A stretch of DNA of 64,000 nt from Pseudomonas anuradhapurensis (lineage in GTDB: Bacteria > Pseudomonadota > Gammaproteobacteria > Pseudomonadales > Pseudomonadaceae): positions 3,731,001 through 3,795,000 of the forward strand of contig NZ_CP077097.1 in assembly GCF_014269225.2 (NCBI RefSeq). The letters are read 5' to 3'. The notes under the pieces were generated by a model. That model saw only the letters and a program-made list of their open reading frames with translations, had not been told where the DNA came from and ran no database searches. The position numbers and the translations under genes are program-made. Of this stretch, positions 1 to 64,000 are shown piece by piece (positions within the stretch are counted from its first letter, which is position 1; every line of letters starts with the position of its first letter).

Positions 1-473
1 GCCAGGCGCCGCGAATTGAGCGCGGCCACGTCGTTGCGGCCGGCATTCGCCTGGGCGACATGCACCGGCTCGGCGACCTTGTTGCCCCACAGCGTCGGGG
101 CGTTGCCCTCGATGCGCGGGAACGGGCTGGTGTTGGCCGGCGCGCTCTTGTTCTTCGACAGCTGGCGCACCAGCACGTCCTGCAGGCCGATACCCCCGCC
201 TTCGCGGGACATGCTCACGGCCAACTGCTGGTCGTACATGTCGCGATACTGCTTCACCGTCTCGGTATTCATCGGGTTGTCGTCGGCCAGCACGTCGCTG
301 GCCTTGCGCGAGGCCTTGAGCATTTCGCTGATGAACAGCGATTCGAACTCCTGCGCCACCTTGCGCACATTGGCGTCGCTGTCGCGGTCGCCGTGCTTGA
401 GCGAACTCAGGCGGTTGAGGTCGGTGTAGGCACCGCTGTCGGCACTGCCGGAAACCAGGCTTTTGCTGTTCAT
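1..473 (-). CDS. flgJ: FlgJ, flagellar rod-assembly protein/muramidase (partial, N-terminal part)
   Basis: This is the N-terminal 157 residues of FlgJ; the gene runs off the left edge. FlgJ caps the growing rod in the periplasm, and its C-terminal domain (not in the window) is a peptidoglycan hydrolase that opens the wall. The visible part carries the rod-binding domain: EFESLFISEMLKASRKAS around residues 40-60, the DDNPMN segment, then MYDQQLAVSMS. The start is ATG at 473, 11 bases after the flgI stop, so it is the last visible gene of the flgFGHIJ unit. Identity follows from both the motif and the conserved gene order. Confidence 0.93.
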   Translation of the reverse strand, partial: MNSKSLVSGSADSGAYTDLNRLSSLKHGDRDSDANVRKVAQEFESLFISEMLKASRKASDVLADDNPMNTETVKQYRDMYDQQLAVSMSREGGGIGLQDVLVRQLSKNKSAPANTSPFPRIEGNAPTLWGNKVAEPVHVAQANAGRNDVAALNSRRL

Positions 474-484
474 CGGCAGCGTCC

Positions 485-1600
485 TCAGATCACGATCAGG
501 TCGGCCTGCAAGGCGCCGGCCTGTTTCAGGGCTTCGAGGATCGCCATCAGGTCGCTGGGCGCTGCACCTACCTGGTTTACCGCGCGGACGATTTCATCCA
601 GCGTGGTGCCCGGGCCGAACTTGAACATCGGCTTGGCTTCCTGCTCGGCGTTCACCCGCGAGCGCGGCACCACCGCGGTCTGGCCATTGGAGAGCGGCCC
701 CGGCTGGCTGACGATCGGGTCTTCGGTGATGGTCACGGTCAGGCTGCCGTGGGTCACCGCCGCCGGCGACACCTTGACGTTCTGGCCGATGACGATGGTA
801 CCGGTACGCGAGTTGATGATGACTTTGGCCACGGCCTGGCCCGGGTCGATCTCGAGGTTTTCCAGGATCGACAGGTAGTCGACGCGCTGGCTCGGGTCCA
901 TCGGCGCGGTGACCCGCACCGAGCCGCCATCAACGGCCTGGGCCACGCCAGGGCCGAGCAGCTCGTTGACCTTGTCGACGATGCGCTTGGCCGTGGTGAA
1001 GTCGGGGCGGTTGAGGTTCAGGGTCAGGCTGTTGCCCTGGTTGAAGCCGCTCGGCACCGCCCGTTCGACGGTAGCGCCACCCGGGATGCGACCAGCCGAC
1101 GGAACGTTGACGGTGATCTTCGATCCATCCCGGCCCTCGGCATCGAAGCCGCCGACCACCAGGTTGCCCTGGGCGATGGCATAGACATTACCGTCGATAC
1201 CCTTCAGCGGCGTCATCAGCAGGCTGCCACCGCGCAGGCTCTTGGAGTTACCGATGGAGGACACGGTAATGTCCACCACCTGGCCCGGCTTGGCGAAGGC
1301 CGGCAGGTCGGCATGTACCGACACCGCCGCGACGTTCTTCAACTGCACATTGCCGGAGCCGGCCGGTACCTTGATGCCGAACTGCGAGAGCATGTTGTTG
1401 AAGGTCTGCAGGGTGAACGGCGTCTGGGTGGTCTGGTCACCCGTGCCGTTGAGCCCCACCACCAGGCCATAGCCGATCAACTGGTTGGAACGCACGCCAG
1501 AAATGCTGGCGATGTCCTTCAGGCGCTCAGCTTGGGCACCGAACGCGCAGGACAGGAGCAGGGTCGCGGCAATCAGCTGCCTTACGTTGAACATGTTCAT
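485..1600 (-). CDS. flgI: FlgI, flagellar P-ring protein
   Basis: FlgI assembles the P ring around the rod in the peptidoglycan layer. The 371-residue protein begins with a Sec signal peptide (hydrophobic core near residues 9-22, likely cut after AQA at 24). The typical [17 protein letters not shown] and [13 protein letters not shown] segments follow, and the family C-terminus [15 protein letters not shown] is intact. ATG at 1600 lies 6 bases after the flgH stop; a second ATG two codons later would give 369 residues, the length often annotated. Both starts leave a complete signal peptide. It is co-transcribed with flgH and flgJ. Confidence 0.97.
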
Positions 1601-1606
1601 CCGTAC

Positions 1607-2302
1607 TCAGAAGGGCCAAAGCGGGCTGATGAAGAAGCGATCCAGCCAACCGGGCTGGCTGGCATCGGCGAACGAACCGGTGCCCGAATAGGTGATGCGC
1701 GCATCGGCCACCCGGGTGGACGGCACGGTGTTGTCGGTGGCGATGTCATCGGCACGGATCAGGCCGGCGATACGCACCAGCTCTTCACCGGTATTGAGGG
1801 TCATCCACTTTTCCCCGCGCACGGCGATGATGCCGTTGGGCAGCACCTCGGCCACGGTGACGGTGATCGAGCCGGTCAGGGTGTTGCCCTGGGTGGCCTT
1901 GCTGTCACCCTTGGTGGTGCGATCGCCGCTGTAACCCGCCTCCAGCGACAGGTCGCCGCCGCCGAACGGGTTGTTGGTGTTCGGGTTGGCGCCAAACAGC
2001 GAGGTCAGGCCGATGTCGGCCTTGCTGTTCTTCTGGATCTGCGAGCCGGCGTTCTTGCTCGCCGAAGTGCGTTCGTTGAGGGTGATGGTGATGATGTCAC
2101 CCACGCGGAACGCCTTGCGGTCGGTGTACAGGCTCTGCTCGAAACCGGCCTGGTAGATCGAACCGTTGTTGGCTGCAGCCGGCAGCGGGGTGCGCGGCAG
2201 GACCGGCGCGTAATACGGGTCGTTCGGCTTGGGCGTCGGCGCGACGCAACCTGCCAGCACGACCGCCCCCCCCAGGGCGAACACAGACAACAAACGCTTC
2301 AT
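1607..2302 (-). CDS. flgH: FlgH, flagellar L-ring lipoprotein
   Basis: FlgH forms the L ring in the outer membrane. The start chosen is ATG at 2302 because a GAGGTAA ribosome site lies about 7 bases upstream and it gives a proper lipoprotein signal: [12 protein letters not shown] then VVLAGC, with the acylated cysteine at residue 19. A longer reading frame to 2341 would put 13 unrelated residues before the signal. The family core ([19 protein letters not shown]) and the C-terminal [13 protein letters not shown] are present. Length is 231 residues, normal for the family. It sits between flgG and flgI with short gaps. Confidence 0.97.
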
Positions 2303-2347
2303 GACACTTACCTCACGGTGTAACGGGAGTAGAACCTGCACTAGGGC

Positions 2348-3133
2348 TTAGAGCTGCTGGGTTACGAACGACAGCATCTGGTCAGCAGTGGAGATGACCT
2401 TGGAGTTCATCTCGTAGGCACGCTGGGTGGTGATCATGTTCACCAGTTCTTCCACGGTGCTGACGTTGGAGTTCTCCAGGGTCTGCTGCAACGTGGTACC
2501 AAAACCGTTCAGGCCCGGGGTGCCGACTTGCGGTGCACCACTGGCGGCGGTTTCCAGGAACAGGTTGTCGCCAATCGCCTGCAGGCCGGCCGGGTTGATG
2601 AAGTCGGCGGTCTGGATGTTGCCGATCACCTGCGCCGCCGGGTTGCCGGCGGTGGTGATCGACACGGTACCGTCCTGGCCGACGGTGAAGGTCTGGGCGT
2701 CATTAGGCACCACGATCGCCGGTTCCAGGGCAAAACCCTGGGCGGTGACGATCTGGCCATCGGAGTTCAGGTGGAAGGTACCGTCACGGGTATACGAAAC
2801 CGTGCCATCCGGCTGCAGCACCTGGAAGAAGCCACGGCCGTTGACCGCCATGTCCAGCGGGTTCTCCGTGGTCTGCAGGCTGCCGGTCTGGAAGTTCTTC
2901 TGCGTGCCGACGATGCGCACACCGGTACCGACCTGCAGGCCGGACGGCAGTTCGCTGTCCTGGGTGGACTGCGCACCTGGCTGGCGCTTGATCTGGTACA
3001 GCAAGTCCTGGAACTCGGCGCGATCACGCTTGAAGCCGGTGGTCGAGACGTTGGCCAGGTTGTTGGAGATGACCGTCAGGTTGGTGTCCTGGGCGGACAG
3101 GCCGGTTTTAGCGACCCAAAGAGCCGGAAGCAT
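2348..3133 (-). CDS. flgG: FlgG, distal rod protein
   Basis: FlgG builds the distal flagellar rod that passes through the P and L rings. The 261-residue product has the rod/hook N-terminal motif (NNLANVSTTGFKRDRAEFQDL, near residues 25-45) and the conserved C-terminal coiled segment (NVSTVEELVNMITTQRAYE). No signal peptide is present, as expected for a type III secreted axial protein. A GAGGAGAA ribosome site precedes ATG at 3133. It lies 47 bases after flgF in the same direction. Confidence 0.98.
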   Translation of the reverse strand: MLPALWVAKTGLSAQDTNLTVISNNLANVSTTGFKRDRAEFQDLLYQIKRQPGAQSTQDSELPSGLQVGTGVRIVGTQKNFQTGSLQTTENPLDMAVNGRGFFQVLQPDGTVSYTRDGTFHLNSDGQIVTAQGFALEPAIVVPNDAQTFTVGQDGTVSITTAGNPAAQVIGNIQTADFINPAGLQAIGDNLFLETAASGAPQVGTPGLNGFGTTLQQTLENSNVSTVEELVNMITTQRAYEMNSKVISTADQMLSFVTQQL

Positions 3134-3180
3134 GTAAGTTCTCCTCGTGCGCCTGTTTTACGGCACCCGTTCAAAAGTGA

Positions 3181-3921
3181 TTAGCCGATTTGCAAAACAC
3201 GCGCCATGGCTTCGTCGCCTTCCTTGGCCGCGTTCATCATCTTGACGTGCAGTTCGAATTGACGGGACAGCGCCAGCACCGAGGTCATTTCCTCCACGGC
3301 GTTGACGTTGCTGCCCTCCAGGAAGCCCGACACCACCCGCACATTGACGTCGGCGGCGGCTGGTTGGCCGTCCTTGGTGTGGATCAGCCCGTCCAGGCCC
3401 TTGGTCAGGCCTTTGCTGTCCGGGTTGACCAGCTTGATACGGTCGACCTCGGCCATCACCCGTGGGTCTTCGCCCATGGAGCGGATGCTGATGGTGCCGT
3501 CGGCGCCGACTTCAACCTTCTGCTCTGGCGGGATGGCAATAGGGCCACCGTTACCGATCACCGGCATGCCGTTGCCGGCACGCAGCACGCCAAGGGCGTC
3601 GATGTTCAGGCTGCCGGTACGCACATAGGCTTCGCTGCCGTCGGGTGCCTGCACGGCAATGAAGCCCTTGCCGGTCACCGTCACGTCCAGGTCGCGCCCG
3701 GTTTCAACCATCGGCCCTTCGCTGAAGTCGGTGGCCGGGCGTTCGGTCATGGCAAAGGCACGCGCCGGAAAGCTGTCGCCGAACACCGGCATCGAGCGCG
3801 CCTGCTCCAGGTCACGCTGGAAACCATTGGTGGAAATGTTCGCCAGGTTGTTGGCGTGGGCCTTCTGCGCCAGCGCGTTCTGGCTGGCGCCGGTCATGGC
3901 CACGTAAAGCATCTTGTCCAC
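3181..3921 (-). CDS. flgF: FlgF, proximal rod protein (GTG start)
   Basis: FlgF is one of the proximal rod subunits of the flagellum. It carries the axial-protein motif NNLANISTNGFQRDLEQAR near residue 25 and the C-terminal VSGFLEGSNVNAVEEMTSV. I choose GTG at 3921 (246 residues, MDKMLYV...) over the in-frame ATG at 3927. The GGAGG ribosome site touches the ATG directly but is 6 bases from the GTG, and MDKMLYVAMTG is the usual family start. It is the first gene of flgFGHIJ, with a σ54-like promoter about 60 bases upstream. Confidence 0.95.
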   Translation of the reverse strand: MDKMLYVAMTGASQNALAQKAHANNLANISTNGFQRDLEQARSMPVFGDSFPARAFAMTERPATDFSEGPMVETGRDLDVTVTGKGFIAVQAPDGSEAYVRTGSLNIDALGVLRAGNGMPVIGNGGPIAIPPEQKVEVGADGTISIRSMGEDPRVMAEVDRIKLVNPDSKGLTKGLDGLIHTKDGQPAAADVNVRVVSGFLEGSNVNAVEEMTSVLALSRQFELHVKMMNAAKEGDEAMARVLQIG

Positions 3922-3981
3922 AGTCATCCTCCGCTGCACTGGCGATCGTTTGCCGCTCGCCGCTGCTGTGCAGGCTCTAAA

Positions 3982-3996
3982 GCAAGTTCCGAACCA
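3982..3996 (-). promoter_or_regulatory. σ54-like promoter for flgFGHIJ
   Basis: Read on the minus strand, the site is TTGGTTCGGAACTTGCT: GG at −24, exactly 10 bases, then GC at −12 within TTGCT. Only the C of CA in the −24 box departs strongly from TGGCAC. The predicted start of transcription is near 3970, leaving about 50 bases of leader before flgF. A terminator lies just upstream, so flgF needs a promoter here. In P. aeruginosa flgBCDE and flgFGHIJKL are reported as separate σ54/FleR-dependent units, which agrees. Confidence 0.65.
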
Positions 3997-4010
3997 ACTT
4001 TTCGAAATCA

Positions 4011-4039
4011 GCAAAAAGCCCGTGATTACGGGCTTTTGC
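4011..4039 (-). terminator. Rho-independent terminator upstream of flgF
   Basis: GCAAAAAGCCCGT and ACGGGCTTTTGC form a 12-13 bp hairpin with a GATT loop. On the minus strand the stem is followed by a T run, so it would end transcripts from the small gene at 4146-4331 before the flgF promoter. Confidence 0.75.
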
Positions 4040-4145
4040 GGGGTTTTGCCGAAGCGCGGACGCCGGTTATCCGGCGCCGGGTTGCCGATTGCGGCAAGCC
4101 TGCAGCAACGTCTTCGCAGGCAAATCGGCGAACACGCCGGCCAGG

Positions 4146-4331
4146 TCAAGGCTCGCGGCAGGCGCCATTGGTGAAGGGCCCGGCAAACTTCTTCCAGCCC
4201 TCCCCCGGCGGCCACTGCGAGCACACCAGGCGCCCATCCACCTGGCTTTCCCAGCGCCACCACGGCGCGGTGCCAGCCTGGGCCTGGTACAGGCACGCTG
4301 CAGCAATCAGCGCGACAAGCAGTTTGTTCAT
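4146..4331 (-). CDS. Small secreted Trp-rich protein between flgE and flgF
   Basis: I do not recognise a named family. The 61-residue product starts with a clear signal peptide (MNKLLVALIAAACLYQAQA, cut after residue 19). The mature part is only about 42 residues with five tryptophans (a WWRW cluster near its start) and exactly two cysteines (LVC and GAC), which could form one disulfide. ATG at 4331 has a G-rich ribosome site upstream. Reading further upstream runs through the flgE terminator, so the longer start is unlikely. Terminators bracket the gene on both sides. A hypothetical gene at this spot is, as I recall, present in other P. putida genomes. A flagellar role is only inferred from position. 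Confidence 0.65.
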   Translation of the reverse strand: MNKLLVALIAAACLYQAQAGTAPWWRWESQVDGRLVCSQWPPGEGWKKFAGPFTNGACREP

Positions 4332-4351
4332 GGAGCCCCCTGCAAAAACGA

Positions 4352-4378
4352 CGAACCCCTTCATGACAAAGGGGTTCG
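4352..4378 (-). terminator. Rho-independent terminator after flgE
   Basis: CGAACCCCTT and AAGGGGTTCG form a 10-bp stem with a short loop. On the minus strand it is followed by TCGTCGTTTTTG. It lies 26 bases past the flgE stop and separates flgBCDE from the downstream genes. Confidence 0.8.
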
Positions 4379-4403
4379 CCCGCACACGCTCAGCCAGCGA
4401 CCA

Positions 4404-5759
4404 TCAGGTCATCTGGATGATGGTCTGCATGATGGTGCTTTCGGTGGAGATGGTCTTGGCGTTCGCCTGGTAATTGCTCTGCGCCTTGATCAGCTCGACC
4501 AGCTCCTGGGTCAGGTTGACGTTGGAAGCTTCCAGCGAGTTGGACTCGACGCTGCCCAGGGTACCGGTCTTCGGCGCATCGATACCCGGAATGCCGGACG
4601 TGTAGGTCTCGGTCCAGCGGGTACCACCGATCTGCTGCAGGCCCTGCTCGTTGGCGAAGCTGGCCAGCGCAACCTGACCGATGGCGCGGGACTGCTGGTT
4701 GCTGAAGCTGGCGAACAGCACGCCGGTGGAGTCGATGCTCAGGCTCGACAGGATACCGGTGGCATAACCATCCTGGGACTGCGACATGCGAGCGGTCTCG
4801 GTGTTGTAGGAGGTGGTGCTGTTCATCGACAGGCGCATGCCATCGGCATTGCCTGCGGCGCCGTTGGCGATCCAGTTACCCGCCGAGTCTTCCACCGCAG
4901 GCACCCAACCGGTCATGGTGAAGGTGTTGTTGGTCACGGTGAACGACGAGCCCGCCGGGTGGCCGGTGTTGTCGGCCGTCATGCTCTTGACCGAGCCATC
5001 GCTGTTGAAGCTGATGGTGCCGGTCAGCGGCGTGGTGGAGGATGGGTCGAACGGGTTGCGCCCATCCACCAGGGTGTACATGGTCCACTCATTGGTGCCG
5101 GTCTTGCGGTAGAACTGCTCCATGGTGTGCTCGTTGCCCTGGCTGTCGTACACCTTGGTCGGGAAGGACTTGGTGTAGGTCTTCTGGTCAGCCGGGTCGA
5201 ACGGCAGGTTCGGCACCATCGCGCCAGTACCATCGTCGACTTCCAGGGGGATATCGGCGGCCGAAGAGTTCAGGTTGATGCCCTGGTCGATCAGCGACGT
5301 GGCCTTTGGCTGCAGCGCCGAGGTATCGATCTGCAGGTCGCTCAGCACGCCCTTCTGGATCTTGCCATTCGAGTCTGCGGCATACCCCTGCAGGCGCAGG
5401 CCATCCGAGGTCACCACGAAGTTGTCCTTGCTGGCCTGGAACGCACCGGCACGGGTGTAGACGCGCGAGCCGTTGTCGGACAGCACGAAGAAGCCCTGGC
5501 CCTGGATGCCCATGTCCAGCACGTTGCCGGTGTTGTTGACGTCACCCTGGGTGAACTGCTGGGACACGGCCGCCAGACGCACGCCGTTACCCACCTGGTT
5601 CTTGCCCACGCCGAGGCGGTTGGCGCCGGCGTAGACATCGGCGAACTCGGCACGCGACGACTTGAAGCCGGTGGTGTTGACGTTGGCGATGTTGTTGCCG
5701 GTGACATCCAGTTGCTTGTTTGCTGCGTACAGACCGCTAAGGCCGATATTGAAAGACAT
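4404..5759 (-). CDS. flgE: FlgE, flagellar hook protein
   Basis: FlgE polymerises into the flexible hook outside the cell. The 451-residue protein starts MSFNIGLSGLYAANKQLDVTGNNIANVNTTGFK, the hallmark of axial proteins (quoted here only by its N-terminal NNIANVNTTGF core near residue 22). It ends with the conserved NVNLTQELVELIKAQSNYQ segment. The central region is the variable surface domain. A strong AAGGAGC ribosome site precedes ATG at 5759. It is the last gene of the flgBCDE unit, followed directly by a terminator. Confidence 0.97.
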   Translation of the reverse strand: MSFNIGLSGLYAANKQLDVTGNNIANVNTTGFKSSRAEFADVYAGANRLGVGKNQVGNGVRLAAVSQQFTQGDVNNTGNVLDMGIQGQGFFVLSDNGSRVYTRAGAFQASKDNFVVTSDGLRLQGYAADSNGKIQKGVLSDLQIDTSALQPKATSLIDQGINLNSSAADIPLEVDDGTGAMVPNLPFDPADQKTYTKSFPTKVYDSQGNEHTMEQFYRKTGTNEWTMYTLVDGRNPFDPSSTTPLTGTISFNSDGSVKSMTADNTGHPAGSSFTVTNNTFTMTGWVPAVEDSAGNWIANGAAGNADGMRLSMNSTTSYNTETARMSQSQDGYATGILSSLSIDSTGVLFASFSNQQSRAIGQVALASFANEQGLQQIGGTRWTETYTSGIPGIDAPKTGTLGSVESNSLEASNVNLTQELVELIKAQSNYQANAKTISTESTIMQTIIQMT

Positions 5760-5790
5760 GAATTCGCTCCTTTTGCCGCACTAATGGGCC

Positions 5791-6495
5791 TTAGATACCG
5801 ATGGTTTGCACGTCGGAGAGGGATACTTTGCCAACGCCAGCGAGGTTCAACACCATTTCACCGCCGGAGCTGAAGCTGACGCTGGTCACCTTGGCAGGCA
5901 ACAGCGTGTTCATCTGCACCGCCTTGCCATCCACCGTGGTGCTGGCGGTGAAGGTGTAGGTACCCGGGTCGACCTTCTCGCCGCTATTGTTGGTACCGTC
6001 CCAGATGAAATCGGCGTAACCGGCTTTCTGCTCGCCCAGCTCGATGGTCTTGACGGTGTTGCCGTCCTTGTCCTTGATGGTGATCTTCGCTTCGCCGATG
6101 GCTTGCGGCACCACGAACTGCGCGTTGAAGCTTTCGCTGGTATCGACGATAGCCTTGTCGTTCTGCACCACCACCGAGCGACCGACCAGCGACGACGCCT
6201 GCAGCGCCTGGGACGAGGCCATGGCACTGGTAATGGCACTGACCGATTCGTTCAGCGAGGTGATGCCTTCGAGGCTGCTGAACTGCGCCAACTGGGCAAC
6301 GAATTCACCGTTGTCCTGCGGGTCCAGCGGGTTCTGGTGCTGCATCTGGGTCACCAGCAACTGCAGGAAGGCATCCTTGCCGAGCGAGTCGGTGCCGGTC
6401 TTGGATGCGGTGTCCACGGTCTTCTTGGTGTTGGTACCCACACCCGACGCCGCAAGCACTTCGTTGAGATTCACGCCGGTAGTATCGATTGCCAT
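5791..6495 (-). CDS. flgD: FlgD, hook-capping protein
   Basis: FlgD is the scaffold that caps the growing hook and is discarded on completion. The 234-residue protein has the N-terminal FlgD signature (DAFLQLLVTQMQHQNPLDPQ, near residues 41-60) followed by FVAQLAQFSSLEGI. The C-terminal part holds the FlgD Ig-like/tudor region (FIWDGTNNSGEKVDPGTYTF). It has no signal peptide, consistent with type III export. ATG at 6495 has an AAGGAAA ribosome site and lies 15 bases after flgC. Confidence 0.97.
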   Translation of the reverse strand: MAIDTTGVNLNEVLAASGVGTNTKKTVDTASKTGTDSLGKDAFLQLLVTQMQHQNPLDPQDNGEFVAQLAQFSSLEGITSLNESVSAITSAMASSQALQASSLVGRSVVVQNDKAIVDTSESFNAQFVVPQAIGEAKITIKDKDGNTVKTIELGEQKAGYADFIWDGTNNSGEKVDPGTYTFTASTTVDGKAVQMNTLLPAKVTSVSFSSGGEMVLNLAGVGKVSLSDVQTIGI

Positions 6496-6510
6496 GGTCT
6501 GGTTTCCTTA

Positions 6511-6954
6511 TCACTGACCCAGGGTCAGGACTTTCTGCATCATGCTCTTGGCCGTGTTCATCAGCTCGGCATTGGTCTGGAACGCACGGCTGGCGGAAAT
6601 CATGTCAGCCATTTCCTCGACCACGTTGACGTTCGGGTAGTAGACATAGCCGTCCTTGTTCGCCGCCGGGTGGTTCGGCTCGTAGCGGGCCTCCAGGTTG
6701 CTCTGGTCCTCGACGATGCCTTTTACCTGCACGCCCTGCCCGGCTTCGCCCTGGTCCTCGAACAGCGACTGGCTGCTGCCGGCCTGCGCATCCTGGAAGG
6801 TCGTGGCGAACACCGGGTGGCGGGCGCGGTAGGTCTGGTCGATGCTCGAAGACACGGTCTCGGCGTTGGCGATGTTCGAGGCAACGGTGTTCAGGCGCGT
6901 GTTCTGCGCGCTCATGCCGCTACCGGCAATGTTGAAGACACTGGAAAGGGACAT
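6511..6954 (-). CDS. flgC: FlgC, proximal rod protein
   Basis: FlgC is a proximal rod subunit. I start it at ATG 6954 (147 residues, MSLSSVFNIAGSG), the family's usual length. The GGGGAGA ribosome site is 7 bases from this ATG but only 1 base from an alternative ATG two codons upstream that overlaps the flgB stop. Motifs: NTVASNIANAETVSS near residue 25 and the C-terminal VVEEMADMISASRAFQTN. It is tightly coupled to flgB. Confidence 0.96.
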   Translation of the reverse strand: MSLSSVFNIAGSGMSAQNTRLNTVASNIANAETVSSSIDQTYRARHPVFATTFQDAQAGSSQSLFEDQGEAGQGVQVKGIVEDQSNLEARYEPNHPAANKDGYVYYPNVNVVEEMADMISASRAFQTNAELMNTAKSMMQKVLTLGQ

Positions 6955-6956
6955 GG

Positions 6957-7364
6957 TCATTCTCCCCGCAGGGCCGATACCAGCCCTTTGAATTTACTGT
7001 TGAGCAAGGTGAAGCTGGCCTGAAAGCCGACGGCGTTTTCGGTGTAGTTCGACTGCTCGATCTGCGCGTCCACGGTGTTCTGGTCGATCGAAGGCTGCAG
7101 CGGCGTGCGGTACTTCAGGGTATCGTCGGCCATCGCCAGGCCGTCGGCCTCGATGTGGCGGCTGTTGGTGCGCTCGAGGCTGAAACGGCCGCTCTGCTGC
7201 TTGTCGCTTTCGGCAGCGAGCACCGAGGCGAAGTCCATGTCACGCGCCTTGTAGTTGGGCGTGTCGGCGTTGGCAATGTTGTTGGCCAGCACCTCGGCGC
7301 GCTGAGCGCGAAAGCCCAGGGCCTTTTCGTGGATGCCAAGCGCCTTGTCGAAACTGATGCTCAT
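6957..7364 (-). CDS. flgB: FlgB, proximal rod protein
   Basis: FlgB is the proximal rod subunit closest to the basal body. The 135-residue protein starts MSISFDKALGIHEKALGFR and carries the axial motif VLANNIANADTPNYKARD around residues 25-42. The C-terminus NYTENAVGFQASFTLLN matches the family. It is the first gene of flgBCDE. The open frame extends upstream to 7643, but that segment lies over and beyond the σ54 promoter, so ATG at 7364 is the proper start. Confidence 0.96.
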   Translation of the reverse strand: MSISFDKALGIHEKALGFRAQRAEVLANNIANADTPNYKARDMDFASVLAAESDKQQSGRFSLERTNSRHIEADGLAMADDTLKYRTPLQPSIDQNTVDAQIEQSNYTENAVGFQASFTLLNSKFKGLVSALRGE

Positions 7365-7413
7365 GTCGGGGAAACCTTCGAAGGTTGACCGGAATATCGT
7401 TGGCCAAGGTATA

Positions 7414-7428
7414 GCAAGGGCTGTGCCA
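7414..7428 (-). promoter_or_regulatory. σ54 promoter for flgBCDE
   Basis: On the minus strand the sequence is TGGCAC-AGCCC-TTGC, an exact match to the −24/−12 consensus with the required 5-base spacer. The predicted transcription start is near 7402, leaving about 38 bases before flgB. Flagellar rod/hook operons in Pseudomonas are known to be σ54-dependent (FleQ/FleR), so the match fits its context. Confidence 0.92.
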
Positions 7429-7630
7429 ACCCAGACAAACCCCGGAATTACGGGCTTGCCCGGCACAGTGCTGTCAGGGTGATGCCAGAAAAGCGGCAAA
7501 GACCTTCCGCCTGATGCGGCGAAAGCGGCAATTGCCGGGTGGCAAAAGCGGCAAAACAAAAAATTGACGTCAGCTTTTCCTGCTTCGGCCTGTTCGCGGG
7601 CATGCCCGCAAAACGCCGACACGACAAACA

Positions 7631-7662
7631 AAAAGGCCGGCAACTTTGGTTGCCGGCCTTTG
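7631..7662 (-). terminator. Rho-independent terminator after cheR
   Basis: AAAGGCCGGCAAC and GTTGCCGGCCTTT form a 13-bp stem with a short loop. On the minus strand it ends in TTTTTGTTTG. It begins within 5 bases of the cheR stop. Confidence 0.88.
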
Positions 7663-7665
7663 TGC

Positions 7666-8493
7666 TTACTTGGCCTGGTAGATGATCCCCGGGCTACATT
7701 GGACCATCTGGTAATGGTCCGGCAGCCCGTTCAGCGCCTCGGAGGCACCGAGGAACAGGTAGCCACCCGGCTTCAGGGTACTGTGAATGCGCAGCAGGAT
7801 GTCCTTCTTGACCTGCGCCGAGAAGTAGATCAGCACGTTGCGGCAGAACACCACGTCGAACTTGCCCAGGCTGGCATAGCTGTCGAGCAGGTTGAACGAG
7901 CGGAACTCGACACGGCTGCGAATTGCCGGCTTGACCGCCCAGCGCCCCGGCCCCTTGGGGTCGAAGTAGCGCTGCAGGCGCTCCTGGGACAGGCCGCGGG
8001 CAATCGCCAGGCTGTCGTACTCGCCGGTCTTGCAGTTGGTCAGCATGCTGCCGGACAGGTCAGTGGCGACGATCTGCGCGCCCATCTTCAACTGGCCAAG
8101 GTTGCCACGCTCGAACTCGTCGATGGCCATCGAGATGGAATACGGCTCCTGCCCCGACGAACAGGCCGCCGACCACATGCGCAGGCGCTGCCCAGGGTTG
8201 TTGCGGATGAACTCCGGAATCACCTTGTTCTTCAGCACTTCGAACGGGTAGGTATCGCGAAACCACAGGGTCTCGTTGGTGGTCATGGCATCGACCACCT
8301 GCTCGCGCAAGCCACCTCGCGGCTGGGCCTGGATGCGCTGTACCAGCTCGCCCAGGCTCTTGATGCCCTGTTGTTCCATCAGCTTGTTGAGACGGCTGGA
8401 AACCAGGTACTGCTTATTCTCCCCCAGCAGGATGCCACAGGCTTTCTCCAGGAAGACCCGGAACTGTTCGAAATCCAAATTACCCGTAGACAC
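7666..8493 (-). CDS. cheR: CheR, chemoreceptor glutamate methyltransferase
   Basis: CheR transfers methyl groups from S-adenosylmethionine to glutamates of chemoreceptors, setting adaptation. The 275-residue protein has the N-terminal helical CheR domain and a SAM-binding catalytic domain with MWSAACSSGQEPYS (near residue 110) and the FDVVFCRNVLIYF motif. The start is GTG at 8493 with a GAGGCGG ribosome site. It lies downstream of cheV, from which it is probably transcribed. The arrangement matches the P. putida locus whose CheR is the chemotaxis methyltransferase among several paralogues. Confidence 0.95.
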   Translation of the reverse strand: MSTGNLDFEQFRVFLEKACGILLGENKQYLVSSRLNKLMEQQGIKSLGELVQRIQAQPRGGLREQVVDAMTTNETLWFRDTYPFEVLKNKVIPEFIRNNPGQRLRMWSAACSSGQEPYSISMAIDEFERGNLGQLKMGAQIVATDLSGSMLTNCKTGEYDSLAIARGLSQERLQRYFDPKGPGRWAVKPAIRSRVEFRSFNLLDSYASLGKFDVVFCRNVLIYFSAQVKKDILLRIHSTLKPGGYLFLGASEALNGLPDHYQMVQCSPGIIYQAK

Positions 8494-8544
8494 TTCTGCC
8501 GCCTCTTTTCAATCACTGGTGCCGGGAGGTTGCTCCCGGCGCTT

Positions 8545-9474
8545 TCAATGCGCTGCCTTGATCCGGTCGACCACCCGCTGGGCCAGGTCGTCCGGCTTGA
8601 ACTTGGCCAGGAAGTCATCGGCCCCGACCTTCTTGACCATTGCCTGGTTGAACACCCCGGAAAGCGAAGTATGCAGGCAGATATGCAATTTTTGCATGCG
8701 CGGATCGCTGCGAATCTCTGCGGTCAGCGTGTAGCCGTCCATTTCCGGCATTTCAATGTCCGAGATCATCATCAGGAACTCTTCTTCCGGCTTCTTGCCT
8801 TCGTCCACCAGCTGACGCAGATAGTTCAAGGCCTGGCGACCGTCATTGAGCGCCACCACCTCGACCCCCACGGTCTGCAGGCAACGGCTGACCTGCTTGC
8901 GCGCCACCGATGAATCGTCGACGGTGAGCACCCGCAACAGCACGGCCTTGTCCTGCACCTCGGCATCGACCACCCCGGCCGACACCGACTCGGACGACGG
9001 TGCCACTTCGGCCAGCACCTTTTCCACGTCGATGATCTCGACCATGCGGTTGTCCACCCGGGTGACGGCGGTCAGGTAGTGATCGCGGCCGGTGCCCTTG
9101 GGTGGCGGATGGATTTCTTCCCAGTTCATGTTGACGATGCGTTCCACCGAGTGCACCAGGAAGCCCTGGGTCTTGGTGTTGTACTCGGTAATGATCACGA
9201 AGCTGTTGCGCGTGTCTTCCTGCAGCGGCCGCAGCCCGGTGGCCATCGACAGGTCGAGGATCGGGATGGTCGCCCCGCGAATGTTGGCAACGCCGCGCAC
9301 CACCGGGTGCGCCTTGGGCAGCAGGGTCAGCGCCGGGCATTGCAGCACTTCCCTGACCTTGAACACGTTGATGCCGTAAAGCTGCTCGCCATTGAGGCGG
9401 AACAGCAGCAGTTCCAGGCGGTTCTGCCCTACCAGCTGGGTGCGCTGGTTGACCGAATCCATAACACCTGCCAT
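8545..9474 (-). CDS. cheV: CheV, CheW-receiver chemotaxis coupling protein
   Basis: CheV couples chemoreceptors to CheA and its phosphorylation tunes adaptation. Residues ~1-165 form a CheW-like domain (RLELLLFRLNGEQLYGINVFK; VRGVANIRGATIPILDL, given as fragments). Residues ~185-309 form a receiver domain with the DD pair in LTVDDSSVARK and the phospho-acceptor aspartate in ISDIEMPEMDG. I chose ATG at 9474 because GAGGAG lies 7 bases upstream; the frame is open to 9510 without a ribosome site. It heads the cheVR unit, with a σ28-like promoter about 46 bases upstream. Confidence 0.95.
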   Translation of the reverse strand: MAGVMDSVNQRTQLVGQNRLELLLFRLNGEQLYGINVFKVREVLQCPALTLLPKAHPVVRGVANIRGATIPILDLSMATGLRPLQEDTRNSFVIITEYNTKTQGFLVHSVERIVNMNWEEIHPPPKGTGRDHYLTAVTRVDNRMVEIIDVEKVLAEVAPSSESVSAGVVDAEVQDKAVLLRVLTVDDSSVARKQVSRCLQTVGVEVVALNDGRQALNYLRQLVDEGKKPEEEFLMMISDIEMPEMDGYTLTAEIRSDPRMQKLHICLHTSLSGVFNQAMVKKVGADDFLAKFKPDDLAQRVVDRIKAAH

Positions 9475-9519
9475 GCCAGACTCCTCTACATTTAAGCCTT
9501 TTGTTGCCACTCAGATAGC

Positions 9520-9546
9520 GAGTCGGCACGGGCTTTGCTTTTTTGA
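9520..9546 (-). promoter_or_regulatory. σ28 (FliA)-like promoter for cheVR
   Basis: Minus strand: TCAA, 15 bases, GCCGACTC. The E. coli-type consensus is TAAA-N15-GCCGATAA, so the −10 core GCCGA and the spacing fit exactly. It is placed to start a transcript near 9513, about 38 bases before cheV. cheVR is reported as a FliA-dependent late unit in P. aeruginosa. It overlaps a σ54-like site on the other strand. Confidence 0.6.
9524..9539 (+). promoter_or_regulatory. σ54-like promoter for flgA
   Basis: CGGCAC-GGGCT-TTGCT on the plus strand has GG and GC exactly 10 bases apart and differs from TGGCAC-N5-TTGCT at one position. The predicted transcription start (near 9550) is only 2 bases before the first good ATG of flgA, so either the mRNA is nearly leaderless or translation starts lower. 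That spacing lowers confidence. Confidence 0.5.
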
Positions 9547-9551
9547 GCGTC

Positions 9552-10304
9552 ATGTACACGAAAACGACATTTTCCCGACGATTGACGCGCCTGCTGACTG
9601 GCTCGCTGGCCATGCTCTGCCTGCTGGTGCCCGGCGTTCGCACGCTGGCGGACGCGTTTACCTTGCCTGAACAGCTTATCGGTGTCACCCAAGGGTTTCT
9701 TGAATTCAGCGTCGAAGATTACCTGGCCACCACCCAGACTGCCGGCCGCTACGAAATCCAGGTCAACCCGCTGGACCCGCGCCTGCGCATGCCGCTGTGC
9801 AGCCAGCAGCTGGACGCCTCGCTGGAAAGCCCGGCGCAACCGCTGGGCCGCGTTACGGTGAAGGTGCGTTGCGACAGTGCAGCGCCGTGGACCGTGTTCG
9901 TACCGGCCACCGTGCGGCTGTTCCGCGAGGTGGTGGTGATGACCCGCCCGCTCAAGCGCGACAACGTGGTAGGCGAAGGCGACGTGGCCCTGCGTGAACG
10001 CGATGTCGGCACGCTGGGGCAAGGCTTCCTGACCGAACTGGACCAGGCGGTCGGCATGAAGATGCTGCGCCCGACGGTGATCGACCAAGTGCTCACCCCA
10101 CAACACCTGGAACAGGCCGAGGTGGTGCGCAAGGGCGACCACGTGGTGATCATCGCGCGCAGCGGCAGCCTGAGCGTACGCATGCCCGGCGAAGCGCTGA
10201 GCAAGGGCGGCCTGAGCGAACAGATCCGGGTGCGCAACCTCAATTCCAAACGGGTAGTCAAGGCCAGGGTCACCGGCCCAGGCCAGGTCGAGGTCAGTAT
10301 GTAG
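9552..10304 (+). CDS. flgA: FlgA, P-ring assembly chaperone
   Basis: FlgA is the periplasmic chaperone that helps FlgI form the P ring. The protein (250 residues from ATG 9552) has a basic, hydrophobic signal peptide (RRLTRLL then LAMLCLLVPG) cut near residue 35. A C-terminal SAF domain follows, with VVMTRPLKRDNVVGEGDV and the beta-clip end VKARVTGPGQVEVSM. An upstream TTG at 9543 is in frame but would lie inside the promoter. It is divergent from cheV, and flgMN lies downstream. Confidence 0.92.
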   Translation: MYTKTTFSRRLTRLLTGSLAMLCLLVPGVRTLADAFTLPEQLIGVTQGFLEFSVEDYLATTQTAGRYEIQVNPLDPRLRMPLCSQQLDASLESPAQPLGRVTVKVRCDSAAPWTVFVPATVRLFREVVVMTRPLKRDNVVGEGDVALRERDVGTLGQGFLTELDQAVGMKMLRPTVIDQVLTPQHLEQAEVVRKGDHVVIIARSGSLSVRMPGEALSKGGLSEQIRVRNLNSKRVVKARVTGPGQVEVSM

Positions 10305-10402
10305 CCAGCCGACATTGCGCTGGCGGTGAGGAACCGCTGCTCCTAAACTGTGTCAGAAAACGGGTTCGCAAGCTTGCCGACAGGCGGCTACGCATTTGTG
10401 CC

Positions 10403-10429
10403 TAAAGTTTCTTTCGGGTTGGCCGAAAA
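10403..10429 (+). promoter_or_regulatory. σ28 (FliA) promoter for flgMN
   Basis: TAAAGTTT, 11 bases, GCCGAAAA: the −35 box is a complete match to TAAAGTTT and the −10 differs from GCCGATAA at one base, with the correct spacing. It lies 37 bases before flgM. flgM transcription by its own target σ28 is known in enteric bacteria and Pseudomonas. Confidence 0.88.
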
Positions 10430-10465
10430 CAAGGCAAGCGTCCAAATACCCAGGGGTTTCTGATC

Positions 10466-10774
10466 ATGGTCATCGACTTCAGTCGTGTAAATAATTCTCC
10501 GTCCGTCACGGGCGGCGTGCGCGGCACCAGCGCATCCGGCAGCGCCGACAAAGCGGCAGCCAGCCAGGAAGCCACTACCAGCGCCAGCGGAGAAGCGGTA
10601 CACCTCAGCCAGGAGGCACAGCAGTTGCAGAAGATCAGCGACAAGCTGCGCGACGAGCCGGTGGTCAACAGTGCCCGTGTGGCCCAGTTGAAGCAGGCGA
10701 TCGCCGACGGCAGCTACCAGGTCGATGCCGGCCGGGTCGCCAGTAAACTGCTCGATTTCGAAGCCCAGCGCTGA
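10466..10774 (+). CDS. flgM: FlgM, anti-σ28 factor
   Basis: FlgM holds FliA inactive until the hook is complete and FlgM is exported through it. The 102-residue protein starts [14 protein letters not shown]. It has a low-complexity, Ser/Ala-rich, presumably unfolded N-terminal half and the σ28-binding C-terminal half ([20 protein letters not shown] then VASKLLDFE). Its own promoter is FliA-type. It is followed 49 bases later by flgN, the usual pair. Confidence 0.95.
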
Positions 10775-10823
10775 CCGTTCGGCGCGCTGACTTCACGGAC
10801 GCTAGAAAAGCCAAGAGTTAGCC

Positions 10824-11291
10824 ATGCACGACACCACCTTGCTGCAACTGATCGAAGATGACATCGCCCCGATGCAGGAACTGCTCGACCTCTTGCAGAA
10901 GGAGGCCGTGGCACTGCATGGGCGCGACATGGCGTTGCTGGAGACCATCCTCGCCCGCAAGCAGTCCTTGATCGTGTTGCTGGAGCAGCAAGGCACGCGG
11001 CGCAACAACCTGCTCACCAGCCTGGGCCTGAGCGCCAACCGCGCCGGGGTGGAAGCGCTGGCAGCGCAATCGCCGAACGGTGCACTGCTGCTGCAGCAAC
11101 TCGACGTGATCAGCCAGTTGATGCAAGCCTGCCAGCAGCTCAACGAGACCAATGGGCGGATCATCCAGGTGCAGCAGAACGCCACCAACAACCAGATCCG
11201 CATCCTCATGGGCGGCGACTCTCCGTCGCTCTACGACAGCCGCGGCAGTACCTCGCCGCTGGTCAAGCCACGGGCGCTCAGCCAGGTTTGA
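10824..11291 (+). CDS. flgN: FlgN, chaperone for hook-filament junction proteins
   Basis: FlgN is the cytoplasmic export chaperone of FlgK and FlgL. The 155-residue product is predominantly helical: LLQLIEDDIAPMQELLDLL then ALLETILARKQSLIVLLEQQG. A Gln/Asn-rich helix (QLMQACQQLNETNGRIIQV) follows, with a disordered Ser/Pro tail. This matches the FlgN family in size and composition. It is co-transcribed with flgM and followed by flgZ. The ribosome site (AAGAG) is modest. Confidence 0.9.
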   Translation: MHDTTLLQLIEDDIAPMQELLDLLQKEAVALHGRDMALLETILARKQSLIVLLEQQGTRRNNLLTSLGLSANRAGVEALAAQSPNGALLLQQLDVISQLMQACQQLNETNGRIIQVQQNATNNQIRILMGGDSPSLYDSRGSTSPLVKPRALSQV

Positions 11292-11372
11292 TTTTTTCTA
11301 TCAAGGCACGGAACATACTGGCAAAATGCCGTTAATTGCGTGTGTCGCTTTTGCCTGGAGAACGATAAAGCC

Positions 11373-12116
11373 GTGTTCAATGAATCCGATGCCCCGCAGC
11401 CGCCAAAGGTGCTGAACACCCCTTTGGAGATTGCGGCCAACTTGCGGCAGTTGCAGGAAAGCCATGACCCCCTGATCATCACCTTCCACGACCGTAGCCA
11501 GCGTTTCCAGAGCTACGTGGTGCACGTGGACCGTGACAGCAACACCCTGGCGCTGGACGAGATGATTCCCCGCGACGGCGAGAAGTACATCGAGAACGGC
11601 GAACACTTCCGCGTCGAAGGTTTTCACGATGGCGTGCGCATTGCCTGGGAGTGCACCCACGCCCTGCGGATCAGCGAAGTCGATGGCCACCGCTGCTACC
11701 GCGGCGCCATGCCCCTGGAAATGACCTACCACCAGCGCCGCAACGCATTCCGCGCCGCGCTGAAGCTGTCGCAGTTGGTCGACATCATCCTCGATGGTAC
11801 CCACCTCAAGGGCAATGGCGCGCTGCGCGGCAAGCTGCTGGATATCTCTGCCACCGGCTGCAAGCTGCGCTTCGACGGCAATGTCGAGGAGCGCCTGCAA
11901 CTGGGCCAGGTGTACGAGCGTTTCAAGGCGGGCAACCCGCTGGGCCTGGTGGATACCATGGTCGAACTGCGCCACCTGCATTATGAAGAGCGGATCAATA
12001 CCACGTTCGCCGGCATCCGCTTCCATAACCTCAGCGGGCAGGCCCAGCGCAAGATCGAGAGCTTCGTGTACCAGTTGCAACGCGAGGCGCGGCGGTTCGA
12101 CAAGGACGACTATTGA
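11373..12116 (+). CDS. flgZ: FlgZ/YcgR, c-di-GMP-binding flagellar brake
   Basis: YcgR-type proteins bind c-di-GMP and slow flagellar rotation. The 247-residue protein has an N-terminal YcgR domain and a C-terminal PilZ domain with both ligand motifs: RRNAFR (RxxxR, near residue 130) and DISATG (D/NxSxxG). The start chosen is GTG at 11373 ([12 protein letters not shown], read as Met). It follows a GGAG site 12 bases upstream, a little long, and gives the family's usual N-terminus. The frame extends to 11340 but that part is Cys-rich and unlike the family. It ends the flgM-flgN-flgZ run before a terminator. Confidence 0.93.
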
Positions 12117-12135
12117 TCGTCGGCTGCAAGACAAC

Positions 12136-12160
12136 AACGCCACCTTTCGAGGTGGCGTTT
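12136..12160 (+). terminator. Rho-independent terminator after flgZ
   Basis: AACGCCACCT and AGGTGGCGTT form a 10-bp stem with a TTCG tetraloop and a TTTTC tail, 20 bases past the flgZ stop. Confidence 0.88.
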
Positions 12161-12175
12161 TCATTTGTGTTCTTA

Positions 12176-12283
12176 CAGTGCCGGCCTCTTCGCGGGCGCG
12201 CCCGCTCCCACCGGGACGGCGCAGCCCTCAGGCTTGATGCGGTCCTTGTGGGAGCGGGCATGCCCGCGAAGAGGCCGGCACTG
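12176..12283. repeat. REP pair (inverted) between flgZ and MFS gene
   Basis: Two putida-type REP units face each other. The left arm begins CAGTGCCGGCCTCTTCGCGG and the right arm is its inverse, ending in GAGGCCGGCACTG. Each has the inner CGCGGGC/GCCCGCTCCCAC palindrome. They lie between two convergent gene ends, the usual site. Confidence 0.85.
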
Positions 12284-12285
12284 GC

Positions 12286-13626
12286 TTACACCGACTTGCT
12301 GACCTCTTGCGGCTCAGCCGCCGGTTGCCCGGTCCCCTTCTCTTCCGCCTCGGTGTCCTCCGCGGCCACCGGTGCCTGCATCACGTCCTGCACGGTCTGC
12401 TCATCCACCCGTGGGTCGAGTGCCGCCGACAACGGCGAACCGGCCGCCGGCATCGCCACGTGGCCCAACGGCGCATCCTGTACCTGGTGCAACCCGGTGA
12501 CCGCTTTCGGCCGGATGCGCCATACCAGCACCAGCGCGAAGAACACGAAGAAGGCATACAGCATCTGCGCCCCCAGCAGCTTCATCAGCACCCCCGCCGC
12601 CAGCGGCCCGATGCACGCCCCCACGCCATAGGTCACCAGCAGCATCGCGGTCAACGACACCCGCCGCTCGCTCTCCACATGGTCGTTGGAAAACGCCACC
12701 GCCAGCGGGTACAGGCAGAACTGCAGCAACGAGATCAGGAAGCCCACGCCAAACAGCAATTCCAGCGGCACGCTGGGCAGTACCGCCAGCGGTGCCGAAG
12801 CCAGCGCCAGGCCTACCGCCACGCTACGGATCAGCACCGCCCGGTCGTAGCGGTCGGACAACCAGCCCAGCGGCCACTGCACCAGCAGGCCGGCGAAAAT
12901 GCAGCTACCCATGAACAGGCCGATCTGCTCGGTGCTCAGCCCCTGGCTGGAGGCATACAACGGCGCCAGGCCATAGAACGAGCCGACGATCAGGCCCGAG
13001 CCCAGCACCGTGCTGAGCGACTGCGGCACCCGCTTGAGGAAGAACTTCGGCTCCATCGGCGCCGGGCGCAAGGGCGCCGGGTGGATCCGCCGGGTCATCG
13101 CCACCGGTACCAGGCACAGGGCAAAGCACATGGCCACCAGCATCAGCAATTCGGGGCCCAGTTGCGGGTGCACCACCAGGATCAGCTGGCCGAGCACCAG
13201 GCCCAGGTAAGAGGCGATCATGTAGCCGCTGAACACTGCGCCGCGATGCTTCACATCGGCCTGCTCGTTGAGCCAGCTTTCGATGACCATGTACTGGCAC
13301 ATCATGCCCAGGCCGACGATCATCCGCAGCCCGACCCAGGCCGGCAACCAATTGGTCAGGCCGTGGCCGAGCACTGCCGCGCCGACGATACCGGCGCAGG
13401 TGGCATAGGCACGGATGTGCCCGACCCGGCCAATCAGGCGGTGGCCGACCTTGCCGCCGACCGCCAGGCCAAAGTAGTTGGCCGCCATCAACGCACCTAC
13501 CCACAGGCTGTCGACGTGGTCAGCCGCCAGGCGCAGGGCCAGGTAGGTACTGAGCAGGCCCGAGCCGATCAACATCATCAGCGCGGCGAAATACAACGAC
13601 TGAAACGGCTTCCATATATTTCGCAT
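12286..13626 (-). CDS. MFS transporter, YcaD-like
   Basis: A 446-residue major facilitator membrane protein with about 12 hydrophobic segments. The first half has LRMIVGLGMMCQYMVIESWLN, the pattern of the YcaD/DHA-like subgroup, and the middle loop has WPLGWLSDRYDRAVLIR, the MFS motif A repeat. The C-terminal ~60 residues after the last membrane segment are polar, Ala/Glu/Pro-rich and probably cytoplasmic. Substrate unknown. A weak GGGAGC ribosome site precedes ATG at 13626. It is convergent with flgZ and probably a single-gene unit. Confidence 0.85.
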   Translation of the reverse strand: MRNIWKPFQSLYFAALMMLIGSGLLSTYLALRLAADHVDSLWVGALMAANYFGLAVGGKVGHRLIGRVGHIRAYATCAGIVGAAVLGHGLTNWLPAWVGLRMIVGLGMMCQYMVIESWLNEQADVKHRGAVFSGYMIASYLGLVLGQLILVVHPQLGPELLMLVAMCFALCLVPVAMTRRIHPAPLRPAPMEPKFFLKRVPQSLSTVLGSGLIVGSFYGLAPLYASSQGLSTEQIGLFMGSCIFAGLLVQWPLGWLSDRYDRAVLIRSVAVGLALASAPLAVLPSVPLELLFGVGFLISLLQFCLYPLAVAFSNDHVESERRVSLTAMLLVTYGVGACIGPLAAGVLMKLLGAQMLYAFFVFFALVLVWRIRPKAVTGLHQVQDAPLGHVAMPAAGSPLSAALDPRVDEQTVQDVMQAPVAAEDTEAEEKGTGQPAAEPQEVSKSV

Positions 13627-13754
13627 ACGTACCGTAAAGCTCCCTGGTCAGGTGACGATTGGGTGCAAGAAGCATAAGGGCAAAAACTGCCTGGCGCAGG
13701 CCCCGATAGCGATTTTGCCGCTACGGGGCGTGTCCAGTGTCGGTTGTGTCGCGA

Positions 13755-15098
13755 TCAGGCCTGTGCCGCCAGCACTCGGCGCTCCCAGGGCGTGATCTCA
13801 TCGAGGAAATCGGTCAGCTCGAGGGTCTTGCTGGCAATGTAGCCTTCGATGAACTCGCTGCCGAACAGTTCCCGTGCCAACGCGCTGCGCTTGAGCCGCT
13901 CCAGCGCGGCATGCAAGGTGCACGGCAGGGCCAGGTGCTCCGGCACGGCGAACTCGCCCTGGATCGCTGGCGACGGCTGCAGGCACTGCTGGATGCCGTG
14001 CAGCCCGGCGGCCAGGCTTGCGGCAATGGCCAGGTACGGGTTGGCGTCGGCGCCGGGCAGGCGGTTTTCCACCCGCCGCGCCAGCGGCGCACTGGCCGGG
14101 ATGCGCAGGCCTGCAGCGCGGTTGTCTTCGGACCAGCAGGCATTGTTCGGTGAGGCATAGGGGTGGCACAGGCGCTGGTACGAATTGACGTTGGGTGCAA
14201 ACAGCGCAGTGAAGTCGGCCAGGCAGGCCTGCTGGCCGCCGATGAAGTGGTAGAAGGTTGCGCTGGGCTGGCCTTGCTCATCGCTGAACACGTTACGCCC
14301 GCTGGCCACTTCCACCAGGCTCTGGTGAATATGCATGGAACTGCCCGGCGTGCGCGCCAGCGGCTTGGCCATGCACACCACGGTCAGGCCGTGCTTGAGC
14401 GCCACCTCCTTGAGCAGGTGCTTGAACAGCATGGTCTGGTCGGCCAGCAGCAGCGGGTCGCCGTGCAGCAGGTTGATCTCGAACTGGCTGACGCCCATTT
14501 CATGCATGAAGGTGTCACGCGGCAGGCCCAGCGCGACCATGCACTGGTCTACCTCCTTGAAGAATGGGCGCAGGCCGTTGTTGGAACTGACACTGAATGC
14601 CGAATGGCCGAGTTCGCGGCGGCCATCGCTGCCGACCGGCGGCTGGAACGGCTGCTGCGGATCGGGGTTGGGCGCGAAGACGAAGAATTCGAGCTCGGTC
14701 GCCACTACCGGTGCCAGGCCCAGCGCTGCGTAGCGGGCGAGCACTGCCTTGAGCTGGCCGCGGGTGGACAATGGCGAAGGCCGACCGTCCAGTTCGTTGG
14801 CATCGCATATGGCCAGGGCGCGGCCATCGTCGCTCCACGGCAGGCGGTGGACCTGGCTGGGGTCGGCTACCAGCACCAGGTCGCCATCGTCACTGCCATA
14901 GTACCTGGCCGGCGGGTAGCCCCCCATGATGCATTGCAACAGTACCCCCCGGGCCATCTGCAGGCGACGGCCTTCGAGAAAGCCCTCGGCGGTCATCACC
15001 TTGCCGCGCGGAACGCCATTGAGGTCGGGGGTGACGCATTCGATCTGCTCGATGCCTTGAAGGCGTTCGGCAGCCGAGTGGTGGGCGGTGGTACTCAT
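13755..15098 (-). CDS. Glutamine-synthetase-family ligase (gamma-glutamyl-amine synthetase type)
   Basis: A 447-residue type I glutamine synthetase homologue. Visible family features are VATELEFFVF (metal-binding Glu strand), HEMGVSQFEINL, GSSMHIHQSL (active-site His), ASPNNACWSEDNR and ENRLPGADANPYLAIAAS. It resembles the PuuA/SpuI type that joins glutamate to putrescine or other amines more than the nitrogen-assimilating GlnA, because GlnA's adenylylation tyrosine region is absent and the protein is short. The true amine is not shown by the sequence. ATG 15098 has an AAGGAC ribosome site. A palindrome 60 bases upstream may be its operator. Confidence 0.8.
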   Translation of the reverse strand: MSTTAHHSAAERLQGIEQIECVTPDLNGVPRGKVMTAEGFLEGRRLQMARGVLLQCIMGGYPPARYYGSDDGDLVLVADPSQVHRLPWSDDGRALAICDANELDGRPSPLSTRGQLKAVLARYAALGLAPVVATELEFFVFAPNPDPQQPFQPPVGSDGRRELGHSAFSVSSNNGLRPFFKEVDQCMVALGLPRDTFMHEMGVSQFEINLLHGDPLLLADQTMLFKHLLKEVALKHGLTVVCMAKPLARTPGSSMHIHQSLVEVASGRNVFSDEQGQPSATFYHFIGGQQACLADFTALFAPNVNSYQRLCHPYASPNNACWSEDNRAAGLRIPASAPLARRVENRLPGADANPYLAIAASLAAGLHGIQQCLQPSPAIQGEFAVPEHLALPCTLHAALERLKRSALARELFGSEFIEGYIASKTLELTDFLDEITPWERRVLAAQA

Positions 15099-15157
15099 GA
15101 CGTTTGTCCTTGTTGTAACAGGCTGGCACCAACATAGGCTGTGGGTGTTTAAAATAT

Positions 15158-15172
15158 CAAGCACATTGCTTG
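15158..15172. promoter_or_regulatory. Palindrome upstream of the GS-like gene (candidate operator)
   Basis: CAAGCA-CAT-TGCTTG is a perfect 6-bp inverted repeat, next to an AT-rich stretch (GATATTTTAAA on the minus strand) that could be a −10 region. It is 60 bases before the synthetase start, a typical repressor site location. Confidence 0.4.
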
Positions 15173-15316
15173 TCCCCCCCGGCGGACCGCCACCGCACAT
15201 GCAGTTGCCCAGCCAGGGCTGGCGGAAACAACCAGGCCTTCAGCAAGCGCTTCCAGACGCTTTCCCAGCGATCGCTAGCTTAGGGTGACAGCTCATTCCT
15301 TCGAGCTGGAGCTCTC

Positions 15317-15886
15317 ATGATTCACGCCAATTTCACTGCCGAACTGCATTGCCGCCATGGCCAGGTCGTTATCGCGGACACTTCGTTTTCCACGCACCCG
15401 TTCACCAGTGCCGACGAGGACGGTTGGTTGAGCACCGAGGCTGCGCGTACCCGTGATGGACGAAACGAGTTCAAACCGGTGCGTTTCCATTTTGCGTTCA
15501 TCAAGCATGACGCAAATCGTACGCTCTACTACATCAACAGCGCCGAACACTGGGATTACACAGGCGCGCGACTCGAACGCAACAGCGATGGATGGCTGGG
15601 GCTCTATGGAACCCATGTGCTCGGAAGGGTCATAGACAGCGTGAACCCGGTGAACCTATTCAGTGCCACGCAATACTGGAAGATAGAAACGCTGTCGCCT
15701 TGGGATGGCGAGCTGCAGAGCGCCGAAAGCACTGCTTTTTACCTGCGCGACCAATACGGACATCGGGTAGCGCACACCCGGCCACCGGCTGATAACGTCG
15801 CCCTCAACCGGGGCCATTTCCTCAACGCCAGCGAGCTGCCGGGCGAGGTGCTGGAGTTCCGGCTGCGCAACATTCAGCTGGGCTGA
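15317..15886 (+). CDS. Unrecognised 189-residue protein
   Basis: I do not recognise this protein. It has no signal peptide and no membrane segment. It is rich in aromatic and polar residues (motifs DGWLSTEAARTRDGR, LYYINSAEHWDYTG, SDGWLGLYG, QYWKIETLSPWDGE, FYLRDQYGHRVAH). The repeated DGW and alternating aromatic pattern suggest an all-beta fold, perhaps a beta-trefoil or lectin-like protein; this is inference. The codon use is less GC-biased than in its neighbours. ATG 15317 has GGAGC 5-6 bases upstream. It sits alone between the synthetase gene and bkdR, breaking a conserved neighbourhood, so recent acquisition is possible. Confidence 0.7.
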   Translation: MIHANFTAELHCRHGQVVIADTSFSTHPFTSADEDGWLSTEAARTRDGRNEFKPVRFHFAFIKHDANRTLYYINSAEHWDYTGARLERNSDGWLGLYGTHVLGRVIDSVNPVNLFSATQYWKIETLSPWDGELQSAESTAFYLRDQYGHRVAHTRPPADNVALNRGHFLNASELPGEVLEFRLRNIQLG

Positions 15887-15966
15887 CACGCGCACCGGCC
15901 CTGAACCTGATGGTTGCTGGCGGCATCGCACTCGCTTGCCGCTCAGCAAACATCAACGCCCCCTTG

Positions 15967-16452
15967 CTACTCGCGTAGCGTCAGACCATTGGCGGGCAAT
16001 GGCAGAGCTGTCTTGTAGCGAACCTGTTTCAAGGCGAAGCTGGAGCGGATGTTCGCCACCCCCGGCAACCGCGTCAGGTAATCGAGAAACCGCTCCAGCG
16101 CCTGGATGCTCGGCAACAGCACCCGCAGCAGGTAATCGGGGTCGCCGGTCATCAGGTAGCACTCCATCACCTCGGGCCGTTCGGCAATTTCTTCCTCGAA
16201 GCGGTGCAGCGCCTGCTCTACCTGCTTTTCCAGGCTCACATGGATGAACACGTTGACGTCCAGCCCCAGCACCTCGGGCGACAGCAAGGTCACCTGCTGG
16301 CGTATCACCCCCAGTTCTTCCATGGCCCGCACCCGGTTGAAACAGGGCGTCGGCGACAGGTTCACCGAGCGCGCCAGTTCGGCGTTGGTGATGCGGGCAT
16401 TTTCCTGCAGGCTGTTGAGAATGCCGATATCGGTACGATCGAGTTTGCGCAT
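15967..16452 (-). CDS. bkdR: BkdR, Lrp-type activator of the bkd operon
   Basis: BkdR is a leucine-responsive regulator that activates the divergent bkd operon when branched-chain amino acids are present. The 161-residue protein has an AsnC-type helix-turn-helix (residues ~4-60: [20 protein letters not shown] then [14 protein letters not shown]). A C-terminal RAM effector domain follows, with [19 protein letters not shown]. It is divergent from bkdA1 with 198 bases between, exactly as in P. putida. Confidence 0.95.
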
Positions 16453-16526
16453 GAGACAAAATCACCGGTTTTTTGTGTTTATGCGGAATGTTTATCTGCC
16501 CCGCTCGGCAAAGGCAATCAACTTGA

Positions 16527-16539
16527 GAGAAAAATTCTC
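16527..16539. promoter_or_regulatory. AT-rich palindrome in the bkdR-bkdA1 gap
   Basis: GAGAA-AAA-TTCTC is a perfect 5-bp inverted repeat in the AT-rich middle of the divergent intergenic region. BkdR is known to bind a long stretch here. Assigning this palindrome to BkdR is inference. Confidence 0.35.
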
Positions 16540-16554
16540 CTGCCGGCCCACTAA

Positions 16555-17883
<1,329 letters not shown>

Positions 17884-17884
17884 G

Positions 17885-18943
<1,059 letters not shown>

Positions 18944-20215
18944 ATGGGCACGCACGTCATCAAGATGCCGGACATTGGCGAAGGCATCGCGCAGGTCGAG
19001 TTGGTGGAATGGTTCGTCAAAGTCGGTGACATGATCGCCGAGGACCAGGTCGTGGCCGACGTCATGACCGACAAGGCCACCGTGGAAATCCCCTCGCCGG
19101 TCAGCGGCAAGGTGCTGGCCCTGGGCGGCCAGCCGGGCGAAGTGATGGCGGTCGGCAGCGAGCTGATCCGCATCGAGGTGGAAGGCAGCGGCAACCATGT
19201 GGATGTGCCGCAGGCGAAACCGCTCGAGGCACCCGCCGCCCCAGTGGTCAGCAAACCGGAACCCCAGCAGCAAGCAGCACCAGCAGCGTACCAGGCGCCC
19301 GCCCACCACGAGGCAGCCCCGATCGTGCCGCGCCAGCCAGGCGACAAGCCGCTGGCTTCGCCAGCAGTGCGCAAGCGCGCCCTGGATGCCGGTATCGAAC
19401 TGCGTTACGTGCATGGCAGCGGCCCGGCCGGGCGCATCCTGCACGAAGACCTCGACGCCTTCATGAGCAAGCCGCAGAGCGCTGCCGGACAAGCGCCGAA
19501 TGGCTATGCCAAGCGCACCGACAGCGAGCAGGTGGCGGTGATCGGCCTGCGCCGCAAGATCGCCCAGCGCATGCAGGACGCCAAGCGCCGCGTCGCGCAC
19601 TTCAGCTATGTGGAAGAGATCGACGTCACTGCCCTGGAAGCCCTGCGCCAGCAACTCAACAGCAAGCACGGCGACAGCCGTGGCAAGCTGACCCTGCTGC
19701 CGTTCCTGGTTCGTGCGCTGGTCGTGGCGCTGCGCGACTTCCCACAGATCAACGCCACTTATGACGACGAAGCCCAGGTCATCACCCGCCATGGCGCGGT
19801 GCATGTGGGCATTGCCACCCAGGGCGACAATGGCCTGATGGTACCGGTGCTGCGCCATGCCGAAGCAGGCAGCCTGTGGGCCAATGCCAGCGAAATTTCG
19901 CGCCTGGCCAACGCTGCGCGCAACAACAAGGCCAGCCGCGAGGAACTGTCGGGCTCGACCATCACCCTGACCAGCCTGGGCGCCCTCGGCGGTATCGTCA
20001 GCACGCCGGTGGTCAACACCCCGGAAGTGGCGATCGTCGGCGTCAACCGCATGGTCGAGCGACCGGTGGTGATCGACGGCCAGATCGTCGTGCGCAAGAT
20101 GATGAACCTGTCCAGCTCGTTCGACCACCGCGTGGTCGATGGCATGGACGCCGCGCTGTTCATCCAGGCCGTGCGCGGCCTGCTCGAACAACCCGCCTGC
20201 CTGTTCGTGGAGTGA
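18944..20215 (+). CDS. bkdB: Branched-chain keto-acid dehydrogenase E2 (dihydrolipoyl acyltransferase)
   Basis: E2 is the lipoylated core that passes the acyl group to CoA. Domains of the 423-residue protein are a lipoyl domain at ~1-80 (lipoyl-lysine in MTDKATVEI, Lys44), a Pro/Ala/Gln-rich linker, a peripheral subunit-binding domain near 140-175 ([16 protein letters not shown]), and a catalytic domain ending with the active-site HRVVDGMD. It follows bkdAB without a gap. Confidence 0.97.
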
Positions 20216-20217
20216 GC

Positions 20218-21597
20218 ATGCAACAGACTATCCAGACTACCCTGTTGATCATCGGCGGCGGCCCTGGCGGCTACGTGGCGGCCATCCGCGCCGGGCAACT
20301 GGGCATCCCCACCGTGCTGGTGGAAGGCCAGGCGCTGGGCGGTACCTGCCTGAACATCGGCTGCATCCCGTCCAAGGCGTTGATCCATGTGGCCGAACAG
20401 TTCCACCAGACTTCACGCTTTACCGAACCATCGCCGCTAGGCATCAGCGTTGCCTCGCCGCGCCTGGACATCGGCCAGAGCGTGGCCTGGAAGGACGGCA
20501 TCGTCGACCGCCTGACCACCGGCGTGGCCGCCTTGCTGAAAAAGCATGGGGTCAAGGTGATTCATGGCTGGGCAAAGGTCCTCGACGGCAAGCAGGTCGA
20601 GGTCGATGGCCAACGTATCCAGTGCGAGCACCTGTTGCTGGCCACCGGCTCCAGCAGTGTCGAACTGCCGATGCTGCCGCTGGGCGGGCCGATCATTTCC
20701 TCGACCGAAGCCCTGGCGCCGAAAACCCTGCCGCAGCACCTGGTGGTGGTGGGCGGTGGCTATATCGGCCTGGAACTGGGCATTGCCTACCGCAAACTGG
20801 GCGTGCGGGTCAGCGTGGTGGAAGCGCGCGAGCGCATCCTGCCGACCTACGACAGTGAGTTGACGGCGCCGGTTGCTGAGTCGCTGAAGAAGCTGGGCAT
20901 CGCCCTGCACCTGGGCCATAGCGTCGAAGGCTACGAAGGCGGCTGCCTGCTGGCCCGGGATGGCCAGGGCGGGCAGCTGCGCCTGGAAGCCGACCAGGTG
21001 CTGGTGGCCGTCGGCCGCCGACCGCGCACGCAAGGCTTCAACCTGGAATGCCTGGACCTGAAGATGAACGGCGCAGCCATCGCCATCGACGAACGCTGCC
21101 AGACCAGCATGCGCAACGTATGGGCCATCGGCGACGTGGCTGGCGAGCCGATGCTGGCGCACCGGGCCATGGCCCAGGGCGAGATGGTCGCCGAGATCAT
21201 CGCCGGCAAGGCCCGCCGCTTCGAGCCCAGCGCGATTGCCGCGGTGTGCTTCACCGACCCGGAAGTGGTGGTGGTCGGCAAGACCCCGGAACAGGCCAGC
21301 CAGCAAGGGTTGGACTGCATCGTCGCGCAGTTCCCGTTCGCCGCCAACGGCCGGGCCATGAGCCTGGAATCGAAGAGCGGTTTCGTGCGGGTGGTCGCGC
21401 GCCGTGACAACCACCTGATCCTCGGTTGGCAGGCCGTTGGCGTGGCGGTATCCGAGCTGTCGACGGCGTTTGCCCAGTCGCTGGAGATGGGCGCCTGCCT
21501 GGAAGATGTGGCCGGTACCATCCATGCCCACCCGACGCTGGGGGAAGCGGTACAGGAAGCGGCATTGCGCGCCCTGGGCCACGCCCTGCACATCTGA
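20218..21597 (+). CDS. lpdV: LpdV, dihydrolipoamide dehydrogenase (E3) of the bkd complex
   Basis: LpdV reoxidises the dihydrolipoyl group with NAD+. It is the branched-chain-specific E3 of Pseudomonas. The 459-residue protein has an FAD motif [12 protein letters not shown] and the redox disulfide [13 protein letters not shown] (Cys44/Cys49). It also has the NAD motif [15 protein letters not shown]-contacting [15 protein letters not shown], and the catalytic His in [14 protein letters not shown]. It starts 2 bases after the bkdB stop and ends the operon before a strong terminator. Confidence 0.97.
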
Positions 21598-21623
21598 CAC
21601 TGAAGCGGCCGAGGCCGACTTGG

Positions 21624-21657
21624 CCCGCTGCGCCCCGAGGCGCCGCGGGTCTTTTTT
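21624..21657 (+). terminator. Rho-independent terminator of the bkd operon
   Basis: CCCGCTGCGCC and GGCGCCGCGGG form a GC-rich stem with one mismatch and a CCGA loop, followed by TCTTTTTTC. It lies 26 bases beyond the lpdV stop. Confidence 0.9.
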
Positions 21658-21660
21658 CGT

Positions 21661-21710
21661 GCCAGAACCGGCCCTGTCGCCGGCACGCTGGCGACAGGGC
21701 CGGTTCTGGC
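21661..21710. repeat. Perfect 21-bp inverted repeat between lpdV and the GGDEF gene
   Basis: The arm GCCAGAACCGGCCCTGTCGCC and its exact inverse are separated by 8 bases, directly after the bkd terminator and before the stop of the convergent cyclase gene. It shares the ACCGGCCCTxTCGC core with the hairpin at 59690-59744, so both may belong to one short palindrome family. Confidence 0.7.
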
Positions 21711-21718
21711 AAAGCCGG

Positions 21719-22717
21719 TTACTCGGCTATGGCATCCTTGCCGGCATCCTTGGCCCGGTACAGCGCCTGGTCGGCACGCGCCAGCAGGGCATGCTGATCT
21801 TCTCCCAACTGCCACTGCACCACGCCATAGCTGATGGTCAGCCGGCAATCGCCCACCGGCTCCACCTGGGCCACCACATGGCGTAACCGTGCGGCCAGCT
21901 CCAGGCCCTGCGCCAATGCAGTCTGTGGCAGCACGATGACGAACTCGTCGCCACCCCAGCGTGCCAGCAGGTCGCGCTCACGCAGGCAGCTGCGCAGGCT
22001 GTCGGCCACCCGCACCAGCGCGGCATCCCCCTGGGCATGACCGTGGCGGTCATTGATTGGCTTGAAATCGTCCAGGTCCATGGCTATCAGGGCCAATGGC
22101 TGGCGAAAACGCTGCGCCCGCTCGCATTCCAGTCGCAGGGTCTTCTCCAGCCGGTAGCGGTTGGCAACGCGGGTCAACGCATCGCGCTCTGCCAGCTCGC
22201 GGTTCTCCTCCAGTTGGCGCTGCAACTGCTGGTTCACCCAGGACAGCTCACGGGTACGCTCGGCCACCTGGCATTCCAGCGACAGGTTCCTTTGCTCCAG
22301 CTGCGCCACCAGGCGCTTGCCGGCATCGATATTGCGGTGGGCGCCGAGCATGCGCGCCACCGAGCCGTCTTCGTTACGGGCAATGATGTAGCCGCTGTCT
22401 TCGATCCACAGGTAGCTGCCATCGTGGCAGCGGCAGCGGTACTCAACCAGGTAACGCTCGTTGCGCTGGTTGATGTACGCCTCGAAATGCGCCATTACCC
22501 GTGAATAATCCTCCGGGTGAATCACGCTTTCCCAGGTGAGTACCGAATTGGACAGGGAATGGCTGGGGTAGCCGAGCATGGCGTACCAGCCCGGGTTGCG
22601 ATAGACGTAGCCGGTGTTGGCATCCCAGTCCCAGATACCGTCGCTGACCAGATCGAACAAGGTGTGCAACTGTTGCTCACTGAAGCCGGCAGGTACCGGC
22701 CCGGTTTGCTGACTCAT
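21719..22717 (-). CDS. PAS-GGDEF diguanylate cyclase
   Basis: A cytoplasmic diguanylate cyclase making c-di-GMP. The 332-residue protein has a PAS domain with PAC segment at ~10-130 (DGIWDWDANTGYVYRNPGWY; LVEYRCRCHDGSYLWIEDSG, as fragments) and a coiled-coil linker at ~135-175 (LEQRNLSLECQVAERTREL). The GGDEF domain carries an intact RWGGDEF active site. An RERD inhibitory site lies exactly five residues before it, so product inhibition is likely. No signal or membrane segment is seen. ATG 22717 has GGGAGAG upstream. The input sensed by the PAS domain is unknown. Confidence 0.93.
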   Translation of the reverse strand: MSQQTGPVPAGFSEQQLHTLFDLVSDGIWDWDANTGYVYRNPGWYAMLGYPSHSLSNSVLTWESVIHPEDYSRVMAHFEAYINQRNERYLVEYRCRCHDGSYLWIEDSGYIIARNEDGSVARMLGAHRNIDAGKRLVAQLEQRNLSLECQVAERTRELSWVNQQLQRQLEENRELAERDALTRVANRYRLEKTLRLECERAQRFRQPLALIAMDLDDFKPINDRHGHAQGDAALVRVADSLRSCLRERDLLARWGGDEFVIVLPQTALAQGLELAARLRHVVAQVEPVGDCRLTISYGVVQWQLGEDQHALLARADQALYRAKDAGKDAIAE

Positions 22718-22946
22718 CGAAGCTCTCCCTGATGCCCAGCAACTGCGCTCCGACCAAGGGGCTGCCGACCACGTGGTAATTGCCGCAAGCGGCAAGGTCA
22801 TTTCTGTGACGAGCAGCATAGGCCCTGCGTGCTGCCATCGGAATAGCACTCAGGTTGGATTTTTTATCGAGTTGACGACTGACATGGCTGCTATGACGCA
22901 AGCCGATAGCCAACGCCGCAATACAGCTTCAGAGGGGAAGGAGAAA

Positions 22947-23023
22947 TGGCGTCCCAGGCAGGAATTGAACCTGCAACCTTCCCCTTAGGAGGGGGATGCT
23001 CTATCCAATTGAGCTACTGAGAC
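22947..23023 (-). tRNA. tRNA-Arg (anticodon CCT)
   Basis: 77 bases on the minus strand. The acceptor pairs GTCTCAG with CTGGGAC, the D arm is GCTC/GAGC, and the anticodon stem TCCCC/GGGGA encloses loop CTCCTAA (anticodon CCT, reading AGG). The T arm is GCAGG/CCTGC. The CCA end is encoded. It lies between the cyclase gene and phnN. Confidence 0.95.
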
Positions 23024-23134
23024 GCTGGCACCGGCAGCGAGCGCTGCACAGCGGGACGGCCAGCATGTTAACCAGCATGCTGGCGTTTGTCATGCCTCAA
23101 GCAGGCTTTTTCGCGTAATCCTTTTCTGCCCATG

Positions 23135-23734
23135 CTACACCTGCGGCAGCACACCTTCATCACGCAACAGCGCGAACAACGCTTCTACCGTTGACGCCAG
23201 GGCGGTGGAGTTGTCCAGCACGTGCAGCGATGGATCGGTCACCGCCTGCAAGCGGGCATTACGAGCCAGGCGCTGCTCGATTTCCTCAGCGCTTTCCCGG
23301 CCGCGAGCCAGCAAGCGCTGGCGCAACACCTCGGGCCGGACCTGAACCAGCACCGCCAGAAGGCCCGGATAGCGCTGGCGTGCCTCGGCCAGATATGCGC
23401 GCGAACCGTTCACCAGCACCGCCCTGCCCTGCGCCAGCCAGTCGTCCACCTGCCGAGGTATGCCGTAATCCAGGCCATTGGCTCGCCAGTGCATGGCAAA
23501 CCCGCCCTGCGCACGCAACGCCTCGAACTGCTCGGCCGTGACCCCGTGGGCAGCTTCGCCCTTGGCTTCGGCCGAACGGGTAATGACCCGGCGGGCGACT
23601 TCCACCCCGGCAGCAGCCAGTCGCTCACGTGAAGCGTCGATCAGGGAATCTTTCCCGGAACCCGACGGTCCTATCAGGTATATCAGCCGGCCGGTCCCTG
23701 ATCGGCGGTCGCTTGCGTCATGTTGCATAGCCAC
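23135..23734 (-). CDS. phnN: PhnN-like ribose 1,5-bisphosphate phosphokinase
   Basis: PhnN phosphorylates ribose 1,5-bisphosphate to PRPP, normally in phosphonate breakdown. The 199-residue protein has the guanylate-kinase-like P-loop LIGPSGSGKDSLID at residues ~19-32. GFAMHWRANGLDYGIP follows, typical of PhnN, then NGSRAYLAEARQRYP and RARNARLQ-like C-terminal residues. No other phn (C-P lyase) gene is in the window, so here it may serve PRPP supply. ATG 23734 or the ATG two codons later could be used; neither has a strong ribosome site. Confidence 0.88.
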   Translation of the reverse strand: MAMQHDASDRRSGTGRLIYLIGPSGSGKDSLIDASRERLAAAGVEVARRVITRSAEAKGEAAHGVTAEQFEALRAQGGFAMHWRANGLDYGIPRQVDDWLAQGRAVLVNGSRAYLAEARQRYPGLLAVLVQVRPEVLRQRLLARGRESAEEIEQRLARNARLQAVTDPSLHVLDNSTALASTVEALFALLRDEGVLPQV

Positions 23735-24073
23735 TATGCTCTATGAAAGGAAACCGGCGCATTCTAGGGCTTTTCTCCGGCTTTTGCTGCGTTTTACCAG
23801 TTTTTGACGGCAAAAGACTGACAGTTTGAATAGCCTGTGCATGTAAAACTTTTCAAACCAGTGCTCATTTCTGATAATTGGTACTGGCATAAAGCCTTTA
23901 TCCAGATCAGTATTTGTCACAGAATTGACGCCAAGGAAACGGCGACCATGAGGCAAGATGAGCATCCATTTTTCACTGGCGGTTGAACATTTTGTCGTCG
24001 CCACGGTCGTACTTCCACCCCGTGCGGCCAATTTGAGAACCGCTTCCCCTGAACCAAAATCCGGTCAATTTAT
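23735..24073. other. 339-bp intergenic region upstream of amrZ, with a possible AlgU promoter
   Basis: No credible gene is seen here. Its GC content is clearly lower than the flanks. On the plus strand AAACTT at 23846-23851 and TCTGA at 23870-23874 resemble the AlgU (σ22) −35/−10 boxes (GAACTT, TCTGA) with an 18-base gap, slightly wide. If used, amrZ would have a leader of about 190 bases. In P. aeruginosa amrZ (algZ) is transcribed from a distant AlgT/U promoter, which is compatible. The promoter call is weak. Confidence 0.35.
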
Positions 24074-24400
24074 ATGCGCCCAATGAAACAGGCTATTTAT
24101 TCGAGCCGCACCGCTGACAAGTTCGTCGTCCGCCTGCCAGACGGGATGCGTGAGCGCATTGCCGAGGTAGCGCGCAACCATCACCGCAGCATGAACTCCG
24201 AGATCATCGCACGCCTGGAACAGAGCCTTATCCAGGAAGGTGCGCTGGGTGACGAGTTGAGCATGCGCATGGACAGCCCAGAGCTGTCCCTGCATGAGCG
24301 CGAGCTGCTGCAACGCTTCCGCCAGCTGTCCCACCGCCAGCAGAACGCGCTGGTCGCCCTCATCGCTCATGATGTGGAAATGGCCGCTGACGCCTCCTGA
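24074..24400 (+). CDS. amrZ: AmrZ (AlgZ), ribbon-helix-helix transcription factor
   Basis: AmrZ is an Arc-type regulator controlling alginate/exopolysaccharide genes, motility and c-di-GMP genes in pseudomonads. The 108-residue protein has a flexible N-terminus and a ribbon-helix-helix domain at ~15-60 ([20 protein letters not shown] and [14 protein letters not shown]). The characteristic C-terminal tetramerisation segment is [18 protein letters not shown]. It is close to the known P. aeruginosa AmrZ in length and sequence. It is a monocistronic gene with its own terminator and long upstream region. Confidence 0.96.
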
Positions 24401-24416
24401 GGCGCTCGGCGAACAT

Positions 24417-24447
24417 GAAAAAAAGCCAGCGTAAGCTGGCTTTTTTG
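24417..24447 (+). terminator. Rho-independent terminator after amrZ
   Basis: AAAAGCCAGC and GCTGGCTTTT form a stem with a GTAA loop and a six-T tail, 17 bases past the amrZ stop. Confidence 0.92.
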
Positions 24448-24479
24448 TGGGCGCATGATCCTGCAAGAGATGCGGTCTT

Positions 24480-24589
24480 TGTAGGAGCGGCCTTGTGTCG
24501 CGATGGGCCGCAAAGCGGCCCCAAAAATCCATGCAGCGCCGCTGAAGTCCTGGGGCCGCTTTGCATCGCGACACAAGGCCGCTCCTACA
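24480..24589. repeat. REP pair between amrZ and mgtE
   Basis: TGTAGGAGCGGCCTTGTGTC at the left is repeated inverted at the right (ending AAGGCCGCTCCTACA), with inner GGGCCGC/GCGGCCCC arms. It is the second REP subtype in the window and lies between two convergent gene ends. Confidence 0.85.
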
Positions 24590-24615
24590 GGATCGCGTAG
24601 GCCGCAAAGAGCGGG

Positions 24616-26058
24616 TTACAGCAGGAACAGCGTGGCCAGGCCGAGGAAGATAAAGAAGCCACCACTGTCGGTAACCGCAGTGATCATCACACTGGAGCCC
24701 ATTGCCGGGTCGCGGCCCAGGCGCGTCAAGGTCATCGGAATCAACACCCCCATCAAGGCTGCCAGCAACAGATTCAAGGTCATTGCCGCGGTCATCACCA
24801 GGCCCAGCGACCAGCTACCATACAGCCAGAACGCCACCACCCCGATCACCCCACCCCAGATCAGGCCGTTGAGCAGCGATACCGCCAGCTCCTTGCGCAT
24901 CAGGCGGCTGGTGTTGCCGGGCGACACCTGGTCCAGCGCCATGGCGCGCACGATCATGGTGATGGTCTGATTGCCGGAGTTGCCACCGATACCCGCCACG
25001 ATCGGCATCAGGGCGGCCAGCGCCACCAGTTTCTCGATCGACCCTTCGAACAGGCCGATCACCCGCGAAGCGACAAAGGCGGTAATCAGGTTGATCGCCA
25101 GCCAGGCCCAGCGGTTGCGCAGCGAACGCCAGACCGAGGCGAAGATGTCCTCCTCCTCGCGCAGACCGGCCATGTTCAGCACTTCGCTTTCGCTTTCTTC
25201 ACGAATCAGGTCGACCATTTCGTCGATGGTCAGACGGCCGATCAGGCGCTCGTTCTTGTCCACTACCGGCGCAGACACCAGGTCATAACGCTCGAAGGCT
25301 TGTGCCGCATCGTAGGCATCTTCCTCGGGGTGGAAGGACACCGGGTCGGTCGCCATGACCTCCGCCACCTTCTTCTCCGGGTCGTTGACCAGCAGGCGCT
25401 TGATCGGCAACACGCCCTTGAGGATGCCGTCATAGTCGACCACGAACAGCTTGTCGGTGTGGTTCGGCAACTCTTTCAGGCGGCGCAGGTAGCGCAACAC
25501 CACTTCCAGGCTGACGTCTTCGCGGATGGTGACCATCTCGAAGTCCATCAACGCACCGACCTGCTCCTCGTCGTAGCTCAATGCCGAACGCACGCGCTCG
25601 CGCTGCTGGGCATCGAGGGTTTCCATCAACTCGTGGATAACGTCACGCGGCAGCTCTGGCGCCAGGTCGGCCAGCTCGTCGGCGTCCATTTCCTTGGCGG
25701 CGGCGAGCAGCTCGTGATCGTCCATGTCGGCGATCAGCGATTGCCGCACGGCGTCGGAAACTTCCAGGAGGATGTCGCCATCGCGATCCGAGCGCACCAG
25801 CTGCCAGACCGTCAGGCGGTCTTCCAGGGGCAAGGCTTCGAGGATGTAGGCGATGTCGGCGGGGTGCAGGTCATCGAGCTTGCGCTGCAGCTCGACAAGG
25901 TTCTGACGGTGAACGAGGTTTTCCACCAGGTCGTGGTGGGCACCTTCCTGACGGTGCGTCAGGTCTTCGACCACGCGCTGGCGTTGCAGCAGTTCGACCA
26001 CCTGGGCCAGGCGGTCCTGCAGGCTTTCCTGCGCTTTTTTTACTTCTACTTCAGTCAT
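24616..26058 (-). CDS. mgtE: MgtE, magnesium channel/transporter
   Basis: MgtE is a Mg2+ channel of the inner membrane gated by intracellular Mg2+. The 480-residue protein has the order seen in the family. An MgtE N superhelical domain at ~50-150 (LHPADIAYILEALPLEDR) comes first, then two CBS domains at ~155-280 (TIREDVSLEVVLRYLR; VMATDPVSFHPEEDAYDAA). Five membrane helices follow, with the signature AGIGGNSGNQTITMIVRAMA. ATG 26058 has a GGAG site 7-8 bases upstream; a further 10 codons upstream are open but unneeded. Single gene. Confidence 0.96.
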   Translation of the reverse strand: MTEVEVKKAQESLQDRLAQVVELLQRQRVVEDLTHRQEGAHHDLVENLVHRQNLVELQRKLDDLHPADIAYILEALPLEDRLTVWQLVRSDRDGDILLEVSDAVRQSLIADMDDHELLAAAKEMDADELADLAPELPRDVIHELMETLDAQQRERVRSALSYDEEQVGALMDFEMVTIREDVSLEVVLRYLRRLKELPNHTDKLFVVDYDGILKGVLPIKRLLVNDPEKKVAEVMATDPVSFHPEEDAYDAAQAFERYDLVSAPVVDKNERLIGRLTIDEMVDLIREESESEVLNMAGLREEEDIFASVWRSLRNRWAWLAINLITAFVASRVIGLFEGSIEKLVALAALMPIVAGIGGNSGNQTITMIVRAMALDQVSPGNTSRLMRKELAVSLLNGLIWGGVIGVVAFWLYGSWSLGLVMTAAMTLNLLLAALMGVLIPMTLTRLGRDPAMGSSVMITAVTDSGGFFIFLGLATLFLL

Positions 26059-26484
26059 AGGCGAACTCCACTCCCAGCAGCGGAGCACGCCGGGAGAATC
26101 AATCGGTCAGATCTTTCTGTACGAATCTTGTTAGCGAGTAACTACTGGGTAAGTCCATGGTGGTTTTCCACAAGCCCCGGCGGGGCTGACGGGCGCAATC
26201 ATACACTGCTAAAGCTGTCAGATCGCTGAAAATTTTGGCCAGAACAATCGTTTGCGTGATAAAGCTGGGACAACGCTCGAAGCTATCAGTGCGACGGTGG
26301 GTCTGGCGGTTAAAGCACATTTGTTGTGCCTGGATGTGTATGCCTGGCGGGGTTGATCTCCGGCCCTACCCGGCCGCAAAGCCAAACGCCACATCTACAG
26401 GAGAGCTTAGATCGACATCACCAACAATTCATTGGTGAAGAAAACAAAAAGCCCGCTCAATTGAGCGGGCTTCTTGATGGGGTG
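26059..26484. other. 426-bp intergenic region, mgtE upstream region and tRNA terminator
   Basis: No convincing gene. It must hold the mgtE promoter (minus strand, near 26100-26250); I cannot single out boxes. A terminator for the tRNA-Arg cluster lies at its right end. Small frames here lack ribosome sites. Confidence 0.5.
26444..26472 (-). terminator. Rho-independent terminator after the tRNA-Arg cluster
   Basis: AAGCCCGCTCAA and TTGAGCGGGCTT form a perfect 12-bp palindromic stem. On the minus strand it is followed by TTTGTTTTC, 13 bases beyond the last tRNA-Arg. Confidence 0.85.
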
Positions 26485-26561
26485 TGGCGGACTCAGGAGG
26501 ATTCGAACCTCCGACCGCTCGGTTCGTAGCCGAGTACTCTATCCAGCTGAGCTATGAGTCC
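26485..26561 (-). tRNA. tRNA-Arg (anticodon ACG), copy 3 in transcription order
   Basis: 77 bases with the CCA end encoded. Acceptor GGACTCA/TGAGTCC, anticodon stem CTCGG/CCGAG around loop CTACGAA (ACG, reading CGU and, as inosine, CGC/CGA), T stem GGAGG/CCTCC. The sequence is identical to the two upstream copies. Confidence 0.97.
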
Positions 26562-26780
26562 GTGGTGGTATTTTTAGACCAGGTTACCACTGGTGGTTGA
26601 AGTAGCTTTGCAAGCAGAGCCACTTCAAAAGTGGCGGACTCAGGAGGATTCGAACCTCCGACCGCTCGGTTCGTAGCCGAGTACTCTATCCAGCTGAGCT
26701 ATGAGTCCGTGGTTGGTATTTTTAGACCAGGTTACCACTGGTGATTTGAAGCAGCCTTGCAATCAAAGCCACTTCAAAAG
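26562..26780. repeat. Tandem tRNA-Arg units with duplicated spacers
   Basis: The spacers at 26562-26631 (70 bases) and 26709-26780 (72 bases) are nearly identical. Both carry GTATTTTTAGACCAGGTTAC and end CCACTTCAAAAG, differing at a handful of positions. Together with the identical tRNAs this gives repeat units of about 147-149 bases, evidence of tandem duplication. Confidence 0.9.
26632..26708 (-). tRNA. tRNA-Arg (anticodon ACG), copy 2
   Basis: Same 77-base tRNA as its neighbours, with identical acceptor, anticodon and T arms and CCA end. It lies 70 bases from the next copy and 72 from the previous one. Confidence 0.97.
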
Positions 26781-26857
26781 TGGCGGACTCAGGAGGATTC
26801 GAACCTCCGACCGCTCGGTTCGTAGCCGAGTACTCTATCCAGCTGAGCTATGAGTCC
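26781..26857 (-). tRNA. tRNA-Arg (anticodon ACG), copy 1
   Basis: First gene of the cluster in transcription order, 77 bases, anticodon ACG, CCA encoded. A near-consensus promoter stands 15 bases upstream. Confidence 0.97.
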
Positions 26858-26871
26858 GTGTCTTGCCGCGC

Positions 26872-26899
26872 ATTATAGGTCGCTGAAACATTTTTGCAA
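26872..26899 (-). promoter_or_regulatory. σ70 promoter of the tRNA-Arg cluster
   Basis: Minus strand: TTGCAA, 16 bases, TATAAT, with a GC-rich discriminator (GCGCGG) before the first tRNA. This is the arrangement expected for a stringently controlled stable-RNA promoter. Confidence 0.85.
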
Positions 26900-26963
26900 G
26901 AACTTTTTCGTTTAAAATCAACTACTTAGCGTTCTTACTGTTTGCAGCGCCCTAAGCGAATAA

Positions 26964-27054
26964 TGGCGGTGAAGGGGGGATTCGAACCCCCGATACCCTT
27001 ATGAGGTATACTCCCTTAGCAGGGGAGCGCCTTCGGCCACTCGGCCACCTCACC
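26964..27054 (-). tRNA. tRNA-Ser (anticodon GCT)
   Basis: 91 bases on the minus strand, with the long variable arm typical of tRNA-Ser. Acceptor GGTGAGG/CTTCACC, anticodon stem CTCCC/GGGAG enclosing CTGCTAA (GCT, reading AGC/AGU), T stem GGGGG/CCCCC, CCA encoded. Confidence 0.96.
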
Positions 27055-27068
27055 GCAACACGAGGCGA

Positions 27069-27097
27069 ATATTAAACACAGCCTTCCTCGTTTGCAA
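27069..27097 (-). promoter_or_regulatory. σ70 promoter of tRNA-Ser(GCT)
   Basis: Minus strand: TTGCAA, 17 bases, TAATAT, ending 14 bases before the tRNA. The −35 box is the same as that of the tRNA-Arg cluster, and the tRNA-Ser lies between csrA and that cluster. Confidence 0.8.
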
Positions 27098-27126
27098 CCC
27101 TTTTTTTGAAAAAAACTTCAAAAAAA

Positions 27127-27315
27127 TTAAAGGCTTGGCTCCTCGTCCTTCTCCTTCTTGATCCGCAGGTAGATTTCCTCGCGGTGAACGGCCACTTCTT
27201 TCGGGGCGCTGACGCCGATACGCACCTGGTTGCCTTTGACGCCGAGCACCGTCACGGTGATCTCGCCGTCTCCAATGATCAGGCTCTCGGCGCACCGACG
27301 AGTCAGAATCAACAT
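27127..27315 (-). CDS. csrA: CsrA/RsmA, post-transcriptional regulator
   Basis: CsrA/RsmA is a small dimeric RNA-binding protein that binds GGA motifs in mRNA leaders and represses secondary metabolism, biofilm and other genes; it is antagonised by RsmX/Y/Z RNAs. The 62-residue protein is a textbook family member: [31 protein letters not shown], then [15 protein letters not shown] with the RNA-binding Val-His-Arg region. A GGAG ribosome site precedes ATG 27315. The longer open frame upstream is Arg/Pro-rich noise. It follows lysC in the same direction, the conserved alaS-lysC-csrA order. Confidence 0.98.
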
Positions 27316-27445
27316 AGCTTTCTCCTTACGCGAAACATACAGGGATAACAGTCTTGGGTGTCGCGGCCTGGCCGTGGACGACGGCTCGGGCCTTGGTTGC
27401 CCGCCACGCAGGCTTGGACAGGGCCTGCGTGGCAAGCAGAAACGC

Positions 27446-27472
27446 GAAGGGCGCGGCAAGCCGCGCCCTTCC
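27446..27472 (-). terminator. Hairpin after lysC
   Basis: AAGGGCGCGGC and GCCGCGCCCTT form an 11-bp stem with a short loop 10 bases past the lysC stop. The tail (CGCGTTTC) is only mildly T-rich, so some read-through into csrA is plausible. A second inverted repeat (GCCACGCAGGC, 27403-27433) follows. Confidence 0.55.
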
Positions 27473-27482
27473 AGGCAGCGAT

Positions 27483-27977
27483 TTACTCGCTCTGTCGTGC
27501 CGGAGCGTCGAGTTCGAACGCGGTGTGCAGCGCGCGCACGGCCAGCTCCAGGTACTTCTCTTCGATCACCACCGAAACCTTGATCTCGGAGGTGGAGATC
27601 ATCTGGATGTTGATGCCCTCCTTGGCCAGGGCTTCGAACATGCGGCTGGCAACACCGGCGTGCGAACGCATGCCGACGCCAACGATCGAGACCTTGGCGA
27701 TCTTGGTATCGCCAATCACTTCACGGGCACCGATTTCACGCGCGGTGTTTTCCAGCACGCTCTGGGCCTTCTCGTACTCGTTGCGGTGTACGGTGAAGGT
27801 GAAGTCGGTGGTGTTATCGTGGGCAACGTTCTGCACGATCATGTCGACCTCGATGTTCGAGGCGCTGATCGGGCCGAGGATCTTGAAGGCCACGCCCGGA
27901 GTGTCCGGCACGCCGCGAATGGTCAGCTTGGCTTCATCACGGTTGAAGGCGATACCGGAAATGATCGGCTGTTCCAT
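27483..27977 (-). CDS. Probable aspartokinase beta subunit from an internal start in lysC
   Basis: An in-frame ATG at 27977 ([12 protein letters not shown]) is preceded by AGAGGA 5-6 bases upstream, a good ribosome site inside a coding region. The product would be 164 residues covering only the two ACT domains. Alpha2-beta2 aspartokinases formed by internal initiation are known in Corynebacterium and Bacillus, and the Pseudomonas aeruginosa enzyme has been described as alpha2-beta2. The site position at the domain boundary supports the same here. Confidence 0.6.
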
Positions 27978-28718
27978 GGATTCCTCTTCATCAATGGTAA
28001 TGAGGGTACCCGGACCCTCCTTGAAGCTGTGCAGCACGCGCAGCGGAACGTTGTACTTGCCGGCGAACTCCACCGAACGGATCTGCAGCACCTTGGAACC
28101 GAGGCTGGCCATTTCCAGCATCTCTTCGAAGGTGATCTTCTCCAGGCGACGGGCCTGCGGCACGACGCGCGGGTCGGTGGTGTAGACGCCGTCGACGTCG
28201 GTGTAGATCTGGCACTCGTCGGCCTTCAGCGCCGCCGCCAGGGCCACGCCGGTGGTGTCGGAGCCGCCACGGCCCAGGGTGGTGATGTTGCCGTGCTCGT
28301 CGACGCCCTGGAAGCCCGCTACCACGACCACGCGGCCTTGCTTGAGGTCGGCACGGATCTTCTGGTCGTCGATCTGCAGGATGCGCGCCTTGTTGTGCGC
28401 GCTGTCGGTGAGGATGCGCACCTGGTTGCCGGTGTAGGACACTGCTGGCACACCACGCTTGATCAGGGCCATGGCCAGCAGGGCAATGGTGACCTGCTCA
28501 CCGGTCGACACGATCACGTCCAGCTCGCGGGGAACCGGCTGATCGCTGATCTGCTTGGCCAGGTCGATCAGGCGATTGGTTTCACCGCTCATGGCCGACA
28601 ACACAACCACCAGGTCGTCGCCCGCCTCACGGTGTTTCTTGACCTTATCGGCTACCTGCTCGATCCGCTCGATGGAACCGACAGAGGTGCCGCCAAATTT
28701 CTGTACGATCAACGCCAT
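27483..28718 (-). CDS. lysC: LysC, aspartate kinase
   Basis: Aspartokinase makes aspartyl phosphate, the first step to lysine, threonine, methionine and diaminopimelate. The 411-residue protein has the kinase N-terminus [19 protein letters not shown] and [19 protein letters not shown] in the catalytic domain. Two ACT domains at ~265-400 ([36 protein letters not shown]) bind feedback amino acids. A probable internal start gives a separate ACT-only subunit (see the next entry). It lies between alaS and csrA as usual in Pseudomonas. Confidence 0.97.
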
Positions 28719-28802
28719 TTCAATGGTGCCTCAGCCCATTCAGGGCCCCAAAAAACAATCCAACATGGGTCGGCCAGCGACTAGACCACTGGCCGACCCA
28801 TC

Positions 28803-31427
<2,625 letters not shown>

Positions 31428-31845
31428 AGGTTCTTCCACGGAAACGGCAGCCCTGTTGGGCAAACGCGTCGACGAAACGACGGCAAAGGGCCGCATTATA
31501 TCGGTCCTGCGGTCTCGATGCAGTGTGTTTATACGATAGAAACCATCGTTTGGACGGTTTTTCGGGCTATGCAAACGAAAACGACATGGCCGGATGCTAA
31601 AGCCTGCCTTTCGCCACTGGCAAGCCAATTACCGCTCAGGGGGAGGGAAAATGGAACAGGCGGTGAATTAAAAGAGTTTCATGGGCTGCCATTCCGGGCA
31701 AAGGCCTGTGTAGGAGCGGCCTTGCGTCGCGATGGGGCGCGTAGCGCCCCCGGCAACATGGGCGGCCAGGCTGAAATTGCTGGGGCCGCTGCGCGCCCCA
31801 TCGCGACGCAAGGCCGCTCCTACACCAAACCGTTGTCCATTAGCG
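31428..31845. repeat. alaS-astE intergenic region with a REP pair (31708-31825)
   Basis: 418 bases without a credible gene. The right half holds two REP units in inverted orientation (TGTAGGAGCGGCCTTGCGTC and its inverse), with GCGCCCC/GGGGCGC inner arms. The left part must contain the alaS promoter (TTATAT and GTTTATACGATAG lie near 31495-31545), but no clear boxes can be defended. Confidence 0.75.
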
Positions 31846-32853
31846 CTAGCCGAGGCGCTGCCCTGAATCGGGCACGATCAGGATGCCGGCGCGCAAGCCG
31901 TTCCTGACCTTGGGGTTGGGGAAGATGATACGCGCCCCTTCCTCCTCGACCACCCAGCGCGTCTCCGCCAGGTCCTCGGCCAGCAGGTAACCCTTGCTCA
32001 GCTCGGAGAAATTCTCGATGTCCGCCGGCAGGTGCAGGTGGAAGCTGTCGCTGTGCTTGATGATCTCGCGGGAAACACTGAACAGCTGCAAGCCATCCAG
32101 CGAACCTTCGCCTTCCGGCTCGGTGTGCTCGATGATCTGGATCAGGCGCTGTTCCAGCCTGTCGAGGTTGACCAGCTCGTTCTGGCCGAACGGGCGGGCC
32201 TTGCCCAATTCCAGGGTAAAGGCTTCGGCTTCCAGTTGCTCATAGGTAAAGGCACTGAAGGTGATGGACGACTTGCTCTGCAGCAGCACCGCCTGCATGC
32301 CGGCTGCCGCCAGGCGTGCCAGCTCGCGGCGGGAATGCTTGCGTCCCTCCTTGTAGGGATACAAGGCGAACTGCTCGATCTTCGAGCCGCGAATGGCCGT
32401 ATGCAGGTCGTAATGCAGGCGGCTGCGCCCCGGCTTGCTGAAAAACACCCGGGCGAACTGTTCCAGCTCCGCGGCACGCAAGGCCTCGAAGCCACTGGAC
32501 AGCTCGTGGCGGCCGTTGAACAGGCGGTTGATGTCCTGCTCGATGAAGCGCTCACCCTTGCGGATCGCCGCAGGGTTGCCGAACAGGAACAGCACCCGCG
32601 CCCGGGGAATGATCTTGCCGTTGGCCACGCCGTGCAGCAGGCGCTCGAGCAACTCGATCGGCGCCGTTTCGTTGCCGTGGATACCGGCGGACAACAGCAA
32701 GTCGAGCCCGCAATCGTCGCTTTCGGCTGGGCGCACTTCCAGCGCGCCCTCCCCTAGCCAGCGCAAACGCACGCCCTTGGGGGTCACTTGGGTCTTCTCG
32801 GCCGGTTCGTGATCGGTGAGGGTCAGCTCAAGCAATTTGCCAAGGGCGAGCAT
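31846..32853 (-). CDS. astE: AstE, succinylglutamate desuccinylase
   Basis: Last enzyme of the arginine succinyltransferase pathway; it hydrolyses N-succinylglutamate to succinate and glutamate. The 335-residue zinc carboxypeptidase-like protein has the metal motif [10 protein letters not shown] (HxxE near residue 53), [11 protein letters not shown], and the third ligand in [15 protein letters not shown] 32853 has AAGGAAG upstream. It is the last gene of the aru/ast operon, called aruE in P. aeruginosa. Confidence 0.96.
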
Positions 32854-32863
32854 AGGGACTTCC

Positions 32864-33154
32864 TTAGTGGTGGTGGCCGCAGTCGGGGCCATGGACGTGA
32901 TCGTCGTCTTCGCCAAGCTCCGCCGGCTCCATTTCCAGTTGCAGGCTGACCAGGTTGGTGGCCATCGGCCGCAGCAACAGGTTGGCATACTCGGTGTCGT
33001 CTTCCTCGACATCCACGCCGATCAACAGCTGGCCACGGCCATCCTGCTGAATCCACACTTCCTTGCCTTGCCAGACCACGGCAAAGCGGGTGCAGGAAGT
33101 CTCCAGCTGGGTGCCGTCTTCATCTTCGAGGATCAGGCGCAGGGCGTCGGTCAT
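32864..33154 (-). CDS. Small protein with His/Asp-rich tail, in the ast operon
   Basis: I do not recognise a functional family. The 96-residue acidic protein starts [16 protein letters not shown], has a beta-rich middle ([20 protein letters not shown]), and ends in a tail with six histidines and a cysteine ([14 protein letters not shown]), a likely metal-binding segment. ATG 33154 follows AAGAGAG 8 bases upstream; an in-frame ATG six codons earlier lacks a site. It lies 14 bases after astB and 10 before astE, so it is co-expressed with arginine catabolism. AstE is a zinc enzyme, so a metal-handling role is tempting but unproven. Confidence 0.8.
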
Positions 33155-33168
33155 TGCAAAGTCTCTCT

Positions 33169-34518
33169 TCAAGGTTGGCGTTGGAACGGATACACCGAGC
33201 CCAACTTCAGGATCTGGGTCAACTCATCCAGCGCCGTACGGCATTCCAGCAACAGCTGCGGGTCGGCCAGGTCCGCTTCGCCAAGGCGGTCGCGGTAGTG
33301 CTTGTCGACCCACTGCACCAGGGTGTCGTACAGCGGGGCGGTCATGATAACGCCTTGGTTGACCGCTGCCAGTTCCGTTTCCTTCAACGCCACGCGCAAA
33401 CGCAGGCAAGCCGGGCCACCGCCGTTCTGCATGCTCTGCTTGAGGTCGAACACCTTGACCTCCTTCACCGGGCCGCCCTGGCTGGTCAGCTGGCCCAGGT
33501 AGGCCCAGACCCGTTCATTGTTGCGGCACTCTTCCGGCACCACCAGCAGCATGGAACCGTCCTCGCGGCTGAGCAGCTGGCTGTTGAACAGGTAGGAACG
33601 CACCGCGTCCTCCACCGTCACCGCTGCGCGTGGCACGCAGATGGCCTGGAAGCTGCCACCCTTGCTGGCCAGTTTAGCTCGCAGCTGGCCAAGTACCGTG
33701 TCGGTCTGGAGGAAAGCATCTTCGTGGTAGAACAGCACTTCGCCGTTGCCCACCGAGATCACATCGTTGTGGAACACGCCCTGGTCGATCACGGCCGGGT
33801 TCTGTTGAGCGTAGACCACGCCATCGTCGCTCAGGCCATGCAGCCTGGCCACCGCCTGCGAAGCTTCCAGGGTTTGCCGGGCCGGGTATTTCTGCGGCGC
33901 CGGGTAGCGGCTGTCGAACGCACTGCGGCCATAGACGAAGAACTCCACGCCAGCCTCGCCGTAGCTACGGCAGAAGCGCGTGTGGTTGGCCGCGCCCTCG
34001 TCACCGAACTGGGCCACGGCTGGCAGCGCCGCATGGTGGGCAAAATGCCGCTCATCGTTGAACATGGCCCCGAGCACGCGGCTGGTGGTCGGGTGCTCGA
34101 TGCTGCGGTGGTACTTGCAGTTGAGGTTGGCAGCGGTGAAGTGCACGCGGCCATCGGCCGTGTCGGCACTAGGGCTGACGGTGGCGGCGTTGGCCACCCA
34201 CATGCTCGAGGCCGAGCAGCTGGCCACCAGTAATGGCATGGCTTCCCTGGCAGCGCGCTGGATCACTTCGGCATCGCTGCCGCTGAAGCCCAGGCGGCGC
34301 AGCGCCGCCACATCCGGGCGCTCCTGCGGCGCCAGTACGCCCTGCTTGAAGCCCATGTCGGCCAGCGCTTTCATCTTCGCCAGGCCCTGGCGCGCGGCTT
34401 CGCGCGGGTTGGACCCTTGCTGGCTGTTGCTCTGCGAAGCCACGTTACCGTAGGACAGGCCGCCGTAATTGTGGGTAGGCCCCACCAGGCCATCAAAATT
34501 CACTTCATAGGATTTCAT
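33169..34518 (-). CDS. astB: AstB, N-succinylarginine dihydrolase
   Basis: AstB converts succinylarginine to succinylornithine, CO2 and ammonia. The 449-residue guanidine-modifying enzyme starts [20 protein letters not shown], with [18 protein letters not shown] near residue 105 and [15 protein letters not shown]. The C-terminal [12 protein letters not shown] carries the catalytic cysteine. Length matches the family (~445). ATG 34518 has GGAG 9 bases upstream. It lies between astD and the His-tail gene. Confidence 0.97.
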
Positions 34519-34541
34519 CGGCTAGGCTCCGAGACCTGTTG

Positions 34542-36005
<1,464 letters not shown>

Positions 36006-37034
36006 TTATTTGGCCTCCCGGCTTGCCGACAGCGGCACCGCGCGCACATTGTCGCCAGCACCCATGCGCAGGCGCTTGGCCGTCAGGGGGTCGACCACCA
36101 GGGTACCGGCAGCCAACCGCGCAGGTGCAGCCGTGATGCGGCAGTCGTCGCGCTTGCGGTTGTGAATGATGTAAGGCGTGGCGTCATCGCCCGGCGTGCC
36201 CACGGCCAGCACCAGGGTCTGGCTTTCGCGCACGGCGCGGATCTTGTCGGTATCGCACTCGATGGCAGGGCCAGCGTCGAAAATGTCGACGTAGCCCTGG
36301 TAGTTGAAACCTTCCTGCTTGAGCATGGCCAGCGCCGGCTCGGTGTCCTTGTGCACGCGGCCGATCACGTTGCGGGCCGCCTCGGACAGGAAGCAGGTGT
36401 ACAGCGGGAACTTGGGCATCAGCTCGGCGATGAACGACTTGTTGCCCACGCCGGTGAGGTAGTCGGCCTGGCTGAACTCCATCTTGAAGAAGTGCCGGCC
36501 CAGGCTTTCCCAGAACGGTGAACGCCCCTGCTCATCGGACATGCCGCGCATTTCGGCGATGATCTTCTTGCCGAACAGCTCGGGGAACTCGGCCATGAAC
36601 AGCATGCGCGCCCGCGACAGCAGGCGGCCATTGAGGCCCGAGCGGTAGTCGCTGCGCAGGAACAGCGAGCACAGCTCGGAGTTGCCGGTCAGGTCGTTGG
36701 CCAGGAACAGGGTGGGGATTTCGCGGTAGATCTTCAGCTCCTGCGAGGCGCTGACGGTCAGCCCGACCCGGTAGTTGTACCAGGGTTCGCGCAGGCCGAC
36801 GGCACCGGCAATGGCACTGATGCCCACCACCAGGCCTTCGTCGTTTTCCAGCACGAACAGGTAGTCGGTGTCGGCGCGCTCGGCTTCGCCACGGAAGCTT
36901 TTTTCCGCCCAGCCAACCCGATGCCCCAGGCGCTCTTCGTTGGCCGGCAGCGTGGTCAGCCCGGTGGTGCCGGTGCTGCGTGCCAATTCGATCAACGCAG
37001 GCAAATCGCTGCTGCGTACAGGACGAACGATCAT
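36006..37034 (-). CDS. aruG: Arginine N-succinyltransferase, beta-type subunit (AruG/AstA)
   Basis: Transfers succinyl from succinyl-CoA to arginine (or ornithine), first step of the pathway. The 342-residue AstA-family protein begins MIVRPVRSSDLPALIELAR and has the family segments LCSLFLRSDYRSGLNGRLLS, EMRGMSDEQGRSPFWESLG and FDAGPAIECDTDKIRAVRES. Pseudomonas carries two paralogous subunits, AruF and AruG; gene order (after aruF, before astD) identifies this as AruG. AAGGAG precedes ATG 37034. Confidence 0.95.
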   Translation of the reverse strand: MIVRPVRSSDLPALIELARSTGTTGLTTLPANEERLGHRVGWAEKSFRGEAERADTDYLFVLENDEGLVVGISAIAGAVGLREPWYNYRVGLTVSASQELKIYREIPTLFLANDLTGNSELCSLFLRSDYRSGLNGRLLSRARMLFMAEFPELFGKKIIAEMRGMSDEQGRSPFWESLGRHFFKMEFSQADYLTGVGNKSFIAELMPKFPLYTCFLSEAARNVIGRVHKDTEPALAMLKQEGFNYQGYVDIFDAGPAIECDTDKIRAVRESQTLVLAVGTPGDDATPYIIHNRKRDDCRITAAPARLAAGTLVVDPLTAKRLRMGAGDNVRAVPLSASREAK

Positions 37035-37112
37035 GCTATCTCCTTGTGCGACGGCGGCGGCCGGCGCGAAACTCTGCTAACGCATCAATCCGCAAACGTC
37101 TGTTGCCAGACC

Positions 37113-38132
37113 TCAGACCGCGACCAGGCGCACGCTGGCGCCCTCGCCCACCCCCAGCGCATCGGCGGCCGCCAGGCTCAGGCTGACCGGCTTGCCGGGC
37201 ACCCAGTCCAGGTCCAGCAGCACTGCGCGGTAGTCCTGCAGCAGGCCGTTGCACACCAGGTACGGGCGCCCGCCCTTGACCGGGGCGTCCTCGAGCTTCA
37301 CCGGCACTACCCGGCTGTGGGCGATCGAACGGATGCCCGAAGTACGCGCATGCAGGGTTGGGCCGCCATCGAAGATGTCGATGTAGTGCTCGGTTTCGAA
37401 GCCTTCGCGCATGAGAATGTCGAAGGTGATCTGCGCCCGCGGATGCACCTGGCCCATCGCCTCCTGCGCCAGGTCAGGCAGCAGCGGCACGTAGATCGGG
37501 TAGTGCGGCATCAGCTCGGCGAGGAAGGTACGGCTCTTCAGGCCGCACAGGCGCTCGGCGTCGGCGTAGTTGAGGTCGAAGAAGTTGCGACCGATGGCAT
37601 CCCAGAACGGTGATTCACCCTGCTCGTCGCTGTAGCCGACGATCTCGGTCACCACCGAATCGGCGAAACGCTCCGGGTGCGAAGCCATGAACAACAGGCG
37701 ACCACGCGAATTGAGCTCGGCCCAACCACTGTTCACCAGCTCCGGCAGTACATAGAAGCTGGTCAGCAGGCTGTTGCCGGTCAGGTCGTGGCACAGCGAC
37801 AGCACGTGGATCTTGTTGTGGATCTTCAGCTCGCGCGAGGCGTGCACGAAGGTTTCGTTACGAAAGCTGTAGAACGGCTCGGAGTAGCCGGCCGAAGCGA
37901 CGATCGCCGAGCAGCCTGCCAGCTTGCCGGTTTCGCTGTCTTCAAGGACGAAGAAGTAGCTTTCCTCGCCGTTGAAGCTGACCTCGGCGGCGAAGGAAGT
38001 CTCGGAAGCGGCGATCTTGTCGCCCAGGCGAGCAGCGTCGTCCGGCAGCGAGGTGACACCAATGGGGCTGTCTGCAGCCATGCGCTGCACTTCGTTCAGA
38101 TCAGCCATTTGCGCGGGGCGCATCACCAGCAT
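37113..38132 (-). CDS. aruF: Arginine/ornithine N-succinyltransferase, alpha-type subunit (AruF)
   Basis: Partner of AruG in succinylating arginine. The 339-residue protein starts MLVMRPAQMADLNEVQRMA and shares the family pattern with AruG (EIVGYSDEQGESPFWDAIG; IDIFDGGPTLHARTSGIR). The two are clearly paralogues from an old duplication. It lies 78 bases upstream of aruG and 132 downstream of aruC. AAAGGAGTGACACC is a strong ribosome site before ATG 38132. Confidence 0.95.
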   Translation of the reverse strand: MLVMRPAQMADLNEVQRMAADSPIGVTSLPDDAARLGDKIAASETSFAAEVSFNGEESYFFVLEDSETGKLAGCSAIVASAGYSEPFYSFRNETFVHASRELKIHNKIHVLSLCHDLTGNSLLTSFYVLPELVNSGWAELNSRGRLLFMASHPERFADSVVTEIVGYSDEQGESPFWDAIGRNFFDLNYADAERLCGLKSRTFLAELMPHYPIYVPLLPDLAQEAMGQVHPRAQITFDILMREGFETEHYIDIFDGGPTLHARTSGIRSIAHSRVVPVKLEDAPVKGGRPYLVCNGLLQDYRAVLLDLDWVPGKPVSLSLAAADALGVGEGASVRLVAV

Positions 38133-38264
38133 GGTGTCACTCCTTTGGAATACGGGCCGCTCACGGCGGCACGAAAAAACGGCAGGTGCACCGGCACCTG
38201 CACGGGAATCGGGTATCGCCGGCCCGCACGCAGCGCGGGAGCCGGCGAAGGGACCTCAGGCCGT

Positions 38265-39641
<1,377 letters not shown>

Positions 39642-39712
39642 AATCGCGCAGTGTACGGGAGAGAGGGGGCTGGGTGAACGGGTGTAGACATATAGAAGCG
39701 TGGTTGCCTGTA

Positions 39713-39857
39713 CCGGCCAATTCGCGGGCACGCCCGCTCCCACCTGGACCGCACAGGCTTCAAACATCGCGGGTGAACCCGCTCCCACAGGACCTGTGCA
39801 AGATTCGAACGTTGTGCGGCCACTGTGGGAGCGGCTTCAGCCGCGAAAGTGCCGGCA
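39713..39857. repeat. Cluster of three REP units between argR and aruC
   Basis: Two REP units point one way (TCGCGGGCACGCCCGCTCCCAC at 39722-39743, shown as core CGCCCGCTCCCAC; CGGGTGAACCCGCTCCCACA) and a third points back (TGTGGGAGCGGCTTCAGCC). The whole argR-aruC gap (39486-39872, 387 bases) holds the ArgR sites and these repeats, with no gene seen. Confidence 0.8.
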
Positions 39858-39872
39858 CAGAGTAAGGAAATA

Positions 39873-40853
39873 TCAGCCTTTTTCGGCAGGCGCCGAACTC
39901 AGTTCGAACGGGCTGCTGCTACGCCGCTGGTTGCGATCCTCCCGCGGCGTTGCGCCAAAGAAGTTGCGGTAGGCACTGGAAAAATGCGGCCCCGAAGAGA
40001 AACCGCAGGACAGCCCGATCTGGATGATCGACTTGCTGGTCTGCATCAGCATCTGCCGCGCCTTGTTCAGCCGCAGCTCCAGGTAGTACTGGCTCGGCAC
40101 GCGGTTGAGGTACTGCTTGAAGATGCGCTCCAGCTGCCGGCGTGACACGCACACATGCTGGGCAATTTCGTCGGTGGTCAGCGGCTCTTCGATATTCGCT
40201 TCCATCAGCAGCACTGCCTGGGTCAGCTTGGGGTGGCTGGAGCCAAGGCGATTCTGCAACGGAATGCGCTGGCGCTCTCCCCCTTCGCGGATGCGTTCGA
40301 CCACCAACTCCTCCGACACCGCCCCGGCCAGTTCCGCACCATGATCTCGCGCCAGCACCGCCAGCAGCAGGTCGGTCACTGCCATGCCACCACAGGCGGT
40401 CAGGCGGTCGCGGTCCCAGTCGAACAGGTGGCTGGTGGCGATGACCTTGGGGAAACGCTCGGCAAAATCATCCTGCCAACGCCAATGCACCGCCGCCCGA
40501 TAACCGTCGAGCAGGCCCAGCATCGCCAGGGGATAGACCCCGGCCGACAGCCCGCCGATCATGCAGCCACTGCGCGCCAGCTGCTTGAGCGCCGCCACCA
40601 GGGGGCCCGCCACCGCCGCCGGCGGCTCGTCAGCCAGCAGGAACAGCTTCTGGCAACCGTCAAGGCGGCCATTCCACGGCTCGCCCGGCAGGCGCCAACT
40701 GCCCTCCTGCGCCGGCTCCGCCTGCAGGAACAGCAGCTCGTAGACCACCTCCGGGTGCACCCGCTGCGCCACCTGCAACACTTCCTCGGCCAGCGCCAGG
40801 GTCAAGGGCCTGGTATTGGGCCAGATGAGAAAACCGATTCGCTGGGTGGTCAT
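39873..40853 (-). CDS. argR: ArgR, AraC-type regulator of arginine metabolism
   Basis: Pseudomonas ArgR is an AraC/XylS-family protein (unrelated to E. coli ArgR) that activates aot and aru genes and represses arginine synthesis in response to arginine. The 326-residue protein has a DJ-1/PfpI-like N-terminal domain (MIGGLSAGVYPLAMLGLLDG near residue 100). The C-terminal double helix-turn-helix has TTDEIAQHVCVSRRQLERIF and the AraC signature IQIGLSCGFSSGPHFSSAYR. It follows aotP by 98 bases, as in the P. aeruginosa aot-argR operon. Confidence 0.95.
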   Translation of the reverse strand: MTTQRIGFLIWPNTRPLTLALAEEVLQVAQRVHPEVVYELLFLQAEPAQEGSWRLPGEPWNGRLDGCQKLFLLADEPPAAVAGPLVAALKQLARSGCMIGGLSAGVYPLAMLGLLDGYRAAVHWRWQDDFAERFPKVIATSHLFDWDRDRLTACGGMAVTDLLLAVLARDHGAELAGAVSEELVVERIREGGERQRIPLQNRLGSSHPKLTQAVLLMEANIEEPLTTDEIAQHVCVSRRQLERIFKQYLNRVPSQYYLELRLNKARQMLMQTSKSIIQIGLSCGFSSGPHFSSAYRNFFGATPREDRNQRRSSSPFELSSAPAEKG

Positions 40854-40951
40854 AGGGTGCGGTCCGAAACCTGAGGTCGTTCGAGTCTGTGCGCCGGGTC
40901 AGGCTGCGCTCGCCGCGCAGCATGCCCTATTATGGTGCAGAAATGCAGCTT

Positions 40952-41716
40952 TTACTTCAGGCTGCCGGAGAGGAACTGCTTGAGGCGCTCCGACTGCGGA
41001 TTGGCCAGCACCTGGCGCGGGCAACCGGTTTCTTCGACCAGCCCCTTGTGCAGGAACACCAGCTGGTTCGACACCTCGCGGGCAAAGCCCATTTCGTGGG
41101 TTACCACGACCATGGTCCGGCCTTCCTGGGCCAGGGCCTGCATGACCTTGAGCACATCGCCCACCAGCTCCGGGTCCAGCGCCGAAGTCGGCTCATCGAA
41201 CAGCATCACTTCCGGCTCCATCGCCAGCGCCCGGGCAATGGCCACCCGCTGCTGCTCGCCGCCGGACATGTGCCCGGGGAAGGCGTCCTTGCGGTGCGCC
41301 ACACCGACCTTGGCCAGGTAGTGCTCGGCCTTTTCCAGGGCTTCCTTGCGGCTCACCCCGAGCACATGCACCGGCGCTTCGATGATGTTCTCCAGCGCGG
41401 TCATGTGCGACCACAGGTTGAAATGCTGGAACACCATCGACAGGCGCGAGCGCATGCGCTGCAACTGACGCGGGTCGGCGGCCTTGAGCGCACCGTCCTT
41501 GCCCGGCACCAGCTTGAGTTCTTCATTATTGAGCAGGATCTTGCCGGCGTGCGGCTGCTCCAGCAGGTTGATGCAGCGCAGGAAGGTCGACTTGCCCGAA
41601 CCGCTGGAGCCGATGATGCTGATGACATCGCCTGCCTTGGCCGACAGGGACACGCCCTTGAGCACTTCATGGCTGCCGTAGCGCTTGTGCAGGTCTTGGA
41701 CTTCGAGTTTGTACAT
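40952..41716 (-). CDS. aotP: AotP, ATP-binding subunit of the arginine/ornithine ABC importer
   Basis: Energises arginine/ornithine uptake (also called HisP-like). The 254-residue ATPase has Walker [10 protein letters not shown] (~39), Q-loop [12 protein letters not shown], signature [15 protein letters not shown], Walker [13 protein letters not shown] and the H-loop [12 protein letters not shown] 41716 (MYKLEVQ) has GAGAA upstream; a GTG five codons earlier is open but has no ribosome site. It lies in aotJ-Q-M-P-argR. Confidence 0.96.
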
Positions 41717-41738
41717 GCTGTCGATTCTCACAAAGCGG

Positions 41739-42437
41739 TCAGTGCTTGCGCGGCGCCAGGTAGCCGAGCCAGCGGCGTTCGGCCATCTTGAACAGGCGCA
41801 CCAGGATGAAGGTCAGGCACAGGTAGAACACGCCCGCCGTGATATAGGCCTCGAAAGGCAGGTAGTACTGGGCATTGACCGTGCGCGCAGCACCGGTGAT
41901 GTCGATCAGGGTGACGATCGACGCCAGGCTGGTGGTCTGCAGCATCATGATCACTTCGTTGCTGTACTGCGGCAGCGCCCGGCGCAGGGCCGACGGCAGC
42001 AGGATGCGCCGGTACATCTTCATGCGCGACATGCCCACGGCCTTGGCCGCCTCGATCTCGCCATGCGGCGTGGCCTTGAGGCTGCCGGCGATGATCTCGG
42101 CAGTGTAGGCGCTGGTGTTGATGCCGAACGCCAAGCAGGCACAGAACGTGGCGCTGGACAACAGCGGCCACAGGACGCTTTCGCGCACCGCCTCGAACTG
42201 CGCCAGGCCGTAGTAGATCAGGAACAGCTGCACCAGCATCGGCGTGCCGCGGATCACATAGGTGTAGAGCCAGGCCACCAGGTTGATTGCCGGCTGCTTG
42301 GACACCCGCATCAGGCCCAGCGGAATGGCCGCCAGCAGGCCGAAGAACAGCGAAATGGCCAGCAGCTTGAGCGTGGTCAGCAGGCCGCCGAAGTACATCG
42401 GCAACGCCTCCCAGACGACGTTGTAGTCGAAGATCAT
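41739..42437 (-). CDS. aotM: AotM, permease subunit of the arginine/ornithine ABC importer
   Basis: Inner-membrane permease of the arginine importer. The 232-residue protein has several hydrophobic segments and the ABC coupling motif EIEAAKAVGMSRMKMYRRILLP. The His/Glu/Gln-permease pattern VIRGTPMLVQLFLIYYGLAQ is seen near residue 65. Its ATG overlaps the aotQ stop by 4 bases (ATGA), indicating translational coupling. Confidence 0.96.
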   Translation of the reverse strand: MIFDYNVVWEALPMYFGGLLTTLKLLAISLFFGLLAAIPLGLMRVSKQPAINLVAWLYTYVIRGTPMLVQLFLIYYGLAQFEAVRESVLWPLLSSATFCACLAFGINTSAYTAEIIAGSLKATPHGEIEAAKAVGMSRMKMYRRILLPSALRRALPQYSNEVIMMLQTTSLASIVTLIDITGAARTVNAQYYLPFEAYITAGVFYLCLTFILVRLFKMAERRWLGYLAPRKH

Positions 42438-43123
42438 AGTTCAGCCACCTTGACGCCCACCGAATAGCGGCGCTCGAGATACTTCAGGGCCAGCAGCGAG
42501 ACACTGGTCAGTACCAGGTACAGGGCCGCCACCGCGAGGAAGAAGGTGAAAGGCTCGCGGGTGGCATCGGCCGCCTGCTTGGCCTTGAACATCATGTCCT
42601 GCAAGCCGACCACCGAGATCAGCGCGGTGGCCTTGGTCAGCACCAGCCAGTTGTTGGTGAAACCTGGAATAGCCAGGCGAATCATCTGTGGCACCTGGAT
42701 GCGGAAGAACACCTGGCGATTGCTCATGCCATAGGCCACGCCCGCTTCGGCCTGCCCCTTGGGAATGCCCAGGAACGCGCCACGGAAGGTTTCCGACAGG
42801 TACGCGCCAAAGATGAAGCCCAGGGTACCGATACCCGCGATCAGCGGATTCAGGTCGATGTAGTCTTCATAGCCCAACAGCGGCGCCACCCGGTTGATGA
42901 TGTCCTGCCCGCCGTAGAAGATCAGCAGGATCAGGACCAGGTCCGGAATGCCACGGATCACCGTGGAATACAGATCGCCCAGCCAGGCCAGCCAGCGCAC
43001 CGGCGACAAGCGCAGCGCCACACCGATCAGGCCGAGCACGATGGCCAGGGCCATCGACGACAGGGCGAGCTGCAGCGTCAGCCACGCCCCGTCGAGGATG
43101 ACTGCCCCGTAGCCTTTCAACAT
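42434..43123 (-). CDS. aotQ: AotQ, permease subunit of the arginine/ornithine ABC importer
   Basis: Second permease of the importer. The 229-residue protein has the same fold as AotM. Visible are VIRGIPDLVLILLIFYGGQD and the coupling loop GQAEAGVAYGMSNRQVFFRI. A GAGGACC ribosome site precedes ATG 43123. It lies 88 bases downstream of aotJ, behind a large hairpin. Confidence 0.96.
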   Translation of the reverse strand: MLKGYGAVILDGAWLTLQLALSSMALAIVLGLIGVALRLSPVRWLAWLGDLYSTVIRGIPDLVLILLIFYGGQDIINRVAPLLGYEDYIDLNPLIAGIGTLGFIFGAYLSETFRGAFLGIPKGQAEAGVAYGMSNRQVFFRIQVPQMIRLAIPGFTNNWLVLTKATALISVVGLQDMMFKAKQAADATREPFTFFLAVAALYLVLTSVSLLALKYLERRYSVGVKVAEL

Positions 43124-43151
43124 GATGAGGTCCTCGACCTAGAGAATGAAA

Positions 43152-43190
43152 AATGGTGCAAACCTCAGAGTTTCTGCTGTTTGCACCATT
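43152..43190 (-). terminator. Large hairpin between aotJ and aotQ (attenuator/stabiliser)
   Basis: AATGGTGCAAAC and GTTTGCACCATT are perfect 12-bp inverted arms with a 15-base loop. On the minus strand the stem runs into TTTTCATT. Its place right after the binding-protein gene fits partial termination or 3'-end protection that lets AotJ outnumber the membrane parts, as known for other ABC importers. Confidence 0.7.
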
Positions 43191-43211
43191 GCACAGGTGA
43201 AACCCGACGTC

Positions 43212-43997
43212 TTAGTTCGAGTCTGGACCGTAGATATCGAAGTTGAAGTACTTCTTCTCGATTTCTTTGTACTTGCCATTGGCGCGGATGGCGTCGATGG
43301 CCTTGTTGATGCGCTCGCGGTTGGCGTCGTCACCCTTGCGCACGGCAATGCCGATGCCGTCACCGAAATACTTGGCGTCGGTAAAGGACGGGCCGACGAA
43401 GGCAAAGCCTTTGCCAGCGTCGGTCTTCAGGAAGCCGTCTTCCAGCAGGGTGGCGTCAGCCACGGTACCATCGAGGCGACCGGCTGCCACGTCCAGGTAG
43501 ATTTCGTTCTGGGTGCCGTAAGGCACCACGGTGGCACCCTTGGCGCCGAGCACTTCCTTGGCGAAGCGGTCGTGGATCGAACCGCGCTGCACGCCGATCT
43601 TCTTGCCCTTGAGTTCATCCAGGCTGTCGCTGACGGTGGTACCTTCCTTCATCACCAGGCGCGCCGGGGTCAGGTAGTAGCGCTTGGTGAAGTCGACCGA
43701 TTTCTTGCGGTCGTCAGTGATCGACATGGACGACAGGATGGCGTCGATCTTGCGCACCTTCAGCGCCGGGATCAGGCCGTCGAATTCCTGCTCGACCCAG
43801 GTGCACTTGGCTTTCATCTCTTCGCACAGCGCGTTGCCGATGTCGTAGTCGAAACCGGCGATGCTGCCATCAGGTTGCTTGAAGGCAAAGGGTGGGTAGG
43901 CGGCCTCGATACCGATTTTCAACGGTTTTTCATCGGCCTGCGATACCAGGGAAAACACGGACAGCGCCAGGGCGCCAAGCAGTGCGAGCTTCTTCAT
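43212..43997 (-). CDS. aotJ: AotJ, periplasmic arginine/ornithine-binding protein
   Basis: Binds arginine/ornithine in the periplasm and delivers it to AotQM. The 261-residue protein has a signal peptide cut after SQA (residue 21). The solute-binding family 3 signature is present ([18 protein letters not shown]; then [15 protein letters not shown]). Two cysteines in the LCEEMKAKC stretch match the family disulfide. GGAG precedes ATG 43997; the longer frame upstream crosses the regulatory region. First gene of aotJQMP-argR. Confidence 0.96.
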
Positions 43998-44430
43998 CAG
44001 GTAACTCCATCGGTACGGGGCAATACAAGGCAGGTAACGGCTGCCCGATATGCGAATGGGTACAACGCGAGCCGCGCAGGGTATCGACCAAGGTCGCAGA
44101 CCACGAGCGTGTGAGTGGCATTCTAGCGACAGCCCGGTAGTCGATATTTCTTCAAAGCGACAACTACTTACAGAAGCGCCTGAAACCGCTGCGGGCGATG
44201 TTGACAGCCAGTGCAAAATATGCAAAAGCGCAAGAAATAGAACCTATAGACCTAGCAATTCCCGGGCCTATTATTGGCAAAGCCTTGTAGTACGGCAAGT
44301 GTAGCGTGTTGCGCGGGGAAAAATGCCGGCGAAATGCACCGAAACGAAGCGGAATTGTTTCCTGGCGCCCCGATGCCGTGCGCCAACGGTGACAGAACAG
44401 TTACCGATGAATGTCGGGTAACAGTAAAGC
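43998..44430. other. aotJ upstream region
   Basis: 433 bases without a gene. It contains the tandem ArgR-type half-sites and, further up, AT-rich DNA (GCAAAATATGCAAAAGC near 44212). The aotJ promoter must be here, but I cannot assign −35/−10 boxes with confidence. Confidence 0.5.
44126..44162 (-). promoter_or_regulatory. ArgR-type tandem half-sites upstream of aotJ
   Basis: On the minus strand two TGTCGC half-sites stand in direct repeat at 44157-44162 (TGTCGCTTTGAAGAAA) and 44126-44131, 31 bases apart. That is about three helical turns, matching the tandem arrangement described for Pseudomonas ArgR. They are 129-165 bases before aotJ. Confidence 0.65.
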
Positions 44431-44464
44431 AAAAACCCCGCCGGTTGCCCGGGCGGGGTTCTTG
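44431..44464 (-). terminator. Rho-independent terminator after acs
   Basis: AACCCCGCC and GGCGGGGTT (within AAAAACCCCGCC...GGGCGGGGTTCTT) form a strong stem; on the minus strand it is followed by TTTTTGC. Beyond it lies the aot regulatory region. Confidence 0.85.
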
Positions 44465-44481
44465 CTGCAGGCGCGCGCCCC

Positions 44482-44595
44482 TGCAGGAGCGGCCTGCGTC
44501 GCGATGGGGCGCGAAGCGGCCCCAGGATTTCAGCTTCGCAGCCTCAATTGCCGGGGCCGCTTCGCGCCCCATCGCGACGCAAGGCCGCTCCTACA
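44482..44595. repeat. REP pair downstream of acs
   Basis: Inverted pair: GCAGGAGCGGCCTGCGTCGC at the left, GCGACGCAAGGCCGCTCCTA at the right, with inner GGGGCGCGAAGCGGCCCC arms. The left unit has lost two bases relative to the right one. It lies between acs and its terminator. Confidence 0.85.
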
Positions 44596-44618
44596 AGGGA
44601 TCGCGTACAGGCCCATTA

Positions 44619-46580
<1,962 letters not shown>

Positions 46581-46977
46581 CTGTGTTACCTCGGTGTAAT
46601 AGTTGTTTTTGTATGGGACCGTTTGTAACTGTACCAGAGCGACAAAAGCCATTCGACGTTGGTAGTAATTTGGTACGCCCGTACAGCACGGACGCTCTAG
46701 CATGGGCTTTACAGCCGTGACGAAGCGACAATTGGCGGGTTGCCCAGACGATTGTTACAGATTCTGCCAAAACACTTTATCAAAAGCCCCACTGTTTCAG
46801 CCTTGGCGACAACCCTAAAATTCATCTCGCCAGCAACGGCAAGGCGATTAACAACTGGTAACAGCCCCCACGAAGGCAAGCGTTAATCCCCGTCTTATCC
46901 CGATAGTTAAACCAGCAATACTCGCGGCGCCAAAAGCGCCGCGCGCCCCCTCACGACCTTAGACAGGTAAATAGAAA
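46581..46977. other. acs / DUF2790 divergent intergenic region
   Basis: 397 bases without a gene, holding both divergent promoters. A perfect hairpin CGCGGCGC-CAAAA-GCGCCGCG lies at about 46923-46943, just upstream of the DUF2790 gene. I did not find a σ54-type site, and cannot assign boxes. Confidence 0.5.
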
Positions 46978-47232
46978 ATGAAAGCTTTACTGGTATTGGT
47001 ACTTGGCAGTCTTTGCGGCGCGGCGATGGCCGGCGAAGGCAAAGATGCCGAGCAGATTCCGGTTGAACAGTACAACTACGCGCAGCACCTGGACATTGCC
47101 CGCGTCATTTCCATGAGCGAAGTGCCCAATGTATGCGAAGTGGTGCCAGCCCGCATGACCTATGAAGACTCCAAGGGCCAGAAGCACATTCTCGAATACC
47201 GCGTGATGGGGAACGGCTGCTCGAACGGCTGA
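46978..47232 (+). CDS. DUF2790 family small secreted protein
   Basis: An 84-residue protein of the Pseudomonas-specific DUF2790 family; its function is not established. A signal peptide (MKALLVLVLGSLCGAAMA, cut at ~18) is followed by the family pattern IPVEQYNYAQHLDIARVISM, then VCEVVPARMTYEDSKGQKH and the end YRVMGNGCSNG. Two cysteines in the mature part probably pair. AGGTAAATAGAAA precedes the ATG. GGGGCCC-TGC-GGGCCCC at 47247-47263 may act as its terminator. Confidence 0.9.
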   Translation: MKALLVLVLGSLCGAAMAGEGKDAEQIPVEQYNYAQHLDIARVISMSEVPNVCEVVPARMTYEDSKGQKHILEYRVMGNGCSNG

Positions 47233-47263
47233 TACCTTGTGAATTGGGGGCCCTGCGGGCCCC

Positions 47264-47348
47264 ATTCGCGACACAAGGCCGCTCCTACAGGTACCGCGCA
47301 ATGTTTGAAGCCTGCGCAGTACTTGTAGGAGCGGCCTTGTGTCGCGAA
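47264..47348. repeat. REP pair between the DUF2790 gene and phhR
   Basis: TTCGCGACACAAGGCCGCTC...CTACA and its inverse TGTAGGAGCGGCCTTGTGTC...GCGAA face each other across 33 bases, between convergent gene ends. Confidence 0.85.
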
Positions 47349-47385
47349 AGGACTGCGCAGCAGTCCCACCTTTTATAAAGCCTGA

Positions 47386-48945
47386 TTAATCTGCAGACTT
47401 GCCAAGCGAGTAATCCCTCAACTTGTTGGCAATGGTCGTATGCGAAACACCCAGTCTTTTACCTAAAGCCCGACTACTCGGGAATTCCCCCATCAAACTT
47501 TCCAGCACCGCCTTCTCAAAGCGCCCGACAATCTGCGAAAGATCCCCGTCCAGCGAAAACTCACCCAACGGTTGCCGCGCGCCATAATCCGGCAAGCGAA
47601 TATGTTCGCTCTTGACCACGCCGCCATCGCATAACGAAACCGCCTGGAACAATACGTTTTCCAGTTGCCTTACATTGCCCGGCCAATGGTACTGGGCAAG
47701 TTTGTCCATCGCCGCCGGCGCCAGGCGCGGCATGGCACAACCGATCTGCCGGCTGGCCTGGTCGAGAAAGTGCTGCACCAGCCCTTCCAGGCCGTCCATG
47801 CATTCGCGCAACGGCGGAATGTGCAGCGACAACACATTGAGCCGGTGGTACAGGTCCTGGCGGAACTCGCCACGCGCGCACAATTCGGACAAATCCACCT
47901 GGGTCGCGCAGATCACCCGCACGTCCAGGTACACCTCTTCATCGCTGCCTACGCGGCGGAAGCAGCCGTCCTGCAGAAAGCGCAGCAACTTCACCTGCAG
48001 GCGCGGGCTCATCTCCCCTACCCCATCAAGGAACAGCGTGCCACCGGCGGTCAGCTCCAGCAGCCCCAGCTTACCCTCGGCCCGCGCACCTTCGAAGGCC
48101 CCGGGGCCGTAACCGAACAGCTCGGTCTCGGCCATCGACTCGGGCAAGCCGGCGCAGTTCAGCGCCATCAGCGGCGACTGCCCGCGCGGGCTGGCCAGGT
48201 GGCAGGCACGCGCCAGCAACTCCTTGCCGGTGCCTGTCTCACCCTCGATCAGCAAGGGCGCATCCAGTGGTGCCATGCGCCGCGCCTCGCGGACCACGGC
48301 AGCCATGACCCGCGAACTCTGGAAGATGCTGTCGAAACCGCGCAGCTCCTGCTTGCGCACATTGTAGATACGCTCGCCGATGCGGTCGGCGCGGTGCAGG
48401 GTCAGCACTGCACCGGCCAGCGCCTCGCTGTCGTCGTGCTCGGACTGCAGCGGCGCGATATCGGCCAGGAACACATCGCCCTTGACCTTGATACGCAGGC
48501 CGTTGATGCGCGATTTGTTGGCGCGCACCAGCTCCGGCAGGTCGAAGTCTTCGACATAGCGCGCCAGCGGCATGCCCGGCACCTCGTCCACCCGCACACC
48601 CAGCAACTGGGCTGCCGCGCGGTTGGCGGCGACGATGCTGCCGCCCATGTCGATCGACAGCACCGGGAAGTCCAACGCGCCCAGCAGCGCGTTCAGCTCC
48701 ATGTGGCGACGTTCGCTGGGCATCAACCCCACGCGCTTGACGCCGAACACCCCGGCGATGGCCTCGAACTTGGGCCGCAGCGCCTGGAACTGCAAATTGA
48801 TCAGGTTGGGGCAATGCAGGTAGATGGCGTTGCCATGGTCACCGCCCACCTCGCCGCGCAGCACGTTGATTCCGTACTCCACCAGCAGGTTGAGGATGTC
48901 GCGCAGGATGCCAATACGGTTCTGGCAATGCACTTTGATACGCAT
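47386..48945 (-). CDS. phhR: PhhR, TyrR-type regulator of aromatic amino acid catabolism
   Basis: PhhR responds to phenylalanine/tyrosine and controls phhAB and related genes. The 519-residue protein has an ACT domain (~1-75, MRIKVHCQNRIGILRDIL), a PAS domain (~80-180) and an AAA+ domain with Walker A EGETGTGKELLARA. A Fis-type HTH lies at the C-terminus (FPSSRALGKRLGVSHTTIAN). The σ54 contact loop reads GAFEGA instead of GAFTGA and Walker B is FLDGVGE rather than FLDEIGE, consistent with a regulator working with σ70. ATG 48945 has GAGAG. Divergent from phhA. Confidence 0.95.
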   Translation of the reverse strand: MRIKVHCQNRIGILRDILNLLVEYGINVLRGEVGGDHGNAIYLHCPNLINLQFQALRPKFEAIAGVFGVKRVGLMPSERRHMELNALLGALDFPVLSIDMGGSIVAANRAAAQLLGVRVDEVPGMPLARYVEDFDLPELVRANKSRINGLRIKVKGDVFLADIAPLQSEHDDSEALAGAVLTLHRADRIGERIYNVRKQELRGFDSIFQSSRVMAAVVREARRMAPLDAPLLIEGETGTGKELLARACHLASPRGQSPLMALNCAGLPESMAETELFGYGPGAFEGARAEGKLGLLELTAGGTLFLDGVGEMSPRLQVKLLRFLQDGCFRRVGSDEEVYLDVRVICATQVDLSELCARGEFRQDLYHRLNVLSLHIPPLRECMDGLEGLVQHFLDQASRQIGCAMPRLAPAAMDKLAQYHWPGNVRQLENVLFQAVSLCDGGVVKSEHIRLPDYGARQPLGEFSLDGDLSQIVGRFEKAVLESLMGEFPSSRALGKRLGVSHTTIANKLRDYSLGKSAD

Positions 48946-49064
48946 GAGGGCTCTCGAAGCGCCGAGGTTTTTCACTACAGCGCAGAAAAGTCGTAAAGAT
49001 AAGCTGACAAAAACCGCCTAGGCATCAGCCAGATGCCTCGGATTTTCCGACACCTGCTGGGTTT

Positions 49065-49082
49065 TGTAAAATATTCGTTACG
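49065..49082. promoter_or_regulatory. Imperfect TyrR/PhhR box upstream of phhA
   Basis: TGTAAA-ATATTC-GTTACG resembles the TyrR-family box TGTAAA-N6-TTTACA: the left half is perfect, the right half matches at three or four positions. It lies 120 bases before phhA in the divergent region, the expected place. Confidence 0.5.
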
Positions 49083-49201
49083 AAAACGCCGCAAGAAGCC
49101 CATCCCGCCTATCTCCTACCCCCGTGCAAAGCAGCCGGCGAAGGGATATTCCTTAGGCATGTCCTGCACATAACAAGAAAAGCCCTCACCAGGAGAGCCA
49201 C

Positions 49202-49990
49202 ATGAAACAGACGCAATACGTGGCACGCGAGCCCGATGCGCACGGTTTTATCGACTACCCGCAGCAAGAGCATGCGGTATGGAACACCCTGATCACCCGC
49301 CAGCTGAAAGTGATCGAAGGCCGCGCCTGCCAGGAATACCTGGACGGCATCGACCAGCTCAAGCTGCCGCATGACCGGATTCCGCAACTGGGCGAGATCA
49401 ACAAGGTGCTGGGCGCCACCACGGGTTGGCAGGTTGCCCGGGTGCCGGCACTGATCCCCTTCCAGACCTTCTTCGAGCTGCTCGCCAGCAAGCGCTTCCC
49501 GGTCGCCACGTTCATCCGCACCCCGGAAGAGCTGGACTACCTGCAAGAGCCCGACATCTTCCACGAGATCTTCGGCCACTGCCCGCTGCTGACCAACCCC
49601 TGGTTCGCCGAATTCACCCATACCTACGGCAAGCTCGGCCTGGCCGCGACCAAGGAGCAGCGCGTGTACCTGGCGCGCCTGTACTGGATGACCATCGAGT
49701 TCGGCCTCATCGAAACCGCCCAAGGCCGCAAGATCTATGGTGGCGGCATCCTCTCGTCGCCGAAAGAAACCGTCTACAGTCTGTCTGCCGAGCCGGAGCA
49801 CCAGCCCTTCGACCCGATCGAAGCCATGCGCACCCCGTACCGCATCGACATCCTGCAGCCGCTGTATTTCGTGCTGCCGAACATGAAGTGCCTGTTCGAC
49901 CTGGCCCACGAAGACATCATGGGCATGGTTCATCAAGCCATGCAGTTGGGCCTGCACGCACCGAAGTTTCCACCCAAGGTCGCCGCCTGA
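49202..49990 (+). CDS. phhA: PhhA, phenylalanine 4-monooxygenase
   Basis: Hydroxylates phenylalanine to tyrosine using a tetrahydropterin and iron. The 262-residue protein belongs to the aromatic amino acid hydroxylases. The iron ligands His121 and His126 are in FHEIFGHCPLL and Glu166 in YWMTIEFGLIE, and the pterin-site ARVPALIPFQTFFELLA is near residue 80. AGGAGAG precedes ATG 49202. First gene of phhAB, 39 bases before phhB. Confidence 0.97.
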   Translation: MKQTQYVAREPDAHGFIDYPQQEHAVWNTLITRQLKVIEGRACQEYLDGIDQLKLPHDRIPQLGEINKVLGATTGWQVARVPALIPFQTFFELLASKRFPVATFIRTPEELDYLQEPDIFHEIFGHCPLLTNPWFAEFTHTYGKLGLAATKEQRVYLARLYWMTIEFGLIETAQGRKIYGGGILSSPKETVYSLSAEPEHQPFDPIEAMRTPYRIDILQPLYFVLPNMKCLFDLAHEDIMGMVHQAMQLGLHAPKFPPKVAA

Positions 49991-50029
49991 GCGACCTTGC
50001 CGATAACAACTCGAACCGGAAAACACCAC

Positions 50030-50386
50030 ATGAATGCCTTGAACCAAGCCCATTGCGAAGCCTGCCGCGCCGACGCCCCGAAAGTCACTGACGAGGAGCT
50101 GGCCGAGCTGATTCGCGAGATCCCGGACTGGAACATCGAAGTACGCGATGGCCACATGGAACTGGAGCGCGTCTTCCTGTTCAAGAACTTCAAGCACGCC
50201 CTGGCGTTCACCAATGCCGTGGGCGAAATCGCCGAAGCCGAAGGCCACCACCCGGGCCTGCTGACCGAGTGGGGCAAGGTCACCGTGACCTGGTGGAGCC
50301 ACTCGATCAAGGGCCTGCACCGCAACGACTTCATCATGTGCGCGCGCACTGACAAGGTGGCGGAGACGGCTGAAGGCCGCAAGTAA
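50030..50386 (+). CDS. phhB: PhhB, pterin-4a-carbinolamine dehydratase
   Basis: Dehydrates 4a-hydroxytetrahydrobiopterin to recycle the PhhA cofactor. The 118-residue protein has the family motif [18 protein letters not shown] (with the active-site His-His) and [10 protein letters not shown]. It starts at ATG 50030 ([13 protein letters not shown], a Cys-containing N-terminus common in Pseudomonas PhhB). It is co-transcribed with phhA. Confidence 0.96.
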
Positions 50387-50399
50387 CCGCTTGGGAATC

Positions 50400-50455
50400 G
50401 GGGCCGCTTCGCGCCCCTTCGCGGGCACGCCCGCGATGGGGCGCGAAGCGGCCCC
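50400..50455. repeat. Long palindrome (REP-like) after phhB
   Basis: GGGGCCGCTTCGCGCCCC at the left and GGGGCGCGAAGCGGCCCC at the right are perfect 18-bp inverted arms around a smaller GCGGGCACGCCCGC palindrome. It begins 14 bases past the phhB stop. A terminator-like role is possible, but there is only a short T tract after it. Confidence 0.75.
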
Positions 50456-50616
50456 AGTTTTTGCAGGGAAAATGTCCGCTGTTCGCCCGCAAAACCGACC
50501 GGCGACCGGCAAAAAAACCAAACTGTCATCCAGACTTGTGTATCCTGCCCCAGCTTTGCGAAGCTTCAAACGCGCCTGGCGCAGACTTTTCACTCACACT
50601 TGCGAGGAACGACGAG

Positions 50617-50745
50617 ATGCATGAAATCCCGAATCTTCCCTTCCCAAGCCTGAACCCAGAAGAGCCAACCGTAACCGTTCATGCCGAACCGGCAGCTGCC
50701 GTCGAGCAGGATGGTGACGATCAATCCAGCGCTGACCAGGACTAA
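50617..50745 (+). CDS. Small acidic protein (42 residues), unknown
   Basis: I do not recognise it. The product MHEIPNLPFPSLNPEEPTVT... is 42 residues, Pro-rich at the front and Asp/Glu/Gln-rich at the back (EQDGDDQSSADQD), without signal or membrane segment, so probably unfolded. The support is a strong ribosome site (GAGGAACGACGAG before ATG), sensible codon use, and a following inverted repeat. It lies between phhB and an MFS gene, its own short unit. Confidence 0.5.
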   Translation: MHEIPNLPFPSLNPEEPTVTVHAEPAAAVEQDGDDQSSADQD

Positions 50746-50760
50746 CCGCGCATCCCCGAC

Positions 50761-50811
50761 TGTGTGAAAACGGCTGACCTGCGGGCCAACCCCGTCATCA
50801 CGTTTTCACAC
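50761..50811. repeat. Inverted repeat between the small acidic gene and the MFS gene
   Basis: GTGTGAAAACG and CGTTTTCACAC are perfect 11-bp arms around a loop of about 29 bases. It ends 25 bases before the MFS start. It may terminate the upstream gene or be an operator. Confidence 0.5.
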
Positions 50812-50835
50812 CGTCCAGAACCCACGTAGGCCCCC

Positions 50836-52023
50836 ATGCCCGACTCACCGCGCCCCCTTGCGGTCACCCTGCAAGTCGTCTCCATCGTCCTCTTCACCTT
50901 CATCGGCTACCTGAACATCGGCATCCCCCTGGCCGTATTGCCCGGCTATGTGCACAACGACCTGGGCTTCGGCGCCGTGGTCGCCGGCCTGGTGATCAGC
51001 GTGCAATACCTGGCCACCCTGCTCAGCCGCCCCACGGCCAGCCGCATCATCGACAACCATGGCAGCAAGAAAGCAGTCCTGTATGGCCTGGCCGGGTGTG
51101 GCCTCAGCGGGGTGTTCATGCTCGCCTGCGCCTTCCTCACCCACCTGCCCTGGCTGAGCCTGGCCAGCCTGCTGGCCGGCCGCCTGGTGCTGGGCAGCGC
51201 CGAAAGCCTGGTGGGTTCGGGGTCGATCGGCTGGGGGATCGGCCGGGTCGGTGCCGAACACACCGCCAAGGTCATCTCCTGGAACGGCATCGCCAGCTAC
51301 GGCGCGCTGGCCATCGGCGCCCCGCTGGGCGTGCTGATGGTCAAAGGCCTGGGGCTGTGGAGCATGGGTGCGAGCATCATCCTGCTGTGCGCGCTCGGCC
51401 TGCTGCTGGCCTGGCCCCGGCAGGCGGCGCCGATCGTCAGCGGCGTGCGCCTGCCGTTCCTGCGGGTGCTGGGCAAGGTGTTCCCACACGGTTCGGGGCT
51501 GGCCCTGGGCTCGATCGGCTTCGGCACCATCGCCACCTTCATCACCCTGTACTACGCCAGCCGCGGCTGGGCCAATGCAGCGCTGACCCTGAGCCTGTTC
51601 GGTGCCAGCTTCATCAGCGCACGGCTGCTGTTCGGCAACCTGATCAACCGGATTGGCGGGTTCCGCGTGGCGATTGCCTGCCTGTCGGTGGAAACGCTCG
51701 GGCTGCTGATGCTGTGGCTGGCGCCGAGTGCCGAACTGGCGCTGGCAGGCGCCGCACTGAGCGGGTTCGGCTTCTCGCTGGTGTTCCCGGCGCTGGGGGT
51801 AGAGGCGGTGAACCAGGTGACAGCGGCCAACCGCGGGGCTGCGGTCGGCGCCTATTCGCTGTTCATCGACTTGTCGCTGGGGGTGACCGGGCCGCTGGTG
51901 GGCGCGGTGGCGGCGGGGTTCGGCTTTGCTTCGATGTTTCTGTTTGCAGCGGCAGCGGCGGCTTGCGGGTTGCTGTTGAGCCTGTATCTGTACAGGCAGG
52001 TGCGGCGTCAGCGGGGTCTCTAA
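50836..52023 (+). CDS. MFS transporter, YhhS-like
   Basis: A 395-residue major facilitator protein with about 12 hydrophobic segments. MFS motif A-like [20 protein letters not shown] is near residue 65 and [18 protein letters not shown] at the second repeat. [25 protein letters not shown] resembles the YhhS/UPF0226 subgroup (quoted here as the [12 protein letters not shown] core). Substrate unknown. The ribosome site before ATG 50836 is weak. Confidence 0.85.
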
Positions 52024-52047
52024 CAACAGGGGGTGCTTTGCACCCCT

Positions 52048-52135
52048 TTCGCGACACCAGGCCGCTCCTACAGGTACCGCGCGCTTGAGCTGAGGCGCAG
52101 CTCACGCTTGCTGTAGGAGCGGCCTGGTGTCGCGA
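52048..52135. repeat. REP pair between the MFS gene and ydiJ
   Basis: TTCGCGACACCAGGCCGCTC and the inverse GAGCGGCCTGGTGTCGCGA face each other across 39 bases. A small hairpin GGGGGTGCTTTGCACCCC (52029-52046) precedes it. Convergent gene ends. Confidence 0.85.
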
Positions 52136-52168
52136 TGGGCTGCAAAGCAGCCCCCGAGACCCGGAAAC

Positions 52169-55100
52169 CTAGCGCTGGACGTACTGCAACACCACTTCCA
52201 GCGGGTGGCGCATCTGCCGCTCGCTCATGCGCTTGACCTGGCTACGGCAGGAATACCCCGTCGCCAGCGGCTCGCCTTCCTTGTCCAGCTTGGTCGCCCA
52301 GCTCTGCTCGAAGATGGTCCGCGAGGTTTCCTGGTTACGCGCCTCGTGCCCATAGGTACCGGACATCCCGCAGCAGCCAGTGGCCTCGGTCACCAGCTTA
52401 AGCCCCAGGCGGGCGAACACCTGCTCCCACTGGCGGGTGCTGGCCAGCACGTTGGTCTTCTCGGTGCAGTGCGCCATCAGGCGGAAACTGCCCGACGCGC
52501 TCGCGGCCTGCTCCGGCAACACGTCCATCAGCCACTCCTGCGGCAACAATACCTTCGGGCAGCCGTCCAGGCCCGGGACTTTCTGGTACTCCTGGCGGTA
52601 CACCAGGGTCATCGCCGGGTCCAGGCCCACCAGCGGCACGCCGCAGTCAGCCAGGGCCTTGAGCTGGGTGGCATTGCGGATCGCCGCCTTGGCGAACGCA
52701 CCGAGGAAACCCTGCACATGCAGCGGCTTGCCGTTGGCGCTGTACGGGGCCAGGAACACGCGGTGGCCCAGGCGGTGCGCCAGGTCGATGAAAGCCGACA
52801 GCAGTGGCGTTTCGAAGTAGCGGGTGAAGGCGTCCTGCACCAGCACGATGCTGCGTTCACGCTGGGCCGGGGTCAGTTCACGCAGGGCTGGCACACTGGC
52901 CACGCCGACACGGCAGCGGGCCAGGGTAGCCTGGAAGTTGAAGCGGCTGAGCAACGGGCTGTCGACCATGCCCACCTTGTCGGCCAGCAGCCGGCTCACC
53001 CACTTCGAGCCCATCACCGCGTTGTACAGCCCTGGCGCGTGGGCCAGGTACGGGATGGTGAACTCCAGCGAGCCGATCAGGTAGTCACGCAGCGGGCGCT
53101 GGTAGCGGCCGTGGTACAGCTCGAGGAAGCGCGAGCGGAAGTCCGGCACGTTGACCTTGATCGGGCACTGCCCGGCGCACGACTTGCACGCCAGGCAGCC
53201 GGCCATGGCGTCGTACACCTCATGGGAGAAATCTGCCTGCCCCTGGCTGCGTGCGCGGTTGTTGCGCAGGCGTGCCGGCAGGCCCTTGAGCCAGGACACT
53301 CGATTGCGCGCCGCAGCCAGCACATCGATGTTCGCCTCGCCCTGCAGGCGCAGCCACTCACGCATCAGCGAGGCGCGGCCCTTGGGTGAATGCTGCCGTT
53401 CGCGGGTGGCCTTCCACGACGGGCACATGGCATCGTTGGGGTCGTAGTTGTAGCAGGCGCCGTTGCCGTTGCAGTGCACGGCGCTGCCGAAGTCCTGCCA
53501 CACGCGCTCGTCGATGGTGCGGTCGAGATCGCCGCGCAGGGTCACGCCATCGACCCTGGTCAGGCCCTCGGCGCTGTCCGGCGGGGTGCAGATCTTGCCG
53601 GGGTTGAGCTGGTTGTGCGGGTCGAAGGCGCCTTTCAGGCGCTGCAGCGCCGGGTACAGCTCACCGAAGTACTCGGGCACGTACTCCGAACGCAGGCCCT
53701 TGCCGTGCTCGCCCCACAGTAGGCCGCCGTAGCGCCTGGTCAGCGCCGCCACGGCATCGGAGATCGGCTTGACCAGCGCGGCCTGGGCCGGGTCCTTCAT
53801 GTCCAGCGCCGGGCGCACGTGCAGCACACCGGCGTCGACGTGGCCGAACATGCCATAGGCCAGGCCGTAGCCATCGAGCAGCGCGCGGAACTCGGCGATG
53901 TAGTCGGCCAGTTGCTCCGGCGGTACTGCGGTGTCCTCGACGAACGGCTGCGGGCGCACTTCGCCCTCGACGTTGCCCAGCAGGCCCACCGAACGTTTAC
54001 GCATGGTATAGACCCGGGTCACCGCCTCGGCGCCCTCGGCCAGGGTATGGCCCAGGCGCTCGACACTGGTGTCGCTCTGCAGATGCTGGATGAACGCCTG
54101 CACCCTGGCGTTGACCTCGGCCGGCTCGTCGCCGCAGAACTCCACCAGGTTGATGCCCAAGGTCGGGCGCTCGGGGTCGGCCGGGAAGTATTCGGCGACG
54201 CTATGCCAGACGATGTCCTTCATCGCCAGCATCAGCACCTTGGAGTCGACGGTCTCGATCGACAGCGGCTTGTGTGCCATCAGCGCATTGGCATCGCGCA
54301 GGGCATCCATGAAGCTGCTGTAGCGCACATTGACCAGCACGGCGTACTTGGGGATCGGCAGCACATTGAGCTTGGCTTCGACCACGTAGCCCAACGAACC
54401 CTCGGCCCCGCACAGTACGCTGTTGAGGTTGAAGCGGCCTTGTTCGTCGCGCAGGTGCGCCAGGTCGTAACCGGTCAGGCAGCGGTTGAGCCTGGGAAAC
54501 GTGGTGTCGATCAGGTCTGCCTGGGTTTCCTGGATCTCCCGCGCCATGCGGTACACCTCGCCGACCCGGCCGGGCGCGGCACAGGCCTGCTCCAGCGCGG
54601 CATCGTCGATCGGCAGGCTGTGCAGGCGCTCGCCACCGAGCAGCACGCTGTGCAGCTCCAGTACGTGGTCGCGGGTCTTGCCATAGGTGCAGCTGCCCTG
54701 GCCACTGGCATCGGTATTGATCATGCCGCCGACGGTGGCACGGTTGGAGGTGGACAGCTCGGGGGCGAAGAACAGCCCGTGCGGCTTGAGCGCGGCGTTG
54801 AGCTGGTCCTTGACCGTACCCGCCTGCACCCGTACCCAGCGCTCCTCGACGTTGATTTCGAGGATCTTGTTCATGTGCCGTGACAGATCGACCACGATAC
54901 CGTCGGTCAGCGACTGGCCGTTGGTGCCGGTGCCTCCGCCACGCGGGGTCAGCTTGACCTGGCGGAAGCGCGGCTCGCCCATCAGCGTGGCGACCCGCAC
55001 CACGTCGTCGGCGTCCAGCGGGAACACCGCTGCCTGCGGCAAGCGCTGGTAGATCGAGTTGTCGGTGGCCAGCACCGTGCGGGTAGCGTAGTCGGCACTG

Positions 55101-55189
55101 ATCTGGCCACGGAAGCCGCTGTTGCGCAGGGCTTCGAGGAATTCTGGGTAGTTGGCGCTCGGGGCGACAGTCGGCAGCTGGGCGATCAT
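52169..55189 (-). CDS. ydiJ: YdiJ-like FAD/iron-sulfur 2-hydroxyacid dehydrogenase
   Basis: A 1006-residue flavoprotein fusion. The N-terminal half (~20-480) is an FAD-linked oxidase of the PCMH type (LTPRGGGTGTNGQSLTDGIV near residue 80; CTYGKTRDHVLE). A C-terminal FAD-oxidase cap follows. Two iron-sulfur motifs come next: CNGNGACYNYDPNDAMCPS (near 550) and CLACKSCAGQCPIKV (near 670). A CCG-type domain ends the protein, with the TGCCGMSGTYGH cysteines. YdiJ of E. coli/Salmonella is a D-2-hydroxyglutarate dehydrogenase; the same role is likely but not shown here. Divergent from a LysR gene. Confidence 0.92.
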   Translation of the reverse strand: MIAQLPTVAPSANYPEFLEALRNSGFRGQISADYATRTVLATDNSIYQRLPQAAVFPLDADDVVRVATLMGEPRFRQVKLTPRGGGTGTNGQSLTDGIVVDLSRHMNKILEINVEERWVRVQAGTVKDQLNAALKPHGLFFAPELSTSNRATVGGMINTDASGQGSCTYGKTRDHVLELHSVLLGGERLHSLPIDDAALEQACAAPGRVGEVYRMAREIQETQADLIDTTFPRLNRCLTGYDLAHLRDEQGRFNLNSVLCGAEGSLGYVVEAKLNVLPIPKYAVLVNVRYSSFMDALRDANALMAHKPLSIETVDSKVLMLAMKDIVWHSVAEYFPADPERPTLGINLVEFCGDEPAEVNARVQAFIQHLQSDTSVERLGHTLAEGAEAVTRVYTMRKRSVGLLGNVEGEVRPQPFVEDTAVPPEQLADYIAEFRALLDGYGLAYGMFGHVDAGVLHVRPALDMKDPAQAALVKPISDAVAALTRRYGGLLWGEHGKGLRSEYVPEYFGELYPALQRLKGAFDPHNQLNPGKICTPPDSAEGLTRVDGVTLRGDLDRTIDERVWQDFGSAVHCNGNGACYNYDPNDAMCPSWKATRERQHSPKGRASLMREWLRLQGEANIDVLAAARNRVSWLKGLPARLRNNRARSQGQADFSHEVYDAMAGCLACKSCAGQCPIKVNVPDFRSRFLELYHGRYQRPLRDYLIGSLEFTIPYLAHAPGLYNAVMGSKWVSRLLADKVGMVDSPLLSRFNFQATLARCRVGVASVPALRELTPAQRERSIVLVQDAFTRYFETPLLSAFIDLAHRLGHRVFLAPYSANGKPLHVQGFLGAFAKAAIRNATQLKALADCGVPLVGLDPAMTLVYRQEYQKVPGLDGCPKVLLPQEWLMDVLPEQAASASGSFRLMAHCTEKTNVLASTRQWEQVFARLGLKLVTEATGCCGMSGTYGHEARNQETSRTIFEQSWATKLDKEGEPLATGYSCRSQVKRMSERQMRHPLEVVLQYVQR

Positions 55190-55341
55190 CGAAGGATGGC
55201 CTCTTGATATAGGCTAATTCACGGGATTCCTGTCGTCCCGGCATGAGTGAAGGCATGCAGGGATGACGTATAGGCCAATGTTCCTGTAGTTTCACTTCCG
55301 GGGCAAACGGATAATCCTGCCGCTATCGATGACTTCCATGA

Positions 55342-56226
55342 ATGAATTACCGCCACCTCACCCCGTCGATGTCGCTGCTGCTGGCTTTCGAGGCCGCCGC
55401 CCGACATGAAAGCTATACCCGCGCCGCCGCCGAACTGTCGCTGACCCAGAGCGCAGTCAGCCGCCAGGTACAGGCACTGGAACAACAGCTGGGGCTGACC
55501 CTGTTCCGCCGCGAGGGGCGCCAGGTGCAACTCACCGATGTCGGGCGCCTGTACCAGCGCGAACTCAGCGAAGCCCTGGGGCGCATCCGCAGTGCCACCC
55601 TGCAGGCATTGGCCTATCAGTCGGGGGTCGGCACCTTGCGCCTGGCCACCCTGCCCACCTTCGGCTCGAAGTGGCTGCTACCACGGCTGCACGCGTTCTA
55701 CAGCGCCCACCCGGGCATGCTGGTGCACATTCATTCACGCATCGAAGCCATCAATTTCGACACCAGCGAGATCGACGCCGCCATCGGCGTGGCCAGCCAC
55801 GACCTGCCGGGGTTGGTCTGCCATCGCCTGCATGCCGAGCAGCTGGTGGTGATCCTGCCGCCGGAAGCTGGCGCGGATGGCCAGGGCTGGAGCCCGGCCC
55901 GGATCAGTGAAGAGGTACTGCTGAACGTGGCCAACAACCCGCATGCCTGGGGCGAGTGGTTCTCGCACCATGGCCTGGCGCACCGGGCGATGCGCCTGGG
56001 GCCGAGCTTCGAGCTGACCTCGCACCTGATCCAGGCGGTACGGGCCGGTATCGGCATCGGCCTGGTGCCGCGCATCCTGGTGGAAGAAGAACTGGCCAAG
56101 GGCGAGCTGTACAGCCCCGGCGAGGCGTTTGCCAGCCAGCGCAGTTATTACCTGATCTACCCGCCGAGGAACGAAGCGTTGCCATCGTTGCGGGCATTCA
56201 GAAGCTGGTTGCTGGAACAGATCTGA
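55342..56226 (+). CDS. LysR-family regulator
   Basis: A 294-residue LysR-type regulator. The N-terminal helix-turn-helix is YTRAAAELSLTQSAVSRQVQ (~22-41) and the effector domain resembles the GcvA/AmpR type (LRLATLPTFGSKWLLPRL). It is divergent from ydiJ with 152 bases between, so it probably controls ydiJ and itself. GCATG-N8-CATGC at 55241-55258 is a possible site. ATG 55342 has no clear ribosome site. Confidence 0.9.
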   Translation: MNYRHLTPSMSLLLAFEAAARHESYTRAAAELSLTQSAVSRQVQALEQQLGLTLFRREGRQVQLTDVGRLYQRELSEALGRIRSATLQALAYQSGVGTLRLATLPTFGSKWLLPRLHAFYSAHPGMLVHIHSRIEAINFDTSEIDAAIGVASHDLPGLVCHRLHAEQLVVILPPEAGADGQGWSPARISEEVLLNVANNPHAWGEWFSHHGLAHRAMRLGPSFELTSHLIQAVRAGIGIGLVPRILVEEELAKGELYSPGEAFASQRSYYLIYPPRNEALPSLRAFRSWLLEQI

Positions 56227-56268
56227 CCTCTGCTGCTGGCTTGCCGGCGACAGGGCCGCGACAGGCAA

Positions 56269-56304
56269 GAAAAAACCCGAAGCCAGGTACCTGACTTCGG
56301 GTTT
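56269..56304. terminator. Bidirectional terminator between the LysR gene and the permease gene
   Basis: AAACCCGAAG and CTTCGGGTTT (with inner CAGG/CCTG) form a near-continuous stem. There is an A run on the left, for minus-strand transcripts, and TTT on the right. It lies between convergent genes. Confidence 0.8.
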
Positions 56305-56323
56305 CCGATTACTGCATGGCGTC

Positions 56324-57742
56324 TTATTTGGCCATGCCGGTAGCCGCTACAGCGGTATTCATCCTGCGACGCGGCTTGACCATGTAGATCACGAACATCG
56401 CAAACAGCCAGATCGGGATCGCATACACCGACACGCGGATACCCGGGATCATCAGCATGATGCCCAGGATCAGCACCACGAACGCCAGGCACAGGTAGTT
56501 GCCATAGGGGTACCACAAGGCCTTGAACAGCGGCTGCTGGCCGGTGCGGTCGAGGTGCTGGCGGAACTTCAGGTGCGAGTAGCTGATCATCGCCCAGTTG
56601 ATCACCAGGGTGGCCACCACCAGCGACATCAGCAGCTCCAGGGCATTCTGCGGCATCAGGTAGTTGAGCAGCACGGCAACGAAGGTCACCACGGCCGATG
56701 CCAGGATCGAACGCACAGGTACGCCACGCTTGTCGACCTTGGCCAGCGATGCCGGGGCGTCGCCCTGTTCGGCCATGCCCAGCAGCATGCGGGCGTTGCA
56801 GTAGGTGCCGCTGTTGTATACCGACAATGCCGCAGTCAGGACCACGAAGTTCAGCAGGTGCGCCGCCACGTCACTGCCCAGCAGCGAGAACACCTGAACG
56901 AACGGGCTGCTGCCATAGCTGCCACCCGAGGCAGCGATGCTGGCCACCAGGTTGTCCCACGGGGTCAGCGACAGCAGGACCACCAGGGCGCCCACATAGA
57001 AGATCAGGATGCGGTAGATGACCTGGTTGATCGCCTTGGGGATCACGGTCTTCGGCTTGTCGGCCTCGGCAGCGGTAAAGCCAAGCATTTCCAGGCCACC
57101 GAAGGAGAACATGATGAACGCCAGGGCCATCACCAGCCCGCTGACACCGTTCGGGAAGAAGCCACCATGCGACCACAGGTTGGCCACGGTCGCCTCGGGG
57201 CCGCCGCTGCCACTGGTCAGCAGGTAGGCACCCAGGCCGATCATGCTGACGATGGCCACCACCTTGATGATGGCGAACCAGAATTCCGCTTCACCGAAGA
57301 ACTTCACGTTCATCAGGTTGATGGCGTTGATCAGCACGAAGAACGCCGCCGCCGTGACCCAGGTCGGGATCTCCGGCCACCAGTAGTGGACATATTTGCC
57401 GACTGCCGACAGCTCCGACATGCCCACCAGGATGTACAGCACCCAGCAGTTCCAGCCCGACAGGAAGCCGGCGAAACCGCCCCAGTAGGTATGGGCGAAA
57501 TGGCTGAACGAGCCGGCCACCGGCTCTTCGACGATCATCTCACCAAGCTGGCGCATGATCATGAAGGCGATGAAGCCGCAGATGGCGTAGCCCAGGATCA
57601 TCGACGGGCCGGCGGATTTCATCACCCCCGCCGAGCCGAGGAACAGCCCGGTACCGATCGCACCACCCAGGGCAATCAGCTGGATGTGGCGGTTCTTCAG
57701 GCCCCGCTTGAGCTCGCCTGAATGCATGTTTTGTCCACTCAT
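56324..57742 (-). CDS. aroP: AroP-like aromatic amino acid permease
   Basis: An APC-family permease (472 residues, about 12 membrane segments) for amino acid uptake. The signature LKNRHIQLIALGGAIGTGLF lies near residue 14 and SGWNCWVLYILVGMSELSAVG near residue 105. FIMFSFGGLEMLGFTAAEAD is in the middle. The sequence is closest in type to AroP/PheP; general amino-acid selectivity cannot be excluded. I choose ATG 57742 (MSGQNMHSGELKRG) because AGGTGA lies 8 bases upstream. Single gene. Confidence 0.88.
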   Translation of the reverse strand: MSGQNMHSGELKRGLKNRHIQLIALGGAIGTGLFLGSAGVMKSAGPSMILGYAICGFIAFMIMRQLGEMIVEEPVAGSFSHFAHTYWGGFAGFLSGWNCWVLYILVGMSELSAVGKYVHYWWPEIPTWVTAAAFFVLINAINLMNVKFFGEAEFWFAIIKVVAIVSMIGLGAYLLTSGSGGPEATVANLWSHGGFFPNGVSGLVMALAFIMFSFGGLEMLGFTAAEADKPKTVIPKAINQVIYRILIFYVGALVVLLSLTPWDNLVASIAASGGSYGSSPFVQVFSLLGSDVAAHLLNFVVLTAALSVYNSGTYCNARMLLGMAEQGDAPASLAKVDKRGVPVRSILASAVVTFVAVLLNYLMPQNALELLMSLVVATLVINWAMISYSHLKFRQHLDRTGQQPLFKALWYPYGNYLCLAFVVLILGIMLMIPGIRVSVYAIPIWLFAMFVIYMVKPRRRMNTAVAATGMAK

Positions 57743-58301
57743 GAACGAAGTCACCTGCATTGTTTTTATCTGTGACGGAATCGGACCCACCGCGCTCGTG
57801 GCGCAGCGGAATGGGCAAGGTGGTTACCTTGGGTTTCCTGAACGCTGCAGCCGCCGGGGCGGGTCAACCAGGGGTGATCAGGAGTGCGCGGTACGCAAAG
57901 GAGTCACAGGTAAAACGCGGCGCACTGTATACCCCTGCAAACGCGCAGGCGTCAACGCACTGCATCGTTTCCTTGGGAAAAAACGCAGCGATCCTGTGGT
58001 GTAGGCCTTCAAAGGCGGAGTGATCGGCGTACATGGCGCCTCCATTTGTTGTTTTGTCAGCCTGGCTCTGTGGACAGGCTTTTGCACACGGCAATGGCGG
58101 CTATAACACCGTGGGGGCGGGGGTTTGGGCAAGGGTGGTCGGAGCCTGGGGGCAGGCTTGGGCACAGTGGCGACGGCAAGCAATGTTTACAAGGCCGTGG
58201 AAAATCTGAAATCAGGGCTGAATTCGGCGGTATCTGTATAGATTTTTTTACAAGGCGGTTCGAGAACTTGCCAGTCGTCCGAAAAATTCTTTTTGTTCAA
58301 T
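57743..58301. other. Long aroP upstream region with a possible small gene
   Basis: About 560 bases without a firmly supported gene. A 57-codon frame on the minus strand (57864-58034, starting MYADHSAFEGLHH, 56 residues) has a strong GGAGG ribosome site 4 bases before its ATG, but no recognisable family. A small perfect hairpin CAAGGT-AACC-ACCTTG is at 57820-57835. The aroP promoter must be in this region. DNA at 58190-58290 is AT-richer than its surroundings. Confidence 0.4.
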
Positions 58302-58412
58302 GTCTTGGGGCCGCTTTGCGGCCCATCGCGACGCAAGGCCGCTCCCACAGGTACCGCGTCGATAGGGCATCAGCAGCGGCCTTGTGTGGCGATGGGCTGC
58401 GCAGCAGGCCTG
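58302..58412. repeat. REP pair upstream of the rluB terminator
   Basis: CATCGCGACGCAAGGCCGCT (left) and an inverted, decayed partner AGCGGCCTTGTGTGGCGATG (right), flanked by GGGGCCGCTTTGCGGCCC. The right unit lacks the GAGC/TCCCAC end, so it looks partly eroded. Confidence 0.75.
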
Positions 58413-58425
58413 AATCCCACAGGCA

Positions 58426-58452
58426 TAAAAAAACCAGCCCGAAGGCTGGTTC
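58426..58452 (-). terminator. Rho-independent terminator after rluB
   Basis: AACCAGCC and GGCTGGTT form a stem with a CGAA loop; on the minus strand it is followed by seven T residues. It starts 20 bases after the rluB stop. Confidence 0.9.
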
Positions 58453-58471
58453 TCGTCACCGCTAGGGTCGA

Positions 58472-59539
58472 TCAGCCACGCGGCTTGCCGCGACCACGGC
58501 CTGCCGGCTTGTCGGCGTCAGGCTTGCCCGGACGCTTGCGCATCTCGCTCGGGCGCTCGGCAACGGTGCTGCCACGGCTGCTCTTGCGCGGCGCTTCTTC
58601 ACGCGGCTGGCGCGCCGGGCGTTCTTCGCCAGCACCGCCTTCGTGGGCCGGGCGCAGGCTGCGCACGCGCTCGCCACGGCCCAACGGGCGCGTCGACTTG
58701 CGCTGCAGGCGCTCCAGCTTGTCCTTGGCCTTGAGCTTCATGGCCGGCAGCGCTACCGGCTGCAGGCCCACTTCAGCGGCGAGGATGTCGATTTCACCCT
58801 GGGTCATTTCACGCCAACGGCCCATCGGCAGGTCGGAATTGAGGAACACCGGGCCGAAACGCACGCGCTTCAGGCGGCTGACCACCATGCCCTGGGACTC
58901 CCACAAGCGACGCACCTCGCGGTTACGGCCTTCCATCACCACGCAGTGGTACCAGTGGTTGAAGCCTTCGCCACCCGGCGCCTTCTGGATGTCGGTGAAC
59001 TTGGCCGGGCCGTCTTCCAGCATCACGCCAGCTTTCAGGCGCTCGATCATCTCGTCATCGACTTCGCCGCGCACACGCACCGCGTACTCACGGTCCATCT
59101 CGTAGGATGGGTGCATCAGGCGGTTGGCCAGCTCACCATCGGTGGTGAACAGCAGCAGCCCGGTGGTATTGATGTCGAGGCGGCCGATGTTGATCCAGCG
59201 GCCTTCTTTCGGCCGTGGCAGGCGATCGAATACGGTCGGGCGGCCTTCTGGGTCGTCACGGGTGCAGATCTCGCCATCGGGCTTGTTGTACATGATCACC
59301 CGGCGGGTGGCCTCGGCGGCCTCTTCGCGCTTGATCAGCTTGCCATCCACGGCGATGGCATCGTGCAGGTCGACGCGCTGGCCAAGGGTGGCCGCGACGC
59401 CATTGACCTTGATACGGCCCTGGCTGATCCAGGCCTCGACGTCACGCCGCGAGCCAACGCCGATACGCGCCAGCACTTTCTGCAGCTTTTCGCCGGACGG
59501 AGGGGTGGGTTGGCTATCTTGCAGGTCTTGCTCACTCAT
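58472..59539 (-). CDS. rluB: RluB, 23S rRNA pseudouridine synthase
   Basis: RluB forms pseudouridine 2605 of 23S rRNA. The 355-residue protein has an N-terminal S4 RNA-binding domain (~18-70, EKLQKVLARIGVGSRRDVEA). The RsuA-family catalytic domain has the aspartate in GRLDINTTGLLLFTTDGELA, and EGRNREVRRLWESQG follows. The C-terminal ~100 residues are Arg/Lys/Gly/Pro-rich and probably disordered, an RNA-binding tail common in Pseudomonas. GGGAGGTG precedes ATG 59539. Confidence 0.96.
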   Translation of the reverse strand: MSEQDLQDSQPTPPSGEKLQKVLARIGVGSRRDVEAWISQGRIKVNGVAATLGQRVDLHDAIAVDGKLIKREEAAEATRRVIMYNKPDGEICTRDDPEGRPTVFDRLPRPKEGRWINIGRLDINTTGLLLFTTDGELANRLMHPSYEMDREYAVRVRGEVDDEMIERLKAGVMLEDGPAKFTDIQKAPGGEGFNHWYHCVVMEGRNREVRRLWESQGMVVSRLKRVRFGPVFLNSDLPMGRWREMTQGEIDILAAEVGLQPVALPAMKLKAKDKLERLQRKSTRPLGRGERVRSLRPAHEGGAGEERPARQPREEAPRKSSRGSTVAERPSEMRKRPGKPDADKPAGRGRGKPRG

Positions 59540-59689
59540 CTGGGCACCTCCCGGTGTAGGAATGAAATATGGGTTCTGGCGACGAACGCGCCAAAAGGCC
59601 GCGCATCATACGCGGTTCGGCGGCGGAACGCACTGGAGGGTAGAGGGTTTTGTGGGCTTTGCCAGGGGTTTCTGCCCAATGGTGATGCG

Positions 59690-59744
59690 TTGCCTGTACC
59701 GGCCCTTTCGCGGCGGTTCGGCGCGAAAGGGCCGGTACAGGCAA
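59690..59744. repeat. Perfect long inverted repeat between scpB and rluB
   Basis: TTGCCTGTACCGGCCCTTTC (plus GCG) and its exact inverse are separated by a 9-base loop, 9 bases past the scpB stop. It shares the ACCGGCCCTxTCGC core with the repeat at 21661-21710. Confidence 0.7.
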
Positions 59745-59752
59745 CAAAGAAA

Positions 59753-60523
59753 TCAGGGTAGTGACTTGCCCTCTTCCTCCACCGAGGCCTCAGTCTCTTC
59801 CTCGCGCAAATCATCGAAATCGGTCTTCAGCCCTTCTTCCATCGCATCGAGTTCCACCAGCAGGCTTCGGAAGCTGGTCTCCTCCTTCGGCTCGGCAACC
59901 TCTTCCTCTTCCCCAAGGCTGGCATCGGCCAGCGCCTGCAGGTGCGCCGGCACCGGTGCGTCATCCGCGTCGAGCAGCGGCTCGGGCTGCATTTCCCGAA
60001 GCTCGGCCAGGGCCGGCAGCTCGTCTATGCTCTTCAGGTTGAAATGATCGAGAAAGCCCTTGGTGGTGGCAAACATCGCCGGCCGCCCGGGCACTTCGCG
60101 GTAGCCGACCACGCGGATCCACTCGCGCTCCATCAAGGTCTTGATGATATTGCTGTTCACCGCCACGCCACGCACATCCTCGATCTCGCCACGGGTGATC
60201 GGCTGGCGATAGGCGATCAAGGCCAAGGTTTCCAGCAGCGCCCGCGAATAACGCTGCGGGCGCTCTTCCCACAGGCGCCCGACCCAGGGGGCAAAGTCTT
60301 CGCGAATCTGCAGGCGGTAGCCGCTGGCCACCTCCTTGAGCTCGAAGGCACGGCCAGCGCACGACGTGCCCAGCAGTTCCAGGGCCTGCTTGAAGACCTT
60401 GGGTTCCGGCCGCTCGGCCTCTTCGAACAGCTCGTACAGGCGCTCCAGCGATTGCGGCTTGCCCGAAGCCAGCAGGAAGGCCTCGATCAGCGACGCCAGG
60501 TCACGGGGTTCATTCAGGTTCAT
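59753..60523 (-). CDS. scpB: ScpB, chromosome segregation/condensation protein
   Basis: ScpB forms a kleisin-interacting dimer in the SMC-ScpAB condensin. The 256-residue protein has two winged-helix domains (ASLIEAFLLASGKPQSLERL near the start; ALIAYRQPITRGEIEDVRGV near residue 95). An unusually acidic Glu/Asp-rich C-terminal tail of about 60 residues follows (EEEEVAEPKEE; DDLREEETEASVEEE). Its start overlaps the scpA end by 14 bases. Confidence 0.95.
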   Translation of the reverse strand: MNLNEPRDLASLIEAFLLASGKPQSLERLYELFEEAERPEPKVFKQALELLGTSCAGRAFELKEVASGYRLQIREDFAPWVGRLWEERPQRYSRALLETLALIAYRQPITRGEIEDVRGVAVNSNIIKTLMEREWIRVVGYREVPGRPAMFATTKGFLDHFNLKSIDELPALAELREMQPEPLLDADDAPVPAHLQALADASLGEEEEVAEPKEETSFRSLLVELDAMEEGLKTDFDDLREEETEASVEEEGKSLP

Positions 60524-61364
60524 CAGGTTCTTCTACAAGCGCCGGGCGAAGCCGCACATGGATGGCGGCGAAGGGTTCATTCTGCACCAGTTCGATCAGC
60601 GATTCCTTCACCAACTCAAGGATTGCCATGAAAGTCACCACCACGCCCAGCTTGCCCTCCTCGGCGGCAAACAGCTCGACGAACGGCACGAAGCCGCCGC
60701 CTTTCAGGCGCTCCAGCACCTGGCTCATGCGCTCGCGGGTGGACAGGGTCTCGCGGGTGATCTGGTGGCTTTCGAACAGGTCGTTGCGGCGCATCACCTC
60801 GGCCATGGATACCAGCAGCTCTTCCAGGCTGACCTGGGGCAACAGCTTGCGCACCTTGGCCTGCGGCGCCTCCAGGCGTGGTACCACGACCTCGCGGCCA
60901 ACCCGAGGCATTGCGTCGATGCCTTCGGCGGCCGCCTTGAAACGCTCGTACTCCTGCAGGCGGCGGATCAGTTCGGCGCGCGGGTCGCCTTCCTCTTCCT
61001 CGACATCGGCCGAACGTGGCAGCAGCATGCGCGACTTGATCTCGGCGAGCATGGCCGCCATCACCAGGTATTCGGCAGCCAGTTCCAGGCGCACGCTCTT
61101 CATCAGTTCGACATAGCCCATGTACTGGCGGGTGATTTCCGCCACCGGGATGTCGAGAATGTCGATGTTCTGCTTGCGGATCAGGTACAGCAGCAGGTCC
61201 AGCGGGCCTTCGAAGGCTTCGAGGATGACTTCCAGCGCGTCCGGCGGAATGTACAGGTCCAGCGGCAGTTCGGTCAGGGCTTCGCCATAGACCAGCGCCA
61301 GCTGCAGCTGGCGCGGCGCCTCGGCCTGCTCGGACAGTGCCTCGGGTGTTTCTACCTGGCTCAC
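60510..61364 (-). CDS. scpA: ScpA, kleisin subunit of SMC-ScpAB
   Basis: ScpA bridges the SMC heads in the condensin that organises the chromosome. The 284-residue protein has the family motif EAFEGPLDLLLYLIRKQNID near residue 48 and YLVMAAMLAEIKSRMLLPR. The C-terminal winged helix (VTFMAILELVKESLIEL) is present. It starts at GTG 61364, overlapping the upstream stop by 4 bases (GTGA), so it is translationally coupled to the YciO-family gene. Confidence 0.95.
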   Translation of the reverse strand: MSQVETPEALSEQAEAPRQLQLALVYGEALTELPLDLYIPPDALEVILEAFEGPLDLLLYLIRKQNIDILDIPVAEITRQYMGYVELMKSVRLELAAEYLVMAAMLAEIKSRMLLPRSADVEEEEGDPRAELIRRLQEYERFKAAAEGIDAMPRVGREVVVPRLEAPQAKVRKLLPQVSLEELLVSMAEVMRRNDLFESHQITRETLSTRERMSQVLERLKGGGFVPFVELFAAEEGKLGVVVTFMAILELVKESLIELVQNEPFAAIHVRLRPALVEEPDEPE

Positions 61365-61990
61365 GCGTTGACCAGGAACGGCGTGGGGTCGCCGCAGCCT
61401 TCACGGATCAGCTCCGGCTCGTCGCCGGACAGGTCGATGATGGTCGATGCCTTGAGGTCGCCGAAACCACCGTCGATCACCAGGTCGACATGGTGCTCCA
61501 GGCGCTCGCGGATCTCGTAGGGGTCGGTCATCGGCTCGTCGTCCCCAGGCAAGATCAGGCTCACGCTCATCAGCGGCTCGCCCAGCTCGGCGAGCAAGGC
61601 CAGGGTGATGGCATGGTCAGGCACGCGCAGGCCGATGGTACGGCGCTTTTCGTGCAACAGCAGGCGTGGCACTTCGCGGGTGCCATTGAGGATGAAGGTG
61701 TAAGGCCCCGGCACATGCGCCTTGAGCAGGCGGAAGGTGCCGGTGTCGACCTTGGCATACAGCCCCAGCTGCGACATGTCACAGCACATCAGGGTGAAAT
61801 TGTGGGTCTTGTCCAGGCCGCGCAGGCGCCGCACCCGCTCGATCGCCGCCTTGTCGCCAATCTGGCAACCCAGGGCGTAGGCCGAGTCGGTCGGATACAC
61901 CACCACGCCGCCCTTGCGGATGATTTCCACCGCCTGGCGGATCAGCCGCGTCTGCGGATTCTCCGGATGAATCTGGAAAAATTGGCTCAC
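61361..61990 (-). CDS. YciO/Sua5-YrdC family protein
   Basis: A 209-residue member of the YrdC/Sua5 fold that binds nucleotides and double-stranded RNA; the TsaC/Sua5 branch makes threonylcarbamoyl-AMP for tRNA t6A, but the YciO branch has no settled role. Seen: GGVVVYPTDSAYALGCQIGD near residue 30, then RVRRLRGLDKTHNFTLMC (KxR-like region) and GPYTFILNGTREVPRLLLHE. I start it at GTG 61990 (VSQFFQIHPENPQ), with AGGA 8 bases upstream; ATG 62026 would overlap the upstream gene. Confidence 0.9.
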   Translation of the reverse strand: MSQFFQIHPENPQTRLIRQAVEIIRKGGVVVYPTDSAYALGCQIGDKAAIERVRRLRGLDKTHNFTLMCCDMSQLGLYAKVDTGTFRLLKAHVPGPYTFILNGTREVPRLLLHEKRRTIGLRVPDHAITLALLAELGEPLMSVSLILPGDDEPMTDPYEIRERLEHHVDLVIDGGFGDLKASTIIDLSGDEPELIREGCGDPTPFLVNA

Positions 61991-62003
61991 GTAGTCGTCC
62001 TGT

Positions 62004-62864
62004 TCATACCGCCAAAGGCTGTTCATCGCTGAATCGGCGCCACAAAGGTGGCAGGTCCTCGGGCAAAGGCCGGTAGGCACCGATCTCGCCCCAGGTGCCG
62101 GGGCCGTGGAAGTCACTGCCAGCGCTTGCCAGCAGGCCGAACTCACGGGTGAGGATGGACAGGGTGCCCACCTGCTCGGCCGGCATCATCCCGTTGACCA
62201 CTTCAATTGCCTGCCCGCCTGCCTGAATATAGTCGGCAATCAGCCTTCTGCGCTTGCTGCGGGTCAGTTCGTAGTGCATGGGGTGCGCCAGGCTCACCCA
62301 AGCGTTGGACTGGCGCAGGGTGGCGACGGTTTCATCGAGGCTTGGCCAGTGCTGTTTGACATCGCCCAGCTTGCCGGCGCCCAGCCACTTGCGAAACGCC
62401 TCGCCGCGGTCCTTGACGTGCCCGGCACGCACCAGGTATTCGGCGAAATGTGGCCGCGCCGGGGCGTTGCCGCTGTCGCCCAGTTCGTGCTGCACGGCAC
62501 GGGCGCCTTCGAGGGCACCGGGCATGCCCTTGGCCGCCAGCCGTTTGTCGATTTCTTCCGCGCGCAGCCAGCGGCCCCGGTGCAACGCTTCGATGGCCGC
62601 CAGCAAGGGCGGCGCGTCGAGCGGGAAATCGTAACCGAGCACATGGATGGTTGCGCCGCCCCAGGTGCACGACAGCTCCACCCCGCTGACCCAGTGCATG
62701 CCCTTGTCGTGGCAGGCCTGGCGCGCTTCGGGCAGGCCTTCGATAGTGTCATGGTCAGTCAGGGCCAGCGTTCGCACCCCGTGCTCATGGGCCCGGGCGA
62801 CCAGTGCCGAGGGCGACAGGGCGCCGTCGGAGGCCGTGCTGTGACAGTGCAGATCAACATTCAT
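62004..62864 (-). CDS. rnm: PHP-domain nuclease (RNase AM / TrpH type)
   Basis: A 286-residue PHP-family metal phosphoesterase. The motifs are [15 protein letters not shown] at the N-terminus (HxH), [10 protein letters not shown], a His in [16 protein letters not shown], and [10 protein letters not shown] at the C-terminus. E. coli YciV/RNase AM of this family is a 5'-3' exonuclease maturing the 5' end of 23S and other rRNAs and degrading pAp-like molecules. Its place in the scpAB-yciO cluster is conserved. Divergent from yciB. Confidence 0.9.
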
Positions 62865-62931
62865 GGAGGAGCGCTTTCGCTGGAATCGATGTTTGTTATT
62901 ATGCCGTCACATCCCGATTCTGGCTGCCATT

Positions 62932-63525
62932 GTGAAACAATTCATCGATTTCATTCCGCTGTTGCTGTTCTTCATCGTCTACAAACTCGACCCGCGCCCC
63001 CTGGAAGTCGCCGGCCACAGCTTCGAATTCGGCGGAATCTACAGCGCCACGGCCATGCTCATCATCAGCTCGCTGGTGGTCTATGGCGCCCTGTTCCTGC
63101 GCCAGCGCAAGCTGGAGAAGGGCCAGTGGCTGACCTTGGTGGCGTGCCTGGTGTTCGGCGGCCTGACCCTGACCTTCCACAGCGAAACCTTCCTCAAATG
63201 GAAAGCCCCGGTGGTCAACTGGCTGTTCGCCCTGGGCTTCGCCGGCAGCCACTTCATCGGTGACCGGGTGCTGATCAAGCGCATCATGGGCCATGCCCTG
63301 AGCCTGCCCGACACCATCTGGACCCGCCTGAACCTGGCCTGGATCGGTTTCTTCCTGTTCTGCGGCGCGGCCAACCTGTTCGTCGCCTTCACCTTCCAGG
63401 ACTTCTGGGTCGACTTCAAGGTGTTCGGCAGCCTGGGCATGACCGTGCTATTCCTGGTGGCGCAGGGCGTGTACCTGTCGCGCCACCTGCACGACGACCC
63501 TTCTACCTCCAAACCCAAGGATTGA
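62932..63525 (+). CDS. yciB: YciB, inner-membrane septation protein A
   Basis: YciB (IspZ) is a small polytopic inner-membrane protein linked to division and envelope synthesis. The 197-residue product has about five membrane segments and the family start [38 protein letters not shown] is in the middle and [17 protein letters not shown] near the end. The start is GTG 62932. It overlaps no gene and is 2 bases before yciI. Confidence 0.95.
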
Positions 63526-63526
63526 C

Positions 63527-63826
63527 ATGCTCTACGCCATCATCGCCAGCGACGTCGCAAACTCCCTGGAAAAGCGCCTGGCCGCACGCCCGGCACACAT
63601 CGAACGCCTGCAGCAACTGAAGGCCGAAGGCCGCGTGGTGCTGGCCGGCCCGCACCCGGCCATCGACAGCAACGACCCGGGTGCGGCAGGCTTCAGCGGC
63701 AGCCTGATCGTTGCCGAGTTCGAATCGCTGGCTGCGGCACAGAGCTGGGCCGATGCCGATCCGTACATTGCGGCCGGCGTGTACGACAAGGTCGTGGTCA
63801 AACCGTTCAAGCAAGTACTGCCCTGA
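63527..63826 (+). CDS. yciI: YciI family protein
   Basis: A 99-residue YciI-like protein of the dimeric alpha/beta barrel fold; no enzymatic role is established. Seen: [20 protein letters not shown] (the conserved start), [22 protein letters not shown] with the family His, and [20 protein letters not shown] with the family Asp. AAGGA precedes the ATG. It is co-transcribed with yciB, the usual pairing. Confidence 0.94.
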
Positions 63827-64000
63827 TCTGAGACCGCGTCAGCTTCTTCGCGGGCTTGCCCGCTGCCACAGGTAACCCACAAACCTCAGGATTTGTGGTG
63901 TCCCTGTGGGAGCGGGCAAGCCCGCGAAGAAGGCCACGCGGTACTGGCAGTTATACGATTGCCATCAGTCTGCGGTATCTTTGCCACTGGCGGGCCGATT
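63827..64000. repeat. REP pair (63841-63933) and right window end
   Basis: CTTCTTCGCGGGCTTGCCCG...CTGCCACAGG and its inverse (CCTGTGGGAGCGGGCAAGCC...GCGAAGAAGG) face each other. After that only about 60 bases remain, with no gene start visible. Confidence 0.8.

Follow-up and report, generated by a model that had tools for sequence, protein, structure and literature searches.

In Pseudomonas anuradhapurensis, the divergent genes cheV and flgA, separated by a gap of 77 bases, are probably served by promoters whose transcripts cross: flgA would be fired by σ54 with FleQ from a promoter in the gap, and cheV, together with cheR, by FliA (σ28) from an antisense site inside the flgA coding sequence. 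The confidence expressed here covers that architecture and not a lowering of flgA late in flagellar assembly. The window, meaning the whole stretch of DNA that was analysed, comprises 64,000 nucleotides of a 5.39 Mb genome whose flgA is closest to those of Pseudomonas putida group members. An earlier sequence-only reading had placed both promoters in one 27-bp stretch of the gap, at 9520–9546; the letters of that stretch, GAGTCGGCACGGGCTTTGCTTTTTTGA, and its coordinates proved correct when the window was re-read. The features concerned, in window coordinates, are as follows.

7666–8493, minus strand: cheR, which follows cheV on the same strand (open reading frame, identity by eye)
8545–9474, minus strand: cheV coding sequence, ATG at 9474, start MAGVMD, with the ribosome-binding site AGAGGAG at 9481–9487
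9475–9668, minus strand: predicted 5' leader of the cheV-cheR mRNA, from the σ28 site, antisense to the 5' end of flgA
9520–9546, minus strand: σ28-like site TCAA-N15-GCCGACTC, 8/12, probably a look-alike
9524–9539, plus strand: σ54 promoter of flgA, CGGCACGGGCTTTGCT, from family conservation and published σ54/FleQ dependence, predicted start at about 9550
9552–10304, plus strand: flgA coding sequence, ATG at 9552
9565–9579, plus strand: element conserved at the DNA level, CGACATTTTCCCGAC (flgA codons 5–10), from codon forms, perhaps a downstream FleQ site
9676–9703, minus strand: candidate σ28 (FliA) promoter for cheV, TCAAGAAA-N12-ACCGATAA, 12/12, inside flgA and antisense to it

A σ28 motif on the antisense strand of flgA

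Scored against a σ28 consensus of 12 bases (TMAAG-N15/16-CCGATAA), TCAAGAAA-N12-ACCGATAA at 9703→9676 is the sole 12/12 match among 127,940 window positions. It begins 130 bp further into flgA than the 27-bp site, and the 286 nt upstream of cheV hold no other σ28 site above 9/12. Of 398 family genomes, 300 carry the exact pattern, almost all of them in a single copy, against two matches seen for the reversed control; it is absent from the other 98, over half of which belong to a single genus (g15); in the loci fetched from g15 and from the genera g8 and g11, the site takes the forms GTCGATAA or TCAAGATA. At the level of loci, all 257 members of the family have a σ28 site that scores 11/12 or better at 16-nt spacing, its first base lying 195–348 nt from the cheV ATG (median 230). 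These 257 loci consist of 208 (80 from a flgA similarity search, further fetched loci and the window) and 49 further loci of the same family; they were fetched from part of the genomes listed and contain repeats (the window and L081, L258 and L277, some genomes from two collections), and L139, L140 and L170, which are without a divergent cheV, were left out.

The motif is held constant beyond what the protein requires. TCAAG and CGATAA are invariant in 249/249 flgA sequences, and the first C of CCGATAA is kept in 244 of them. In a codon-by-codon comparison of 183 representatives below 93% identity, codons 42, 43, 49 and 50 (Leu, Ile, Phe, Leu), which read on the minus strand as the σ28 motif, each show a single codon form wherever the residue is kept, CTT accounting for only 13% of the Leu codons in the rest of flgA. 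A tree was made from 222 distinct flgA genes, with the motif codons left out and after removal of L081 (which equals the window) and of identical sequences; on it, the four codon third positions within the motif show no change at all, against a mean of 45.4, a median of 47 and a minimum of 5 changes at 66 other columns with a conserved amino acid. Codon 51 lies just beyond the −35, and its third position changed 27 times; that of codon 44, which precedes CCGATAA on the minus strand, changed 6 times, by G/A alternation only. What is found at 9676–9703 is thus a consensus −35 and −10 at a spacing of 15–16 nt under constraint beyond the protein, and the site, strand, spacing and constraint are established at the level of sequence; that FliA would use the site, and that the site would feed cheV-cheR, is strongly indicated.

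The spacing itself counts somewhat against the proposed architecture, the FliA sites recognised by eye near flgM, fliC, fliS and cheA having 15 nt where the internal site has 16. A 16-nt spacing is also found upstream of two genes that appear by eye to encode a chemoreceptor and a GGDEF/EAL-type protein. The site upstream of flgM is a near-consensus one (window 10403–10428, TAAAGTTT-N11-GCCGAAAA) and agrees with the FliA-dependent PflgM of the literature (PMC6093933). A second 12/12 match, with 15-nt spacing, lies just before the window (L327, genome position 3730484), upstream of a gene read as flgK, and in L216 a cheV paralogue at another place in the genome is preceded by the σ28-type site TCAAG-N15-CCGATA.

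The σ54 promoter of flgA and a proposed crossing transcript

The σ54 promoter that the sequence-only reading had assigned to flgA is borne out, both by conservation and by dependence on σ54 and FleQ in P. putida. The element CGGCACGGGCTTTGCT has one mismatch to TGGCACG-N4-TTGCW; by sequence alone such elements are not above chance in the window, where the pattern with up to two mismatches gives 12 matches against 17.9 expected. GGCA-N6-TTGC is nonetheless found in 208/208 cheV/flgA loci, nearly all of them from Pseudomonas, with a preceding C in 205, and the element in 253/257 cheV/flgA loci of Pseudomonadaceae; the four without a σ54 match (L270, L271, L274 and L276) were left out of the σ54 counts only. 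At 9524–9539, GG and GC are correctly spaced, in near-consensus and conserved surroundings. In P. putida, PflgA is 2–3 fold σN-dependent and FleQ activates it directly, in E. coli (PMC5026340); RT-PCR results suggested that transcription from a σ54 promoter upstream of flgA reads through into flgM-flgN-flgZ (PMC6093933), and a FleQ ChIP-seq table includes flgA and cheV-3 (PMC6120874). The σ54 half of the arrangement is therefore already known biology, the P. putida promoter being the same in gene order, dependence and read-through into flgMN-flgZ (PMC6093933, PMC5026340), although the text covered from the P. putida flgA work discusses neither a start at the AUG nor an opposing promoter inside flgA. 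Two further observations concern this element and its gene: TAGCAGG is conserved just upstream of the σ54 −24 in one genus group (L112, L115–L138 and others), and the flgA of L113 (G034) is split into two matches with stop codons, which points either to a disrupted gene or to a fault in the assembly.

Counted 12 nt on from the −12 C (9538), transcription would begin at about 9550, only 2 nt short of the ATG at 9552, a point that the sequence-only reading had raised as a caveat. The position is right and is conserved: an in-frame flgA ATG lies 12 or 13 nt past the σ54 −12 C in 249/253 family loci, the exceptions being L260, L267, L272 and L273. For flgB, flgG, fleS, fliE and fliL, identified by eye in the same genome, the next start lies 48–60 nt past the σ54 element, as against 12 for flgA. 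Throughout the family, this promoter is thus predicted to yield a flgA mRNA with little or no leader.

In the proposed architecture, σ54 and FleQ would fire flgA from 9524–9539, with an mRNA that begins at the AUG or 1–3 nt before it, and the 27-bp stretch would serve solely as σ54 promoter. FliA would fire the late cheV-cheR unit on the opposite strand from 9703→9676, with a start at about 9668, and the resulting leader of about 195 nt would extend back through the 5'-most ~119 nt of flgA, past the start codon and across the σ54 promoter of that gene. Simple scans of 9440–9760 found no minus-strand terminator-like site, a σ70-type scan of the same interval found no promoter, and folding of the predicted cheV leader gave no gain (z 0.28). 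That cheV is a FliA target, as the sequence-only reading had supposed, holds in P. putida, where PcheV3 is 2–3 fold FliA-dependent and partly σN-dependent; the fusion is given as an intergenic clone with its limits unstated (PMC5026340). The only partial FliA dependence of PcheV3 and the description of its clone as intergenic (PMC5026340) count against the architecture, as do the 98 of 398 genomes without the exact pattern and the order-level outgroups, in which a site is found in just 8/18 loci, with 3/18 on the control strand.

Whether the crossing matters for flgA is a separate question. Early expression of flgA and late expression of cheV had been read as mutually exclusive; this idea survives in the form of a σ28 transcript that would cross the σ54 promoter and the flgA start, and is not supported as an overlap of two promoters within 27 bp. 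Such early/late antagonism by crossing geometry is plausible from the arrangement of the sites, and use of the internal site might lower flgA late in assembly, by passage of polymerase over waiting σ54 complexes or by antisense pairing. The chances are evenly balanced, however, that the architecture is right and the crossing of the flgA promoter is an accident of position without regulatory consequence. In a fliA mutant of P. putida, PflgA rises 2-fold, as antagonism would have it, but the rise is shared by PflgB (PMC5026340), and most loci from other orders of the class place the cheV σ28 site to the cheV side of the σ54 element; the shared rise and the position in other orders favour an accident of position, whereas the retention of the arrangement in 257/257 family loci, although the class uses the conventional position elsewhere, speaks against it. 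Because PflgB behaves like PflgA and the limits of the PcheV3 clone are unstated, a regulatory effect of the crossing on flgA is given at most even odds. The fullest version, in which flgA throughout Pseudomonadaceae is turned off by design when FliA transcribes cheV-cheR from within it, is possible but less likely than not: once FlgM leaves and FliA is free, polymerase would sweep waiting σ54 complexes off the flgA promoter, the cheV leader would pair with the 5' end of the leaderless flgA mRNA, and both synthesis of the P-ring chaperone and σ54 read-through into flgM would end.

It is unlikely that the internal site gives rise to an antisense flgA RNA of its own while cheV has another promoter. 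There are precedents in E. coli, where the antisense RNA from one intragenic FliA site does not extend beyond hypD and no transcript is detectable for most such sites (PMC4183435). Against a separate RNA stand the simple scan, which found no terminator-like site on the minus strand from the promoter to cheV, the lack of any other σ28 site above 9/12 in the 286 nt upstream of cheV, and the presence of the cheV start 195–348 nt away in all 257 loci.

The 27-bp stretch and the frozen codons of flgA

Very unlikely is the original proposal that a σ28 polymerase starts cheV within the 27-bp stretch and excludes the σ54 polymerase by direct overlap. The σ28-like site there scores 8/12, which is chance level, scores of at least 8 occurring in the window at 6.3 per kb and strand, with 1.57 expected per 250 nt. 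The pattern YGGCACGNNNNTTGCW does not stand out in the genome, with four matches against three for the reversed control. TCAA-N15-GCCGA is present in 83/208 loci and speaks for the proposal, but the −10 reads otherwise elsewhere, for example GCCGTTTA in 31 loci or GCCGCCTG in 28 loci that have no −35. Taking the best of spacings 14–16, the score in the same register across 253 family loci is 3–7 in 128, 8 in 97, 9 in 27 and 10 in 1. At 9520–9546 there is thus neither an above-chance match to the consensus nor conservation: much of the genus Pseudomonas has a degenerate σ28 motif here despite an unchanged gene order, while the σ54 element is conserved, and the loss of one motif under a retained gene order, which the sequence-only reading had itself named as refuting it, applies to the σ28 half.

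The 27-bp stretch is probably a σ28 look-alike, because the −24 GGC reads as GCC on the opposite strand and the A-run is the complement of the T-run that follows TTGC. The presence of TCAA-N15-GCCGA in the putida group was rejected as sufficient, since much of the pattern follows from the bases that σ54 requires and from the T-run downstream of the −12. Nor was the C that precedes GGCA in 205/208 loci accepted as proof of an overlapping σ28 −10: CGGCACG also occurs in the σ54 element upstream of fleS (by eye), and the C persists in groups that have no σ28 −35. Two narrower searches used patterns that miss the 16-nt spacing; TCAAG-N14-GCCGA gave no match in the window, and TMAA-N15-GCCGAWA had 14 genomic matches, as compared with 11 for its control.

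Some points do favour a start of cheV in the overlapping register. Two distant outgroups carry sites of 11/12 (L279) and 10/12 (L280) there, PflgA is up 2-fold without FliA, and the FliA-dependent PcheV3 is described as intergenic; if that clone ends short of the internal site, its dependence comes from elsewhere (PMC5026340). They are weighed against the 12/12 constrained site inside flgA, the σ54 requirement for the same bases and the rise of PflgB, also 2-fold, without FliA (PMC5026340). The chance-level 8/12 site at the 27-bp stretch was accordingly set aside as the promoter of cheV in favour of the codon-constrained one.

A second stretch of flgA, codons 5–10, is also frozen and spells CGACANTTTYCCGAC. 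Where the residue is kept, its codon forms are ACG (100%), ACA (87%) and CGA (92%), as against 26%, 11% and 7% elsewhere in flgA. In the outgroup L281, a string like CGACANTTTYCCGAC lies at about the same distance from the σ54 element, but in a non-coding leader. Compared with the FleQ consensus, the element is a weak match in the window (9/13, shuffle P 0.08), and the outgroup mean of 8.65 against 7.53 in single-base shuffles is suggestive only; that it is a downstream FleQ site may be offered as a guess. Synonymous constraint alone names no cause, and the frozen codons 5–9 show that flgA has more than one such stretch, but it is extremely improbable that codons 42–50 are frozen for a reason other than σ28, such as mRNA structure or flgA translation, given that the frozen third positions fall exactly within TCAAG and CCGATAA, that codon 51 just outside varies freely, and that TCAAG-N13-17-CCGATA has 12 matches in the genome against 5 for the control.

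Relatives, known systems and consequences

At the level of the class, a σ28 site of at least 10/12 is found on the cheV strand in 16/18 cheV/flgA loci and on the other strand in 0/18 (11 of 29 loci were dropped as being without cheV), and cheV is therefore widely a σ28 gene by this measure. The σ28 site is on the cheV side of σ54 in 15/16 loci with a σ54 element found, L333 being the exception; among those 15, the best site scores 9/12 in L350 and L359, and in L353 the cheV-side site ties with one on the flgA side. In order-level outgroups (9 of 27 loci dropped as being without a divergent cheV), 8/18 loci have a site that scores 10/12 or more, as compared with 3/18 on the control strand and a mean of 0.64 and a maximum of 4 in single-base shuffles, and each of these eight sites either overlaps σ54 or is on its flgA side. 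L279 and L280 have theirs in exactly the overlapping register first proposed for the window, and that arrangement may therefore exist elsewhere. In the simplest history, the cheV σ28 promoter would have moved from a back-to-back position across the σ54 element toward flgA. The back-to-back arrangement of other orders shares the sigma factors and the divergent genes with that of Pseudomonadaceae, in which the σ28 site lies inside flgA.

Excludons are divergent genes of which one has a long leader antisense to its neighbour, as in a flagellar example from Listeria. The cheV-flgA locus would resemble them in a predicted leader antisense to the divergent gene and in two units of opposite timing. 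It differs in the shortness of the overlap, only about 119 nt as predicted from promoter positions, and in that the partner is a σ54 gene whose predicted start is at its AUG. Promoters inside genes are known for FliA itself: 30 of 52 FliA sites in E. coli lie within genes, including the motA promoter within flhC and an antisense one in hypD, some of them driving a neighbour (PMC4183435). In contrast to those described for E. coli, the flgA-internal site is antisense, would drive a divergent flagellar neighbour and is synonymously frozen across a family. Intragenic σ28 promoters and antisense leaders are thus known, whereas a literature search found no family-wide, synonymously frozen antisense σ28 promoter in flgA and no description of a flgA-internal cheV promoter, an earlier description in P. 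putida flagellar-operon work being possible (10.1111/1462-2920.15857).

For work on these bacteria, the place at which a cheV promoter is to be mapped or cloned would shift, and fusions that end at the intergenic region would miss the internal promoter. For the family, the locus would present a promoter embedded in coding sequence under strong selection, with no synonymous change in 222 distinct flgA genes on whose opposite strand it lies, and a functional overlap would link early and late flagellar assembly in cis.
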